The notes below the pieces were generated by a model. That model saw only the letters and a list, made by a program, of their open reading frames with translations, had not been told where the DNA came from and did not search any database. A stretch of DNA of 40,779 nt from Clostridia bacterium (GTDB taxonomy: Bacteria > Bacillota > Clostridia > Oscillospirales > Acutalibacteraceae), in assembly GCA_017465085.1 (NCBI GenBank), contig JAFTWW010000006.1, positions 1-40,779 on the forward strand. Reading direction: 5' to 3'. Made by a program: the position numbers and the translations under genes. The first letter of the stretch is position 1; every line of letters starts with the position of its first letter. Below, piece by piece: positions 1 to 40,779 of this stretch.

Positions 1-60
1 ATTCTCTCCCTCCGTCTTTTGCTTCGCAAAATCCACCTCCCTCATCAGATGGAGGCATAG
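1..60. repeat. Dispersed GC-rich intergenic repeat (copy 1)
   Basis: The segment carries facing CCTCC/GGAGG runs and a small TTTTGC-TTC-GCAAAA hairpin. Its reverse complement shares a run of about 33 bases with the element near 34690-34720 (from GGGAGGTGG through GCGAAGCAAAAGACGGAGGG), so it belongs to a repeat family present at least twice here. It continues beyond the left edge. No coding potential is seen. Confidence 0.7.
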
Positions 61-102
61 GCTCATTTAACGTTTTTATTGTTCATCGGTTAACCTCTTT
101 TG

Positions 103-180
103 AACCACGCGACTATCGCGTGGTTTTCGTTATACAAAAAGAGCGTTTGGAAATTTCCAAACGCTCTTTCGTTTTTATTA
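103..180. terminator. Tandem hairpin terminators, usable from both strands
   Basis: Two perfect hairpins lie in tandem. The first (103-125) has stem AACCACGCGA with loop CTA and is followed by a T-rich run on the plus strand. The second (138-169) has stem AAAGAGCGTTTGG around AAATTT and is flanked by T runs on both sides. On the minus strand the second one directly follows the stop of the P-loop ATPase gene and is its likely terminator. Confidence 0.8.
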
Positions 181-182
181 AC

Positions 183-590
183 TCAGCACTTCTCGGCTAT
201 CTCAAAGATCCTTGCGGGAAGGTCTGCCTCATCGCAGGATACGGTGAAGGTGAACTCAACATCATCAATTTTAGCAACACGGGCCAAGAAATCTGCAAGC
301 TCATCATAATTGCGGGTGCCGATGCGAAGGGTAGCATCGCCAAAGATGTGGGTAACATCGTGGTTGCCCGATTTAACGCCTGCAAGTAATCCGTAATACT
401 CGCCGTAGCCGCTGATGCCGAAGGCATCGGAATCAATTAGTCTTGCCTTATGAGTTACGGAATAGGTAAGGGTATCACCCTTTTCAACGCAGACAACGTT
501 TCCAAGGCTCTTCTCAGTGGCGGCGTTAACCATATCCACTAGCTTCTTAGTTTTGCCCGAACCCTTTTTTCCGATAATGAGTTTGATCAT
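183..590 (-). CDS. Small P-loop ATP-binding protein
   Basis: A protein of about 135 residues that opens with a Walker A motif, GKKGSGKT, at residues 6-13. It resembles the short ATP-binding proteins of Firmicutes sometimes annotated as PilT-like; their role is unknown, and no transmembrane segment or second enzyme domain is visible. The ATG at 590 is preferred to the one at 599, because the AAGGAG ribosome-binding site touches the upstream ATG but lies about 10 bases before the second. The gene follows pgi in the same direction after a 52-base gap that holds only a small ACCGCA/TGCGGT hairpin, so co-transcription with pgi is plausible. A strong hairpin terminator follows. Coding status is confident; the function is not known. 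Confidence 0.8.
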   Translation of the reverse strand: MIKLIIGKKGSGKTKKLVDMVNAATEKSLGNVVCVEKGDTLTYSVTHKARLIDSDAFGISGYGEYYGLLAGVKSGNHDVTHIFGDATLRIGTRNYDELADFLARVAKIDDVEFTFTVSCDEADLPARIFEIAEKC

Positions 591-642
591 AATTAACATC
601 TCCTTTATACTTATACCGCACCTGCGGTTTGTGTCCCATTTT

Positions 643-1983
643 CTATTTTGAAATTCGCTTTACAAGCTCCTCGCGAAGCTCTTCATAGCCGGGTTTGCCG
701 AGAAGGGCAAACATATTCTTTTTATAGGCTTCAACGCCGGGCTGATCAAAGGGATTAACCTTTAACACATAGCCCGATATTGCGCAGGCCTTTTCGAAGA
801 AATAAATAAGCCTGCCAAGGTTTGCTTCATCAGCCTTATCAATAGTGATAACAAGGTTTGGCGCGCCGCCATCAACATGGGCGAGTATAGTGCCCTCAAA
901 GGCTTTTTCATTAACGAAGGACATTGACTTTCCTGCGAGGAAATTAAGCCCATCGCCGTTATCCTCCGCCTCCTCGATAACAATATCATCGCCGTTATCC
1001 TTGATATTAACAACGGTTTCGAACATTAGCCTTGTTCCATCCTGAATATACTGGCCCATGGAGTGAAGATCGGTTGAGAAGGTAACGGAGGCGGGGAAAA
1101 TACCCTTATTCTCCTTGCCCTCACTCTCACCGTAAAGCTGCTTAAACCACTCGGCCATCATAGTAAATCGGGGCTGATAGCTGACTAAAATCTCTACCGA
1201 TTTACCCTTTCTGTAAAACACATTGCGAAGAGCCGCATACTGATAACAGGGATTGTTATCCATATCGGGAATATCATAATCCCTTGCCGCATCGGCCGCG
1301 CCCTTCATAAGAGCATCAATATCGCCGCCTGCTACTGCTATAGGGAGAAGGCCTACTGCGGTAAGCACTGAAAATCTTCCGCCCACATCATCGGGGATAA
1401 CGAAGGTTTCGTAGCCCTTTTGATCGGCAACGGCTTTAAGGGTGCCGCGCGCCTTATCTGTGGTGCAGTAGATACGCTTTGCAGCCTCTTCCTCGCCGTA
1501 ACGCTCTTCAAGATATTTTCTGAAAACTCTGAAGGCAACTGCAGGCTCGGTGGTGGTACCCGATTTTGAAATAACGTTTACGGAAACCCTCTTGCCCTCG
1601 CAGATTTTAAGCAGATCGGAAAGCTCACTGCCCGAAATACTGTTGCCCGAGAAATAAACCTGCGGTGTATCCTTACAGGTGGAGTTATAATAACTGCCCT
1701 TCAGGAACTCGATTGCCGCTCTGGCGCCCAAATAAGAACCGCCTATGCCGATTACTATAAAAACATCGGTATCGTTCTTAATCTTTTCTGCCGCCTTCTT
1801 TATTCTTTCAAATTCATCCTTATCATAATCAAAGGGGAGGTTTATCCAGCCTAAAAAATCGTTACCGAGGCCGTTTCGCTCTTTAAGAGAAATATGAGCC
1901 GCCTCGATTTCGGGTTTTAGCGCCGAAAGCTCCTCATTTGTAAAGAAATTTTGAGAATATTTGCTGTTTAAGTTTAATGCCAT
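643..1983 (-). CDS. pgi: Glucose-6-phosphate isomerase
   Basis: Interconverts glucose-6-phosphate and fructose-6-phosphate in the cytoplasm (glycolysis and gluconeogenesis). The 446-residue length matches the short bacterial form of the family. Visible family motifs are the sugar-phosphate (SIS) loop [11 protein letters not shown] near residues 78-88, the phosphate-binding segment [10 protein letters not shown] in the middle, and the signature [16 protein letters not shown]. The ATG at 1983 has an AGGAG ribosome-binding site about 10 bases upstream. A TTGAAA/TAAAAT promoter with a 17-base spacer lies immediately before it, so the gene probably starts its own transcript, which may continue into the P-loop ATPase gene. 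Nothing is unusual in the protein. Confidence 0.97.
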
Positions 1984-2010
1984 AGTTAAAAATCTCCTTT
2001 TACTAATTCC

Positions 2011-2039
2011 ATTTTACTATATTTTTCCCTGCTTTTCAA
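2011..2039 (-). promoter_or_regulatory. Sigma-A type promoter of pgi
   Basis: Read on the minus strand, a TTGAAA -35 box (2034-2039) and a TAAAAT -10 box (2011-2016) are separated by 17 bases, just upstream of the pgi ribosome-binding site. Confidence 0.6.
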
Positions 2040-2094
2040 GAGTTAATGTTAAGTATTTTGATATAAATTTAATTATGGTTCAGAACAAAAAAAC

Positions 2095-3246
2095 TCAAAG
2101 GGTTACAAGGCCCGAAAGCATCCACCTTAAAGCCTGCAGATACGACATTTTCCGCACATCCTCCAAGGCTACAATATCGATGCTTCCCACCTGCTCTTCA
2201 CCTATATAAATGTCCACAGAGCCCACCTTATCCCCTTTGTTTACGGGAGCAGTTATACCCTCGTTTATAACCGTATTCTGAGTTATTTCCGAGCTTTGCG
2301 CCTTTTTAAGCAAAAGCTTTAAGGAGCCATCGGCTTTAGCCTTAAAGCTTTTCTTTACGCCGTTTTCAACCCCCACAGTAATTTCTTCGGTTTTTTCGGG
2401 CAAAATTTCACTGAAGGAATAGTTTGCAAAGCCGTAATCAAGGAGCTTTTTGGCGCCCTCAAATCTATCGTTCGAGGTATCGCCGCCCATTATAACCGCC
2501 ACAAGCTCTGTGCCATCCCGCAAAGCCGATGCCGAAAGGCAATAACCCGCCGCCGAGGTAGTGCCCGTTTTAAGCCCCGTAGTGCCTTCATAAAAACGGA
2601 CTAATCTGTTTGTATTAACAAGCTCGCTTTCCCCATCGCGCAGGGTATCCATCCAAACGGTTGTATAGCTCTTTATAAGCGGATGCTTTATAAGCTCGCA
2701 GGACATTATGGCAACATCGTGGGCGGTGGAATAGTGGTTTTCGGCATCGAGGCCTGTGCAGTTTACAAAATTCGTGTTGTTCATACCAAGGCTTTTTGCC
2801 TTCTCGTTCATCATAGCAACAAAGCCCTCTTCGCTACCTGCAACCGCCTCGCCGAGCATTACGGTAGCATCGTTTGCCGAGCCTATTACGGTGGCTTTCA
2901 GCAGGTCATCCACCGTCATTGATTCCCCCGGCTCCAGCCAAATCTGTGAGCCGCCCATAGATGCGGCGTGGTCACTGCAGGTAAGCACATCCTCCACCGT
3001 TAGCTGACCTTTATCTATGGCCTCCATGACAAGCAGAAGGGACATAATTTTGGTAATGGATGCGGGCGACAATCTTTCATCAATATTGCTTTCATATAGG
3101 ATAGTTTTGGTGTTAGGCTCCATAAGAATTGCAGATTTTGCCTTAATATCAAGGGTTTGCCCCTCGGCGCAAACCGAAACCATCCCCGACATAATCAAAA
3201 ACACAATCGATAAACCAACGCATAGCATTTTCATAAATATCTTCAT
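2095..3246 (-). CDS. dacF: D-alanyl-D-alanine carboxypeptidase (DacF/PBP5 type)
   Basis: A penicillin-binding DD-carboxypeptidase that trims the terminal D-alanine from peptidoglycan stem peptides outside the membrane. An N-terminal signal peptide (about residues 1-27, ending SVCA) is followed by the peptidase S11 domain. The catalytic motifs are SITK (Ser63, Lys66), SAN in GSANDA, and KTG in GLKTGTTSAAGYC. A PBP5-type C-terminal beta domain follows, and the protein ends in a short amphipathic helix (LQALRWMLSGLVTL) typical of the membrane anchor. The ATG at 3246 has a GGGGGA ribosome-binding site 8 bases upstream. The gene is divergent from the DUF1846 gene. DacF is the sporulation-associated paralogue in Bacillus; whether this copy is forespore-specific or a vegetative DacA cannot be told from sequence. 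Confidence 0.93.
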   Translation of the reverse strand: MKIFMKMLCVGLSIVFLIMSGMVSVCAEGQTLDIKAKSAILMEPNTKTILYESNIDERLSPASITKIMSLLLVMEAIDKGQLTVEDVLTCSDHAASMGGSQIWLEPGESMTVDDLLKATVIGSANDATVMLGEAVAGSEEGFVAMMNEKAKSLGMNNTNFVNCTGLDAENHYSTAHDVAIMSCELIKHPLIKSYTTVWMDTLRDGESELVNTNRLVRFYEGTTGLKTGTTSAAGYCLSASALRDGTELVAVIMGGDTSNDRFEGAKKLLDYGFANYSFSEILPEKTEEITVGVENGVKKSFKAKADGSLKLLLKKAQSSEITQNTVINEGITAPVNKGDKVGSVDIYIGEEQVGSIDIVALEDVRKMSYLQALRWMLSGLVTL

Positions 3247-3306
3247 AATCAGTCCCCCTATCAGTAATTGCTATGCTTAAAATACTTAAAATATTTCTCA
3301 AAAGAC

Positions 3307-3335
3307 TTGAAACGGCGCCTTTATTTTGTTATACT
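3307..3335 (+). promoter_or_regulatory. Sigma-A type promoter upstream of the DUF1846-metY-metA genes
   Basis: TTGAAA (3307-3312) and TATACT (3330-3335) are separated by 17 bases, about 60 bases before the chosen DUF1846 start. No SAM riboswitch or T-box is seen in this short leader although methionine genes lie downstream. Confidence 0.6.
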
Positions 3336-3396
3336 ATACTATGATTTGTTATACTTTAATAACTACACTGATAAAATGGCAAAGAGGTTTAATTTT

Positions 3397-4881
3397 ATGG
3401 GGAAAATAGGATTTGACAACAACGAATATATAAGACTCCAATCTCAGAAAATCAGAGATAGAATCGATATGTTCGGCGGCAAGCTTTATATGGAGTTCGG
3501 CGGCAAGCTTTTTGATGATTTTCACGCCTCCCGCGTGCTCCCTGGTTTCGAGCCCGATTCCAAGGTTAAGATGTTGCTTAACCTTAAGGATGATGCCGAA
3601 ATCGTTATAGTTATCAATGCCGATGCCATTGAGAAAAACAAACGCCGCGGCGACCTTGGAATCACCTATGACCTTGATACTCTGCGTCTTATAGATGCCT
3701 TCAGAGGTATAGGTCTGTTTGTTGGCAGTGTGGTTATTACCTGCTTTACAGGTCAGCCCTTGGCTCTCGCCTTTGAAAAGAGGCTTAAGAGCCTTGGTAT
3801 CAGCGTTTACCGCCATTATCCCATCCCAGATTATCCCTCTAACATTCCCTTGATTGTTAGTGATGAAGGCTTTGGTAAAAACGATTATATCGAAACTACC
3901 CGTAAGCTTATAGTAGTTACCGCCCCAGGCCCCGGAAGCGGCAAGATGGCAACCTGCCTTTCTCAGCTTTATCATGAGCATAAGAGGGGTATTAAATCGG
4001 GCTATGCTAAGTTTGAAACCTTCCCCATATGGAATCTCTCCTTAAAGCATCCCGTTAACGTGGCTTACGAGGCTGCCACCGCCGACCTTAACGATGTTAA
4101 TATGCTGGATCCCTTCCATCTTGAAGCCTATGGCGAAACCGCCGTTAACTATAACCGCGATATTGAGATTTTCCCCGTGCTTAATGCTATGATGGAGAGA
4201 ATTATGGGCGAATCCCCCTATAAGAGTCCCACCGATATGGGCGTTAATATGGCGGGCTTTGCCATAAAGGATAACGAAGCCGTAAAGGCCGCCGCAAATC
4301 AGGAGATTATCCGCCGTTATTACGGAGCCTTGTGCTCTGTAAGGCAGGGTATGGGCGATCAGAGTGAGGTAGCCAAAATTGAGCTTCTTATGAATCAGTT
4401 AGGCATTACGGTTGATTGCCGCCCCGTAGTTAGCGCCGCTCTTAAAAAGGCAGAGCTTACGGGCGCTCCCGCCACCGCCATTGAGCTTAGCGATGGCACC
4501 GTTATCACGGGCAAAACCTCCTCCCTTTTGGGAGCATCCTCCTCGATGCTTCTTAACACCCTGAAGGTTTTAGGCGGTATTCCCGATGATATCGAGCTTC
4601 TCTCCCCCACCATTATTGAACCTATTCAGAAAATGAAAACGGGAGTTCTTGGCAACCATAACCCCCGCCTTCATATAGATGAGCTTTTAATCGCCCTTTC
4701 TATCTGCGCCGTTACCAACGGCACCGCCAAAAAGGCTCTTGACCAGGTAGAAAAGCTTAAAGGCCTTGAAGCCCATTCAACCGTTATTTTATCCCGTGTT
4801 GATGAGCAGACCTTCAGAAAGCTTGGTGTTAATATCACCTGCGAGCCTAAATATCAGACCAAAAAGCTTTACCACGCGTAA
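3397..4881 (+). CDS. DUF1846 domain-containing protein
   Basis: A 494-residue protein of the DUF1846 family, widespread in Firmicutes and without an assigned reaction. It is recognised from the opening MGKIGFDNNEY, the segment FGGKLFDDFHASRVLPGF, and the glycine-rich TAPGPGSGKMATCLSQLYHEH near residues 170-190, a nucleotide-loop-like stretch. ATG 3397 was chosen because AGAGG lies 9 bases before it and the resulting length fits the family; the in-frame ATG at 3376 would add seven residues and lacks a better ribosome-binding site. metY starts 35 bases after the stop and metA follows, so the three probably form one transcript. A link with sulfur amino-acid metabolism is suggested by context only. 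No membrane segments are visible. Confidence 0.9.
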   Translation: MGKIGFDNNEYIRLQSQKIRDRIDMFGGKLYMEFGGKLFDDFHASRVLPGFEPDSKVKMLLNLKDDAEIVIVINADAIEKNKRRGDLGITYDLDTLRLIDAFRGIGLFVGSVVITCFTGQPLALAFEKRLKSLGISVYRHYPIPDYPSNIPLIVSDEGFGKNDYIETTRKLIVVTAPGPGSGKMATCLSQLYHEHKRGIKSGYAKFETFPIWNLSLKHPVNVAYEAATADLNDVNMLDPFHLEAYGETAVNYNRDIEIFPVLNAMMERIMGESPYKSPTDMGVNMAGFAIKDNEAVKAAANQEIIRRYYGALCSVRQGMGDQSEVAKIELLMNQLGITVDCRPVVSAALKKAELTGAPATAIELSDGTVITGKTSSLLGASSSMLLNTLKVLGGIPDDIELLSPTIIEPIQKMKTGVLGNHNPRLHIDELLIALSICAVTNGTAKKALDQVEKLKGLEAHSTVILSRVDEQTFRKLGVNITCEPKYQTKKLYHA

Positions 4882-4916
4882 AGCAATACCCTATTAACCC
4901 TATCAGGAGATGTTTT

Positions 4917-6200
4917 ATGAGCAACTACAACATTGAAACCAAATGCGTTCAGGGCGGCTACACCCCAGGTAACGGTGAGCCCAGACAGATACCCATCGTG
5001 CAGAGCACTACCTTTAAGTATGCTACCAGCGAGGATATGGGTAAGCTTTTCGACCTTGAGGCATCGGGCTATTTCTACACAAGATTACAAAATCCCACTA
5101 ATGACAGTGTGGCCGCAAAAATCTGCGATATGGAGGGCGGCACCGCCGCAATGCTTACCTCATCGGGTCAGGCAGCAAACTTCTATGCCGTTTTCAATAT
5201 TGCCACCTGCGGTGACCATGTTATTGCCTCCTCCACCATCTACGGCGGTACCTATAACCTTTTTGCCGTTACAATGAAGAAGATGGGCATTGAATTTACC
5301 TTTGTTTCTCCCGATTGCACCGATGAGGAGTTAGAGGCAGCCTTTAAGCCTAACACCAAGGCTGTATTCGGTGAAACCGTGGCAAACCCTGCTCTCACCG
5401 TTTTAGATATTGAAAGATTTGCAAACAAGGCTCACGCCCACGGCGTTCCCCTTATAATTGATAACACCTTTGCAACCCCCGTTAACTGCCGTCCTTTTGA
5501 GTGGGGCGCAGATATCGTTACCCACTCTACTACCAAGTATATGGATGGTCACGGCGCAGGCGTTGGCGGCTGTATAGTTGATTCGGGCAAGTTTGATTGG
5601 ACTAAGTATCCCGAAAAGTTCGAGGGTCTTTGCACCCCCGATGATAGCTACCACGGCGTTACCTATACCGAGCGTTTCGGTCTTGAGGGTGCCTTTATAA
5701 CCAAGGCTACCGCTCAGCTTATGCGCGATTTCGGCTCTATTCAATCACCTCAGAACGCCTTCATTCTTAACTTAGGTCTTGAAAGCCTGCATCTTCGTAT
5801 GAAGAAGCACTGTGAAAACGGTCTTGCTGTTCCTAAGTTCCTTAAAAGTGACGACCGCATCGCTTGGGTCTCCTACCCCGACCTTGAGGGTGACAAATAC
5901 TATGACCTTGCTAAAAAGTATTTGCCAGGCGGCTCCTGCGGCGTTGTAAGCTTTGGCGTTAAGGGTGGAAGAGCCGCGGCGGAACGCTTTATGAAGCAGC
6001 TTAAACTTGCCGCTATAGAAACACACGTAGCAGATGCGAGAACCTGCTGTCTGCACCCTGCAAGCGCCACACACCGCCAGATGAACGATGAGGAGCTGTT
6101 GGCCGCAGGCGTATCCCCCGACCTTGTTCGTTTCTCCTGCGGAATCGAAAGCAGCGAGGATCTTATCGCCGATATTAAGCAGGCGCTTGATAATATGTAA
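4917..6200 (+). CDS. metY: O-acetylhomoserine sulfhydrylase
   Basis: A PLP enzyme that condenses O-acetylhomoserine with sulfide to give homocysteine (direct sulfhydrylation route to methionine). The 427-residue length and the motifs fit the Cys/Met-metabolism PLP family of the MetY type: the N-terminal TKCVQGGYTP, the cofactor-stacking region SSGQAANFYAV, the LIIDNTFATP strand, and the PLP-lysine segment THSTTKYMDGHG. The C-terminal FSCGIESSEDLIADI is also diagnostic. The ribosome-binding site AGGAG sits 8 bases before ATG 4917. The gene lies between the DUF1846 gene and metA, whose product supplies its substrate. Cystathionine gamma-synthase is a related alternative, but the length and the MetY-like insertions favour the sulfhydrylase. 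Confidence 0.95.
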   Translation: MSNYNIETKCVQGGYTPGNGEPRQIPIVQSTTFKYATSEDMGKLFDLEASGYFYTRLQNPTNDSVAAKICDMEGGTAAMLTSSGQAANFYAVFNIATCGDHVIASSTIYGGTYNLFAVTMKKMGIEFTFVSPDCTDEELEAAFKPNTKAVFGETVANPALTVLDIERFANKAHAHGVPLIIDNTFATPVNCRPFEWGADIVTHSTTKYMDGHGAGVGGCIVDSGKFDWTKYPEKFEGLCTPDDSYHGVTYTERFGLEGAFITKATAQLMRDFGSIQSPQNAFILNLGLESLHLRMKKHCENGLAVPKFLKSDDRIAWVSYPDLEGDKYYDLAKKYLPGGSCGVVSFGVKGGRAAAERFMKQLKLAAIETHVADARTCCLHPASATHRQMNDEELLAAGVSPDLVRFSCGIESSEDLIADIKQALDNM

Positions 6201-6224
6201 AATATATAAATTGGAGGTAACGGG

Positions 6225-7151
6225 ATGCCAATCAAAATCCCCGATAATCTACCTGCCGTAAAAACACTTGCGGAGGAAAATATCTTTGTTATGACCGAAA
6301 AACGCGCCATAACTCAGGATATCCGCCCCCTTAAAATTTTACTGCTTAACCTGATGCCCAAGAAGATAGAAACCGAAACTCAGTTATCCCGTCTTCTCGG
6401 AAACTCACCCTTGCAGGTGGATTTCACCTTTATTCACACCAAAAGCCATCAATCCAAAAACACCTCGGCAGAGCACCTTTTCACCTTTTATAAAACCTTT
6501 GATGATGTTAAGAACGATACCTTTGACGGTATGATTATAACAGGCGCTCCTGTGGAGCATCTTAAATTTGAAGAGGTTGAATATTGGGAGGAGCTTTGCG
6601 AGATAATGGAGTGGACCAAAACCCACGTTCACAGCACCTTCCATATATGCTGGGGCGCTCAGGCAGGGCTTTACTACCATTACGGGATTGAAAAATACCC
6701 CCTAAATGAAAAGCTTTTCGGAGTATTTCCCCACACGGCTGATTATAAAAAATCCATCCTCTTCCGCGGCTTTGATGATACCTTTATGGTGCCTCACTCC
6801 CGCCACACCACCGTTAAGCGTGAAGATATAGAAAAGGTTGAGGAATTAAGAATACTCGCCTCTTCAAAGGAAGCGGGTATCTATGCTGTTGGAACTAAGG
6901 GCGGTAAGCAGATATTTATAACGGGCCATTCGGAATATGATGCAGGAACACTAAGGGCTGAATATCTTCGCGACTTAAACGAGGGTAAGCCCATATCCAT
7001 TCCTAAAAACTATTTCCCTGATGATAACCCCGAAAACGAGCCTCTTGTTACCTGGAGAGCCCACGCAAACCTGCTTTATACCAACTGGCTTAACTATTTT
7101 GTATATCAGACAACACCGTATGATATAAGTGAGATTAAGAATAAGAAATAA
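6225..7151 (+). CDS. metA: Homoserine O-acetyltransferase (MetA family)
   Basis: Acylates homoserine in the first committed step of methionine synthesis. The 308-residue protein shows the family nucleophile Cys142 in [15 protein letters not shown], the PHSRHTTV segment, and the His/Glu pair in [10 protein letters not shown]. Residue 111 is Glu in TGAPVEHL. In this family Glu at 111 goes with acetyl-CoA use and Gly with succinyl-CoA use, so the enzyme is predicted to be an acetyltransferase despite the common name homoserine O-succinyltransferase. That agrees with the adjacent O-acetylhomoserine sulfhydrylase. A GGAGG ribosome-binding site lies 7 bases before the ATG. The stop codon is followed within two bases by the first hairpin of the repeat array, which would serve as the terminator. 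Confidence 0.96.
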
Positions 7152-7152
7152 C

Positions 7153-7260
7153 AAAATAAATCCCGCGAGGGATTTATTTTATTTCACGTTTGGGCAAACC
7201 CAAATATTTCACAATTCCGAGCGGAATTATTTCACGTTTTGCCGTAGCAAAATATTTCAC
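7153..7260 (+). repeat. Hairpin array, left copy, flanking the nuclease island
   Basis: Four different short palindromes are separated by a constant linker ATTTCAC. In order: stem AAAATAAATCCC with loop GCGA (7153-7180); TTTGGG with loop CAAA (7189-7204); AATTCC with loop GAGC (7213-7228); TTTTGC with loop CGTA (7237-7252). A linker follows each one. The first hairpin doubles as the metA terminator. The whole unit recurs in inverted orientation at 9291-9398. Confidence 0.9.
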
Positions 7261-7266
7261 TTTGAT

Positions 7267-7315
7267 AAAGAACGCCACAGATTCAAGTCTGAATCTGTGG
7301 CGTTCTTTTATTTTT
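7267..7315. terminator. Long perfect hairpin closing the island transcript
   Basis: An 18-bp perfect stem (AAAGAACGCCACAGATTC, 7267-7284, pairing with 7291-7308) has a six-base loop AAGTCT and T-rich sequence on both sides. On the minus strand it starts at the stop codon of the four-helix-bundle gene and is its terminator. On the plus strand it backs up the metA terminator. Confidence 0.85.
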
Positions 7316-7658
7316 GCAGGTTGTTTTTTGCTGTGTTAATAGAAGCAACTAGCATGCGACGGATGGTTCTGCATTGATTATATAAATCCTTTACGGTTTT
7401 TTCGTCAACCAACTCGGATTTTACGAACAATTCTAACCAATACTCCGTTTCATAACATTCTTTTAATGAGATTTGAAGTTTTGATATGAAATCGACCTTG
7501 CTGTGAGCATAGTTAGCTTCGTGTATATTTGCTCCAATAGAGGTCGATGAGCGTTCGAGCTGGTTAGTTAAAGAATAGTGACCTTTGATTGATTCGCCCA
7601 ATTTAATAATTTTAACAGCAAAATCGGTTGATAAATCTCTAAGTTTTGATTCAGCCAA
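7308..7658 (-). CDS. Four-helix-bundle protein (23S rRNA IVP / S23 family)
   Basis: A protein of 116 residues with the family signature SSTSIGANIHEANYA followed by SKVDFISKLQISLKEC and ETEYWLELF. Relatives are encoded in 23S rRNA intervening sequences, and related small bundles (Avd) accompany diversity-generating retroelements. They are thought to form ring-like oligomers that bind nucleic acid; no catalytic activity is known. The start is probably TTG at 7658, because AGGCGGTGA lies a few bases before it. A GTG at 7667 is also in frame but overlaps the ribosome-binding site. The gene begins 14-23 bases after the stop of the SAP-nuclease gene, so the two are one transcription unit. Both are more AT-rich than the surrounding chromosome. 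The stop codon overlaps the terminator hairpin. Confidence 0.9.
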   Translation of the reverse strand: MAESKLRDLSTDFAVKIIKLGESIKGHYSLTNQLERSSTSIGANIHEANYAHSKVDFISKLQISLKECYETEYWLELFVKSELVDEKTVKDLYNQCRTIRRMLVASINTAKNNLQK

Positions 7659-7681
7659 AAAAATCACCGCCTGTTGTAGAG

Positions 7682-9220
7682 TTATAGGTTTAAAAGTTTT
7701 ATATCAAACCTACCATTTTGCTTGAAATAACCAAGATTAAATATCTCTCCATCATGATTCTTGCTCCATGTTTCCGCTACCGTTTTTAATTCATCTGCAG
7801 TTATTAAAAGTATTTGAGTATCATTGTTTAGAGAATAATCTACACACTCTTGTACGCTTTGCGGTGTAAAATCAGGAGCTATAACCATAAATACAACAAC
7901 ATCTTTATCCGATGTTTTAATATATTTATCGAACTGCTGTATATGGTCTTTGAGATTTACGGGCGTCTCCTTAGATTTATTATCCCACATTATATATTTA
8001 TCCTTAAAAGATAATTTACCGTCCGGATGTTCTGTTCCCGTTAAGGTTAAAGGCTTATTTAACAACATTTTTTCAAATATGTAGTTTGTTGCTTCTTCAA
8101 AATAATGTTCACACTGCAAATCCTTGTTAATGATGTCGTTGTTTCTTAAAAACTTCAGATCTCGATTTGCTAACTCGCGATATACAGTTACTAGTTTTTC
8201 TCTAGAATCTTCAGTTTTTAATTCTATTCTGCGAATAGAATCATAATAATCTAAAATTCTATCAATTAAAGATTTTTTTGCTCCAGAGACACTTAAACCT
8301 ATATCACTACACCAATTTGAAAGTTCTTCTACATTCATACCGTCATAAGCAGAGAATCCCCCAATCAAATTTGATGGTTGGATTGATTTCAAAATCACAT
8401 TTTTCAATTCGTTTACTGTAGGCGAGTCGGAAATTTCAATATTAGCTTTTTCGTAGTATTTACTAGCTTTTGCAACTATATCAATTAAATATTGCTTGCG
8501 GGTTTTTTTAACAACATAATCCACTAATTTTTCATATCCATATGAGCGGATTTCAACACCATAATACTTGCGGATTTCCTTGGCAACATCATCCGGTATC
8601 ATATCACACATGATGCCATCTGAATTCTTTATACAAACGAGAAGGCCCTTTGCTTGCAGAGTCCTTCTAGCTACATCAATATCATCAAAAGAGTGCAGGG
8701 AGTTTCCCCAATTAGGGAATCTACCGGATTTAGCCTCCAAAATTTGCTGTTCTCTAATGGTAATGGAAAGATATTTTCTCAAAGATTCTAATAGATTCTT
8801 TTCATCTACTGAAATATCATCGTTAAGCGACCATGCAGTATCTAACATATACTTAAATAACGCTAAATCTTTAGAAATTTTGTTGATATCAAAATTGTTA
8901 GATTCATCAATAATAGATTTTTCATAGTTGAGGATAGCGGAATCAGTTTCTTTGCAAGGCGATATAAAATCATCTTGGTTTAATAGATAATCTCTCAACA
9001 AAATAGGCGCAATAATTCTAATTGCTCTGTTATTATCAAGTTTTATTTCCTCCAAACGATTAGATATATTTTCATATGAGGTATACTGTTTCGCCGTTTT
9101 TAACAAAAAAGTTTTAATCTCATCTAGTTCCAATCGCCTATAGTCTGCTACATATGCGGAAGCTATTCTTTTTGCTATCGTTATATTTGGTATTTGCTCA
9201 ATAAACTTAGTGAAATCCAT
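7682..9220 (-). CDS. SAP-domain protein with FokI-like PD-(D/E)XK nuclease domain
   Basis: A 512-residue protein not recognised as a named family. Residues about 294-328 (MNVEELSNWCSDIGLSVSG then AKKSLIDRILDYY) read as a SAP DNA-binding motif. The C-terminal 150 residues carry a PD-(D/E)XK nuclease motif: Pro399-Asp400 in HPDGKL, and Asp413-x-Lys415 in MWDNKSK. A helix with Gln428/Asp431 (HIQQFDKYI) follows, then the strand VVVFMVIAPDF and the segment QILLITADELK. The PDG, DxK, QxD and hydrophobic-strand order parallels the FokI cleavage domain by eye. The N-terminal 290 residues are mostly helical and unassigned. No methyltransferase is adjacent, unlike ordinary type IIS systems. GAGGAGG precedes ATG 9220 by 7 bases, and a consensus promoter lies upstream. 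AT-rich composition, the four-helix-bundle partner and the flanking inverted arrays suggest acquisition. A defence nuclease or an element-encoded nuclease are both possible. Confidence 0.8.
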   Translation of the reverse strand: MDFTKFIEQIPNITIAKRIASAYVADYRRLELDEIKTFLLKTAKQYTSYENISNRLEEIKLDNNRAIRIIAPILLRDYLLNQDDFISPCKETDSAILNYEKSIIDESNNFDINKISKDLALFKYMLDTAWSLNDDISVDEKNLLESLRKYLSITIREQQILEAKSGRFPNWGNSLHSFDDIDVARRTLQAKGLLVCIKNSDGIMCDMIPDDVAKEIRKYYGVEIRSYGYEKLVDYVVKKTRKQYLIDIVAKASKYYEKANIEISDSPTVNELKNVILKSIQPSNLIGGFSAYDGMNVEELSNWCSDIGLSVSGAKKSLIDRILDYYDSIRRIELKTEDSREKLVTVYRELANRDLKFLRNNDIINKDLQCEHYFEEATNYIFEKMLLNKPLTLTGTEHPDGKLSFKDKYIMWDNKSKETPVNLKDHIQQFDKYIKTSDKDVVVFMVIAPDFTPQSVQECVDYSLNNDTQILLITADELKTVAETWSKNHDGEIFNLGYFKQNGRFDIKLLNL

Positions 9221-9239
9221 AATATTCCTCCTCGTAACA

Positions 9240-9268
9240 ATATTAACACAAAATTAACTAATTGTCAA
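9240..9268 (-). promoter_or_regulatory. Promoter of the nuclease/four-helix-bundle operon
   Basis: On the minus strand a perfect TTGACA (9263-9268) is separated by 17 bases from TAATAT (9240-9245). It lies inside the island between the right hairpin array and the nuclease gene, so the two genes travel with their own promoter. Confidence 0.75.
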
Positions 9269-9290
9269 AAATAAGTAATTGCGATAAGTA

Positions 9291-9398
9291 GTGAAATATT
9301 TTGCGTTGCAAAATGTGAAATAATTCCGTTCGAAATTGTGAAATATTTGGGAATAACCCAAATGTGAAATAAAATAAATCCCTTGCGGGATTTATTTT
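9291..9398 (-). repeat. Hairpin array, right copy (inverted)
   Basis: An inverted counterpart of 7153-7260 with the same four stems and the ATTTCAC linker (GTGAAAT on the plus strand). Read on the minus strand the stems are AAAATAAATCCC, TTTGGG, AATTTC (mispairing at one position with GGAATT) and TTTTGC. The loops are GCAA, TTATT, GAAC and AAC. Every loop differs from the left copy while three of four stems are identical. The first hairpin sits 5 bases after the stop of the AEC transporter gene and acts as its terminator. Confidence 0.9.
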
Positions 9399-9403
9399 GT
9401 TTC

Positions 9404-10321
9404 TTATGAAATTATTTGCGCTAACGTAACTATAAGCGGCATTGTAATAATAGAAATCAGGGTGCTGACAGATACTAAATTTGCAGAGGCTTCGGTATCG
9501 GCGCCGTATTTTGCCGAGAACATCGTAGTTGCGGCGGCAATGGGCGAGCAAACCGAAATTGCCGAGGATATGAGCATTGTTCCTCTCACGCGGCAAAGAT
9601 ACATAATACCGAGGGCGGCGAGGGGTAAAATGACAAGGCGCAGCGTCATTGCCCAGATTCCCTTAATATCCTTAAAGGTTTTGAATATATCGCTCTTTGT
9701 AAGATAATAGCCTATAATTATCATTGGCAGAGGTGTATTAAGGGCGGCAAAGTAGCCTATGGGCTCTGCAACAACCTGAGGTATGGGAAGGGAGGTTAGG
9801 AAGATTATCACACCGATAACCACCGCTATCATACCTGGGTTTAATACTACCTTTTTAACGTTTATTTTTTCGTTCCCGCCACCCATAACGGCGATACCGT
9901 AACTCCACATAAACACATTGAATACAGCAACATAAACAGATGCGATAAATACACCATCATCGCCTAAAAGCGCCTGCTGTAAAGGCAATGACATATATCC
10001 GCAATTAGCGAACACCACTCCGAAGAGCAGTACCTTTTCCTTTGCCTTATCGTTATCCTTAATAGTAAGGCGGCTTACTATAATAAAGAAAAGGTGGGCG
10101 GCAATTGCTATAACAAAGGATATAAGCAGAGTTTTAAGGGAATCCTTATCAAACTCTCTTATAAAGGATTTTATTATTACGCAGGGGGTTGCAATATTAA
10201 GAACCACATCGGTCATACCCTTGCAGGCCGCTTCATTTAATATCTTGGCCCTGGCAAGAACCACGCCCACCAAAATGAGAATGAAGAGTATAACCACCTG
10301 AACGGTTACATTTATAAACAT
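9404..10321 (-). CDS. AEC (auxin efflux carrier) family transporter
   Basis: A 305-residue integral membrane protein with about ten hydrophobic segments. Examples are VQVVILFILILVGVVLARA at the N terminus and LVSVSTLISIITMPLIVTL at the C terminus. Family features include the early segment ILNEAACKGMTDVVLNIATP and the late region ISVCSPIAAATTMFSAKYG. Bacterial AEC members export or exchange small organic acids such as malate; the substrate here cannot be read from sequence. The ATG directly follows the galT stop (TAAATG), so translation is probably coupled to galT. No good separate ribosome-binding site is seen. The gene ends at the right hairpin array of the nuclease island. Confidence 0.9.
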   Translation of the reverse strand: MFINVTVQVVILFILILVGVVLARAKILNEAACKGMTDVVLNIATPCVIIKSFIREFDKDSLKTLLISFVIAIAAHLFFIIVSRLTIKDNDKAKEKVLLFGVVFANCGYMSLPLQQALLGDDGVFIASVYVAVFNVFMWSYGIAVMGGGNEKINVKKVVLNPGMIAVVIGVIIFLTSLPIPQVVAEPIGYFAALNTPLPMIIIGYYLTKSDIFKTFKDIKGIWAMTLRLVILPLAALGIMYLCRVRGTMLISSAISVCSPIAAATTMFSAKYGADTEASANLVSVSTLISIITMPLIVTLAQIIS

Positions 10322-11809
10322 TTATTTCACGCTTTCCATAAATCTTACGAAGGCGTCCTGCCCCTTTTGGTCGCGCTTAAATACGCCTGCATCCTCAAGT
10401 ACCCTTTCGAACACAAGACCTACCTCACGCTTGATTATTTCATCGATATTATCCTTATTTATATCGGTATATTTTTCCTTAATTTGCTCTGCCCAGATTT
10501 TGTGCTTCAGAAGCTCTTCTTCGGTTATAGCATCCCCCGAAACCAACTTTTCGCCGAGGGCTTTGAGCTCGGTTTTAAGACGGGCGGGAAGCACCGCCAA
10601 GCCCATAACCTCAATAAGACCGATATTCTCCTTCTTTATATTATGTAATTCCTCGTGGGGATGGAAAACGCCTAAGGGGTACTCCTTCGTTCTTATATTG
10701 TTGCGAAGAACGATATCAAGCTGATAATCCTCCCCTGCCTTGCGGGCTATGGGAGTTACGGTGTTATGGGGCTCGTTATCGGTATAGGCAAACACACCAA
10801 CGCTCTCATCGGTATATTCCTTCCAGGCGGTAAGGATTTTATCGCCAAGGGCTATAACCCTATCCACATCCTTACCCGTAAGCCTTATAACCGACATGGG
10901 CCACTTAACAAGGCCCACGTTAACATCTGAAAAGCCCTCAAAGGCAAACTCTTTCTCAACAGGAGCCTTTGCCATAGCAAAGGTATAATTACCGCCCTGA
11001 TAGTGCGAATGGCTCAGAATAGAGCCGCCAACCACGGGAAGACCCGCATTAGAGCCTAAGAAATAATGGGGGAACATTTTAACGAAATCAAAGAGCTTGC
11101 GGAAGGTGGAGATGTTTATCTCCATAGGGATATGCCTACCATCGAAAACGATACAATGCTCGTTATAGTAAACATAGGGGGAATATTGGAAAAACCAATC
11201 CTCGCCGTTAAGCTTTACAGGTATTACCCTGTGATTCTGCCTTGCGGGGAAATTCATTCTGCCCGCATAACCCTCGCATTCCTTACACAAAAGGCACTTT
11301 GGGTAATCGGATTGGGGGGCATTTTTAGCCGCCTCGATATCCTTAGCGCTCTTTTCGGGCTTTGAAAGATTTATGGTAATATCCATATCACCGTACTTGG
11401 TTTCGGTTACCCATTTCATATCCTTTTTAACCCTGTAGGTTCTTATGTAATCGCTGTTGCGGCTAAGGTTATAATAATACTCCGTTGCCGCCTCGGGCGA
11501 GGTTTTATACTCTTCAAAAAATTTATCGGTTATAACCGAGGGAGGAGGCAGCATAAGCCCCATAAGCTTTGTATCAAAAAGGTCCCTTGCGGTTATGTTT
11601 TTATCGATTAAGCCCTTCTCAACCGCGAAATCCAATATCTTGCTTAAGGTTTCCTCAAGATTAACATCCGAAAAATCCTCATCGCAGGAAATGCTATCAA
11701 GACCTAAGACCTCTATGATACGGTTGGTTACATAAACCTCATCCCTTTTATCAAAGAGCCCCTTTTCCATTCCATAGCAAACTAGTTTTCTAACACTTTT
11801 CTCTATCAT
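10322..11809 (-). CDS. galT: UDP-glucose--hexose-1-phosphate uridylyltransferase, class II
   Basis: Leloir-pathway enzyme that exchanges UDP between UDP-glucose and galactose-1-phosphate. The 495-residue length and sequence fit the class II GalT of Gram-positive bacteria, which lacks the HPH signature context of the E. coli enzyme. Recognisable parts are SILSHSHYQGG, the late segment FHPHEELHNIKKENIGLIEV, and GLAVLPARLKTEL. ATG 11809 is preferred to the in-frame TTG at 11824: GAGG lies 7 bases before the ATG, and the TTG would fall inside the upstream terminator tail. The stop abuts the AEC transporter start. No galK or galE is next to it. The gene lies 22 bases downstream of a hairpin terminator, so its own promoter or read-through must be assumed. 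Confidence 0.95.
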   Translation of the reverse strand: MIEKSVRKLVCYGMEKGLFDKRDEVYVTNRIIEVLGLDSISCDEDFSDVNLEETLSKILDFAVEKGLIDKNITARDLFDTKLMGLMLPPPSVITDKFFEEYKTSPEAATEYYYNLSRNSDYIRTYRVKKDMKWVTETKYGDMDITINLSKPEKSAKDIEAAKNAPQSDYPKCLLCKECEGYAGRMNFPARQNHRVIPVKLNGEDWFFQYSPYVYYNEHCIVFDGRHIPMEINISTFRKLFDFVKMFPHYFLGSNAGLPVVGGSILSHSHYQGGNYTFAMAKAPVEKEFAFEGFSDVNVGLVKWPMSVIRLTGKDVDRVIALGDKILTAWKEYTDESVGVFAYTDNEPHNTVTPIARKAGEDYQLDIVLRNNIRTKEYPLGVFHPHEELHNIKKENIGLIEVMGLAVLPARLKTELKALGEKLVSGDAITEEELLKHKIWAEQIKEKYTDINKDNIDEIIKREVGLVFERVLEDAGVFKRDQKGQDAFVRFMESVK

Positions 11810-11828
11810 ACCGTTACCTCGCAAAACA

Positions 11829-11850
11829 CCCCATCACATAAATGATGGGG
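11829..11850 (-). terminator. Hairpin between the DUF3048 gene and galT
   Basis: Stem CCCCATCA with loop TTTATG is followed on the minus strand by TGTTTT. It sits 9 bases after the DUF3048 stop and about 20 bases before the galT ATG, so it either ends the first transcript or attenuates entry into galT. Confidence 0.75.
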
Positions 11851-11859
11851 CAGAATTAT

Positions 11860-12882
11860 TTACTGATATTTAGGGGTGCATTTCTGCTTATCCGCTAAGC
11901 ACACCCAAGAGCTACCCGCGCTTACGGTAAGCTCCTTGCCATCAACATCGGTGAAAGTGAAGGAGTTGTTGGCATCACCCTTCTTCCACTTTATAAAGGT
12001 ATATGTGCCGTTGGCGAAATAATATCCATCTCCGCCGTTAAGATCTACATAACGGTGCTCCTTATCTGCATAATCGGAGATGCTTGTGAGAAGAACGAAA
12101 ACATTCTCAACCGATACGGTCTCGCCCGTGGTGTAATCCTTCTGAACGGTGCCGTTTCCGATAAGGCGATCATAGGTGCCCGTTTCGGAATTATACTTAA
12201 ACTTGGTAACATAAGCAGAGGAGAAGGGCACCGAAAGCTCGGTAGCAGTACCGCCCGAGAGGGTTACGCTCTCGCCATCCTCGGCAAAGTTAAGCCAGGT
12301 TTTATTAGAATCATCTGTGGTAGAGAACTTGAACTTTTCTATACCCGAAACAACCGAATCACCAAAGGTATATAAGGTGTGGTCGTTTGCCTTGCCGTTA
12401 TTGATTTTTTGACCGTAGTAGCCTGTGTAAATATCGATATCATCCATAGAAGCTAAACGGGGCCTGCAATAGATGGGATCAGAGCCCGAATGGATGAAGA
12501 TGGCGTTATGGCCATAGGATAAATCAACATAAACATATCTTGCAGAACGAACAGAGCCTATCTGCTTAACAGCGGAGATATCCTTATAAACAGCCATAAG
12601 GCGTGTGATTCCGCCCTCAACCTCGGTTTCGTAAATTATATCCGCATCGGCAAGACCAGACTGAATATCCTGAGCTATTCTGATATTATTAACCATAACA
12701 GAAACGGGACGGGCATTAAGCTTATCCTCGGGAATATCTTTAAGACCTGTTAAGGAATTTACTGTTAGCGGTTCAGTTTCTACAACATCACCGCCGCCTT
12801 CGGTTTTATCCTCCTTGGATTTACATCCAACGCATAAAATCAAGGATAAAGCGAGTAAAAATGCGAGTGTTTTTTTGAACAT
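11860..12882 (-). CDS. DUF3048 (YerB-like) lipoprotein
   Basis: A 340-residue protein of the DUF3048/YerB family, extracytoplasmic and of unknown function. It starts with a signal sequence and a plausible lipobox (LILCVGC, Cys20), followed by a charged Glu/Lys linker. The DUF3048 core shows RPVSVMVNNI, QSGLADADIIYETEVEGGIT, IGSVRSARYVYVDLSYG and the HSGSDP segment. The C-terminal domain ends WVCLADKQKCTPKYQ. ATG 12882 was chosen over the longer in-frame extension (to 12963) because only this start places the signal sequence at the N terminus and has a GGGG ribosome-binding site. A TTGAAA/TATAAT promoter overlaps the discarded extension, which supports the choice. A hairpin terminator follows before galT. 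Confidence 0.92.
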   Translation of the reverse strand: MFKKTLAFLLALSLILCVGCKSKEDKTEGGGDVVETEPLTVNSLTGLKDIPEDKLNARPVSVMVNNIRIAQDIQSGLADADIIYETEVEGGITRLMAVYKDISAVKQIGSVRSARYVYVDLSYGHNAIFIHSGSDPIYCRPRLASMDDIDIYTGYYGQKINNGKANDHTLYTFGDSVVSGIEKFKFSTTDDSNKTWLNFAEDGESVTLSGGTATELSVPFSSAYVTKFKYNSETGTYDRLIGNGTVQKDYTTGETVSVENVFVLLTSISDYADKEHRYVDLNGGDGYYFANGTYTFIKWKKGDANNSFTFTDVDGKELTVSAGSSWVCLADKQKCTPKYQ

Positions 12883-12921
12883 AATTATTTTGTCCCCTTG
12901 TGCCAGATTAAATATATAAAT

Positions 12922-12950
12922 ATTATACCTGCTGAGCCTACCTATTTCAA
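12922..12950 (-). promoter_or_regulatory. Promoter of the DUF3048 gene
   Basis: On the minus strand TTGAAA (12945-12950) and TATAAT (12922-12927) have a 17-base spacer, about 40 bases before the chosen ATG. Confidence 0.7.
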
Positions 12951-12997
12951 GGGGAAAAGCCAAAAAAGAAATAATTTTTTATATGTAAATTTTGCTA

Positions 12998-13026
12998 TTG
13001 TGTAATTTACCGAATTATAGTATAAT
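12998..13026 (+). promoter_or_regulatory. Promoter of the cysteine desulfurase/thiI operon
   Basis: TTGTGT (12998-13003) and TATAAT (13021-13026) are separated by 17 bases; the TTG start codon of the desulfurase gene is 31 bases further on. Confidence 0.65.
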
Positions 13027-13057
13027 GATAAAGAGTATGGCAAGGAGGTTATAAGCT

Positions 13058-14197
13058 TTGGGCAATATTATTTATCTTGATAACAGTTCCACCACCAAGC
13101 CCTGCGAAAAGGCTGTGGAAAATATAAACATAGCCCTTGAAAAGCTTTGGGGCAACCCCTCCTCCCTGCATCTTTTAGGCGTACAGGCAGAAATACCAGT
13201 TACCGAGGCAAGAGAAAGCGTAGCGAAGCTTCTTTCCTGCAGAGCGGATGAGGTTTATTTCACCTCCTGCGGTACCGAAAGCAATAACACGGCAGTTTTC
13301 GGTGTTTGCTCATCCAGAAAAAAACGGGGCAACCGAATAGTTACCACCGCTATTGAACACCCCTCGGTTTTAGAGGCCTTTAGGAAAATGGAAAATGAGG
13401 GCTTTGAGGTAATTTACCTTAAACCCGATAAAAACGGTGTTGTAAGCGCGGCCGATATTGAAAATGCGGTAAACAGCTCCACTATCCTTGTCAGCATTAT
13501 GCTTGTTAACAACGAAACGGGAGCCATACAACCCATTAAAGCGGCGGCAGATGCAATAAAGAAAAGCGGCGCTCCCGCCCTTTTACACTGCGATGCGGTG
13601 CAAGGCTTTGGCAAGATGCCCATAAATGTTAACTCATTAGGGGTTGACCTGCTATCTGTAAGCGGCCATAAGATACACGGCCCTAAGGGTATCGGCGCAT
13701 TATATATGAAGAAAGGGGTTACCCTCCCCTCTCTGCTCGTAGGCGGAGGTCAGGAAAAAGGTATGCGCTCGGGCACCGAAAGTGTTCCGCTTATTATGGG
13801 TCTTGCGGGCGCCATAGATGAGCTTGGCAATATAAATGATAACCTTAAAAAAGCCAAAGATCTCTGGCTCTATGCCAAGGATAAGCTTATTGCCACAGGC
13901 CTAGTAGCTATAAACTCCTCCCGCGAGGCTTTACCCTATATACTTAATATTTCGGTGGAGGGCTATCGCTCGGAACCCCTGCTTCATTTCCTTGAAAGCA
14001 AAGGCATATATGTTTCCTCGGGAAGCGCCTGCGCCAAGGGCGAAGGAAGCTACGTGCTTAAAGAAATGGGGCTTAGTTCCCACCTTGTAGATAGCGCCCT
14101 GAGGCTCAGCTTTTCGAGATTTACCGAAAAGGCAGAAATTGATGCTTTATGCGAGGCCTTAACGCAGGCAACCCAAAGATTACGGAGAGTCAAATAA
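13058..14197 (+). CDS. Cysteine desulfurase (NifS/IscS-like)
   Basis: A PLP enzyme that releases sulfur from cysteine as an enzyme-bound persulfide. The 379-residue protein has the N-terminal IYLDNSSTTKP, the segment HCDAVQGFGKMP, the PLP-lysine motif SVSGHKIHGPKGIGALY, and the active-site cysteine in SSGSACAKGEGSYVL. The short loop around this cysteine and the adjoining thiI indicate the NifZ-type desulfurase that feeds ThiI rather than a general IscS; this is an inference from context. The start is TTG at 13058, decided by an AGGAGG ribosome-binding site 8 bases before it. The stop overlaps the thiI start by one base (TAATG), so the two are translationally coupled. Confidence 0.95.
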   Translation: MGNIIYLDNSSTTKPCEKAVENINIALEKLWGNPSSLHLLGVQAEIPVTEARESVAKLLSCRADEVYFTSCGTESNNTAVFGVCSSRKKRGNRIVTTAIEHPSVLEAFRKMENEGFEVIYLKPDKNGVVSAADIENAVNSSTILVSIMLVNNETGAIQPIKAAADAIKKSGAPALLHCDAVQGFGKMPINVNSLGVDLLSVSGHKIHGPKGIGALYMKKGVTLPSLLVGGGQEKGMRSGTESVPLIMGLAGAIDELGNINDNLKKAKDLWLYAKDKLIATGLVAINSSREALPYILNISVEGYRSEPLLHFLESKGIYVSSGSACAKGEGSYVLKEMGLSSHLVDSALRLSFSRFTEKAEIDALCEALTQATQRLRRVK

Positions 14198-15369
14198 TGA
14201 AAGAGATAATACTTATTAAAGATGGCGAGTTGGCCCTTAAGGGCCTTAACCGCCGCAATTTTGAGGATAAAATGATATCCAATATCCGCCGCAGGCTAAA
14301 AACGCTTGGCGATATAAAAATCACCACCAGCCAATCCACCATATATATCGAGCCTGTAAGCGAGGATTTTGATTTTGAAAAAGCCCTCGAATATATGCAG
14401 TTAGTTTTCGGTGTTGCCGCATTCAGCCGCGCCTGTGTTTGCGAAAAAACGGTTGAGGATATACTGAGCAAGGCACCCGTTTATCTTGCAGATACAATGA
14501 AGAGCGTAAAAACCTTTAAGGTTGAGGCCAAGCGCTCGGATAAAAGCTTCCCCCTGACCTCCCCCGAAATCAGCCGTGAGGTTGGCGGAGTTCTTCTTAA
14601 AAATTTCCATCATTTAAGAGTGGATGTTCATAATCCCGATATTATAATCACCGTTGAGGTAAGAGATTTTGCCGCCTACATAAGAGGCGCTCAGATAAAG
14701 GGTGCGGGCGGTCTTCCCGTTGGTACCTCGGGCAGAGCCCAGGTGCTCATTTCGGGAGGAATAGATAGTCCCGTAGCGGCGTGGACCATGGCAAAGAGGG
14801 GTCTTACCCTTAACGCCATTCACTTTGCAAGTCCCCCCTATACAAGCGTCAGGGCCGAAATGAAGGTTAAAACCCTGCTTTCAAAGGTGGCTAAATACAG
14901 CGGCACCATTAAGCTTGCCATTGTTCCCTTCACCGAAATTCAAGAGGAGATAGGAAAGTGCTGTCCCGAAGATTATTTCACCCTCATAATGCGCAGAATG
15001 ATGATGCGTATTGCCTGCCGCGTTGCCGAGAGTGACGGTTGCCTGGGACTTGTTACGGGCGAAAGCTTAGGTCAGGTTGCCAGCCAGACTCTGCCTGCCC
15101 TTGCCGCAACCGATCAGGTTTGCACAATGCCCGTTATGCGCCCCCTTATAGGTATGGATAAGGAAGAAATCATACTGATTTCCAAGAAGATAGATGCTTT
15201 TGAAACCTCTATTCTTCCCTATGAGGATTGCTGCACCGTGTTTACCCCTAAGCATCCCCACACCAAGCCCAAAAAGGGCCAATGCGAAAAGGCTGAAATC
15301 AAATTAGATATTGAGCCTTTGATCGAAAGAGCCATTGAAGGCATAGAATATTGTTATATAGAACCTTAA
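14197..15369 (+). CDS. thiI: tRNA 4-thiouridine synthetase ThiI
   Basis: Adenylates U8 of tRNA and transfers sulfur to make 4-thiouridine; in some bacteria it also supports thiamine thiazole synthesis. The 390-residue protein has an N-terminal ferredoxin-like/THUMP region (about 1-165, including RRNFEDKMISNIRRRL and EVRDFAAYIRGAQIKGAGG). The PP-loop ATPase domain follows with LISGGIDSPVAAW (about 183-195), then LGLVTGESLGQVASQT and the cysteine-bearing LPYEDCCTVFTPKHP. The C-terminal rhodanese domain of the E. coli enzyme is absent, as is usual in Firmicutes, where the neighbouring desulfurase delivers sulfur directly. Start ATG 14197 has GGAGA upstream, inside the desulfurase gene. Confidence 0.96.
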   Translation: MKEIILIKDGELALKGLNRRNFEDKMISNIRRRLKTLGDIKITTSQSTIYIEPVSEDFDFEKALEYMQLVFGVAAFSRACVCEKTVEDILSKAPVYLADTMKSVKTFKVEAKRSDKSFPLTSPEISREVGGVLLKNFHHLRVDVHNPDIIITVEVRDFAAYIRGAQIKGAGGLPVGTSGRAQVLISGGIDSPVAAWTMAKRGLTLNAIHFASPPYTSVRAEMKVKTLLSKVAKYSGTIKLAIVPFTEIQEEIGKCCPEDYFTLIMRRMMMRIACRVAESDGCLGLVTGESLGQVASQTLPALAATDQVCTMPVMRPLIGMDKEEIILISKKIDAFETSILPYEDCCTVFTPKHPHTKPKKGQCEKAEIKLDIEPLIERAIEGIEYCYIEP

Positions 15370-15398
15370 AACCTTATGCTATAAAGGAGAAGGAACAA

Positions 15399-16430
15399 AT
15401 GATACAAAACATCAAGGTAGATCTTATCTATTATGCCACCCCTTCGGATTTTGAAATGGAGTTTAATCTTAACGGCTGTTGCAGAATGCGTCTGCTCACC
15501 GATAAGGTGCAGGACCGCAGAGGTCTTGTAAGCTCTCTTGCTAAGGCAGTTTCGAGAAGCAAGGTTATTATCACCTGCGGAAATCTTTTCGGAGGTGAGG
15601 GCGTTATTGCCACCGTTGCCGCCGCCATAGGCAAAACGGTTACTGCCGCAGATAATAAAACCTACGGTATCAACAGCGATGATGAAATCGGCATCATAGA
15701 TGGCTCTGTTCCCCTTGTTACTGCCGATGGAATCTTTGGCGGATGCATAATCGAGTGCGGCCCTCAGACCATAATTGCTCTTACCGAGAGCAAGAGTGTT
15801 AAGAAGGCGTTACTTAAAGAGCTTATTCACCCCTATATAAGTGAGTTAAGCGTTCTTCCCGAAACCGCTGTAAGACCCGCTGAGGCTACCGCTCCCGCAA
15901 AAGAACCTGAGGAGGTTGAGGCCTTAGAGGAGGCAGAAGCTACCGAAGAGGAGGAAACCGCCGAAGAGGTAGTAGCGGAAACCACTGAAGAAGCAGAGGA
16001 AATCGCCGAAGTAATTGAGAAGGCCGAAGAAACTGCTCAGGAAACCGAAGAGGCCGTTCCTATGGAGGATATCCCCTTTATTACCGAAATTGAAGAGGCA
16101 GAAGAAACCGCCGAGACTCCCATTATAGATGATAGCTTTAATGCTATGCACATTGAGGCAAAGGCTCCCAAAAGAGATGCTAAAAGCTATTACGAATATT
16201 TTGTTCCTTCAAGCGAGGAGGATATATTCATAGCCGAGGAGGAGGAATTCGATAACCTGAAGCCCACCTCGAGCAAATTAAACGCTCCCATAATCATTAT
16301 CGCCATACTGCTTGTTTTAATGCTTGCAGTTATCGGTTATTTCCTGCTGTTTATTCCCCTTACGAGCGGTCAGGATATAGGCGCTTATATTAACGAGCTG
16401 TTCAGCGTTTCGGAAAATATGTTGGTGTAA
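15399..16430 (+). CDS. Divergent CinA/MoaB-like protein with acidic linker and C-terminal membrane anchor
   Basis: A 343-residue protein with an unusual layout. Residues 1-150 resemble, weakly, the molybdopterin-binding (MoCF) fold of CinA-type proteins: KVIITCGNLFGGEGVIATVAAAIGK has the position and glycine pattern of the CinA TTGGLGP region, and GGCIIECGPQTIIALTES that of a later strand. Residues about 160-290 are a low-complexity, strongly acidic Glu/Ala/Thr tract. A single transmembrane helix follows (APIIIIAILLVLMLAVIGYF), then a short outward tail. ATG 15399 has a GGAGAAGG ribosome-binding site and lies 29 bases after thiI. cinA-like genes often accompany thiI in Clostridia, which supports the assignment, but the catalytic or ligand-binding residues cannot be confirmed. 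A terminator follows. Confidence 0.75.
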   Translation: MIQNIKVDLIYYATPSDFEMEFNLNGCCRMRLLTDKVQDRRGLVSSLAKAVSRSKVIITCGNLFGGEGVIATVAAAIGKTVTAADNKTYGINSDDEIGIIDGSVPLVTADGIFGGCIIECGPQTIIALTESKSVKKALLKELIHPYISELSVLPETAVRPAEATAPAKEPEEVEALEEAEATEEEETAEEVVAETTEEAEEIAEVIEKAEETAQETEEAVPMEDIPFITEIEEAEETAETPIIDDSFNAMHIEAKAPKRDAKSYYEYFVPSSEEDIFIAEEEEFDNLKPTSSKLNAPIIIIAILLVLMLAVIGYFLLFIPLTSGQDIGAYINELFSVSENMLV

Positions 16431-16478
16431 AATATATCGCAGAATATATCTACACCTTCCTTATCAACAGTCATAGGA

Positions 16479-16520
16479 AAAAGGAGTTGATGAATTTCAT
16501 CAGCTCCTTTTCTTTTTTTA
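16479..16520 (+). terminator. Terminator of the desulfurase-thiI operon
   Basis: Stem AAAAGGAG plus TGATGA (one G-T pair) pairs with TCATCA and CTCCTTTT and is followed by CTTTTTTTA. It separates the operon from spoIIE. Confidence 0.85.
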
Positions 16521-16618
16521 CAAAAAAATCCTTTTTATTCTTTCTAAGCCCGACAAAAAATATACAGTTTACATAATATAATCTTATGGGGAGTATTTTT
16601 TGTAGATAAGGTGATAAA

Positions 16619-18922
16619 ATGAAGGATTTTTTAAGTATTAAAAAGCAGGATATTTTCCTTAAAAAGCGGGAGCTTTTGGAGGCGGGACTCCTGCAGGTTG
16701 CGGTGGGCATATTGGCGCTTATTTCCTCGCGGGGAGTGGTAGCGGGAAGACTACTGCCCTTTGGGGTTGCATTTCTTGCGGGGTGCCCTAAGTATTACTG
16801 CGCTTCGGCGGCTCTCGGCGCCTTTTTAGGATACTTTATTCCCGTAACAAGTAGCAGCGGTTTTCGTTACATAGCCTCACTTTTTGCGGTTCTTGCCATT
16901 AAGCTTATCCTCTCCGCCAATAAGAAGCTATCGGCAAATCCGCTCTTTGCGGCGGGTGTTGCCGCTATATCAAACGGTGTTACCGCCGCTGTATCCGCGG
17001 CCACCGTAAGCCTTGGCTTTATTGATTATCTTTCCGAATCCCTGCTTTGCGCTCTTGGGGCTTTTTTCACCTGCAAAACTGCCTTAGCCCTTAAATCCGA
17101 CCGCGTTGGGCTCTCAGGAGAGGAGCTTGCAAGCTTGCTTGTGGTTGCAAGTATGGCGCTTATGGGACTTGGAGGTGTTTCGGTTTACGGTGTTTCTCTC
17201 GGCAATATATTAGGCGTTTTTTTGATTCTCACCGCCGCAAAATACGGCGGCACCTTAGCGGGAGCAGTAAGCGGTATTGCAGTATCCTTTGCATCCCTAC
17301 TTAGCGGTGCCGATAATACGGGAATTTATTATTTCGGCGGTATGATGGCGGGTGTGTTTTCGGCTCTCGGAAAATACGCTCAGATAGCCTCTATGGGTGT
17401 TGCCGCTCTGATTTCCGCCTTTTATACTACAGGGGAGGAGGGGCTTTTTCCCCTTATCGCCCAGACCGTTGCAGGTTCCCTTATTTTTCTGTTTTTACCA
17501 AGAAGCGCAGGGACACATCTGGGCAAAATTTTTGCAGGGGTGCCTAAAATCACTATGCCCTCGGGTATAAAAAAAGCAGCTACAATGAGGCTTACCTTAG
17601 CCTCTAACGCCCTTAAGGATATATCGGAAACCGTGACTCAGGTTTCAAAGGAATTGGGCCGCATAAACGCCCCTGATTTCAGTAGTGTTTTAGCAGGGAT
17701 TGAGCGGGATGTGTGCCGCGGTTGTAAGCTTAAAATTCACTGTTGGGAATCGAGGCACGACCTTACCGTTGAAGCGATTTTAGAGATGACCAAGGCGGTA
17801 AAAAGCGGAGCGGAAAATCCTATTTCCTACACATCTGAGGAATTTAAGGGCAGATGCTTAAAGCCCACCGTTTTAGAACAATCGGTAAGCTCCCGTTATT
17901 TAGAATATGCCTCATCTATTGCGGCTGAAAACCGAATTGAAGAGGTAAGGCAGGTGGTATCCGATCAGTTTGAGGGCATATCAAATATGCTTGAGGATTT
18001 ATCGGCCGATATTGACAGCGACGAAAAGTTTGATAACTCGGCGGCTCTCAGCGCCGCGGCGGTACTAAAAAACCTTAATATTCACGCAGAGGAGTGCTGC
18101 GCGAGAATCGACCGCTTCGGCAGAATGACACTTGAAATAAGGGTTAAAACCGATAAGGATACGGCGCTTAATAAGCTCCGCATAATGAAGGCCCTCTCCT
18201 TAGTTTGCGAACGGGATTTTGATGCCCCCGTTATAAATCAGGCAGGAGGAGATACATATATTACCGTAAGCGAGCGCGCCATTTATAAAATAGATATAGG
18301 CGTTACACAGATAAACGCCGAAAATAACAATATGTGCGGCGATGCCTTTAACTGCTTTAATGACGGTAAGGGGCATTATATTTCGGTGCTTAGCGACGGT
18401 ATGGGAACGGGCGGCAGAGCCGCCGTTGACGGCGCTATGGCATCTGGGCTTATGTCACGCTTATTAAAGGCGGGCTTTGGCTACGATTGCTCCCTTAGAA
18501 TACTTAATTCTTCTATGCTTTTCAAATCCACCGATGAATCCCTTGCCACAGTGGATATAGCAAGTATAGATTTATTTACGGGGGAAGCGCGGCTCTATAA
18601 AGCGGGCGCGGCGCCAACCTTAGTTCGAAGAGGAGGCAGAACGGGCAAGGCGGAAAGCACATCTCTGCCCGTTGGCATACTGCGCGAGGTAGGATTTGAT
18701 ACCGCGGCAATACGGCTTAAAGCGGGTGATATACTACTGCTTATGTCTGATGGGGCTGTTAGCGATGGCCTTGGCTGGATAAGGGCTGAGCTTGAAGCCT
18801 TCAGGGAGGGTACCGCCAAAGACCTTGCCCGCCATATTGCCGAGTGCGCTAAATCACGCCGCGGTGATACGCGGCAGGATGATATTACGGTTATTGCCCT
18901 TATTCTCGAGCGATGCCCTTAA
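16619..18922 (+). CDS. spoIIE: Stage II sporulation protein E (PP2C phosphatase)
   Basis: Membrane phosphatase that dephosphorylates SpoIIAA to activate sigma-F in the forespore and also takes part in polar septation. The 767-residue protein has an N-terminal region of about ten transmembrane helices (roughly residues 20-300), a central regulatory region with a cysteine pair (CRGCKLKIHCW), and a C-terminal PP2C/SpoIIE phosphatase domain. Metal-binding motifs there are GDAFNCF, LSDGMGTGGRA and LLMSDGAVSDGLG. The ATG at 16619 has AAGGTGAT upstream. A possible Spo0A box (CGACAAA, 16551-16557) precedes the gene; Spo0A control of spoIIE is established in Bacillus, but this site is only a match by eye. 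This is one of the clearest indications that the organism makes endospores. Confidence 0.97.
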   Translation: MKDFLSIKKQDIFLKKRELLEAGLLQVAVGILALISSRGVVAGRLLPFGVAFLAGCPKYYCASAALGAFLGYFIPVTSSSGFRYIASLFAVLAIKLILSANKKLSANPLFAAGVAAISNGVTAAVSAATVSLGFIDYLSESLLCALGAFFTCKTALALKSDRVGLSGEELASLLVVASMALMGLGGVSVYGVSLGNILGVFLILTAAKYGGTLAGAVSGIAVSFASLLSGADNTGIYYFGGMMAGVFSALGKYAQIASMGVAALISAFYTTGEEGLFPLIAQTVAGSLIFLFLPRSAGTHLGKIFAGVPKITMPSGIKKAATMRLTLASNALKDISETVTQVSKELGRINAPDFSSVLAGIERDVCRGCKLKIHCWESRHDLTVEAILEMTKAVKSGAENPISYTSEEFKGRCLKPTVLEQSVSSRYLEYASSIAAENRIEEVRQVVSDQFEGISNMLEDLSADIDSDEKFDNSAALSAAAVLKNLNIHAEECCARIDRFGRMTLEIRVKTDKDTALNKLRIMKALSLVCERDFDAPVINQAGGDTYITVSERAIYKIDIGVTQINAENNNMCGDAFNCFNDGKGHYISVLSDGMGTGGRAAVDGAMASGLMSRLLKAGFGYDCSLRILNSSMLFKSTDESLATVDIASIDLFTGEARLYKAGAAPTLVRRGGRTGKAESTSLPVGILREVGFDTAAIRLKAGDILLLMSDGAVSDGLGWIRAELEAFREGTAKDLARHIAECAKSRRGDTRQDDITVIALILERCP

Positions 18923-18929
18923 AAAACAC

Positions 18930-18957
18930 TTGCAAAAAATCGAAAAGATGGTATAAT
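18930..18957 (+). promoter_or_regulatory. Promoter of the T-box pheST transcript
   Basis: TTGCAA (18930-18935) and TATAAT (18952-18957) have a 16-base spacer, immediately before the T-box leader. Confidence 0.7.
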
Positions 18958-18971
18958 GGTTTCATAAATGC

Positions 18972-19218
18972 GATGATAAAGAAAAGTAGCCTTGTGTGAG
19001 GATTTAAAGAGAGGGCAGGTTTTGGCTGTGAGCCGCCTATTTCCCCGCAAGATGAAGTTCCCTTTTGAGCAGTGCGGCTGAACTAAAAAGTAGGCTGCAA
19101 CGGATTGGCACCGTTATAGCCGCAAGAGTGTTTGCTCATAAAAGCAAAAATTACGGGTGGTACCGCGGAGTTTACTATTTACAACTTCGTCCTGTTATGC
19201 AGGGCGGAGTTTATTTTT
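18972..19218 (+). promoter_or_regulatory. T-box riboswitch, phenylalanine-specific
   Basis: A tRNA-sensing leader that lets transcription continue when uncharged tRNA-Phe accumulates. The T-box sequence GGGTGGTACCGCGG lies at 19155-19168. The specifier loop reads GATGAAG followed by TTC at 19058-19060, a Phe codon that matches the pheS gene downstream. The terminator stem is AACTTCGTCCTG paired with CAGGGCGGAGTT (19183-19212) and a T run. Stem I lies roughly at 18990-19095. The leader start is approximate. Confidence 0.93.
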
Positions 19219-19225
19219 ATACAAA

Positions 19226-19344
19226 AATGAATGATGAATAATGAAAAATGAATAATTAAGGTGTGCCTGTGGCACATTTTATATCCGTCGGCAGAGCCGA
19301 CACCAAAACTCTTCACTTTTCACTATTCACTATTCACTCACATT
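19226..19344. repeat. MITE-like palindromic element between T-box and pheS
   Basis: An AT-rich left arm made of ATGAATAAT-like units (19226-19259) is mirrored by a right arm of TTCACTATTCAC-like units (19308-19344), which read as the imperfect reverse complement. Between them are two GC-rich hairpins: TGTGCC with loop TGT, and GTCGGC with loop AGA. The element lies after the T-box terminator and before the pheS ribosome-binding site, lengthening the pheS 5' untranslated region. Confidence 0.75.
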
Positions 19345-19368
19345 TGTAAAACGTTCAGGAGGATAAAT

Positions 19369-20388
19369 ATGAAAGAACAGTTAAACGGGATTCTTGAAAC
19401 CGCAAAGGCATCAATCCTTGCGGCAGATAGCGAGCAGTCTATCGAAGAACTGCGAGTAAAATATCTTGGCAAAAAGGGAGAGCTTACCGCATTACTTAAG
19501 CAGATGGGCTCACTCTCCCCCGAAGAGCGTCCTAAAATGGGTCAGCTTGTAAACGAGGCTAAGGCTCAGGTTGAGGCTCTTATCACCGATAAGGCAAAGG
19601 AGCTTAAGGAAAAGGCTACCGAGCTTAAATTAAAAGAGGAAACTATTGATATCACCATGCCCGCAAAGGCGGTTAAGAGGGGTAAGCTTCATCCCCTTAA
19701 CACCGTGCTTAACGATATGATAGATATTTTTCAGTCCATGGGCTTTGATGTGGTGGATGGCCCCGAGGTTGAAACCGACCATTACAACTTTGAGTGCTTG
19801 AACGTTCCCGCAGACCATCCCGCAAGGGATATGCAGGATACCTTCTATCTTGCAGAAAATCTCCTGCTTCGCACCCAAACCTCTGCGGCACAGATAAGAA
19901 CTATGGAAACAAGAAAGCCCCCCATCCGCGTTATCTGCCCCGGTCGTGTTTTCCGCGCAGATGAGGTTGATGCTACCCACTCCCCCGTTTTCCATCAGAT
20001 TGAGGGACTTGTAGTAGATAAGGGCATCACCCTTTGCGATCTTAAGGGAGTTCTCGAGCAGTTTGCTCATGAAATTTACGGAAGCGATACAAAGGTTAAG
20101 TTCCGTCCCTCCTTCTTCCCCTTTACCGAGCCCTCGGTTGAGGTTGATGTTAGCTGTAGTGAGTGCGGCGGCAAGGGTTGCCGTGTTTGCAAGGGAGCAG
20201 GCTGGATAGAGATTTTAGGCGCAGGTATGGTGCACCCCAACGTGCTTCGCTCCTGCGGAATTGACCCTGAGGTATATAGCGGCTTTGCTTTTGGTATCGG
20301 TCTTGACCGACTCACTACAACCCGTTATAAGATAAGCGATATCCGTTTGCTTTTCGAAAACGATAAGCGTTTTCTTGAACAGTTTTAA
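19369..20388 (+). CDS. pheS: Phenylalanyl-tRNA synthetase alpha subunit
   Basis: Catalytic subunit of the alpha2-beta2 enzyme that charges tRNA-Phe. The 339-residue protein has the N-terminal coiled coil (about 1-90), then the class II core with motif 2 around RVICPGRVFRADEVDATHSP, the segment FHQIEGLVVD, and motif 3 in FAFGIGLDRLTTTRYKI. The FRPSFFPFTEPS segment is typical. ATG 19369 has a perfect AGGAGG ribosome-binding site; the longer in-frame extension upstream merely reads through the inserted repeat element. pheT follows 17 bases after the stop. Expression is expected to respond to phenylalanine starvation through the T-box. Confidence 0.98.
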   Translation: MKEQLNGILETAKASILAADSEQSIEELRVKYLGKKGELTALLKQMGSLSPEERPKMGQLVNEAKAQVEALITDKAKELKEKATELKLKEETIDITMPAKAVKRGKLHPLNTVLNDMIDIFQSMGFDVVDGPEVETDHYNFECLNVPADHPARDMQDTFYLAENLLLRTQTSAAQIRTMETRKPPIRVICPGRVFRADEVDATHSPVFHQIEGLVVDKGITLCDLKGVLEQFAHEIYGSDTKVKFRPSFFPFTEPSVEVDVSCSECGGKGCRVCKGAGWIEILGAGMVHPNVLRSCGIDPEVYSGFAFGIGLDRLTTTRYKISDIRLLFENDKRFLEQF

Positions 20389-20405
20389 TAAGGAGGGCAT
20401 ATAAA

Positions 20406-22796
20406 ATGAAAATATCACTTAATCAGTTAAAAAACTATGTAGAAATAAATGTGCCCGTAGAAGAGCTTTGCGACCGTATGGTTATGGCAGGCTTTGAGGT
20501 TGAAAGCATTGAGCGCGAGGGCGATAACATAAAAAATGTTGTTGCCGCAAGAATAACCGAGCTTACTCCCCATGAGGATAGCGACCATCTGCAGATTTGC
20601 CGGATGGATATAGGCTCAGGTAAAACCGTTCAGATAGTTACGGGCGCCCAGAACATTAAAAAGGGAGACCTTGTTCCCGCCGCTTTGGATGATAGCTATC
20701 TGCCCAACGGCGCTCACATTAAGGCAGGCAAGCTTCGCGGCGTGGATTCCCTTGGAATGCTCTGCTCAGGCGAAGAGCTCTGCCTTACCGAAGAGGATTA
20801 CGAGGGCGCAGGAGTTTACGGTATTCTCATTCTCCGCGATGAATGGGAAACGGGCACCGATATGCGCACCGTTTTGGGTCTTGATGATTATATTATTGAC
20901 TTTAAGATTACCGCCAACCGCCCCGATTGCAACTGCTTCTTAGGTGTTGCTAAGGAGATTTCGGTAGTACTTGGCACCAAGTTTAATCCCCCCGTTCCCT
21001 CTTACAAGACCGTGGGCGGAGATATTAAGGATTTTATCGATGTTACGGTGGAAAACTATGACCTTTGCCCCCGCTATGTTGGCAGAATTGTAAGAAACCT
21101 CAGAATTAAGCCCTCGCCCGTTTGGATGCAGAAGGCTATTACCGCATCGGGTATGCGTCCCATCAATAATATAGTTGATATCACCAACTTTGTTATGCTT
21201 GAAACAGGTCAGCCTATGCACGCCTTTAACTATGATGACCTTGCAGGTAAGCAGATAATCGTAAGGAACGCCCGCCAGGGCGAAAAGATAACCACCCTTG
21301 ATGGCAAGGATTATAACCTTACCTGCGATATGCTTGTTATTGCCGATGGCGAAAAGCCCTCCTGCCTTGCAGGTATTATGGGCGGTAAGGAAAGTGAAAT
21401 TGAGGATGATACTAAAAATCTCTTCCTCGAATCCGCTAAGTTCAGACGTGATAATATCCGCCACACAGGAAGAAGCCTCGGTATCCGCACCGAATCAAGC
21501 GGCCGCTTTGAAAAGGGCGTGGATATTATAAACACCGCCTTTGCAATGGAGAGAGCATTACAGCTTATAGACGAGCTTGATGCGGGTGATATTATTGAAG
21601 GCTCCATCGACCGCAACCTAGGGTTGCCCGAGGATAGAATCTTAACCGTTACCACCAAGAGCATTTTAGAACTTTTGGGCGTTGAGATTCCTGATGAAAC
21701 CATCGTTTCTATTCTTAACAGTTTGGGACTTTCAACCGTTTACGATAACGGCACCGTTACCGTAAAGGTTCCTTCTATCCGTGATGATATCGAAGGCAGA
21801 GCAGACCTTGCCGAAGAGGTAATGCGAATTTACGGTTACGACCATATTGTAGGTACCGCTATGCGCGGCGATGTTGTAAGAGGAAAGAAACTTCCCTCCC
21901 GCATTAAAGATGATAAGGTTAAGTCCGCTATGCTCGCCATGGGCGCTTATGAGATTGCCACCTATTCCTTTATTGCTTCGGGCGCTATCGATACCCTCCG
22001 CCTTGATGCCGAGGATGAGCGCAGAAACGCCGTTAAGCTTATTAACCCCTTGGGTGATGAGTATTCAACCCTTCGCACCCAGCTTACAACAAGTATGCTC
22101 ACCGTTCTTGCCACCAACATTAACCGTAAGATAGAAGAGGGCCGTTTCTTTGAGATAAGCAAGCGCTTTGTTCCAAAAGCGTTACCCCTTACCGAGCAAC
22201 CCGATGAGCTTGCCACTATGTCCATCGGAATTTACGGCAAGGATGAGGATTTCTTCACCTTAAAGGGTATAATAGAAGAGGTTATGAAGCTCTTCGGCGC
22301 CCACACACAGTATAAGCGAAGCGCCGAGCCCTATCTCCACCCCGGCAGGCAGGCAACAGTTCTTGCCAACAACAAGCCCGTTGCCGTTTTCGGTGAGGTT
22401 CATCCCGCAGTTGCCTCCCAGTATGATATTGAAACCAAGATTTATGTTGCCGAAATAAAGCTGGATGTGCTTTACACCATAGAAAAGCGCAAAACGGTTT
22501 ATAAGGCGCTGCCTAAGTTCCCCGCCACCCAGCGCGACTTTGCAATGCTTTGCGATATTGATATCCCTGTTGGCGACCTTGAGAGCGCTATCATAAGCGG
22601 CGCCAGCCGATTGCTCGAAAAGGTGGAGCTCTTCGATGTTTATACAGGCTCTCAGATTCCCGAGGGCAAGAAGAGCGTGGCATTCAGCGTATGGCTCCGC
22701 TCGGCCGAAGCAACCCTTACTGATGAGCAGATAGATGCCACCTGCGCCCGTATTATTGAAAAGCTTACCAAGGTAGGCGCCGAGCTGAGAAAATAA
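20406..22796 (+). CDS. pheT: Phenylalanyl-tRNA synthetase beta subunit
   Basis: A 796-residue subunit that binds tRNA and edits mischarged Tyr-tRNA. Domains in order: the EMAP/OB tRNA-binding domain (about 40-150; HEDSDHLQICRMDIG and the downstream IVTGAQNIKKGDLVP); the B3/B4 editing region (RPINNIVDITNFVMLETGQP, then CLAGIMGGKESE and ESAKFRRDNIRHTGRSLGI); the B5 domain (about 400-470); the class II-like core; and the C-terminal FDX-ACB anticodon-binding domain (LPKFPATQRDFAMLCDIDIP). The AGGAGG-like ribosome-binding site and the 17-base gap to pheS indicate one operon under the T-box. Confidence 0.98.
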   Translation: MKISLNQLKNYVEINVPVEELCDRMVMAGFEVESIEREGDNIKNVVAARITELTPHEDSDHLQICRMDIGSGKTVQIVTGAQNIKKGDLVPAALDDSYLPNGAHIKAGKLRGVDSLGMLCSGEELCLTEEDYEGAGVYGILILRDEWETGTDMRTVLGLDDYIIDFKITANRPDCNCFLGVAKEISVVLGTKFNPPVPSYKTVGGDIKDFIDVTVENYDLCPRYVGRIVRNLRIKPSPVWMQKAITASGMRPINNIVDITNFVMLETGQPMHAFNYDDLAGKQIIVRNARQGEKITTLDGKDYNLTCDMLVIADGEKPSCLAGIMGGKESEIEDDTKNLFLESAKFRRDNIRHTGRSLGIRTESSGRFEKGVDIINTAFAMERALQLIDELDAGDIIEGSIDRNLGLPEDRILTVTTKSILELLGVEIPDETIVSILNSLGLSTVYDNGTVTVKVPSIRDDIEGRADLAEEVMRIYGYDHIVGTAMRGDVVRGKKLPSRIKDDKVKSAMLAMGAYEIATYSFIASGAIDTLRLDAEDERRNAVKLINPLGDEYSTLRTQLTTSMLTVLATNINRKIEEGRFFEISKRFVPKALPLTEQPDELATMSIGIYGKDEDFFTLKGIIEEVMKLFGAHTQYKRSAEPYLHPGRQATVLANNKPVAVFGEVHPAVASQYDIETKIYVAEIKLDVLYTIEKRKTVYKALPKFPATQRDFAMLCDIDIPVGDLESAIISGASRLLEKVELFDVYTGSQIPEGKKSVAFSVWLRSAEATLTDEQIDATCARIIEKLTKVGAELRK

Positions 22797-22799
22797 TAC

Positions 22800-22828
22800 T
22801 TGCACTTTTTGGGATATCGTTATACAAT
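22800..22828 (+). promoter_or_regulatory. Promoter of ireB
   Basis: TTGCAC (22800-22805) and TACAAT (22823-22828) have a 17-base spacer, directly after the pheT stop. Confidence 0.6.
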
Positions 22829-22862
22829 AGTAATATAAATTGCGAAAACAGAGGTGTTATTT

Positions 22863-23108
22863 ATGAATGATAGAACTATGACCTTCTCTTTAGGTGACCA
22901 AACCGAGCAGGAAATCAGAAGGATTCTTACCGAGGTTTACGATGCCTTGAAGGAAAAAGGCTATAATCCCATAAATCAGATTGTGGGATATATTCTCTCG
23001 GAGGACCCCACCTATATCACAACACATAATAACGCCCGCAACCTGATAAGAAGGATAGACCGCGACCTATTATTACAATCCCTTGTTAAATATTATTTAA
23101 CTGCATAA
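22863..23108 (+). CDS. ireB: IreB family regulatory phosphoprotein (UPF0297)
   Basis: A small cytoplasmic protein (81 residues) of the IreB family, a substrate of the PASTA kinase IreK in Enterococcus and a regulator of envelope stress tolerance. It is recognised from [38 protein letters not shown] and [18 protein letters not shown]. The ATG at 22863 was chosen because GAGGTG lies 6 bases upstream; an in-frame GTG at 22854 overlaps that ribosome-binding site. In many Firmicutes ireB is followed by a YqgF/RuvX Holliday-junction resolvase gene. Here it is followed at once by a hairpin-array element and a convergent gene, so the usual neighbour is missing. Confidence 0.95.
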
Positions 23109-23113
23109 AAATT

Positions 23114-23468
23114 CCCCCGTTCATTAGGGAAATGTTCTTAGAGAACATTTCCCTAAAGTTTTATTCGCCTTACGGCGAATTCTATTGCTTCGCAGTGGTA
23201 TTTGGGCTTTCGCCCAAGTGATATTCGCTTCGCGAGTTTGTGGCGAATAAAATATCACGCTGACTTTAGTCAGCATATCACTTAACAGACAAAAAGAAAG
23301 AGAAGACTCGTTGCAAAAAACGAATCTTCTCTTTTCTGTTGTTAGTAGATTTGAGCTACTGCCCATCTGTATTTGTACTTACAAATGCGATGCTGGTTCT
23401 AACCCGACATATTATTCTATGCTAAAACAAAAACTTCGCTAACGACATTGCGCTTTGACGAACGGGGG
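23114..23468. repeat. Hairpin-array element inside a split terminator stem
   Basis: The unit is bounded by a perfect 9-bp inverted repeat, CCCCCGTTC (23114-23122) and GAACGGGGG (23460-23468), the latter followed by a T run. Inside, in order: a 14-bp hairpin TTAGGGAAATGTTC (23124-23156); ATTCGCC/GGCGAAT (23163-23180); ATTGC/GCAGT (23184-23196); TTGGGC/GCCCAA (23202-23217); an outer palindrome GTGATATTCGC (from 23218) facing GCGAAT and ATATCAC (to 23258); GCTGAC/GTCAGC (23259-23274); and a long hairpin (23296-23337). Linkers read GTGATAT, GTGGTAT or ATATCAC. A further 120 bases (23340-23459) hold only small hairpins and no gene. Confidence 0.85.
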
Positions 23469-23481
23469 TTAGTTTTTTATT

Positions 23482-24282
23482 TTAGAAATTAACTGTTTTA
23501 CCTGCGGGGATTTCGAATACTTCTCCATCCTTTTCTATCCATAAAGGAATAGCAGAAGGATTATAAACGCTCTTTTCGTTTGCCGCCACCCTTAAATTTT
23601 TAAGGGCTGTGATATAATCATAAATCTCCATATTGGTAGCAAACCAGATGTCTTCTTTATTTTCGCTAAGCAGTTTAATAACATCTTCTATAAATTGCCA
23701 CTTTTCCTCAGTCTTAAACTCAAAGCTATGGCCCCAGATATAAAGCAAGGGATCATTATTATACTTTGAGCTCATTTTTTCAATAAAGCGTTTAGCGCAC
23801 TCCATGGCGCCATCGTGATGGGTTGTGGGGTGCCACTCGAGAAAATTCTCAGGCAGAGAGAATTTTTTTGTGTTTTTTGTGGTGCGGCTATAAAGGATAC
23901 CGCATTCATTTAAGGCGCTTATGACCTCTTCATTGTAATCACCAAAGGGGTAGGACATACCGCAAACGGTATATTCCGCTATATCCTCTAATTTTCTGCG
24001 GTCATCTATAACCTCGTTTACAAGGGTGGTTTTGGGCACCCTTGTGGGCCAACAGTGGTTATAGGTATGGCAAGAGATTTCGTGGCCCTCATAAATTTTC
24101 TTGATTTCACTAAGCTGTTCGCCGCTTAGATTCTTGTATTTTTTAGAATTAAGGTGAAAGCTACCCTTTACACCGTAGCGGTTAAAAAGGTCTATGAGCC
24201 TTTTATCCTCTACCGCACCGTCATCATAACTAAAAGTAACGATAAATTTTTTGCCATCCTTATATCTGTTAAAGCTTATCAT
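23482..24282 (-). CDS. Polysaccharide deacetylase family protein (NodB domain)
   Basis: A 266-residue protein with the NodB fold that removes N- or O-acetyl groups from polysaccharides. Motif 1 is TFSYDDGAVEDKR (general-base and metal Asp residues), motif 2 is EISCHTYNH (metal His residues), and motif 3 lies in CGMSYPFGDYNEEV. No signal peptide or membrane segment is evident, so a cytoplasmic location or an intracellular substrate is possible; this is unusual for wall-acting members. Its ATG overlaps the stop of the upstream isochorismatase-family gene (ATGA), with AAGGTGAT as ribosome-binding site, so the two are translationally coupled. The substrate is not known. Confidence 0.9.
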   Translation of the reverse strand: MISFNRYKDGKKFIVTFSYDDGAVEDKRLIDLFNRYGVKGSFHLNSKKYKNLSGEQLSEIKKIYEGHEISCHTYNHCWPTRVPKTTLVNEVIDDRRKLEDIAEYTVCGMSYPFGDYNEEVISALNECGILYSRTTKNTKKFSLPENFLEWHPTTHHDGAMECAKRFIEKMSSKYNNDPLLYIWGHSFEFKTEEKWQFIEDVIKLLSENKEDIWFATNMEIYDYITALKNLRVAANEKSVYNPSAIPLWIEKDGEVFEIPAGKTVNF

Positions 24283-24803
24283 TTTATCACCTTTATCTGA
24301 CAGCAGCCCATTGTATCAAGGGCGGCGTTATGGGTTTCGGGGGTAACACCTGCGCAGCAGGCGGCATCCACCGAGATTTCATTTTCGGGGAAATTTGCTT
24401 TAAGCAAAAGGGCATTTGAAACCACACATATATCGGTGCAAAGACCGATAAGCTGAGCGCTGAACCTATCGCCAACCTTATTTTCGATGATGCGGGGCAA
24501 ATTCACCGAGCCGAAGGTAATTTTCTCAACAACGGTATAATCCTTGCCCGTTAAGGCCGCCTCAATTTTAGGATTAAGCTTATGGCCATCCGTACCCTTT
24601 ATGCAGTGAGGCACGGGTAAATTTTTGCCCTCGGCCGAACACATATAATTTTCATAATGGGTATCAAGTGTTACGAAAATCTTACCCTCAAAGCCCCTTA
24701 TCTTTTCCGCCGCATTATCTATTATGGACAGCGCCTCTTTGGTGCCGAGAGCCCCATCAACAAAATCGTTCTGAATATCAACAACTATGAGTATTTCTTC
24801 CAT
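24279..24803 (-). CDS. Isochorismatase-family cysteine hydrolase (nicotinamidase-like)
   Basis: A 174-residue hydrolase of the isochorismatase superfamily. The catalytic Asp lies in LIVVDIQNDFVDGALG at the N terminus, a Lys in the region VVEKITFGS, and the nucleophilic Cys in GLCTDICVVSNAL. The metal-ligand-like segment FVTLDTHYENY and the PVPHCIKGTDGHKL stretch are typical of nicotinamidase-type members, which hydrolyse nicotinamide in NAD salvage; the substrate remains unproven. ATG 24803 is chosen over the in-frame start at 24821, which would fall inside the preceding terminator. The gene overlaps the deacetylase gene by 4 bases. Confidence 0.9.
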   Translation of the reverse strand: MEEILIVVDIQNDFVDGALGTKEALSIIDNAAEKIRGFEGKIFVTLDTHYENYMCSAEGKNLPVPHCIKGTDGHKLNPKIEAALTGKDYTVVEKITFGSVNLPRIIENKVGDRFSAQLIGLCTDICVVSNALLLKANFPENEISVDAACCAGVTPETHNAALDTMGCCQIKVIK

Positions 24804-24818
24804 ATTGCACCTTAAAAA

Positions 24819-24846
24819 CAAAGCCCCAAGAAACTCTTGGGGCTTT
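24819..24846 (-). terminator. Terminator of the SPKTG protein gene
   Basis: Stem AAAGCCCCAAGA with loop GTT (minus strand) is followed by TTGTTTTT. It lies 16 bases after the stop of the secreted protein gene and just ahead of the hydrolase gene. Confidence 0.85.
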
Positions 24847-24861
24847 TGATTTTGATTTTAA

Positions 24862-25443
24862 TTATCTTACAGACTGCTTCTTAGCCCCAAAGGTAACAGC
24901 GGCGGCTGCAAGAGCAACAATTGCAAAGCAGATTGCGGTTGCGCTACCTGTTTTGGGGGATTCGGGCTGAACAGTTACGGCACCGGTGGTGGGGTCGATA
25001 ACAACATCCTTATAGGTTGCAACAACAACAACATCGGTGTAAGGCTTAATCTCAACAGTAGTTTCAGTAAGAGAGCCCTTAACGATATCGTAATCGGTGC
25101 CCTTGACTGCTTCAACAAGGCCGTTAGCAAGAGGGATTACCTTGCCCTCGGTATCAGCGGCGGTGCCTGTAGCAGCTGCATTCTTGTAAACCTTAAAACC
25201 GGTAAAATCAACGGTTTTACCATCTTTTTCAATGGTAGCAGGAGCTGTAACTGTAAAGGTGCTGCCCTCATTAACATTAACGGTAGCGGGCTTAACATTA
25301 TCAGAAATATCAGCACTCTTTTCAGGAACGATGGTGGTAACAGCATAAACCTTATCAGCAACAGGGCTGGACTCGGCGCTAACCGCTACCGAAAGCACGA
25401 AAATGGAAACTACGCAGAGAATTAAAGCTATTATTTTTTTCAT
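24862..25443 (-). CDS. Secreted protein with SPKTG sorting-like C terminus
   Basis: A 193-residue protein that starts with a signal peptide (MKKIIALILCVVSIFVLSVA, cleavage near VSAES). The middle of the protein is rich in Val, Thr, Lys and Asp, with no recognised domain. The C terminus has SPKTG, a hydrophobic stretch (ATAICFAIVALAAAAVTFGA) and the basic tail KKQSVR. This is the layout of a sortase substrate with a non-canonical first residue in the LPXTG position, or of a simple C-terminal membrane anchor. A GGAGG ribosome-binding site and a consensus promoter precede it and a terminator follows, so it is a single-gene unit. Its function is unknown. Confidence 0.85.
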   Translation of the reverse strand: MKKIIALILCVVSIFVLSVAVSAESSPVADKVYAVTTIVPEKSADISDNVKPATVNVNEGSTFTVTAPATIEKDGKTVDFTGFKVYKNAAATGTAADTEGKVIPLANGLVEAVKGTDYDIVKGSLTETTVEIKPYTDVVVVATYKDVVIDPTTGAVTVQPESPKTGSATAICFAIVALAAAAVTFGAKKQSVR

Positions 25444-25486
25444 CTCGAAGAACCTCCATAAAGTTAAAATATTCTTTATTATAAAG

Positions 25487-25515
25487 ATTATAACACCTTT
25501 ATTTATAAATGTAAA
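25487..25515 (-). promoter_or_regulatory. Promoter of the SPKTG protein gene
   Basis: On the minus strand TTTACA (25510-25515) and TATAAT (25487-25492) have a 17-base spacer. Confidence 0.65.
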
Positions 25516-25543
25516 TAAAAAATTTTGTTTTTTCTACTTTTTC

Positions 25544-26188
25544 TTAGTATCCCAAATCCTCTTCCGAAATTATAACGGTTATTCTACCCTCTTCTTTCTG
25601 CCTTCCGCTGACAAGATAGCTACGGCAAATCCTCTGGGGAGAGGCGCAGCCATCGGTCATATCGGGGTTATCGTTATTAAGAAGAGAAACGCAGTGACCA
25701 AGCTTTGAGCAGGGGGTATTGCAGGAAAGGCGCACGCAGTTTTTAGGCGCGGCAATCCTTTTAATTCGCAAAAAAGCCTCTTTGGTGTTTTCTACTATCT
25801 TGTTTTTACCTACTATAACAACCACTTTTTCGGGGCCGAAGGCAATGGCAGAAACGCGGTTAGCAAAGCCATCAACATTTACAAGCTCTCCCTTTTCGGT
25901 TACAGCGTTAGAGGAGGTAAAGTAAAAATTACATCCGATAATGCCCTTGAATATTTCCAAGGGGTTTTCGGCGTTAAACCTATCAAGGTAATTATATTTT
26001 TCGCCCTTGATAAGTTCTAAAACCCCGCTCTCTATAAGGGTTTGAGAGCCGCCGCTTGAAACGGTACACCCCTCGGGGAGCATAGCCTTTACCTCGTTTA
26101 CAATATCCGCCTTGGTCTTAGCATATATTACGCTGAAATTATTGGCTTTAAGGGCATTTACAGCCCTTTCTATTCTCTCATTCATCAT
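25544..26188 (-). CDS. LUD domain protein (LutC/YkgG-like, DUF162)
   Basis: A 214-residue protein of the LUD family, whose LutB/LutC members take part in lactate oxidation. Many stand-alone clostridial copies have no known role. Recognisable parts are the N-terminal helix pair, MLPEGCTVSSGGSQTLIESG, YFTSSNAVTEKGELVNVDG, and the late cysteine-rich segment NCVRLSCNTPCSKLGHCVS. The cysteines could bind a metal or cluster. Two adjacent ATGs (26188 and 26185) both fit GGAGG upstream. The gene overlaps the mnmA stop (ATGA) and is probably translated from the same message. Confidence 0.88.
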   Translation of the reverse strand: MMNERIERAVNALKANNFSVIYAKTKADIVNEVKAMLPEGCTVSSGGSQTLIESGVLELIKGEKYNYLDRFNAENPLEIFKGIIGCNFYFTSSNAVTEKGELVNVDGFANRVSAIAFGPEKVVVIVGKNKIVENTKEAFLRIKRIAAPKNCVRLSCNTPCSKLGHCVSLLNNDNPDMTDGCASPQRICRSYLVSGRQKEEGRITVIISEEDLGY

Positions 26189-27219
26189 TTAATTCCTCCA
26201 AGGATTATTCCGCCGCCGATTACGGTTTCGCCATCATAGAAAACTGCTGATTGCCCAGCGCTTGCGGCCCTTTGCGGCCTTTCGAACTCTATAATCACGC
26301 CGTTTTCTATGGGGTGAAGAATTGCTTTTTCTTCTTTATGACGGTAGCGGAGCTTGGCGGTAACGGATAACTCTCCCTCCAACTTATCAAAGGGGATAAA
26401 ATTAACATCCCTTACCATAACCTGCCTATAAAACAGATGCTCCTCATCACCTAAAATCACCCTGCCGCTTGCCGCATCCTTATCTATAACAAACTGCGGC
26501 TTGCCAAGGGCGATACCAAGACCTTTGCGCTGACCGATGGTATAGTTTATAACTCCCTCGTGCCTGCCTAATATATTGCCGTGGATATCAACATAATCAC
26601 CCTTGGGGTATTTTTTGCCCGTAAACTCCTCGATAAAGGCGGCATAATCGCCATCGGGAACAAAGCATATATCCTGGCTATCCGCCTTATCCGCATTCAT
26701 AAAGCCGTTTTCAGATGCAATCCGACGCGCCTGCGCCTTAGTAAGCTCACCTAAAGGGAAAAGACTATGGGAAAGCTGATGCTGATTAAGGCAATAAAGC
26801 ACATAGCTTTGGTCCTTAGCCGCATCCTTTGCCTTTTCAAGATGGTATCGTTCACCGTATTTTTTTATAATTGCATAATGCCCCGTAGCTATTTTATCAA
26901 AGCCTTCGCCAAGCGCTATTTCCAGCATTTTGCCGAACTTAATATTCTTATTGCATACGATGCAAGGGTTAGGCGTTCTTCCCGCCTCATATTCTGAAAC
27001 GAAGTTACCTATAACAATATCCGAAAATTCCTGCTTTAAGCAAATTTCTCTATGCTCGATATTAAGCCGCTCACAAACCTGTTTTGCCGCGGCCGATTCG
27101 TTTACAGCAGTATCGGAAAGGCTAAGTGTTGCTCCCGTAACATCGAGGCCCTCATCCATCAGTCGCTTTGCCGCTACCGAGGAATCCACACCGCCGCTCA
27201 TACCGGTTAAAACCTTCAT
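26185..27219 (-). CDS. mnmA: tRNA-specific 2-thiouridylase MnmA
   Basis: Thiolates U34 of Lys, Glu and Gln tRNAs. The 344-residue protein has the PP-loop MSGGVDSSVAAK at residues 7-18, the first catalytic cysteine in NPCIVCNKNIKFG, and the second in DSQDICFVPDGDY. The central segment KGDYVDIHGNILGRHEGV leads into the C-terminal beta-barrel. Together with ThiI and its desulfurase the window encodes two tRNA-thiolation branches. An AAGGAGA ribosome-binding site precedes ATG 27219, and a TTGTAT/TATACT promoter lies upstream. The LUD protein gene overlaps its stop. Confidence 0.97.
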   Translation of the reverse strand: MKVLTGMSGGVDSSVAAKRLMDEGLDVTGATLSLSDTAVNESAAAKQVCERLNIEHREICLKQEFSDIVIGNFVSEYEAGRTPNPCIVCNKNIKFGKMLEIALGEGFDKIATGHYAIIKKYGERYHLEKAKDAAKDQSYVLYCLNQHQLSHSLFPLGELTKAQARRIASENGFMNADKADSQDICFVPDGDYAAFIEEFTGKKYPKGDYVDIHGNILGRHEGVINYTIGQRKGLGIALGKPQFVIDKDAASGRVILGDEEHLFYRQVMVRDVNFIPFDKLEGELSVTAKLRYRHKEEKAILHPIENGVIIEFERPQRAASAGQSAVFYDGETVIGGGIILGGIK

Positions 27220-27247
27220 ATTTTCTCCTTATAGCTAATATGTATTT

Positions 27248-27276
27248 AGTATAGCATATTTTTTATTACGATACAA
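27248..27276 (-). promoter_or_regulatory. Promoter of mnmA
   Basis: On the minus strand TTGTAT (27271-27276) and TATACT (27248-27253) have a 17-base spacer, 29 bases before the mnmA ATG. Confidence 0.65.
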
Positions 27277-27288
27277 GCAGGTAAGTTT

Positions 27289-27507
27289 ATGGAAAATTTA
27301 GATAACAAGCAACCCGCAGAGCAGAAAACGAAGCGTAAGGATATACTGCTTGCCGTTATCATAACCGAGATGGTATGCGTAGCTTTAATTCTTGTGGGCG
27401 TTTTACTGCTAAAATACCTTTCTGCCGAGAACTTTAATGAGGCGCTGAGCTTTTACAGTGAGTATTTTCTGACTGAAACTACCGTAAGCGAAGTGATAAA
27501 CATATGA
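27289..27507 (+). CDS. Small single-pass membrane protein
   Basis: A 72-residue protein with a charged N terminus (about 1-22), one transmembrane helix (ILLAVIITEMVCVALILVGV) and a short polar tail. It matches no family that I recognise. It overlaps the SpoIVFB-like protease gene by 4 bases (ATGA), so the two are translationally coupled. A tiny membrane partner or regulator of the protease is a reasonable guess, comparable in position to SpoIVFA but much smaller and without a LytM domain. The ribosome-binding site is weak (CAGGTAAG). Confidence 0.75.
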   Translation: MENLDNKQPAEQKTKRKDILLAVIITEMVCVALILVGVLLLKYLSAENFNEALSFYSEYFLTETTVSEVINI

Positions 27508-28097
27508 AATTAAGGCTCTTCGGCACCGAAGTTTATATATCCTTTCTTTTCGCCGCCCTTATTGCCTTTATGCTTGCAACCGACCGCACGGGGCTTATCA
27601 TTCCCACCATATTCGCCTGCGCCGTTCACGAAGGCGGCCACCTATTTGCAATGTGGATATGCGAATGTCAACCAAAATCCATAAGACTTATTCCTGCCTC
27701 GGTACAGATTGTAAGAGGGTTTTCAGCAAAGCCCCAGGGTGAGATTACTATAGCCCTTTTAGGACCAGCCGCAAATATTGCGGTTTTCCTTTGCCTTTTG
27801 CTTAATTACTTTTTATTCCAAAGTGAAAATGTTCTTATTTTTGCCCTCACCAATCTTATTATCGCGGTTTTTAATCTCCTGCCCGTAACGGGACTTGACG
27901 GCGGAACGGTACTAAAAAACCTGATAGCAAGAAAAACCGACATCTACACCGCCGAGCGAAAAGTAAGCATAATAACCCTTGTTCTATCCGCCGCCATGTT
28001 TTTTGCAGGGGTTTATATACTCATAAGCGGCAAATTTAATATTTCGGTGTTTATAATGGCGATTTATCTGTTAATCAGTGGGTTGGTGAGGAGATGA
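27504..28097 (+). CDS. spoIVFB: SpoIVFB-like M50 site-2 metalloprotease
   Basis: A 197-residue membrane protein with about six hydrophobic segments. The zinc-binding motif HEGGH lies in IFACAVHEGGHLFAMWI, and the third ligand in NLLPVTGLDGGTVLKNL (the NPDG-like Asp). Its short length without a CBS domain and the AVHEGGH context fit SpoIVFB, which cleaves pro-sigma-K in the mother cell. The substrate is not proven, and other short S2P proteases exist. It is coupled to the small membrane protein gene. The stop lies 2 bases before the first copy of the duplicated tRNA terminator segment, which now serves as its terminator. Confidence 0.88.
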   Translation: MKLRLFGTEVYISFLFAALIAFMLATDRTGLIIPTIFACAVHEGGHLFAMWICECQPKSIRLIPASVQIVRGFSAKPQGEITIALLGPAANIAVFLCLLLNYFLFQSENVLIFALTNLIIAVFNLLPVTGLDGGTVLKNLIARKTDIYTAERKVSIITLVLSAAMFFAGVYILISGKFNISVFIMAIYLLISGLVRR

Positions 28098-28099
28098 AA

Positions 28100-28334
28100 A
28101 ACGACCGCACCGCGAGGGTGCAGTCGTTATTTTGGCGCGCCGAAGAAGATTCGCCCGAGAAACTTCCGCGTTTCTCGGCACGCACCCGTCAGCGCAAACA
28201 GTTCCCCGAACTGTTTGCTTCCGAGCAACAGTCCCTGTTGCTCTCCTTCCTTTTCGAATCTCCCTCTCTACACAAAAAATAACGACCGCACCGCGAGGGT
28301 GCAGTCGTTATTTTGGCGCGCCGAAGAAGATTCG
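28100..28334. repeat. 54-bp direct repeat of the tRNA-Arg 3' end and terminator, enclosing three hairpins
   Basis: Copies at 28100-28153 and 28281-28334 are identical over 54 bases, starting AACGACCGCACC and ending GAAGATTCG. They span the tRNA terminator hairpin and the last 21 bases of the tRNA. Between them (28154-28280) are three unrelated perfect hairpins: CCGAGAAAC (28155-28178), GCAAACAGTTC with loop CCC (28194-28218) and GAGCAACAG with loop TCC (28223-28243). AGATTCG at 28147-28153 faces CGAATCT at 28255-28261. No real gene is present. Confidence 0.9.
28281..28310 (-). terminator. Terminator of tRNA-Arg
   Basis: On the minus strand stem AACGACTGCACC with loop CTCGC pairs with GGTGCGGTCGTT and is followed by ATTTTTTG. 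An identical stem at 28100-28128 lies directly after the spoIVFB-like gene on the other strand. Confidence 0.85.
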
Positions 28335-28390
28335 AACTCCCGACCTTCTGGTCCGTAGCCAGACGCTCTATCCAGCTGAGCTATCGGCGC
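28314..28390 (-). tRNA. tRNA-Arg (anticodon ACG)
   Basis: On the minus strand a full cloverleaf is visible. The acceptor stem is GCGCCGA/TCGGCGC with discriminator G and encoded CCA. The D-arm region reads TAGCTCAGCTGGATAGAGC, the anticodon stem TCTGG/CCAGA encloses loop CTACGGA (anticodon ACG), and the T-arm contains GTTCGAATC. A hairpin terminator follows. Its last 21 bases are duplicated 181 bases away, as happens at tRNA attachment sites. Confidence 0.96.
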
Positions 28391-28531
28391 ATTTTTTTGG
28401 TTGCCAAAGTATAATATCACAAATCTTCCGTAAAATCAATAGTTAATTTCAAATTTTTTTATTTTTTTGGGGAGTGAGGCTATATAAATTCCTTTTTATC
28501 CGCTCTTAACAGCGCTGTATGGGGCCCTCCG

Positions 28532-29815
28532 ATGCTTATTCTGATGTTAGGTCTTGGGCTTTATCTCACCCTTAAAACAAGATTTTTTCAGTTCCGTCGC
28601 CTCGGCGCCTCGTTAAAGGGGGCCTTTTCGGGCGGCGGTACGGATGGGGTTTCTCCTTTTCAAGCCTCCTGCACCGCCCTAGCCGCCACTCTTGGCACAG
28701 GCAACATCGTGGGTGTTACGGGCATCATCGCCCTTTGCGGAGGCGGTGTTATATTCTGGATGGTGGTATCGGCCTTTTTGAGTATGATTATTAAATTTGC
28801 CGAAATCACCCTTACTATGCTTTACAGGAAACGGGTGGGTGGAGAATTTGCAGGGGGACCTATGTATTATATTAAATACGGTCTTCCCCCGCGGTTTTTA
28901 CCCCTTGCTTTCATCTTCTCCTCCTTTGCGCTTATTGCCGTTTTGGGCTCGGGAAATATGGTGCAGGTTAACACCCTGCTTACAGGAATTAACGGGATTT
29001 TGCCCGAGGGCAACCAAAATATAAGGTTTTATGTAAACCTTTTGGTTGCTGTTTTCTGCGCAGTATCGGGGGCGGCAATACTCCTTGGCGGCGCTAAACG
29101 GATAGGGCTTTTTGCCGAGCGGTGTGTTCCCTTTATAACCCTTCTTTATACCGCTCTCGCCCTTGCTGTTATTATCCCGAACATAAGCCGCTTGCCCTCG
29201 GTTTTTGCCGATATAATAAAGGGCGCCTTCAACCCTAAAAGCGTTGCGGGAGGCGGCGCCGCCACCTTGCTTACGGTTATCAGGCGGGGAGTTTCCAGAG
29301 GGATTTTCTCCAACGAGGCAGGGCTTGGCACAGCTCCTATGGCCTATGCAAACACGGTGGGAAAAAGCCCCGTAAAAGTTGGTATGATGGGTATTTTTGA
29401 GGTGTTTTGCGATACGGTTCTAGTCTGTACGCTTACGGGAATTGCTGTGCTGAGCTCGGGTGCGGATATATATGGGCTTAGCCCCGCCGCCGCGGTGTTT
29501 AAGGTTTTTGAATCTGCGCTCGGCGGAATTGCGGTACCGCTTATCTCCCTTATCATCTGCTTTTTTGCCTATACCGCATATATAGGCTGGGGCGTTTATG
29601 CCGCCAGCGTATCGGGATTTTTATTCGGGTATAAATTTTCTAAAGCCTTCACCCTTATTTACTGTTTGACCTGTATTTTGGCTCTGTTTATAAATAATTC
29701 TGCCGTTTGGGAGCTGAGCGAAGCCCTAAACGGAATAATGGCGCTTCCTAATCTCTTGGCAATTTTTCTGCTGACACCTAAGGTTATAAACGAAATGGGC
29801 AAAGAGGATATATAA
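28532..29815 (+). CDS. AGCS family sodium:alanine/glycine symporter
   Basis: A sodium-coupled amino-acid importer of the AGCS family with about ten membrane helices. Signatures include GAFSGGGTDGVSPFQASCTA, AATLGTGNIVGVTG, GGPMYYIKYGLP and SNEAGLGTAPMAYAN. The first canonical start is ATG 28532. However, the same frame extends 16 codons upstream and reads NSFLSALNSAVWGPP before this Met, an almost textbook AGCS N terminus. The only candidate initiator there is ATA at 28484, preceded by GGGGAGTGAGG. The true start may therefore be a rare ATA codon, or the original ATG was lost and translation begins at 28532 without the first half-helix. A weak hairpin overlaps the stop. Confidence 0.92.
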   Translation: MLILMLGLGLYLTLKTRFFQFRRLGASLKGAFSGGGTDGVSPFQASCTALAATLGTGNIVGVTGIIALCGGGVIFWMVVSAFLSMIIKFAEITLTMLYRKRVGGEFAGGPMYYIKYGLPPRFLPLAFIFSSFALIAVLGSGNMVQVNTLLTGINGILPEGNQNIRFYVNLLVAVFCAVSGAAILLGGAKRIGLFAERCVPFITLLYTALALAVIIPNISRLPSVFADIIKGAFNPKSVAGGGAATLLTVIRRGVSRGIFSNEAGLGTAPMAYANTVGKSPVKVGMMGIFEVFCDTVLVCTLTGIAVLSSGADIYGLSPAAAVFKVFESALGGIAVPLISLIICFFAYTAYIGWGVYAASVSGFLFGYKFSKAFTLIYCLTCILALFINNSAVWELSEALNGIMALPNLLAIFLLTPKVINEMGKEDI

Positions 29816-29828
29816 AAATATCCTCTTT
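29801..29828 (+). terminator. Possible weak terminator after the AGCS symporter gene
   Basis: Stem AAAGAGGATA (29801-29810) pairs with TATCCTCTTT (29819-29828), overlapping the stop codon. The following sequence is only moderately T-rich, and the -35 box of the next promoter overlaps its end. Confidence 0.5.
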
Positions 29829-29854
29829 ACATTCTGACTCATTATTGGTATAAT
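29826..29854 (+). promoter_or_regulatory. Promoter of the dnaD-dnaI pair
   Basis: TTTACA (29826-29831) and TATAAT (29849-29854) have a 17-base spacer, 28 bases before the dnaD ATG. Confidence 0.7.
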
Positions 29855-29882
29855 AATTATCCCAAACAAGTGAGGTATCAGA

Positions 29883-30806
29883 ATGAAATACTTAATCAAT
29901 GCCGAAGCCTATATAGGCGCCTTCCCTATGCCCAGCATAGCGGTAGATAAATATATTAAGTTATCATCAGCAGTGCAGCTAAAGGTACTGCTTGTTTGTA
30001 TGCGCAATTCCTCCGCACCCATTGAAAGCGAAGAGATAGCCAGAATTCTTAATATTTCCGAAAAGGATGTTGAGGATGCCCTTATCTATTGGTCGGGTTG
30101 CGGTATTTTAACCGCTCAGGTACCCACAGCCAAGGCTATTGAAAAGGAAGAGGAATTTGTAAGCCGTTGCGAAAAGCCCACAAGAGAGGATGTGGCAAGG
30201 CGGGGCAACGAGGATAAAAAAATCCGCTTTTTGCTGAGTGAAGCGCAGCTTAAGTTCGGCAGAAACCTCAAAATGAACGAGGCAAGCACTTTTGTTTGGC
30301 TTTGCGACGATGTGGGTATTGATGTTTCGGTATTACTGTTACTTATCGAATATGCGGCTAGTGAAAACAGTAAAAATATCACCTTTATCGAAAAAACTGC
30401 GCTTAAATGGAAGCAAAGAGGCGTTGAAACCGTTTTAGATGCCGAAAAGCAGATTGCGGAAGAAGCCACCAAAAAGCTTGCAGTAGCCGTGGTGCAGAAG
30501 GCCTTTGGTATCGAACGCCGAAAGCCCAGCGAAAAGGAGCTTTCACTTTGCAACATCTGGATAAATGATTGGGGCATATCCACCGAGCTTCTGGTTGGAG
30601 CCTACAATATATGTATAGATAAAAATGCAAAGCTTAGCTTTCCTTATATTCACAAAATTTTGGAGAGCTGGCATAAAAAGGGCTATAAAACCGCCGCCGA
30701 TATAGAAAAGGGCGAGCAGGTAAAGAAGGCTCAAAAGGAAGATAAAAAGGGCTTTGCCGCCTATGACCTTGATGCCTTTGAAAGAATGCTTAATTCTGAT
30801 GATTAA
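29883..30806 (+). CDS. dnaD: DnaD domain replication-initiation protein
   Basis: A 307-residue protein of the DnaD/DnaB family, involved in loading the replicative helicase at the origin and at stalled forks. The N-terminal winged-helix region (about 1-90) includes EIARILNISEKDVEDALIYW. Two DnaD C-domain (DnaB_2) repeats follow: about 125-205 (LKFGRNLKMNEASTFVWL to TALKWKQRGVETV) and about 215-290 (FGIERRKPSEKELSL to ILESWHKKGYKTAADI). The YxxxILxxWxxxG pattern at the end of the second is characteristic. GAGGT lies upstream of ATG 29883. The helicase-loader gene follows 18 bases later, forming the usual clostridial pair. Confidence 0.93.
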   Translation: MKYLINAEAYIGAFPMPSIAVDKYIKLSSAVQLKVLLVCMRNSSAPIESEEIARILNISEKDVEDALIYWSGCGILTAQVPTAKAIEKEEEFVSRCEKPTREDVARRGNEDKKIRFLLSEAQLKFGRNLKMNEASTFVWLCDDVGIDVSVLLLLIEYAASENSKNITFIEKTALKWKQRGVETVLDAEKQIAEEATKKLAVAVVQKAFGIERRKPSEKELSLCNIWINDWGISTELLVGAYNICIDKNAKLSFPYIHKILESWHKKGYKTAADIEKGEQVKKAQKEDKKGFAAYDLDAFERMLNSDD

Positions 30807-30824
30807 AAGCAGGGGAATGAAAAT

Positions 30825-31784
30825 ATGTTAAACCGCGAAACCGCCTACTCCTTGGCCTTTGAGGAGCAAAGAAATGCTCTTAAAAGGAAAACCGCCTTAT
30901 ACGAAAAGGCTTTAGAGGAGCTTAAAGCTAAAAATAACAGAATAGATGAGATAGACCGCACCCTTAAAGCCCTTGGCGCCAAAATAGGCATCACCGTGCT
31001 TTCGGGCGACCTTAAGGAGCTTGACCGTATGCAAAAGCTCATAACCGCTCTGGCGGAAGAAAGGGATGCTATCCTGCAGAAAAACGGCGTTACTCCCGCC
31101 GAATTTTCCTGCCAGCTTTGCAAGGATACAGGTTATATTGACGGCAAGGTATGCTCCTGCATAAAGGATGCCGCAAAGAAGCTTCTTATCAAGAGCCTTT
31201 CCGAAGAGCTCCCCCTTGAAGAGTGCCGATTTGAGCGCTTTGACCTTAAATATTATCCCGATGAGGATACTCCCGCGGGTAATCCGAGGAGAAGAATGGA
31301 AACGTTGCTTAAGCTTTGCAAGGATTATGCCGAAAGCTTTTCTCCCTCTTCTCCGAGTCTTCTCTTTATGGGCGATGCAGGACTTGGCAAAACCCATCTT
31401 TCCTTAAGCATTGTATATGAGCTTTTAAGCCGCGGCTTTGATGTTATCTATGGCTCGGCATATAATCTTTTATCAGCTATGGAGAATGACCACTTCCAGA
31501 ATCGTACCAACGAGAGCTTCTCGGCCGCTGTTACCTGCGACCTTTTAGTTATAGATGACCTTGGCAGTGAGTTTGTTTCGCCCTACATACAGTCTATGTT
31601 CTATAATGTTATTAACACAAGGCTTCTTGCAAACAGACCTACAATTATAAACACCAATCTTAATATGAAGGAGATTGAGCAGAGATATTCCGCCCGTATC
31701 TCATCAAGATTTATAGGCGGCTACACCGCCAAAAAGTTTATAGGCAACGATATAAGACAGATTAAGATGACTGAGAAAAAATAA
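30825..31784 (+). CDS. dnaI: DnaI/DnaC-type helicase loader ATPase
   Basis: A 319-residue AAA+ protein that delivers the replicative helicase to DNA. It has an N-terminal coiled-coil region (about 1-85), then a four-cysteine zinc-binding segment (CQLCKDTGYIDGKVCSC), as in DnaI. The ATPase core has Walker A FMGDAGLGKTHLS, Walker B DLLVIDDLGSE, and the sensor/arginine-finger region RYSARISSRFIGGYT. It directly follows dnaD. It differs from transposon-borne IstB in having the zinc segment and a chromosomal replication context. Confidence 0.93.
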   Translation: MLNRETAYSLAFEEQRNALKRKTALYEKALEELKAKNNRIDEIDRTLKALGAKIGITVLSGDLKELDRMQKLITALAEERDAILQKNGVTPAEFSCQLCKDTGYIDGKVCSCIKDAAKKLLIKSLSEELPLEECRFERFDLKYYPDEDTPAGNPRRRMETLLKLCKDYAESFSPSSPSLLFMGDAGLGKTHLSLSIVYELLSRGFDVIYGSAYNLLSAMENDHFQNRTNESFSAAVTCDLLVIDDLGSEFVSPYIQSMFYNVINTRLLANRPTIINTNLNMKEIEQRYSARISSRFIGGYTAKKFIGNDIRQIKMTEKK

Positions 31785-31787
31785 CAA

Positions 31788-31826
31788 TAAACGCGAAGGA
31801 GTTATACTCCCTCGCGTTTAATTTTT
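31788..31826. terminator. Bidirectional terminator between dnaI and the SGNH hydrolase gene
   Basis: Stem AAACGCGA-GGAG pairs with CTCC-TCGCGTTT around a TTATA loop, followed by AATTTTTTC on the plus strand. The convergent gene ends just after it. Confidence 0.85.
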
Positions 31827-31828
31827 TC

Positions 31829-32473
31829 TTATTTTATTGCTTCCTTAAACCATTTCATCCACTGATTTTTGATAACTATATGACCTGCAACCTGAGGGTG
31901 AACGCCATCAGCGGTGATTTTGTTAACGCCTACGCGGTCCACTGCCTTTTGTAATTCATCCTGCAAAGGAATAAAGGGTAAGCCATGCTTTTCGGCCAAC
32001 TTCTTAGCAACCGCCGCTCTCTCGGCAACGCCTGTTTTGAAGAGTTCCCATCTGTTAGGTACCTCTTCGGTATTGCGGGTGGATGCATTTTCAAAAACAT
32101 AAGGCTCCATAATGGCAATTTTTGTTTCGGGCAGTTTCTCTTTAAGAACGGTGAGAAGATGATTGTAATAAAACTCAAAATCCTCAGTATCAACACCGTT
32201 TTTATTACCGATTTCGTGCCAGATATCGTTAACGCCTATGAGTATGCTTAAATAATCAGGCTTGAGATTGATGAAATCCACCTTAATTCTCGCAATTAAA
32301 TCGGTAATTCTGTTGCCGCCGATACCACGGTTTACAACCTCATATTCCTCGCCGAACTCAAGCTCAAGGTCACCCTTAGCAAGATAAGCGTAGCCATTAC
32401 CCATACCGTAAAAATCGTTACGGTTTCTACCGCAATCGGTTATGGAATCTCCCTGAAATAATACTCTTTTCAT
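31829..32473 (-). CDS. SGNH/GDSL family hydrolase
   Basis: A 214-residue serine esterase-like enzyme. Block I has the catalytic Ser in LFQGDSITDCGRN, block II the oxyanion Gly in GIGGNRITDLIARI, block III the Asn in ILIGVNDIWHE, and block V the Asp/His pair in DGVHPQVAGH. No signal peptide is visible, so the protein is probably cytoplasmic. Members of this subgroup remove acetyl or acyl groups from sugars or lipids. The exact substrate is unknown; the divergent glucuronate isomerase gene suggests carbohydrate breakdown. ATG 32473 has GAGGTGA upstream and a strong promoter; the in-frame GTG at 32482 lies in the ribosome-binding site. Confidence 0.9.
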   Translation of the reverse strand: MKRVLFQGDSITDCGRNRNDFYGMGNGYAYLAKGDLELEFGEEYEVVNRGIGGNRITDLIARIKVDFINLKPDYLSILIGVNDIWHEIGNKNGVDTEDFEFYYNHLLTVLKEKLPETKIAIMEPYVFENASTRNTEEVPNRWELFKTGVAERAAVAKKLAEKHGLPFIPLQDELQKAVDRVGVNKITADGVHPQVAGHIVIKNQWMKWFKEAIK

Positions 32474-32505
32474 TATTATCACCTCAAAAATTTTGGTCTA
32501 ATTGA

Positions 32506-32533
32506 ATTATACTATGCCTTGTATTTTTGTCAA
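32506..32533 (-). promoter_or_regulatory. Promoter of the SGNH hydrolase gene
   Basis: On the minus strand a perfect TTGACA (32528-32533) and TATAAT (32506-32511) have a 16-base spacer. Confidence 0.75.
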
Positions 32534-32588
32534 CCTTTTTCAGATGTAAAAAAGGACATAATTTTTGTATTTTTCAGCAATAAATTCC

Positions 32589-32617
32589 TTGTAAATAGTT
32601 ATCCTTTGCTTTATAAT
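32589..32617 (+). promoter_or_regulatory. Promoter of uxaC-maf
   Basis: TTGTAA (32589-32594) and TATAAT (32612-32617) have a 17-base spacer, 31 bases before the chosen uxaC ATG. It is divergent from the SGNH promoter. Confidence 0.7.
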
Positions 32618-32648
32618 AAATTTGAAAATACTTTCTTTGGAGGAAATT

Positions 32649-34049
32649 ATGAGTTTTATTAAAGAGGATTTTTTACTTACAAATGAAACTGCAAAAAAGC
32701 TTTATCACACCTATGCCAAAAAGATGCCTATTATCGACTATCACTGCCACATTAACCCTAAGGAGATAGCCGAAAACCACACCTTTGGCAGTATTACTGA
32801 GATATGGCTGGGCGGCGACCATTATAAATGGCGCGCCATCCGTTCCAACGGTGTTCCCGAGGAAGAAATCACAGGCAATACCGATGATTTCACCAAGTTT
32901 TTGCGTTTTAGTGAAGTTATGCCCAAGCTCATAGGCAATCCTATGTACCATTGGTCCCACTTGGAGCTTGACCGCTATTTCGGTTTTGAGGGCACCCTTT
33001 CGGGCGATAACGCCAAGGAGGTTTTCGAACTTTGCAACGAGAAGCTTAAAACCCCCGAATTATCGGTTTTAAGCATTATCAAAAACTCTAATGTTGCTAT
33101 GATAGGCACCACTGATGACCCCATTGATACTTTAGAGTGGCACAAGGCTATTGCCGAGAAGGGCGAGTGCGCCGCCAAGGTGCTCCCCTCTTTCAGACCC
33201 GATAAGGCGGTTAATATTGATAAGGCAGGCTTTTCCGATTATATCCTTAAATTAGGCAAGGCCGCAGATATGGAGCTTACGAGTGTTTCCGCCGTTTGTG
33301 CCGCCCTTGCTAAGCGCCTTGATTTCTTCTGTGAGATGGGTTGCCGCGCCACCGACCACGGCCTTGACTATATGGTTTACCTGCCTGCAACCGAAGCAGA
33401 GGTTAATAAAATCTATAAAAAGGCGTTAAAGGGCAAGGCTATCACTCAGGAGGAAGCCGATAAATATAAAACCTTCCTTTTACTTTTCTTGGGCCGCGAA
33501 TATGCTAAGCGCGGTATCGTAATGCAGCTACATTACGGCGTTCAGCGTAACACAAACACCAATAAATTTGCATCCCTCGGCGCCGATACGGGCTTTGACT
33601 GCATCTCTACCAAGGAGTGTTGCTTTGGTCTTACGGGTTTCCTTAACGCCCTTGAAAGCGATGGACTTTTACCCAAGACCATCATCTATTCTCTTAACCC
33701 CCACGATAATGAGCTTATCGGCACGGTGCTCGGCTGTTTCCAGGGCACCGAGGCCGCAGGTAAGATTCAGCACGGCTCTGCCTGGTGGTTTAACGATACT
33801 AAATCGGGTATGGAAGCTCAGCTTAAATCCCTTGCAAATCTCTCGGCCCTTGGCAACTTTATCGGTATGCTTACCGATTCAAGAAGCTTTTTATCCTACA
33901 CCCGCCACGAGTATTTCAGAAGAATTCTCTGCAACCTGATAGGAACCTGGGTTGAAAACGGCGAATACCCCAATGATGAAAAGTATCTCGGCAAGCTGGT
34001 AGAGGATATCTGCTACAATAACGCCGCTAAATACTTTGGTTTAGAATAG
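32649..34049 (+). CDS. uxaC: Glucuronate isomerase
   Basis: Converts D-glucuronate to D-fructuronate (or galacturonate to tagaturonate) at the start of hexuronate catabolism. The 466-residue protein begins FIKEDFLLTNETAKKLYHTY and has the amidohydrolase-like metal motif IIDYHCHINPKEI. Further family segments are WLGGDHYKWRAIRSNGV, YFGFEGTLSG, MQLHYGVQRNTN and GMLTDSRSFLSYTRHEYFRR. ATG 32649 is chosen for the GGAGG ribosome-binding site 6 bases upstream, not the earlier in-frame start at 32622. No other uxa/uxu genes are adjacent. maf follows one base after the stop. Confidence 0.96.
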   Translation: MSFIKEDFLLTNETAKKLYHTYAKKMPIIDYHCHINPKEIAENHTFGSITEIWLGGDHYKWRAIRSNGVPEEEITGNTDDFTKFLRFSEVMPKLIGNPMYHWSHLELDRYFGFEGTLSGDNAKEVFELCNEKLKTPELSVLSIIKNSNVAMIGTTDDPIDTLEWHKAIAEKGECAAKVLPSFRPDKAVNIDKAGFSDYILKLGKAADMELTSVSAVCAALAKRLDFFCEMGCRATDHGLDYMVYLPATEAEVNKIYKKALKGKAITQEEADKYKTFLLLFLGREYAKRGIVMQLHYGVQRNTNTNKFASLGADTGFDCISTKECCFGLTGFLNALESDGLLPKTIIYSLNPHDNELIGTVLGCFQGTEAAGKIQHGSAWWFNDTKSGMEAQLKSLANLSALGNFIGMLTDSRSFLSYTRHEYFRRILCNLIGTWVENGEYPNDEKYLGKLVEDICYNNAAKYFGLE

Positions 34050-34050
34050 T

Positions 34051-34602
34051 ATGGAATATATTTTAGCCTCGGCCTCGCCGAGAAGAAAAGAGCTTTTGGA
34101 GCGGGTAATACCTTACTATGTATGCCTTCCCGCTGATGTGGATGAGAGCATACCCGAAGGTATTCCTGCAAATAAGGCGCCCGAATATTTAAGCCTTAAA
34201 AAAGCAAGGCATATAGCGAAGGATAACCCCGATGCAGTTATAATCGGCGCCGATACCTGCGTTATTTTAGATGATAAAATTTTAGGCAAGCCCCAATCAA
34301 TTGAAGAGGCTAAGGAAATGCTTACCTGCCTTTCGGGCAAAGCCCACCTTGTTATAACGGGTTGCTCCATTGTAAAAGGACATAAGGAAATCACCTTCAG
34401 CGAGGTAACCGAGGTTGAGTTTTATCCACTTACCGAGCAAGAAATCAATGAATATATTGCAACAGGTGAAAGTATGGATAAGGCAGGCGCATACGGAATC
34501 CAGGGCAAAGGCTCCCTGCTTGTTAAAGGGATTGCGGGCGACTATTTCAATGTTGTAGGCCTACCTATTGCAAGACTCGCAAGGGAAATAAAAAAATTAT
34601 AA
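34051..34602 (+). CDS. maf: Maf family nucleoside triphosphate pyrophosphatase
   Basis: A house-cleaning pyrophosphatase that hydrolyses non-canonical nucleotides (dTTP/UTP-type in the YhdE subgroup) and is linked to septum formation. The 183-residue protein starts with the ILASASPRRKELL motif and contains IIGADTCVILDDKILGKP with the catalytic Asp. Later comes STAGEPxDKAGAYGIQG-like sequence, here TGESMDKAGAYGIQGKGSLL, and NVVGLPIARL. It starts one base after the uxaC stop, so it is translationally coupled, and it is followed by a repeat-rich terminator region. Confidence 0.95.
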   Translation: MEYILASASPRRKELLERVIPYYVCLPADVDESIPEGIPANKAPEYLSLKKARHIAKDNPDAVIIGADTCVILDDKILGKPQSIEEAKEMLTCLSGKAHLVITGCSIVKGHKEITFSEVTEVEFYPLTEQEINEYIATGESMDKAGAYGIQGKGSLLVKGIAGDYFNVVGLPIARLAREIKKL

Positions 34603-34635
34603 GTTTAGAGTTATGAATAGGGCTTCGCCTTATGT

Positions 34636-34790
34636 TATGATATTCGCGATGCGAATATCTGATGAAAACCCGCCTCCACTTGTCAGGGGAGGTGGATTTT
34701 GCGAAGCAAAAGACGGAGGGGTAGTCGTTCTCTCCCTCCGTCCTCGTTACACTCGGACACCTCCCTCATTAGAGGGAGGCTTTTTTACCA
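34636..34790 (+). repeat. Dispersed GC-rich repeat (copy 2) with terminal hairpin
   Basis: The region holds a series of palindromes: ATATTCGC with loop GAT; TTTTGC with loop GAA; GACGGAGGG facing CCCTCCGTC; and CTCCCTC with loop ATTA pairing with GAGGGAG, followed by GCTTTTTT (34760-34786). The last can serve as the uxaC-maf terminator. The central part matches the reverse complement of positions 1-60. A 65-codon open frame across it is only a by-product of the repeat. Confidence 0.75.
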
Positions 34791-34862
34791 AAAATCAGAT
34801 TGACATATAAAGGTATAAACTATATAATTAAAGCAAATCGGTCTATGAAAGAGTGAAAAATT

Positions 34863-35037
34863 GTGAATTTTACTGTAAAAATGCTACGAAACGAGCATTG
34901 GTGGGGCGGCACCGCCGAGCACGGCAAATATATGGCCCTTCAGCTTCAAAATGGCTAAGGGAGAATTTAATTTAGAGGGCGGAGAATATATCATCCCCGC
35001 TCCCCTTGACCGCTTAATATATTTTAAGAAAATTTAA
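34863..35037 (+). pseudogene. Remnant of a larger gene, possibly a glycoside hydrolase
   Basis: Two short coding stretches in different frames look like the two ends of a lost gene. The first (GTG at 34863, stop at 34956) reads NFTVKMLRNEHWWGGTAEHG and continues to a stop. The second (34951-35037, shifted frame) reads FNLEGGEYIIPAPLDRLIYF and ends naturally. The second piece resembles the C-terminal tail of GH31-type glucosidases, and the HWWGG piece suits an N-terminal carbohydrate-enzyme segment; both are impressions by eye. The middle is missing, so this is an internal deletion plus frameshift if the interpretation holds. Confidence 0.4.
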
Positions 35038-35047
35038 GATATAAACA

Positions 35048-35084
35048 AAAAAGGTTGTTCCCTCGGGAACAACCTTTTTAATTT
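35048..35084. terminator. Terminator of the oad operon
   Basis: Stem AAAAAGGTTGTTCC pairs with GGGAACAACCTTTTT around a CTC loop, with T runs on both sides. It lies 8 bases after the oadA stop. Confidence 0.9.
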
Positions 35085-35087
35085 TTA

Positions 35088-36491
35088 TTATACCGATAAA
35101 TCTTCAACGATAAGCTCGCGGACTGCATTTTCATCCTCAACCTTATCTCTTACGGCGAAGAACTTTTCGGCAACCTGTGGGAAGAGGGCGTAGCTTAGTA
35201 CATCCTCACCTGTTTTGCCGATGCCCTTTTCCTTCATCTCAACCGCATACTTTTTAAGCTCGGGCTCGATAAGATCGGCAGGGCGGCAGGTAATAACCTC
35301 ATCATCGCCGATTGCTTTCTTGCGAACCTCCTCGTTTACGGGAGCGGGAAGAGCGCCGTATTCGCCCTTAAGGAGAGCCTTGGATTCCTTGGGAACCATC
35401 TTGTAACGCTCACCCGAAAGAACGTTCATAACTGCCTGAGTACCAACTATCTGACTGGTGGGGGTTACGAGGGGTGGGAAGCCAAAATCCTCGCGTACCT
35501 TGGGTACCTCGGCTAAAACATCATAGTACTTATCCTCGGCGCCTGCCTGCTTAAGCTGAGAAATCAGGTTAGAAAGCATACCGCCGGGCACCTGATAGAT
35601 AAGAGTTTTGGTATCAACGTTGAGCACCTTGGGATCAAGGGTGCCCTCTGCCTTCATCTTATCGGCAACGGTGCGGAAATGAGCGGCCACCTCACCGAGA
35701 GCATTCAGGTCAAGACCTGTATCATACTCGGTGCCCTGAAGAGTAGCAACAAGGGATTCGGTTGAGGGGTTTGCTGTGCCGTTTGCAAAGGGAGAGAGGG
35801 CGCAGTCAACAATATCAACGCCTGCCTGAGTGGCCATAAGGTAGGTCATATCACCTGTACCCGTGGTGTTGTGGGTATGAAGGTGAATAGGCACCTTAAC
35901 GCTCTCTTTAAGCTTCTTAACGAGAGAATATGCATCAAAGGGTAAAAGCAGGTTAGCCATATCCTTAATGCAGATTACATCTGCGCCCATATTCTCAAGG
36001 GTTTTTGCAAGATTTACAAAATACTCCTCGTTGTGAACGGGGCTTTCGGTATAGCTGATGGCGGTTTCACAGATGCCGCCGTATTCCTTACAGCTCTTAA
36101 CTGCCTGCTCTAAGTTGCGGGGGTCATTGAGCGCATCAAAAATACGAACAACATCAATACCGTTTTCGATAGATTTCTTAACGAACATATCAACAACATC
36201 ATCAGAATAGTGCTTGTAGCCAAGAAGATTCTGACCGCGAAGCAACATCTGAAGCTTGGTGTTAGGCATATGCTTCTTAAGTGTGCGAAGCCTTTCCCAA
36301 GGATCTTCATTAAGGAAACGCATACAGGCATCGAAGGTAGCGCCGCCCCAGCACTCTAAGGACCAATAGCCGATTTTATCCAGCTTTTCGAGGGCGGGAA
36401 GCATATCCTCAAGCCTCATTCTCGTGGCCGCCTGAGATTGATGGGCATCACGAAGAATAGTATCAGTTATAAGTAAAGGTTTTTTATCCAT
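35088..36491 (-). CDS. oadA: Oxaloacetate decarboxylase alpha subunit (carboxyltransferase)
   Basis: Transfers the carboxyl group of oxaloacetate to the biotin carrier, forming pyruvate. The 467-residue protein has the carboxyltransferase TIM-barrel start LLITDTILRDAHQSQAATRM (zinc Asp), the segment WSLECWGGATFDACMRFLNE, MLLRGQNLLGYKHY, and the metal His pair in IHLHTHNTTGTGD. The PYC_OADA conserved C-terminal domain follows (LIYQVPGGMLSNLISQL), with FPPLVTPTSQIVGTQAV. There is no biotinyl domain; it is a separate gene upstream in the operon. ATG 36491 has AAAGGA upstream. A 210-base gap with a dispersed repeat separates it from oadB. Confidence 0.96.
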   Translation of the reverse strand: MDKKPLLITDTILRDAHQSQAATRMRLEDMLPALEKLDKIGYWSLECWGGATFDACMRFLNEDPWERLRTLKKHMPNTKLQMLLRGQNLLGYKHYSDDVVDMFVKKSIENGIDVVRIFDALNDPRNLEQAVKSCKEYGGICETAISYTESPVHNEEYFVNLAKTLENMGADVICIKDMANLLLPFDAYSLVKKLKESVKVPIHLHTHNTTGTGDMTYLMATQAGVDIVDCALSPFANGTANPSTESLVATLQGTEYDTGLDLNALGEVAAHFRTVADKMKAEGTLDPKVLNVDTKTLIYQVPGGMLSNLISQLKQAGAEDKYYDVLAEVPKVREDFGFPPLVTPTSQIVGTQAVMNVLSGERYKMVPKESKALLKGEYGALPAPVNEEVRKKAIGDDEVITCRPADLIEPELKKYAVEMKEKGIGKTGEDVLSYALFPQVAEKFFAVRDKVEDENAVRELIVEDLSV

Positions 36492-36540
36492 AACTTTTCC
36501 TTTCTGTGTTTTTAGTAACATTAAAATCAACGTAAAATCC

Positions 36541-36592
36541 CTCCACCGCAAACGGTCCCCCTCCCTTTAGGCAAGGGAGGCGAGGGATCGGA
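36541..36592. repeat. Dispersed GC-rich repeat in the oadB-oadA gap
   Basis: CCTCCCTT with loop TAGG pairs with CAAGGGAGG, flanked by CCCTCCACCGCAAACGGTC. It is related in style to the CCTCC/GGAGG elements at 1-60 and 34670-34790. The rest of the 210-base gap (36593-36701) holds nothing recognisable. Confidence 0.6.
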
Positions 36593-36701
36593 AATTTTGT
36601 TGATAATTTGAGAGAAAATTGGTTGCAGAGCCGTTTTGAAGTGAGCGGTGCCGTATTATTATACTGCCCCGAACAAAAAGCGGCGTTGCGGACAATTTTA
36701 C

Positions 36702-37907
36702 TTAACCAAAGAGAGAGATTAGTACGCCTGCGGCAATTGCAGAACCTATAACTCCTGCAACATTGGGACCCATGGCGTGCATAAGAAGGAAGTTAGAGGG
36801 ATTTGCCTTCTGACCTACCGACTGAGATACACGGGCTGCCATAGGAACGGCGGAAACGCCTGCCGAGCCAATGAGGGGGTTAATCTTATTCTTGGTAAAG
36901 AGATTCATAAGCTTAGCAAGAAGAACGCCGCCTGCGGTACCGATACCAAAGGCAACAATACCCATAGCAAGTATCTTGAGGGTATCGGGGTTAAGGAAGG
37001 AGGCCGCAGTAGCGGTAGCGCCAACCGAGATGCCGAGGAATATGGTAACGATATTCATAAGCTCGTTCTGAGCTGTCTTGCAAAGTCTCTCAGCAACGCC
37101 CGATTCTTTCCAGAGGTTACCAAGCATTAGGCAACCTACAAGGCTGGTTGCGGAAGGAACAAGGAGGGCTACAAAGATGGTTACAACGATGGGGAAGATA
37201 ATCTTTTCTGTTTTAGAAACCTGACGGAGAGGCTTCATAACGATTTCTCTTTCCTTCTTGGTTGTAAGCACCTTCATGATGGGGGGCTGAATTACGGGAA
37301 CTAATGCCATATATGAATATGCGGCAACTGCGATGGGACCTAAAAGGTTGGGGAAAAGCTTTGAGGTAGTATAAATAGCGGTAGGACCATCAGCTCCGCC
37401 TATTATACCGATAGATGCGGCGGCTTCCTGGGGGAATCCCAAATAGAAGCATCCGATAAAGGTAACGAATATACCAAGCTGGGCAGCGGCGCCTAAGAGC
37501 AGGCTCTTAGGGTTGGAAATAAGAGGACCGAAATCGGTCATAGCGCCGATACCTATAAATATAAGGCAGGGGTAAAGGCAAGTCTTAACGCCTATGTAGA
37601 GTATATCCAAAAGTCCGCCCTCGGCCAAAATCACACCGTAATCGTGGTAGTGCTCAGAGCTACTATCCATAAACGCAGTCCACAATTCGCTGTGATACAT
37701 TTCGGCTCCGGGGAGATTGGTAAGAAGCATACCGAAGGCAATACCTATAAGTAAAAGGGGCTCAAACTGCTTCTTTATAGCGAGCCAAAGCAGAAGCAAG
37801 GATATGCAGATCATTGCAAGCTGACCCCAGTTTTCACTAAAGTTTCCGAAAAGCATATAAAAGCCTGTGCTTTTCAGAAAGTCTATAATTCTTTCTAAAA
37901 TATCCAT
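36702..37907 (-). CDS. oadB: Sodium-pumping decarboxylase beta subunit
   Basis: Membrane subunit that decarboxylates carboxybiotin and exports two sodium ions. The 401-residue protein has about ten hydrophobic segments and the family signatures [33 protein letters not shown], and the central [16 protein letters not shown] with the essential Asp. The C-terminal part contains [20 protein letters not shown] and [20 protein letters not shown]. It lies 13 bases after the biotin carrier gene, so both are in the oad operon. The conserved residues appear intact. Confidence 0.97.
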
Positions 37908-37920
37908 TTGTGATTACCTC

Positions 37921-38304
37921 TTACGCGATTACACAAAGAACGGAGCCGCTTTCAACGGTTTCACCCTTCTGAACATTTACAGAAGCAACGGTGCCATCGC
38001 AGGGAGCCATAATTTCATTTTCCATCTTCATAGCTTCAAGGATAACAAGAACATCGCCCTTCTTAACGCTTTGGCCTGCGGATACCTTAACATCAAGGAT
38101 GTTTCCGGGCATGGGGCTTGCTACGGTTTCGCCGCCTGCTGCTACGGGAGCAGGTGCTGCTGCGGGCGCAGGAGCTGCCTCGGGGGCGGGCGCGGCTACG
38201 GGAGCGGGTGCGGCTACGGGAGCAGCCTTAACCTCAGCTGCATCAATAGCCTCTACGGTGATTTCATAAGCGGTGCCGTTTACGGTTACTTTATACTGTT
38301 TCAT
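37921..38304 (-). CDS. Biotin carboxyl carrier protein of the decarboxylase
   Basis: A 127-residue acyl carrier-like subunit that shuttles the carboxyl group from OadA to OadB. The N-terminal 25 residues ([16 protein letters not shown]) are followed by a flexible Ala/Pro linker of about 35 residues and a biotinyl-lipoyl domain (about 57-127). The biotin-accepting Lys lies in [16 protein letters not shown]. Homologues are called MmdC, GcdC or the biotin part of OadA. The separate gene explains why OadA here lacks this domain. The Ala/Pro linker is encoded by near-repeats of GCxCCx, a place where length variation is expected. Confidence 0.93.
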
Positions 38305-38334
38305 ATCTTTATACCTCTTTTTCAGTTTGTTTTT

Positions 38335-38649
38335 TTAGATTTTCTTAAATGAGATAACACGAAGAGCGTTAACATCTGTTCCCATCTCTTCTGCGATTAC
38401 CGCGGTTACTGCCGCGATAATTTCCTGACGGTTCTCAATAACCGTGTTTACGGTTGCCGCAGGGGCTGCAGGGGTTGCCGCAGCAACGGGCTCATCAGCC
38501 TTGTTTACAAAGAAAAGACTAACTATCTTACAGATAATGATTATACATATAAGACCGATAAATACGGTGCCCATACCCATCACTACCACAAGCCAGTTAG
38601 GAATGTTTTCAGGCTGCAACGAAATTCCCGATAAAATATTTTCTAACAT
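38335..38649 (-). CDS. oadG: Oxaloacetate decarboxylase gamma chain
   Basis: A 104-residue single-pass membrane subunit that assembles the complex and supports the carboxyltransferase. One transmembrane helix (WLVVVMGMGTVFIGLICIII) is followed by an Ala/Pro/Thr-rich stretch and a C-terminal segment (ENRQEIIAAVTAVIAEEMG) ending in VNALRVISFKKI, as in clostridial OadG-type proteins. ATG 38649 was chosen because GGGAGGTG lies upstream; the longer in-frame extension has no ribosome-binding site and a basic, non-family N terminus. It is the first gene of the operon. Confidence 0.92.
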   Translation of the reverse strand: MLENILSGISLQPENIPNWLVVVMGMGTVFIGLICIIIICKIVSLFFVNKADEPVAAATPAAPAATVNTVIENRQEIIAAVTAVIAEEMGTDVNALRVISFKKI

Positions 38650-38777
38650 TTTTGCACCTCCCGAAATGCAATTTTTTAATACCCTGATTCTGCCCAAAGG
38701 TAGAATAAAAATATGTTTTTTCAGTTTGGTTTTTGGCATTTTTTACACCAAATCCCAAAAGAATACCAAATTAGGTC

Positions 38778-38806
38778 ATTGTATAGTATATCACACTATT
38801 TTGCAA
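38778..38806 (-). promoter_or_regulatory. Promoter of the oad operon
   Basis: On the minus strand TTGCAA (38801-38806) and TACAAT (38778-38783) have a 17-base spacer, with a leader of about 125 bases before oadG. No riboswitch fold was recognised in the leader. Confidence 0.6.
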
Positions 38807-38910
38807 ATCACAAGTATCTTTTCCAAGATTTGTGAAAAATTTAACTTTTAGGTTTTTCGCTTCATAATATGGTAGTGGACCTATGTAAATAATTAAGAGG
38901 AGTTACGATA

Positions 38911-39078
38911 ATGGATGTAATGAATACCCCGCGTAACGAAGAGGAGCAGGTGCTTACTATGGCGTTTGTGAATATGCAACCTATGGGCGATGTTTACAGT
39001 CCCGAATCGGCGCTAAGAGCAGGTACTCTGTTCCCCGATATAGATAAGCCTTTCCGTATAGGAGGCAAGGAACGATGA
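38911..39078 (+). CDS. cotJA: Spore coat associated protein CotJA
   Basis: A 55-residue protein. The segment AFVNMQPMGDVYSPESALRA followed by GTLFPDIDKPF is the CotJA signature. It is the first gene of the cotJABC spore-coat operon, which is made in the mother cell under sigma-E in Bacillus. A GAGGAG ribosome-binding site lies 8 bases before the ATG. The stop overlaps the cotJB start (ATGA). A convincing sigma-E promoter was not found by eye in the AT-rich region upstream. Confidence 0.93.
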   Translation: MDVMNTPRNEEEQVLTMAFVNMQPMGDVYSPESALRAGTLFPDIDKPFRIGGKER

Positions 39079-39338
39079 ATCAAAAAAGACTCAGAAGAAA
39101 AATATGGGAACTGGATTTTGCCATACACGAAATGGTGCTCTTTCTTGATACCCATCCTAAAAACGCGACCGCCCTTAACAGACTTAAAATGTACCGTAAT
39201 GAGCGGGCAAGGCTTGTGGAGGAATACACCTCCCGCTTTGGCAGTATGAACGAAACCGCAAACTCAACCGAAATAGGCGGCTCTTGGGACTGGATAAACG
39301 GACCTTGGCCCTGGGAAAATAAATTTGCGGAGGAATAG
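39075..39338 (+). CDS. cotJB: Spore coat protein CotJB
   Basis: An 87-residue coat protein recognised from IWELDFAIHEMVLFLDTHPK, followed by NATALNRLKMYRNERARLVEEY and the C-terminal tryptophan-rich WDWINGPWPWENKF. It overlaps cotJA by 4 bases, with GGAGGCAAGG as ribosome-binding site. The start of cotJC lies 3 bases after its stop, preserving the family operon order, but cotJC is broken shortly afterwards. Confidence 0.95.
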   Translation: MNQKRLRRKIWELDFAIHEMVLFLDTHPKNATALNRLKMYRNERARLVEEYTSRFGSMNETANSTEIGGSWDWINGPWPWENKFAEE

Positions 39339-39341
39339 TAT

Positions 39342-39449
39342 ATGTGGCAATATGAAAAGAAATTACAGTATCCTGTAAACATTAAAAACTCCAACCCCAA
39401 ATATGCTCAGATTATAATAAGTCAATACGGCGGTTCAAATTGCAATTAG
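39342..39449 (+). pseudogene. cotJC: Truncated cotJC (5' fragment only)
   Basis: Thirty-five codons that read as the N terminus of CotJC, a manganese-catalase-like coat protein normally about 190 residues long: MWQYEKKLQYPVNIKNSNPK followed by YAQIIISQYGG. After QYGG the match stops; the frame continues SNCN and ends at TAG (39447-39449). GGAGG lies upstream, as for an intact gene. The breakpoint is therefore near 39432-39436. The following sequence is phage-like (XRE regulator, holin, endolysin). The gene is either destroyed or is interrupted by an element that continues beyond the window. Confidence 0.88.
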
Positions 39450-39466
39450 ATATAGTAGAAATTAAC

Positions 39467-39514
39467 CTCACCAAATAAACATACTGCGGTTTATGGCCGC
39501 AGCGGGAAGGTGAG
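39467..39514 (+). promoter_or_regulatory. Nested hairpin that could mask the XRE gene ribosome-binding site
   Basis: Outer arms CTCACC (39467-39472) and GGTGAG (39509-39514) pair perfectly. The right arm is the ribosome-binding site of the XRE gene. Inside lies CTGCGG (39484-39489) paired with CCGCAG (39497-39502). Confidence 0.45.
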
Positions 39515-39517
39515 AAT

Positions 39518-39922
39518 ATGACATTTTCGGAAAACTTATCTAAAGCATTAGCTAAACACATTAAGGAAACTAACAGCACACAGTTGAAGCTTGCCAACGA
39601 AAGTAATCTAAGCCACAGATTTGTGGGTGATATTATCCGCGGTGATTCTGTCCCTACCTTGAGAACCTTTGAACAGATATGCGCCGCGCTTGAGGTAACG
39701 CCTAATGATTTATTATTACGAGAAGAATATAATATCATCGAATCAAAACCGGTAACCAAAATATTTTGGAATCGTAAAATGGGTGATTTGGGTTATTTCC
39801 CTATTTGTCCAAACTGCAACATAACATTGGAAAGAGAATATCAGGCTTACTGTGACCGATGCGGCGCCAAGCTTAGTTGGAAACAGTATGACAAAGCCGA
39901 AATAATTTCTTCTAACGAATAA
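39518..39922 (+). CDS. XRE-family regulator with C-terminal zinc ribbon
   Basis: A 134-residue DNA-binding regulator. Residues about 5-65 form an HTH_3/XRE domain (STQLKLANESNLSHRFVGDI then RGDSVPTLRTFEQICAALEV). The C-terminal 45 residues carry a CPNC...CDRCG pair (CPNCNITLEREYQAYCDRCG), a small zinc ribbon. Such repressor-like proteins are common in prophages and other mobile elements. It begins 69 bases after the truncated cotJC stop and is the first gene of the foreign segment. AAGGTGAG is its ribosome-binding site. A strong terminator follows its stop. Confidence 0.88.
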   Translation: MTFSENLSKALAKHIKETNSTQLKLANESNLSHRFVGDIIRGDSVPTLRTFEQICAALEVTPNDLLLREEYNIIESKPVTKIFWNRKMGDLGYFPICPNCNITLEREYQAYCDRCGAKLSWKQYDKAEIISSNE

Positions 39923-39954
39923 AAACACCCCCATCCAAACAGATGGGGGTGTTT
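39923..39954 (+). terminator. Terminator of the XRE gene
   Basis: Stem AAACACCCCCATC with loop CAAACA pairs with GATGGGGGTGTTT and is followed by ATACTATG. It starts directly at the stop codon. Confidence 0.85.
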
Positions 39955-39984
39955 ATACTATGTATTATTATAATGCTCTAAAAC

Positions 39985-40006
39985 GATATAATGATATCAT
40001 TATATC
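39985..40006. other. 22-bp perfect AT-rich palindrome
   Basis: The sequence from GATATAATGAT to ATCATTATATC is a perfect palindrome with no loop. It overlaps the holin stop codon. It may be an operator-like dyad or part of a weak terminator. Confidence 0.6.
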
Positions 40007-40205
40007 ACTCTTTAATCTCGGGTAGGCCCTTAATCGAAATCAGAAGGGAAATCAGACCCGAAAGCAGTGAAGCGGAAACCACTAATTTCCAATCCACCTC
40101 GTTTATAACCGCCGAGGTGCCGATGGTGGCGATTGCTGTTTCTGCAACAGTCTTAATAGCTCTCACGCCTGCAGCCTTAATCCATCTCAAAAATTTCTTC
40201 TTCAT
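40005..40205 (-). CDS. Phage holin (r1t-like)
   Basis: A 66-residue membrane protein: a basic N terminus (MKKKFLRWIKAAGVRAIKTV), a first hydrophobic helix (AETAIATIGTSAVI) and a second (LVVSASLLSGLISLLISI), ending GLPEIKE. The FLRWIKAAGVRAIKT opening and the final GLPE are typical of r1t-type holins of Firmicutes phages, which permeabilise the membrane for the endolysin. ATG 40205 is chosen for the GGAGTGAG ribosome-binding site; the start at 40214 would overlap the endolysin stop. It lies directly downstream of the endolysin gene. Confidence 0.85.
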   Translation of the reverse strand: MKKKFLRWIKAAGVRAIKTVAETAIATIGTSAVINEVDWKLVVSASLLSGLISLLISIKGLPEIKE

Positions 40206-40210
40206 AATTC

Positions 40211-40779
40211 TCACTCCTTTACAATTCTTATCTGTACTCGGTCGATGGTCTGACCGTAAATACCTGCATAACCGCCTGCATCGGTATCGTTGCAGTTTCT
40301 TACCCAGGGTAGATAATCCTGACCCGAGAGTGAAACTCGATACTCAACCGCATATCCCTCAAGGCCTTCCAGCTTCATCTGAAGCCCATCGATAAGGTTG
40401 CCGTAAACACCAGCATATCCGTTCTGCTCCTTATCTAAATCCTTAACCCAAGGCAAGTATTTTCCGCCTACGGTATGAACTCTGTAAAGGATGCTGCCTT
40501 TATTAAGCCTTGCGCGGATGCCGTCTATAGCCTTTCCTATAATACCTGCATAGCCGCTTGAGTTTACCTCGTTATAGTCAACGATATCCGAAAGCCATTT
40601 ACCCTTATTGGTATGAACGGCGTATATTACCGATACGCCGATGGGCAGATCCTTATCTAAATACTCGGTGGGGTTAATCCTCACATTTTCTCTTCGTACC
40701 TCAAAGTGAAGATGGGCGCCGTAGGAGTTACCCGTGTTACCCATAAAGCCTATTTCCTGACCCTCGGTAACAAAATCGC
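40211..40779 (-). CDS. Phage/prophage endolysin, M23 peptidase with three C-terminal repeats (5' end outside window)
   Basis: The C-terminal part of a peptidoglycan endopeptidase, open at the right edge: the frame runs through DFVTEGQEIGF before the first in-window Met. GNTGNSYGAHLHFEVRREN is the end of the M23 (LytM) metallopeptidase domain, with the HxH zinc motif. Three homologous repeats follow, built on YxxHxxxGKxLPxVxxx...GYAGxxGxxIDxxxxxx: about VIYAVHTNKGKWLSDI, ILYRVHTVGGKYLPWV and VEYRVSLSGQDYLPWV. Such repeats occur at the C termini of clostridial phage lysins and probably bind the cell wall. The holin gene follows on the same strand. Confidence 0.9.
   Translation of the reverse strand, partial: DFVTEGQEIGFMGNTGNSYGAHLHFEVRRENVRINPTEYLDKDLPIGVSVIYAVHTNKGKWLSDIVDYNEVNSSGYAGIIGKAIDGIRARLNKGSILYRVHTVGGKYLPWVKDLDKEQNGYAGVYGNLIDGLQMKLEGLEGYAVEYRVSLSGQDYLPWVRNCNDTDAGGYAGIYGQTIDRVQIRIVKE

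Follow-up and report, generated by a model that had tools for sequence, protein, structure and literature searches.

We propose that the two-gene island in the window analyzed here, a stretch of 40,779 nucleotides of Clostridia bacterium DNA, is a derived version of a mobile element that occurs widely, and we put the probability of this at roughly 0.6. The element would consist of a short tag repeated in an array and of one gene only, for a four-helix-bundle (FHB) protein that recognizes its own array and helps to mobilize it. The best reading of the window copy is a two-sided version of this element that carries a nuclease.

Organization of the island

The features on which the analysis rests are the following.

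6225..7151, plus strand: metA, the convergent flank (from the list of open reading frames; named from the first-pass annotation and the sequence)
7152..7183, no strand: outer hairpin of the left array (AAAATAAATCCC-GCGA-GGGATTTATTTT), from inverted arms and folding
7176..7262, minus strand: left tag-hairpin array, W half, with ATTTCAC at 7181, 7206, 7229 and 7254 and three 6-bp hairpins
7267..7308, no strand: perfect 19-bp stem-loop at the end of the FHB gene, with a T tail that reads as a terminator on the plus strand
7308..7667, minus strand: FHB gene, 119 aa, PF05635/TIGR02436, start GTG at 7667 or TTG at 7655
7682..9220, minus strand: SAP-domain gene, 512 aa, taken to be a cargo cassette; its C-terminus has a PD-(D/E)XK-like motif
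9240..9268, minus strand: promoter-like TTGACA-17-TAATAT of the SAP cassette (motif scan)
9271..9370, plus strand: right tag-hairpin array, W half, which repeats the left one in inverted form, with GTGAAAT at 9291, 9315, 9338 and 9364
9366..9403, no strand: outer hairpin of the right array, with a 17-bp stem, reaching the AEC stop codon (inverted arms and folding)
9404..10321, minus strand: AEC transporter gene, the upstream flank relative to the direction of the island genes (named from the first-pass annotation)

The island (7308-9220) was initially described as two co-directional, AT-rich genes between inverted arrays, and this is confirmed by the open reading frames, which both lie on the minus strand, by their GC content (0.30-0.36, against 0.39-0.51 for the flanks shown) and by the inverted arms of the flanking ATTTCAC hairpin arrays. 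The sequence assigned to it as a promoter is present at 9268-9240 on the minus strand, although promoter-like sites taken together are hardly commoner in the window than in shuffled sequence (15 against 11.2, sd 2.9). As for the terminator, the stem and the run of T's exist, and the T tail reads as a terminator on the plus strand. The distance from each flanking stop codon to its array, given as 2-5 bases, is in fact 0-1 bases (metA stop at 7151, AEC stop at 9404).

The left array (7150-7262) and the right array (9290-9403) are inverted copies of each other that share arms of 45 nt (96%), 44 nt (93%) and 15 nt (100%), with outer stems that start at 7153 and finish at 9403. Single-strand folding places hairpins between the tags, four in the left array and three stable plus one weak in the right (z -5.9 and -7.7), and equally stable structures were found in 0 of 200 shuffles for either. 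The window contains 17 copies of ATTTCAC, a total reached by 0 of 100 shuffles, and 8 of these copies lie within the arrays. By eye, and in comparison with solo elements, the left outer hairpin is read as the collapsed "strong" half (S) of an array of the Gut-1 type (Rfam RF01706). The Gut-1 scores of the window arrays, 38.1 bits on the left and 32.4 bits on the right (9271-9349), both fall under the gathering score of 50.

The first-pass annotation held that the island fits no standard category, which is upheld among the categories tested here. The list of open reading frames contains no methyltransferase in the island, neither island protein was matched by PADLOC, and neither matches a transposase, including Y1 HUH, in Pfam, NCBIfam or PHROGs. 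Its location between metA and the AEC gene is not that of a 23S rRNA intervening sequence. An empty metA-AEC site was absent from the relatives: in none of 29 AEC loci (30 loci less the window's own) did metA lie in the flanking stretch examined, and in 19 of them galT stood beside the AEC gene. No fold-back copy is visible by eye at the window's own junctions.

FHB genes are often preceded by tag arrays

The window FHB protein matches PF05635 (1.9e-26, 92.8 bits, cut-off 33.8) and TIGR02436 (9.5e-30, 103 bits, cut-off 24), and the family profile matches PDB entry 2rld (E=6.5e-40). It has no match to nuclease families in Pfam, NCBIfam or PHROGs either, and we know of no enzyme active site in FHB proteins. 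The family is widespread and is termed functionally uncharacterized or of no known function in passages of PMC11270868 and PMC4990558. No link between FHB genes and repeats was found in open-licence PMC papers.

Small FHB genes of gut bacteria frequently come straight after such arrays, and the arrays belong to the FHB gene. Among the genomes of the genus, 56 of 70 contain FHB genes, and an inverted tag array with a score of at least 5 lies upstream of 87 of 124 FHB loci, against 34 of 1240 shuffles; the other 37 genes fall under this score. Upstream arrays at the same threshold accompany 67 of 76 further FHB loci (6 of 760 shuffles), and only 2 of 90 control genes have one. In a survey of other phyla that covered plasmid records only, clear tandem 7-bp repeats precede 12 of 21 FHB genes; on plasmids of Nostoc, Dolichospermum, Aulosira and Planktothrix such repeats come directly before the gene. 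The basic unit is a single 7-nt tag arrayed in two inverted halves, mostly four plus four, as a rule with small, mutually unrelated hairpins separating the tags, and with the FHB gene directly after. In the loci read, the array sits past the upstream terminators and ahead of the FHB promoter, the -35 box of which abuts the last tag (by eye). Arrays on both sides, as in the window, are unusual, most FHB genes having the upstream one alone: a downstream array was found with a score of at least 6 in 6 of 125 loci, and with a score of at least 5 in 1 of 78 in a second set.

The tag follows the FHB lineage

The tag of an array follows the lineage of its FHB protein, and the hairpins between the tags are unrelated. 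The nearest FHB neighbor below 85% identity shared the tag class in 113 of 133 cases, a number that never exceeded 37 after shuffling. This agreement could be mere co-inheritance of linked DNA. Tag copies within arrays are 93% alike, partly by construction as no more than one mismatch was allowed in an accepted copy, while spacers within one array are hardly more alike (35%) than those of random arrays (33%). Stems of at least 4 bp nevertheless form in 321 of 601 spacers, where 16 are expected. Among stem pairs of FHB-linked arrays, 1108 are Watson-Crick, 13 G-T, 12 A-C and 34 other; the selection of helices for Watson-Crick pairing biases both kinds of mismatch equally. G-T thus makes up about 1% of pairs and is no commoner than A-C, unlike the G-U tolerance of RNA, which favors DNA hairpins over RNA. 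There are also tandem 7-mer forms that have no hairpins between the tags.

RF01706 matches both solo and FHB-linked arrays with up to 91 bits, including 5 of the 14 FHB loci tried and solo arrays in the window's own genome (up to 82 bits), and its motif is the S half of arrays with the TGAAAT tag. Gut-1 is classed as a non-coding RNA in passages of PMC2864571. It has been catalogued as such since 2010.

Arrays are probably mobile and often follow tRNA genes and gene ends

Solo arrays, which have no FHB gene, are multicopy, and same-tag copies lie away from FHB genes. One genome (G106) carries six near-identical solo copies with unrelated left flanks, and at GGGtGRT the array and FHB gene are present in 4 of 30 loci, remnants in 2 and neither in 24. 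The class thus displays the marks of a mobile element: orthologous sites with and without it, and almost identical copies in unrelated places. For CGATAT and TGATGT, the presence of the cognate FHB gene goes with a higher frequency of solo arrays (p=0.003 each); the association is not significant (p=0.18) for the tag of the window itself, TGAAAT, and solo arrays are also found without a cognate FHB gene. Direct repeats with a score of at least 16 surround 10 of 105 FHB genes, against 0 of 105 mismatched controls. In the window's genome, 73 nt of a host gene end are repeated beyond an FHB gene with 4 mismatches; this duplication is a single case.

The units often directly follow a tRNA gene or the end of another gene. 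A tRNA gene precedes 49 of 110 hairpin arrays, on the same strand in all 49, and for the non-tRNA arrays (n=57) the upstream neighbor is on the same strand in 40, on the opposite strand in 12 and lacking in 5; by a cruder measure of strand, 36 of 120 arrays had a same-strand neighbor, 33 an opposite-strand one and 51 neither. At rlmD an inverted copy of the target precedes the array, with a mean inverted-repeat score of 10.3 (n=5) against 6.2 for the others (n=24; p=0.005). The copy could also stem from a single old insertion, its hairpin having since been maintained by compensatory changes. A pre-existing terminator hairpin was considered as the target and rejected, as array-less GGGtGRT and rlmD sites mostly have no hairpin; behind tRNA genes it is possible.

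The SAP gene is a separate cassette

The nuclease gene is a separate cassette, with relatives at unrelated loci and mostly without arrays. The 512-aa protein has a SAP domain (PF02037, 7.3e-08), and its putative identity as a nuclease is suggested by motifs: E375, D400-G401 and W412-D413-N414-K415 are invariant across 12 relatives, two of them haloarchaeal, and E375, D400 and D413-x-K415 supply the E, (P)D and (D/E)xK residues of PD-(D/E)XK enzymes. The AlphaFold model (pLDDT 42) is too low in confidence for a comparison with the FokI fold, and phmmer against PDB returned nothing relevant. Full-length homologues occur in 6 of 99 relatives of the order and 5 of 391 genomes of the class, both counts including the window's own copy. 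They lie at different loci, most with their own promoter, which in most bacterial homologues is similar to TTGACA-17-TAATAT (by eye). Among plasmids and phages we found one haloarchaeal relative each, at 24% identity, and a sequence-pattern search of IMG/VR found none.

Inverted arrays on both sides were found at 0 of 9 other full-length SAP loci (350 nt on each side), and an FHB gene adjoins SAP in just one of the nine (G022), where the FHB is distant (42%) and the tag different. In G549 the SAP gene has a heptamer array upstream (score 6.5), and in G025 one is visible there by eye. On the basis of the SAP homologue loci, a unit of nuclease and array is rejected. Of the earlier claims, the bond between arrays and bundle genes is thus borne out by the surveys of FHB loci, while the idea of a single unit made of both genes is not supported. 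Nuclease homologues without arrays, named in advance as evidence against the proposal, do exist, and they count against its two-gene version and in favor of one made of array plus bundle protein.

Proposed mechanism and alternatives

In the model we favor, the FHB protein, homologous to the solved chain 2rld, would bind the tags, probably as unpaired heptamers set side by side once the hairpins extrude; in the hairpin-less form, tandem heptamers would be bound directly. Its role, comparable to that of RAYTs for REPINs, would be to mark or bundle the array so that it can be excised and inserted, with cutting and joining left to a host or other enzyme; the protein may also repress its own promoter, which adjoins the last tag. 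Insertion would leave an inverted (fold-back) copy of the target end ahead of the first tag, as though a free 3' end had snapped back and been copied before joining the element. In the window copy, two inverted arrays, both shortened and with the tag class of this FHB clade, would then enclose the FHB gene together with a self-contained nuclease cassette. A broader and more tentative proposition, against which we judge the odds to be somewhat tilted, is that FHB proteins (S23/IVP) are recognition and perhaps mobilization factors of a class of mobile DNA without a known transposase, in which a ring-shaped FHB reads a private 7-nt tag on extruded single-stranded DNA, in tandem or juxtaposed by hairpins, and fold-back insertion takes place behind transcription units.

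Other readings explain part of these observations. Two solo arrays in opposite orientation could have bracketed a captured FHB gene and SAP gene, like the IS pair of a composite transposon. This is a possibility that we hold doubtful: the window arrays do resemble shortened S-W units, inverted and with differing loops, and solo arrays occur at other places in the genome, but by eye the window stems resemble each other more than the solo copies elsewhere, which suggests duplication at the site. As a statement on the window copy only, it is compatible with the favored model. Alternatively, the FHB protein could be a DNA-binding autorepressor and the array just its operator, moved by an unseen, unrelated transposase or by recombination. 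The contact between last tag and -35 box agrees with this, as does the lack of matches to nuclease and transposase families; we find it unlikely, given the many same-tag solo copies away from FHB genes, and an operator needs neither four plus four tags with hairpins nor a position behind tRNA genes and gene ends.

That the arrays are structured RNA, for instance a small RNA or an FHB leader, is suggested by the Gut-1 matches and the classification of that motif, and yet it seems to us improbable in view of the stem pairing, the position between upstream terminators and the FHB promoter, and the tandem forms without hairpins. Least credible, and by a long way, is the first-pass proposal of a two-gene defense or mobile island with the nuclease as its working part and the arrays as its ends. 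SAP and FHB genes do adjoin in two different settings, the window and G022, and two SAP genes have upstream heptamer arrays, but most SAP homologues stand alone and PADLOC matched neither protein; the independent distribution of the two genes, one common in the genus and the other rare in the order, weakens this proposal further.

A cognate tag for each FHB lineage joins the function of FHB proteins, Gut-1 and heptamer repeats in one testable question. If the FHB protein binds its own array and the array moves, this would be mobile DNA without a known type of transposase, and the code that links protein to tag could be read. On the broader proposition above, a single system would explain the Gut-1 "RNA" and many heptamer repeats of cyanobacteria and other bacteria, as well as the open reading frame of 23S rRNA intervening sequences and the occurrence of FHB genes here and there in cas and restriction loci.

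Comparison with known systems

REPIN-RAYT systems combine short palindromes and a short conserved tag, in dispersed intergenic copies, with a cognate gene beside a pair, and their RAYT is a Y1 HUH transposase. FHB arrays likewise consist of palindromes that bear a tag, are dispersed over the genome and include a pair close to a cognate gene. They differ in that FHB is an all-helical protein without a match to any transposase family, in that the arrays have about eight tags in two halves, with tags that vary by lineage and a tandem form lacking hairpins, and in their frequent insertion behind tRNA genes or gene ends, with the fold-back copy at rlmD. Cyanobacterial STRR are tandem heptanucleotide repeats, as are the hairpin-less FHB arrays; to our knowledge, no link between STRR and an FHB gene has been described, and no agent is known for the tandem heptamers of cyanobacteria. 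The Avd protein of diversity-generating retroelements, a pentamer that handles nucleic acid, is a four-helix bundle like FHB, but the window island has no reverse transcriptase or variable repeat.

Intervening sequences of 23S rRNA are described, in passages of PMC4990558, as small, patchy and suspected mobile elements that code for an S23/FHB protein. This protein belongs to the same family, PF05635, as the window FHB. The FHB units described here lie outside rRNA, have a lineage-specific tag array and solo derivatives, and RNase III, which excises intervening sequences from rRNA, is not relevant to their arrays. Gut-1 coincides with the S half of the TGAAAT-tag arrays, but with stems that pair like DNA it represents half of an FHB-linked array, and one among many versions of the tag.

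The island and its arrays

The first-pass annotation had proposed an island of two genes framed by inverted hairpin arrays, and its parts were all found, including the AT-rich composition of the stretch that the genes occupy (7308-9220):

7150-7262, left array (metA side), an inverted copy of the right array
7308-7667, minus strand, four-helix-bundle (FHB) gene (PF05635, 1.9e-26)
7682-9220, minus strand, gene for a 512-aa SAP-domain protein
9290-9403, right array (AEC transporter side), an inverted copy of the left array

A promoter-like site and, where the FHB gene ends, a stem-loop also lie at the positions given in that annotation. Both arrays fold as rows of hairpins with ATTTCAC, a 7-nt word that we call the tag, between them (z of -5.9 on the left and -7.7 on the right).

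Arrays accompany FHB genes

Homologues of FHB were present in 56 of the 70 genus genomes searched. We examined 131 of the 140 matches and, for the 124 with sufficient sequence, blindly scanned the 300 nt upstream for the best 7-mer with copies before a split and inverse copies after it. A score of at least 5 was reached at 87/124 loci, versus 34/1240 shuffles, and 37/124 fell below it. A further set, made of kin of the same groups and thus not an independent clade, reached this score upstream at 67/76 loci, downstream at 1/78 and in 6/760 shuffles (80 loci kept of 574 from relatives' contigs, two then dropped as identical to genus proteins and two for short upstream sequence). The control genes rlmD, GGGtGRT and AEC (30 loci each) reached it upstream in 2/90 cases. 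The partner of the arrays is the FHB gene. Arrays take two forms, with tags either about 16-30 nt apart and hairpins intervening, or in tandem at 7 nt, and halves most often hold four tags (66 and 79 of 116).

Two observations concern neighbouring genes. At five loci (L110-L113, L137) small methyltransferase-, NUDIX- or kinase-like genes (named by eye) begin shortly past the FHB stop, a position resembling a cargo slot. In genome G047 a different FHB gene (50% identical, tandem-heptamer type; L104/L179, C185:11891-13492) lies downstream of an AEC gene, a neighbour that it has in common with the window island.

FHB genes on plasmids extend these observations beyond the genus. We took 21 of 33 FHB-bearing records (Cyanobacteria, Bacteroidota, Spirochaetota, Chloroflexota, Bacillota), in which a lag of 7 was the best among lags 4-12 upstream of FHB in 18/21; 12/21 regions (Cyanobacteria, Bernardetia, Treponema), some Nostoc loci being near-copies of each other, reached 18/21 lag-7 matches, versus 1/1050 shuffles. 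These heptamers presumably resemble the heptanucleotide repeats of cyanobacteria (STRR). Two gut phage scaffolds carry hairpin arrays ahead of FHB (scores 6.5 and 7.0).

FHB was also seen with cas1 as its neighbour, or between it and cas2; other neighbours are Swt1-HEPN genes, and a further position is between hsdS and hsdR. Six plasmid copies (L508, L509, L511, L513-L515) lie in or beside defence-type loci, with a helicase or DUF1156 gene and Swt1-HEPN or N6-methylase, with cas1/cas2, or, in Monoglobus, between the two hsd genes. FHB genes in cas loci are noted in a passage of PMC3936711 and, beside CRISPR adaptation genes, in a figure legend of PMC10910872; such places fit insertion into these loci.

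Tags follow the FHB lineage

Tags include TGAAAT, TGAAGT, TGAATT, TGATGT, TGATAT, CGATAT and GCTAAA, among others. Among 133 labelled arrays (those of 200 regions that had a score of at least 5.5 and a protein of at least 95 aa), tag class was shared by 0-6% of pairs, depending on the band, below 60% FHB identity, by 72% at 60-70% and by 83-99% above 70%. Nearest FHB neighbours less than 85% identical agreed in 113/133 cases (shuffled mean 20.8, maximum 37). By these comparisons the tag is a lineage-specific word; because linked inheritance alone also gives such agreement, it indicates one evolving unit and is not proof of binding.

Spacers within an array are 35% alike, versus 33% between random arrays, and form stems of at least 4 bp in 321/601 cases (expected 16). 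Tag copies are 93% alike, in part by construction since copies were accepted with at most one mismatch. The hairpins are thus free in sequence but kept in form, and the tags of an array change together; this pattern suggests a single factor that reads all of them.

Solo arrays and the Gut-1 family

Paired ATTTCAC hairpin arrays were found by pattern search at four further places in the window's own genome: one next to tmRNA, two next to tRNAs and one behind a terminator-like hairpin (by eye). These arrays without an FHB gene are compact, a strong half matching Gut-1 (RF01706, 73-82 bits) being followed by an inverted weak half (40-52 bits). With 38.1 and 32.4 bits the window arrays miss the cut-off of 50; they look like weak halves closed by a plain hairpin in place of the strong one. 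RF01706 matched at E<=0.01 in 119/198 genomes searched, above the cut-off in 91, and in 2/14 control genomes, above the cut-off in 0/14.

Tag triplets occur in 46/70 genomes for TGAAAT and 40/70 for CGATAT (places among the matches listed, part of the CGATAT ones plainly coding) and in 22/70 for TGATGT; reversed-pattern controls were rare. Solo counts, entered with their labels by hand and with own-array matches subtracted by estimate, were higher where the cognate FHB was present for both CGATAT and TGATGT (p=0.003 each), and not significantly so for TGAAAT (p=0.18).

In genome G106 the CGATAT solo unit occurs in six near-identical copies, each at a different place and with a left flank unrelated to the others; one copy is short by about one tag-hairpin unit (22 nt). 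To the right of most lie a heptamer array and then another repeat. At these loci (L329-L334) the solo arrays run into AATTCGT/AATGCGT heptamers and, in most copies, the GTAGGGGCGATTC repeat; the whole is one dispersed composite of nested repeats.

Insertion sites

Of 110 hairpin arrays, 49 follow a tRNA gene and share its strand without exception; 15 isotypes are represented. Among the non-tRNA arrays, 57 had sufficient sequence to place the longest ORF upstream: 40 have it on their own strand, 12 on the other, and 5 have none. A cruder measure, applied to 120 arrays, counted 36 as same strand, 33 as opposite and 51 as neither. A stem of at least 8 bp lies within 70 nt before the first tag in 82/112 cases (shuffled 4/112). 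Among 90 arrays with a stem of at least 7, it ends 0-3 nt before the tag in 53 and 18-27 nt before, that is one hairpin earlier, in 30.

At 30 GGGtGRT loci, drawn from 58 genomes with a match, an array with FHB occupies the same place in 4, remnants in 2 and neither in 24, two of which have less than 60 nt of sequence left. Seven GGGtGRT genes without an FHB element (L352, L359, L362, L364, L373, L374, L377) are followed by tandem heptamers between stop codon and terminator (AATGCGT, AATTCGG; by eye), so that two array types use one site. In the window's own genome, 73 nt of the host gene end recur (4 mismatches) on the far side of the FHB gene; the terminator and the sequence after them resemble those of the G021 site that lacks the element.

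Downstream of rlmD (30 loci from 63 genomes) stand five arrays, which carry three different tags, and three remnants (by eye). Before them lies an inverted copy of the respective species' own coding end; the inverted-repeat score is 10.3 for the five arrays versus 6.2 in 24 others (p=0.005; the three remnants and an unrelated terminator are counted among the 24, and one borderline locus was left out). A pre-existing hairpin is thus not required as target; it may serve behind tRNA genes, but at rlmD and GGGtGRT most sites that have no array lack it. The inverted copy would fit both a fold-back copy made at insertion and a guide arm kept by co-evolution.

Repeats scoring at least 16 between upstream and downstream flanks of FHB were direct in 10/105 cases and inverted in 6, with 0 and 0 in mismatched pairs. 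Several are the strong half repeated past the FHB gene. At L127, L148, L115 and L335 this half or its start recurs after FHB (matches of 33-100 nt) in the order strong, weak, FHB, strong, which suggests circles or tandem intermediates.

The SAP gene

Full-length SAP homologues occur in 6/99 order relatives and 5/391 class genomes, both counts including the window; two more order relatives hold a C-terminal fragment. They occupy different loci, most with their own TTGAC...TATAAT-like promoter (by eye). The catalytic motif is invariant as far as haloarchaeal relatives, making the protein a putative nuclease. We read the SAP gene as cargo that has landed in or beside array-FHB elements more than once.

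In G004 the last 35 C-terminal codons of SAP (L044:7932-8036, C9) lie beside a glycosidase-like gene (named by eye) that also adjoins the intact SAP gene of G019 (L042:12140-13678, C14); judged by this neighbour, the fragment is what decay or deletion left of a copy at that site. In G007 a DUF559-like gene (by eye; L039:7814-8215) adjoins the SAP homologue.

Mechanism and alternatives

In the most probable reading, the FHB protein recognises its tag array, as tandem heptamers or as tags brought together once spacers extrude as hairpins, and takes part in moving it. By this binding it would also repress its own promoter, a site that adjoins the last tag in the loci read. The FHB profile has a match in PDB chain 2rld, and a Xanthomonas homologue is described, in an excerpt of PMC4990558, as a homopentamer of four-helix bundles. 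For all we can say of the family, we know of no enzyme activity of FHB, so cutting and joining of the array probably need a partner.

The main rival is that the array is an operator alone for the FHB protein; the promoter that adjoins the last tag speaks for it, the many solo arrays away from FHB genes against it. Less likely, the arrays are structured RNA, and Gut-1 is indeed classed as a non-coding RNA, known from environmental sequences only, in an excerpt of PMC2864571. However, array stems hold 13 G-T and 12 A-C pairs (34 other mismatches, 1108 Watson-Crick); G-T being no commoner than A-C favours structure in DNA, or a strand-symmetric one, over an RNA gene.

A two-gene defence island, as first annotated, is unlikely. 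The loci do not support a single unit of the two genes, as SAP relatives are scattered over different loci and no FHB was found in the 3.6-4.5 kb examined around four class loci. Among the nine full-length homologues other than the window's, the only pairing is in G022, where SAP follows an FHB carrying a different tag. The proposed co-occurrence with arrays held for FHB (87/124 and 67/76); SAP is mostly elsewhere, with heptamer arrays upstream in G549 (score 6.5) and G025 (by eye).

Comparison with known systems

The link between FHB genes and tag arrays was not found in the literature searched, which comprised open-licence PMC papers. The array-FHB element is alike in logic to REPIN-RAYT, but lacks the Y1 transposase that defines the latter. 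With 23S rRNA intervening sequences it has the protein in common, whereas the element itself sits outside rRNA.
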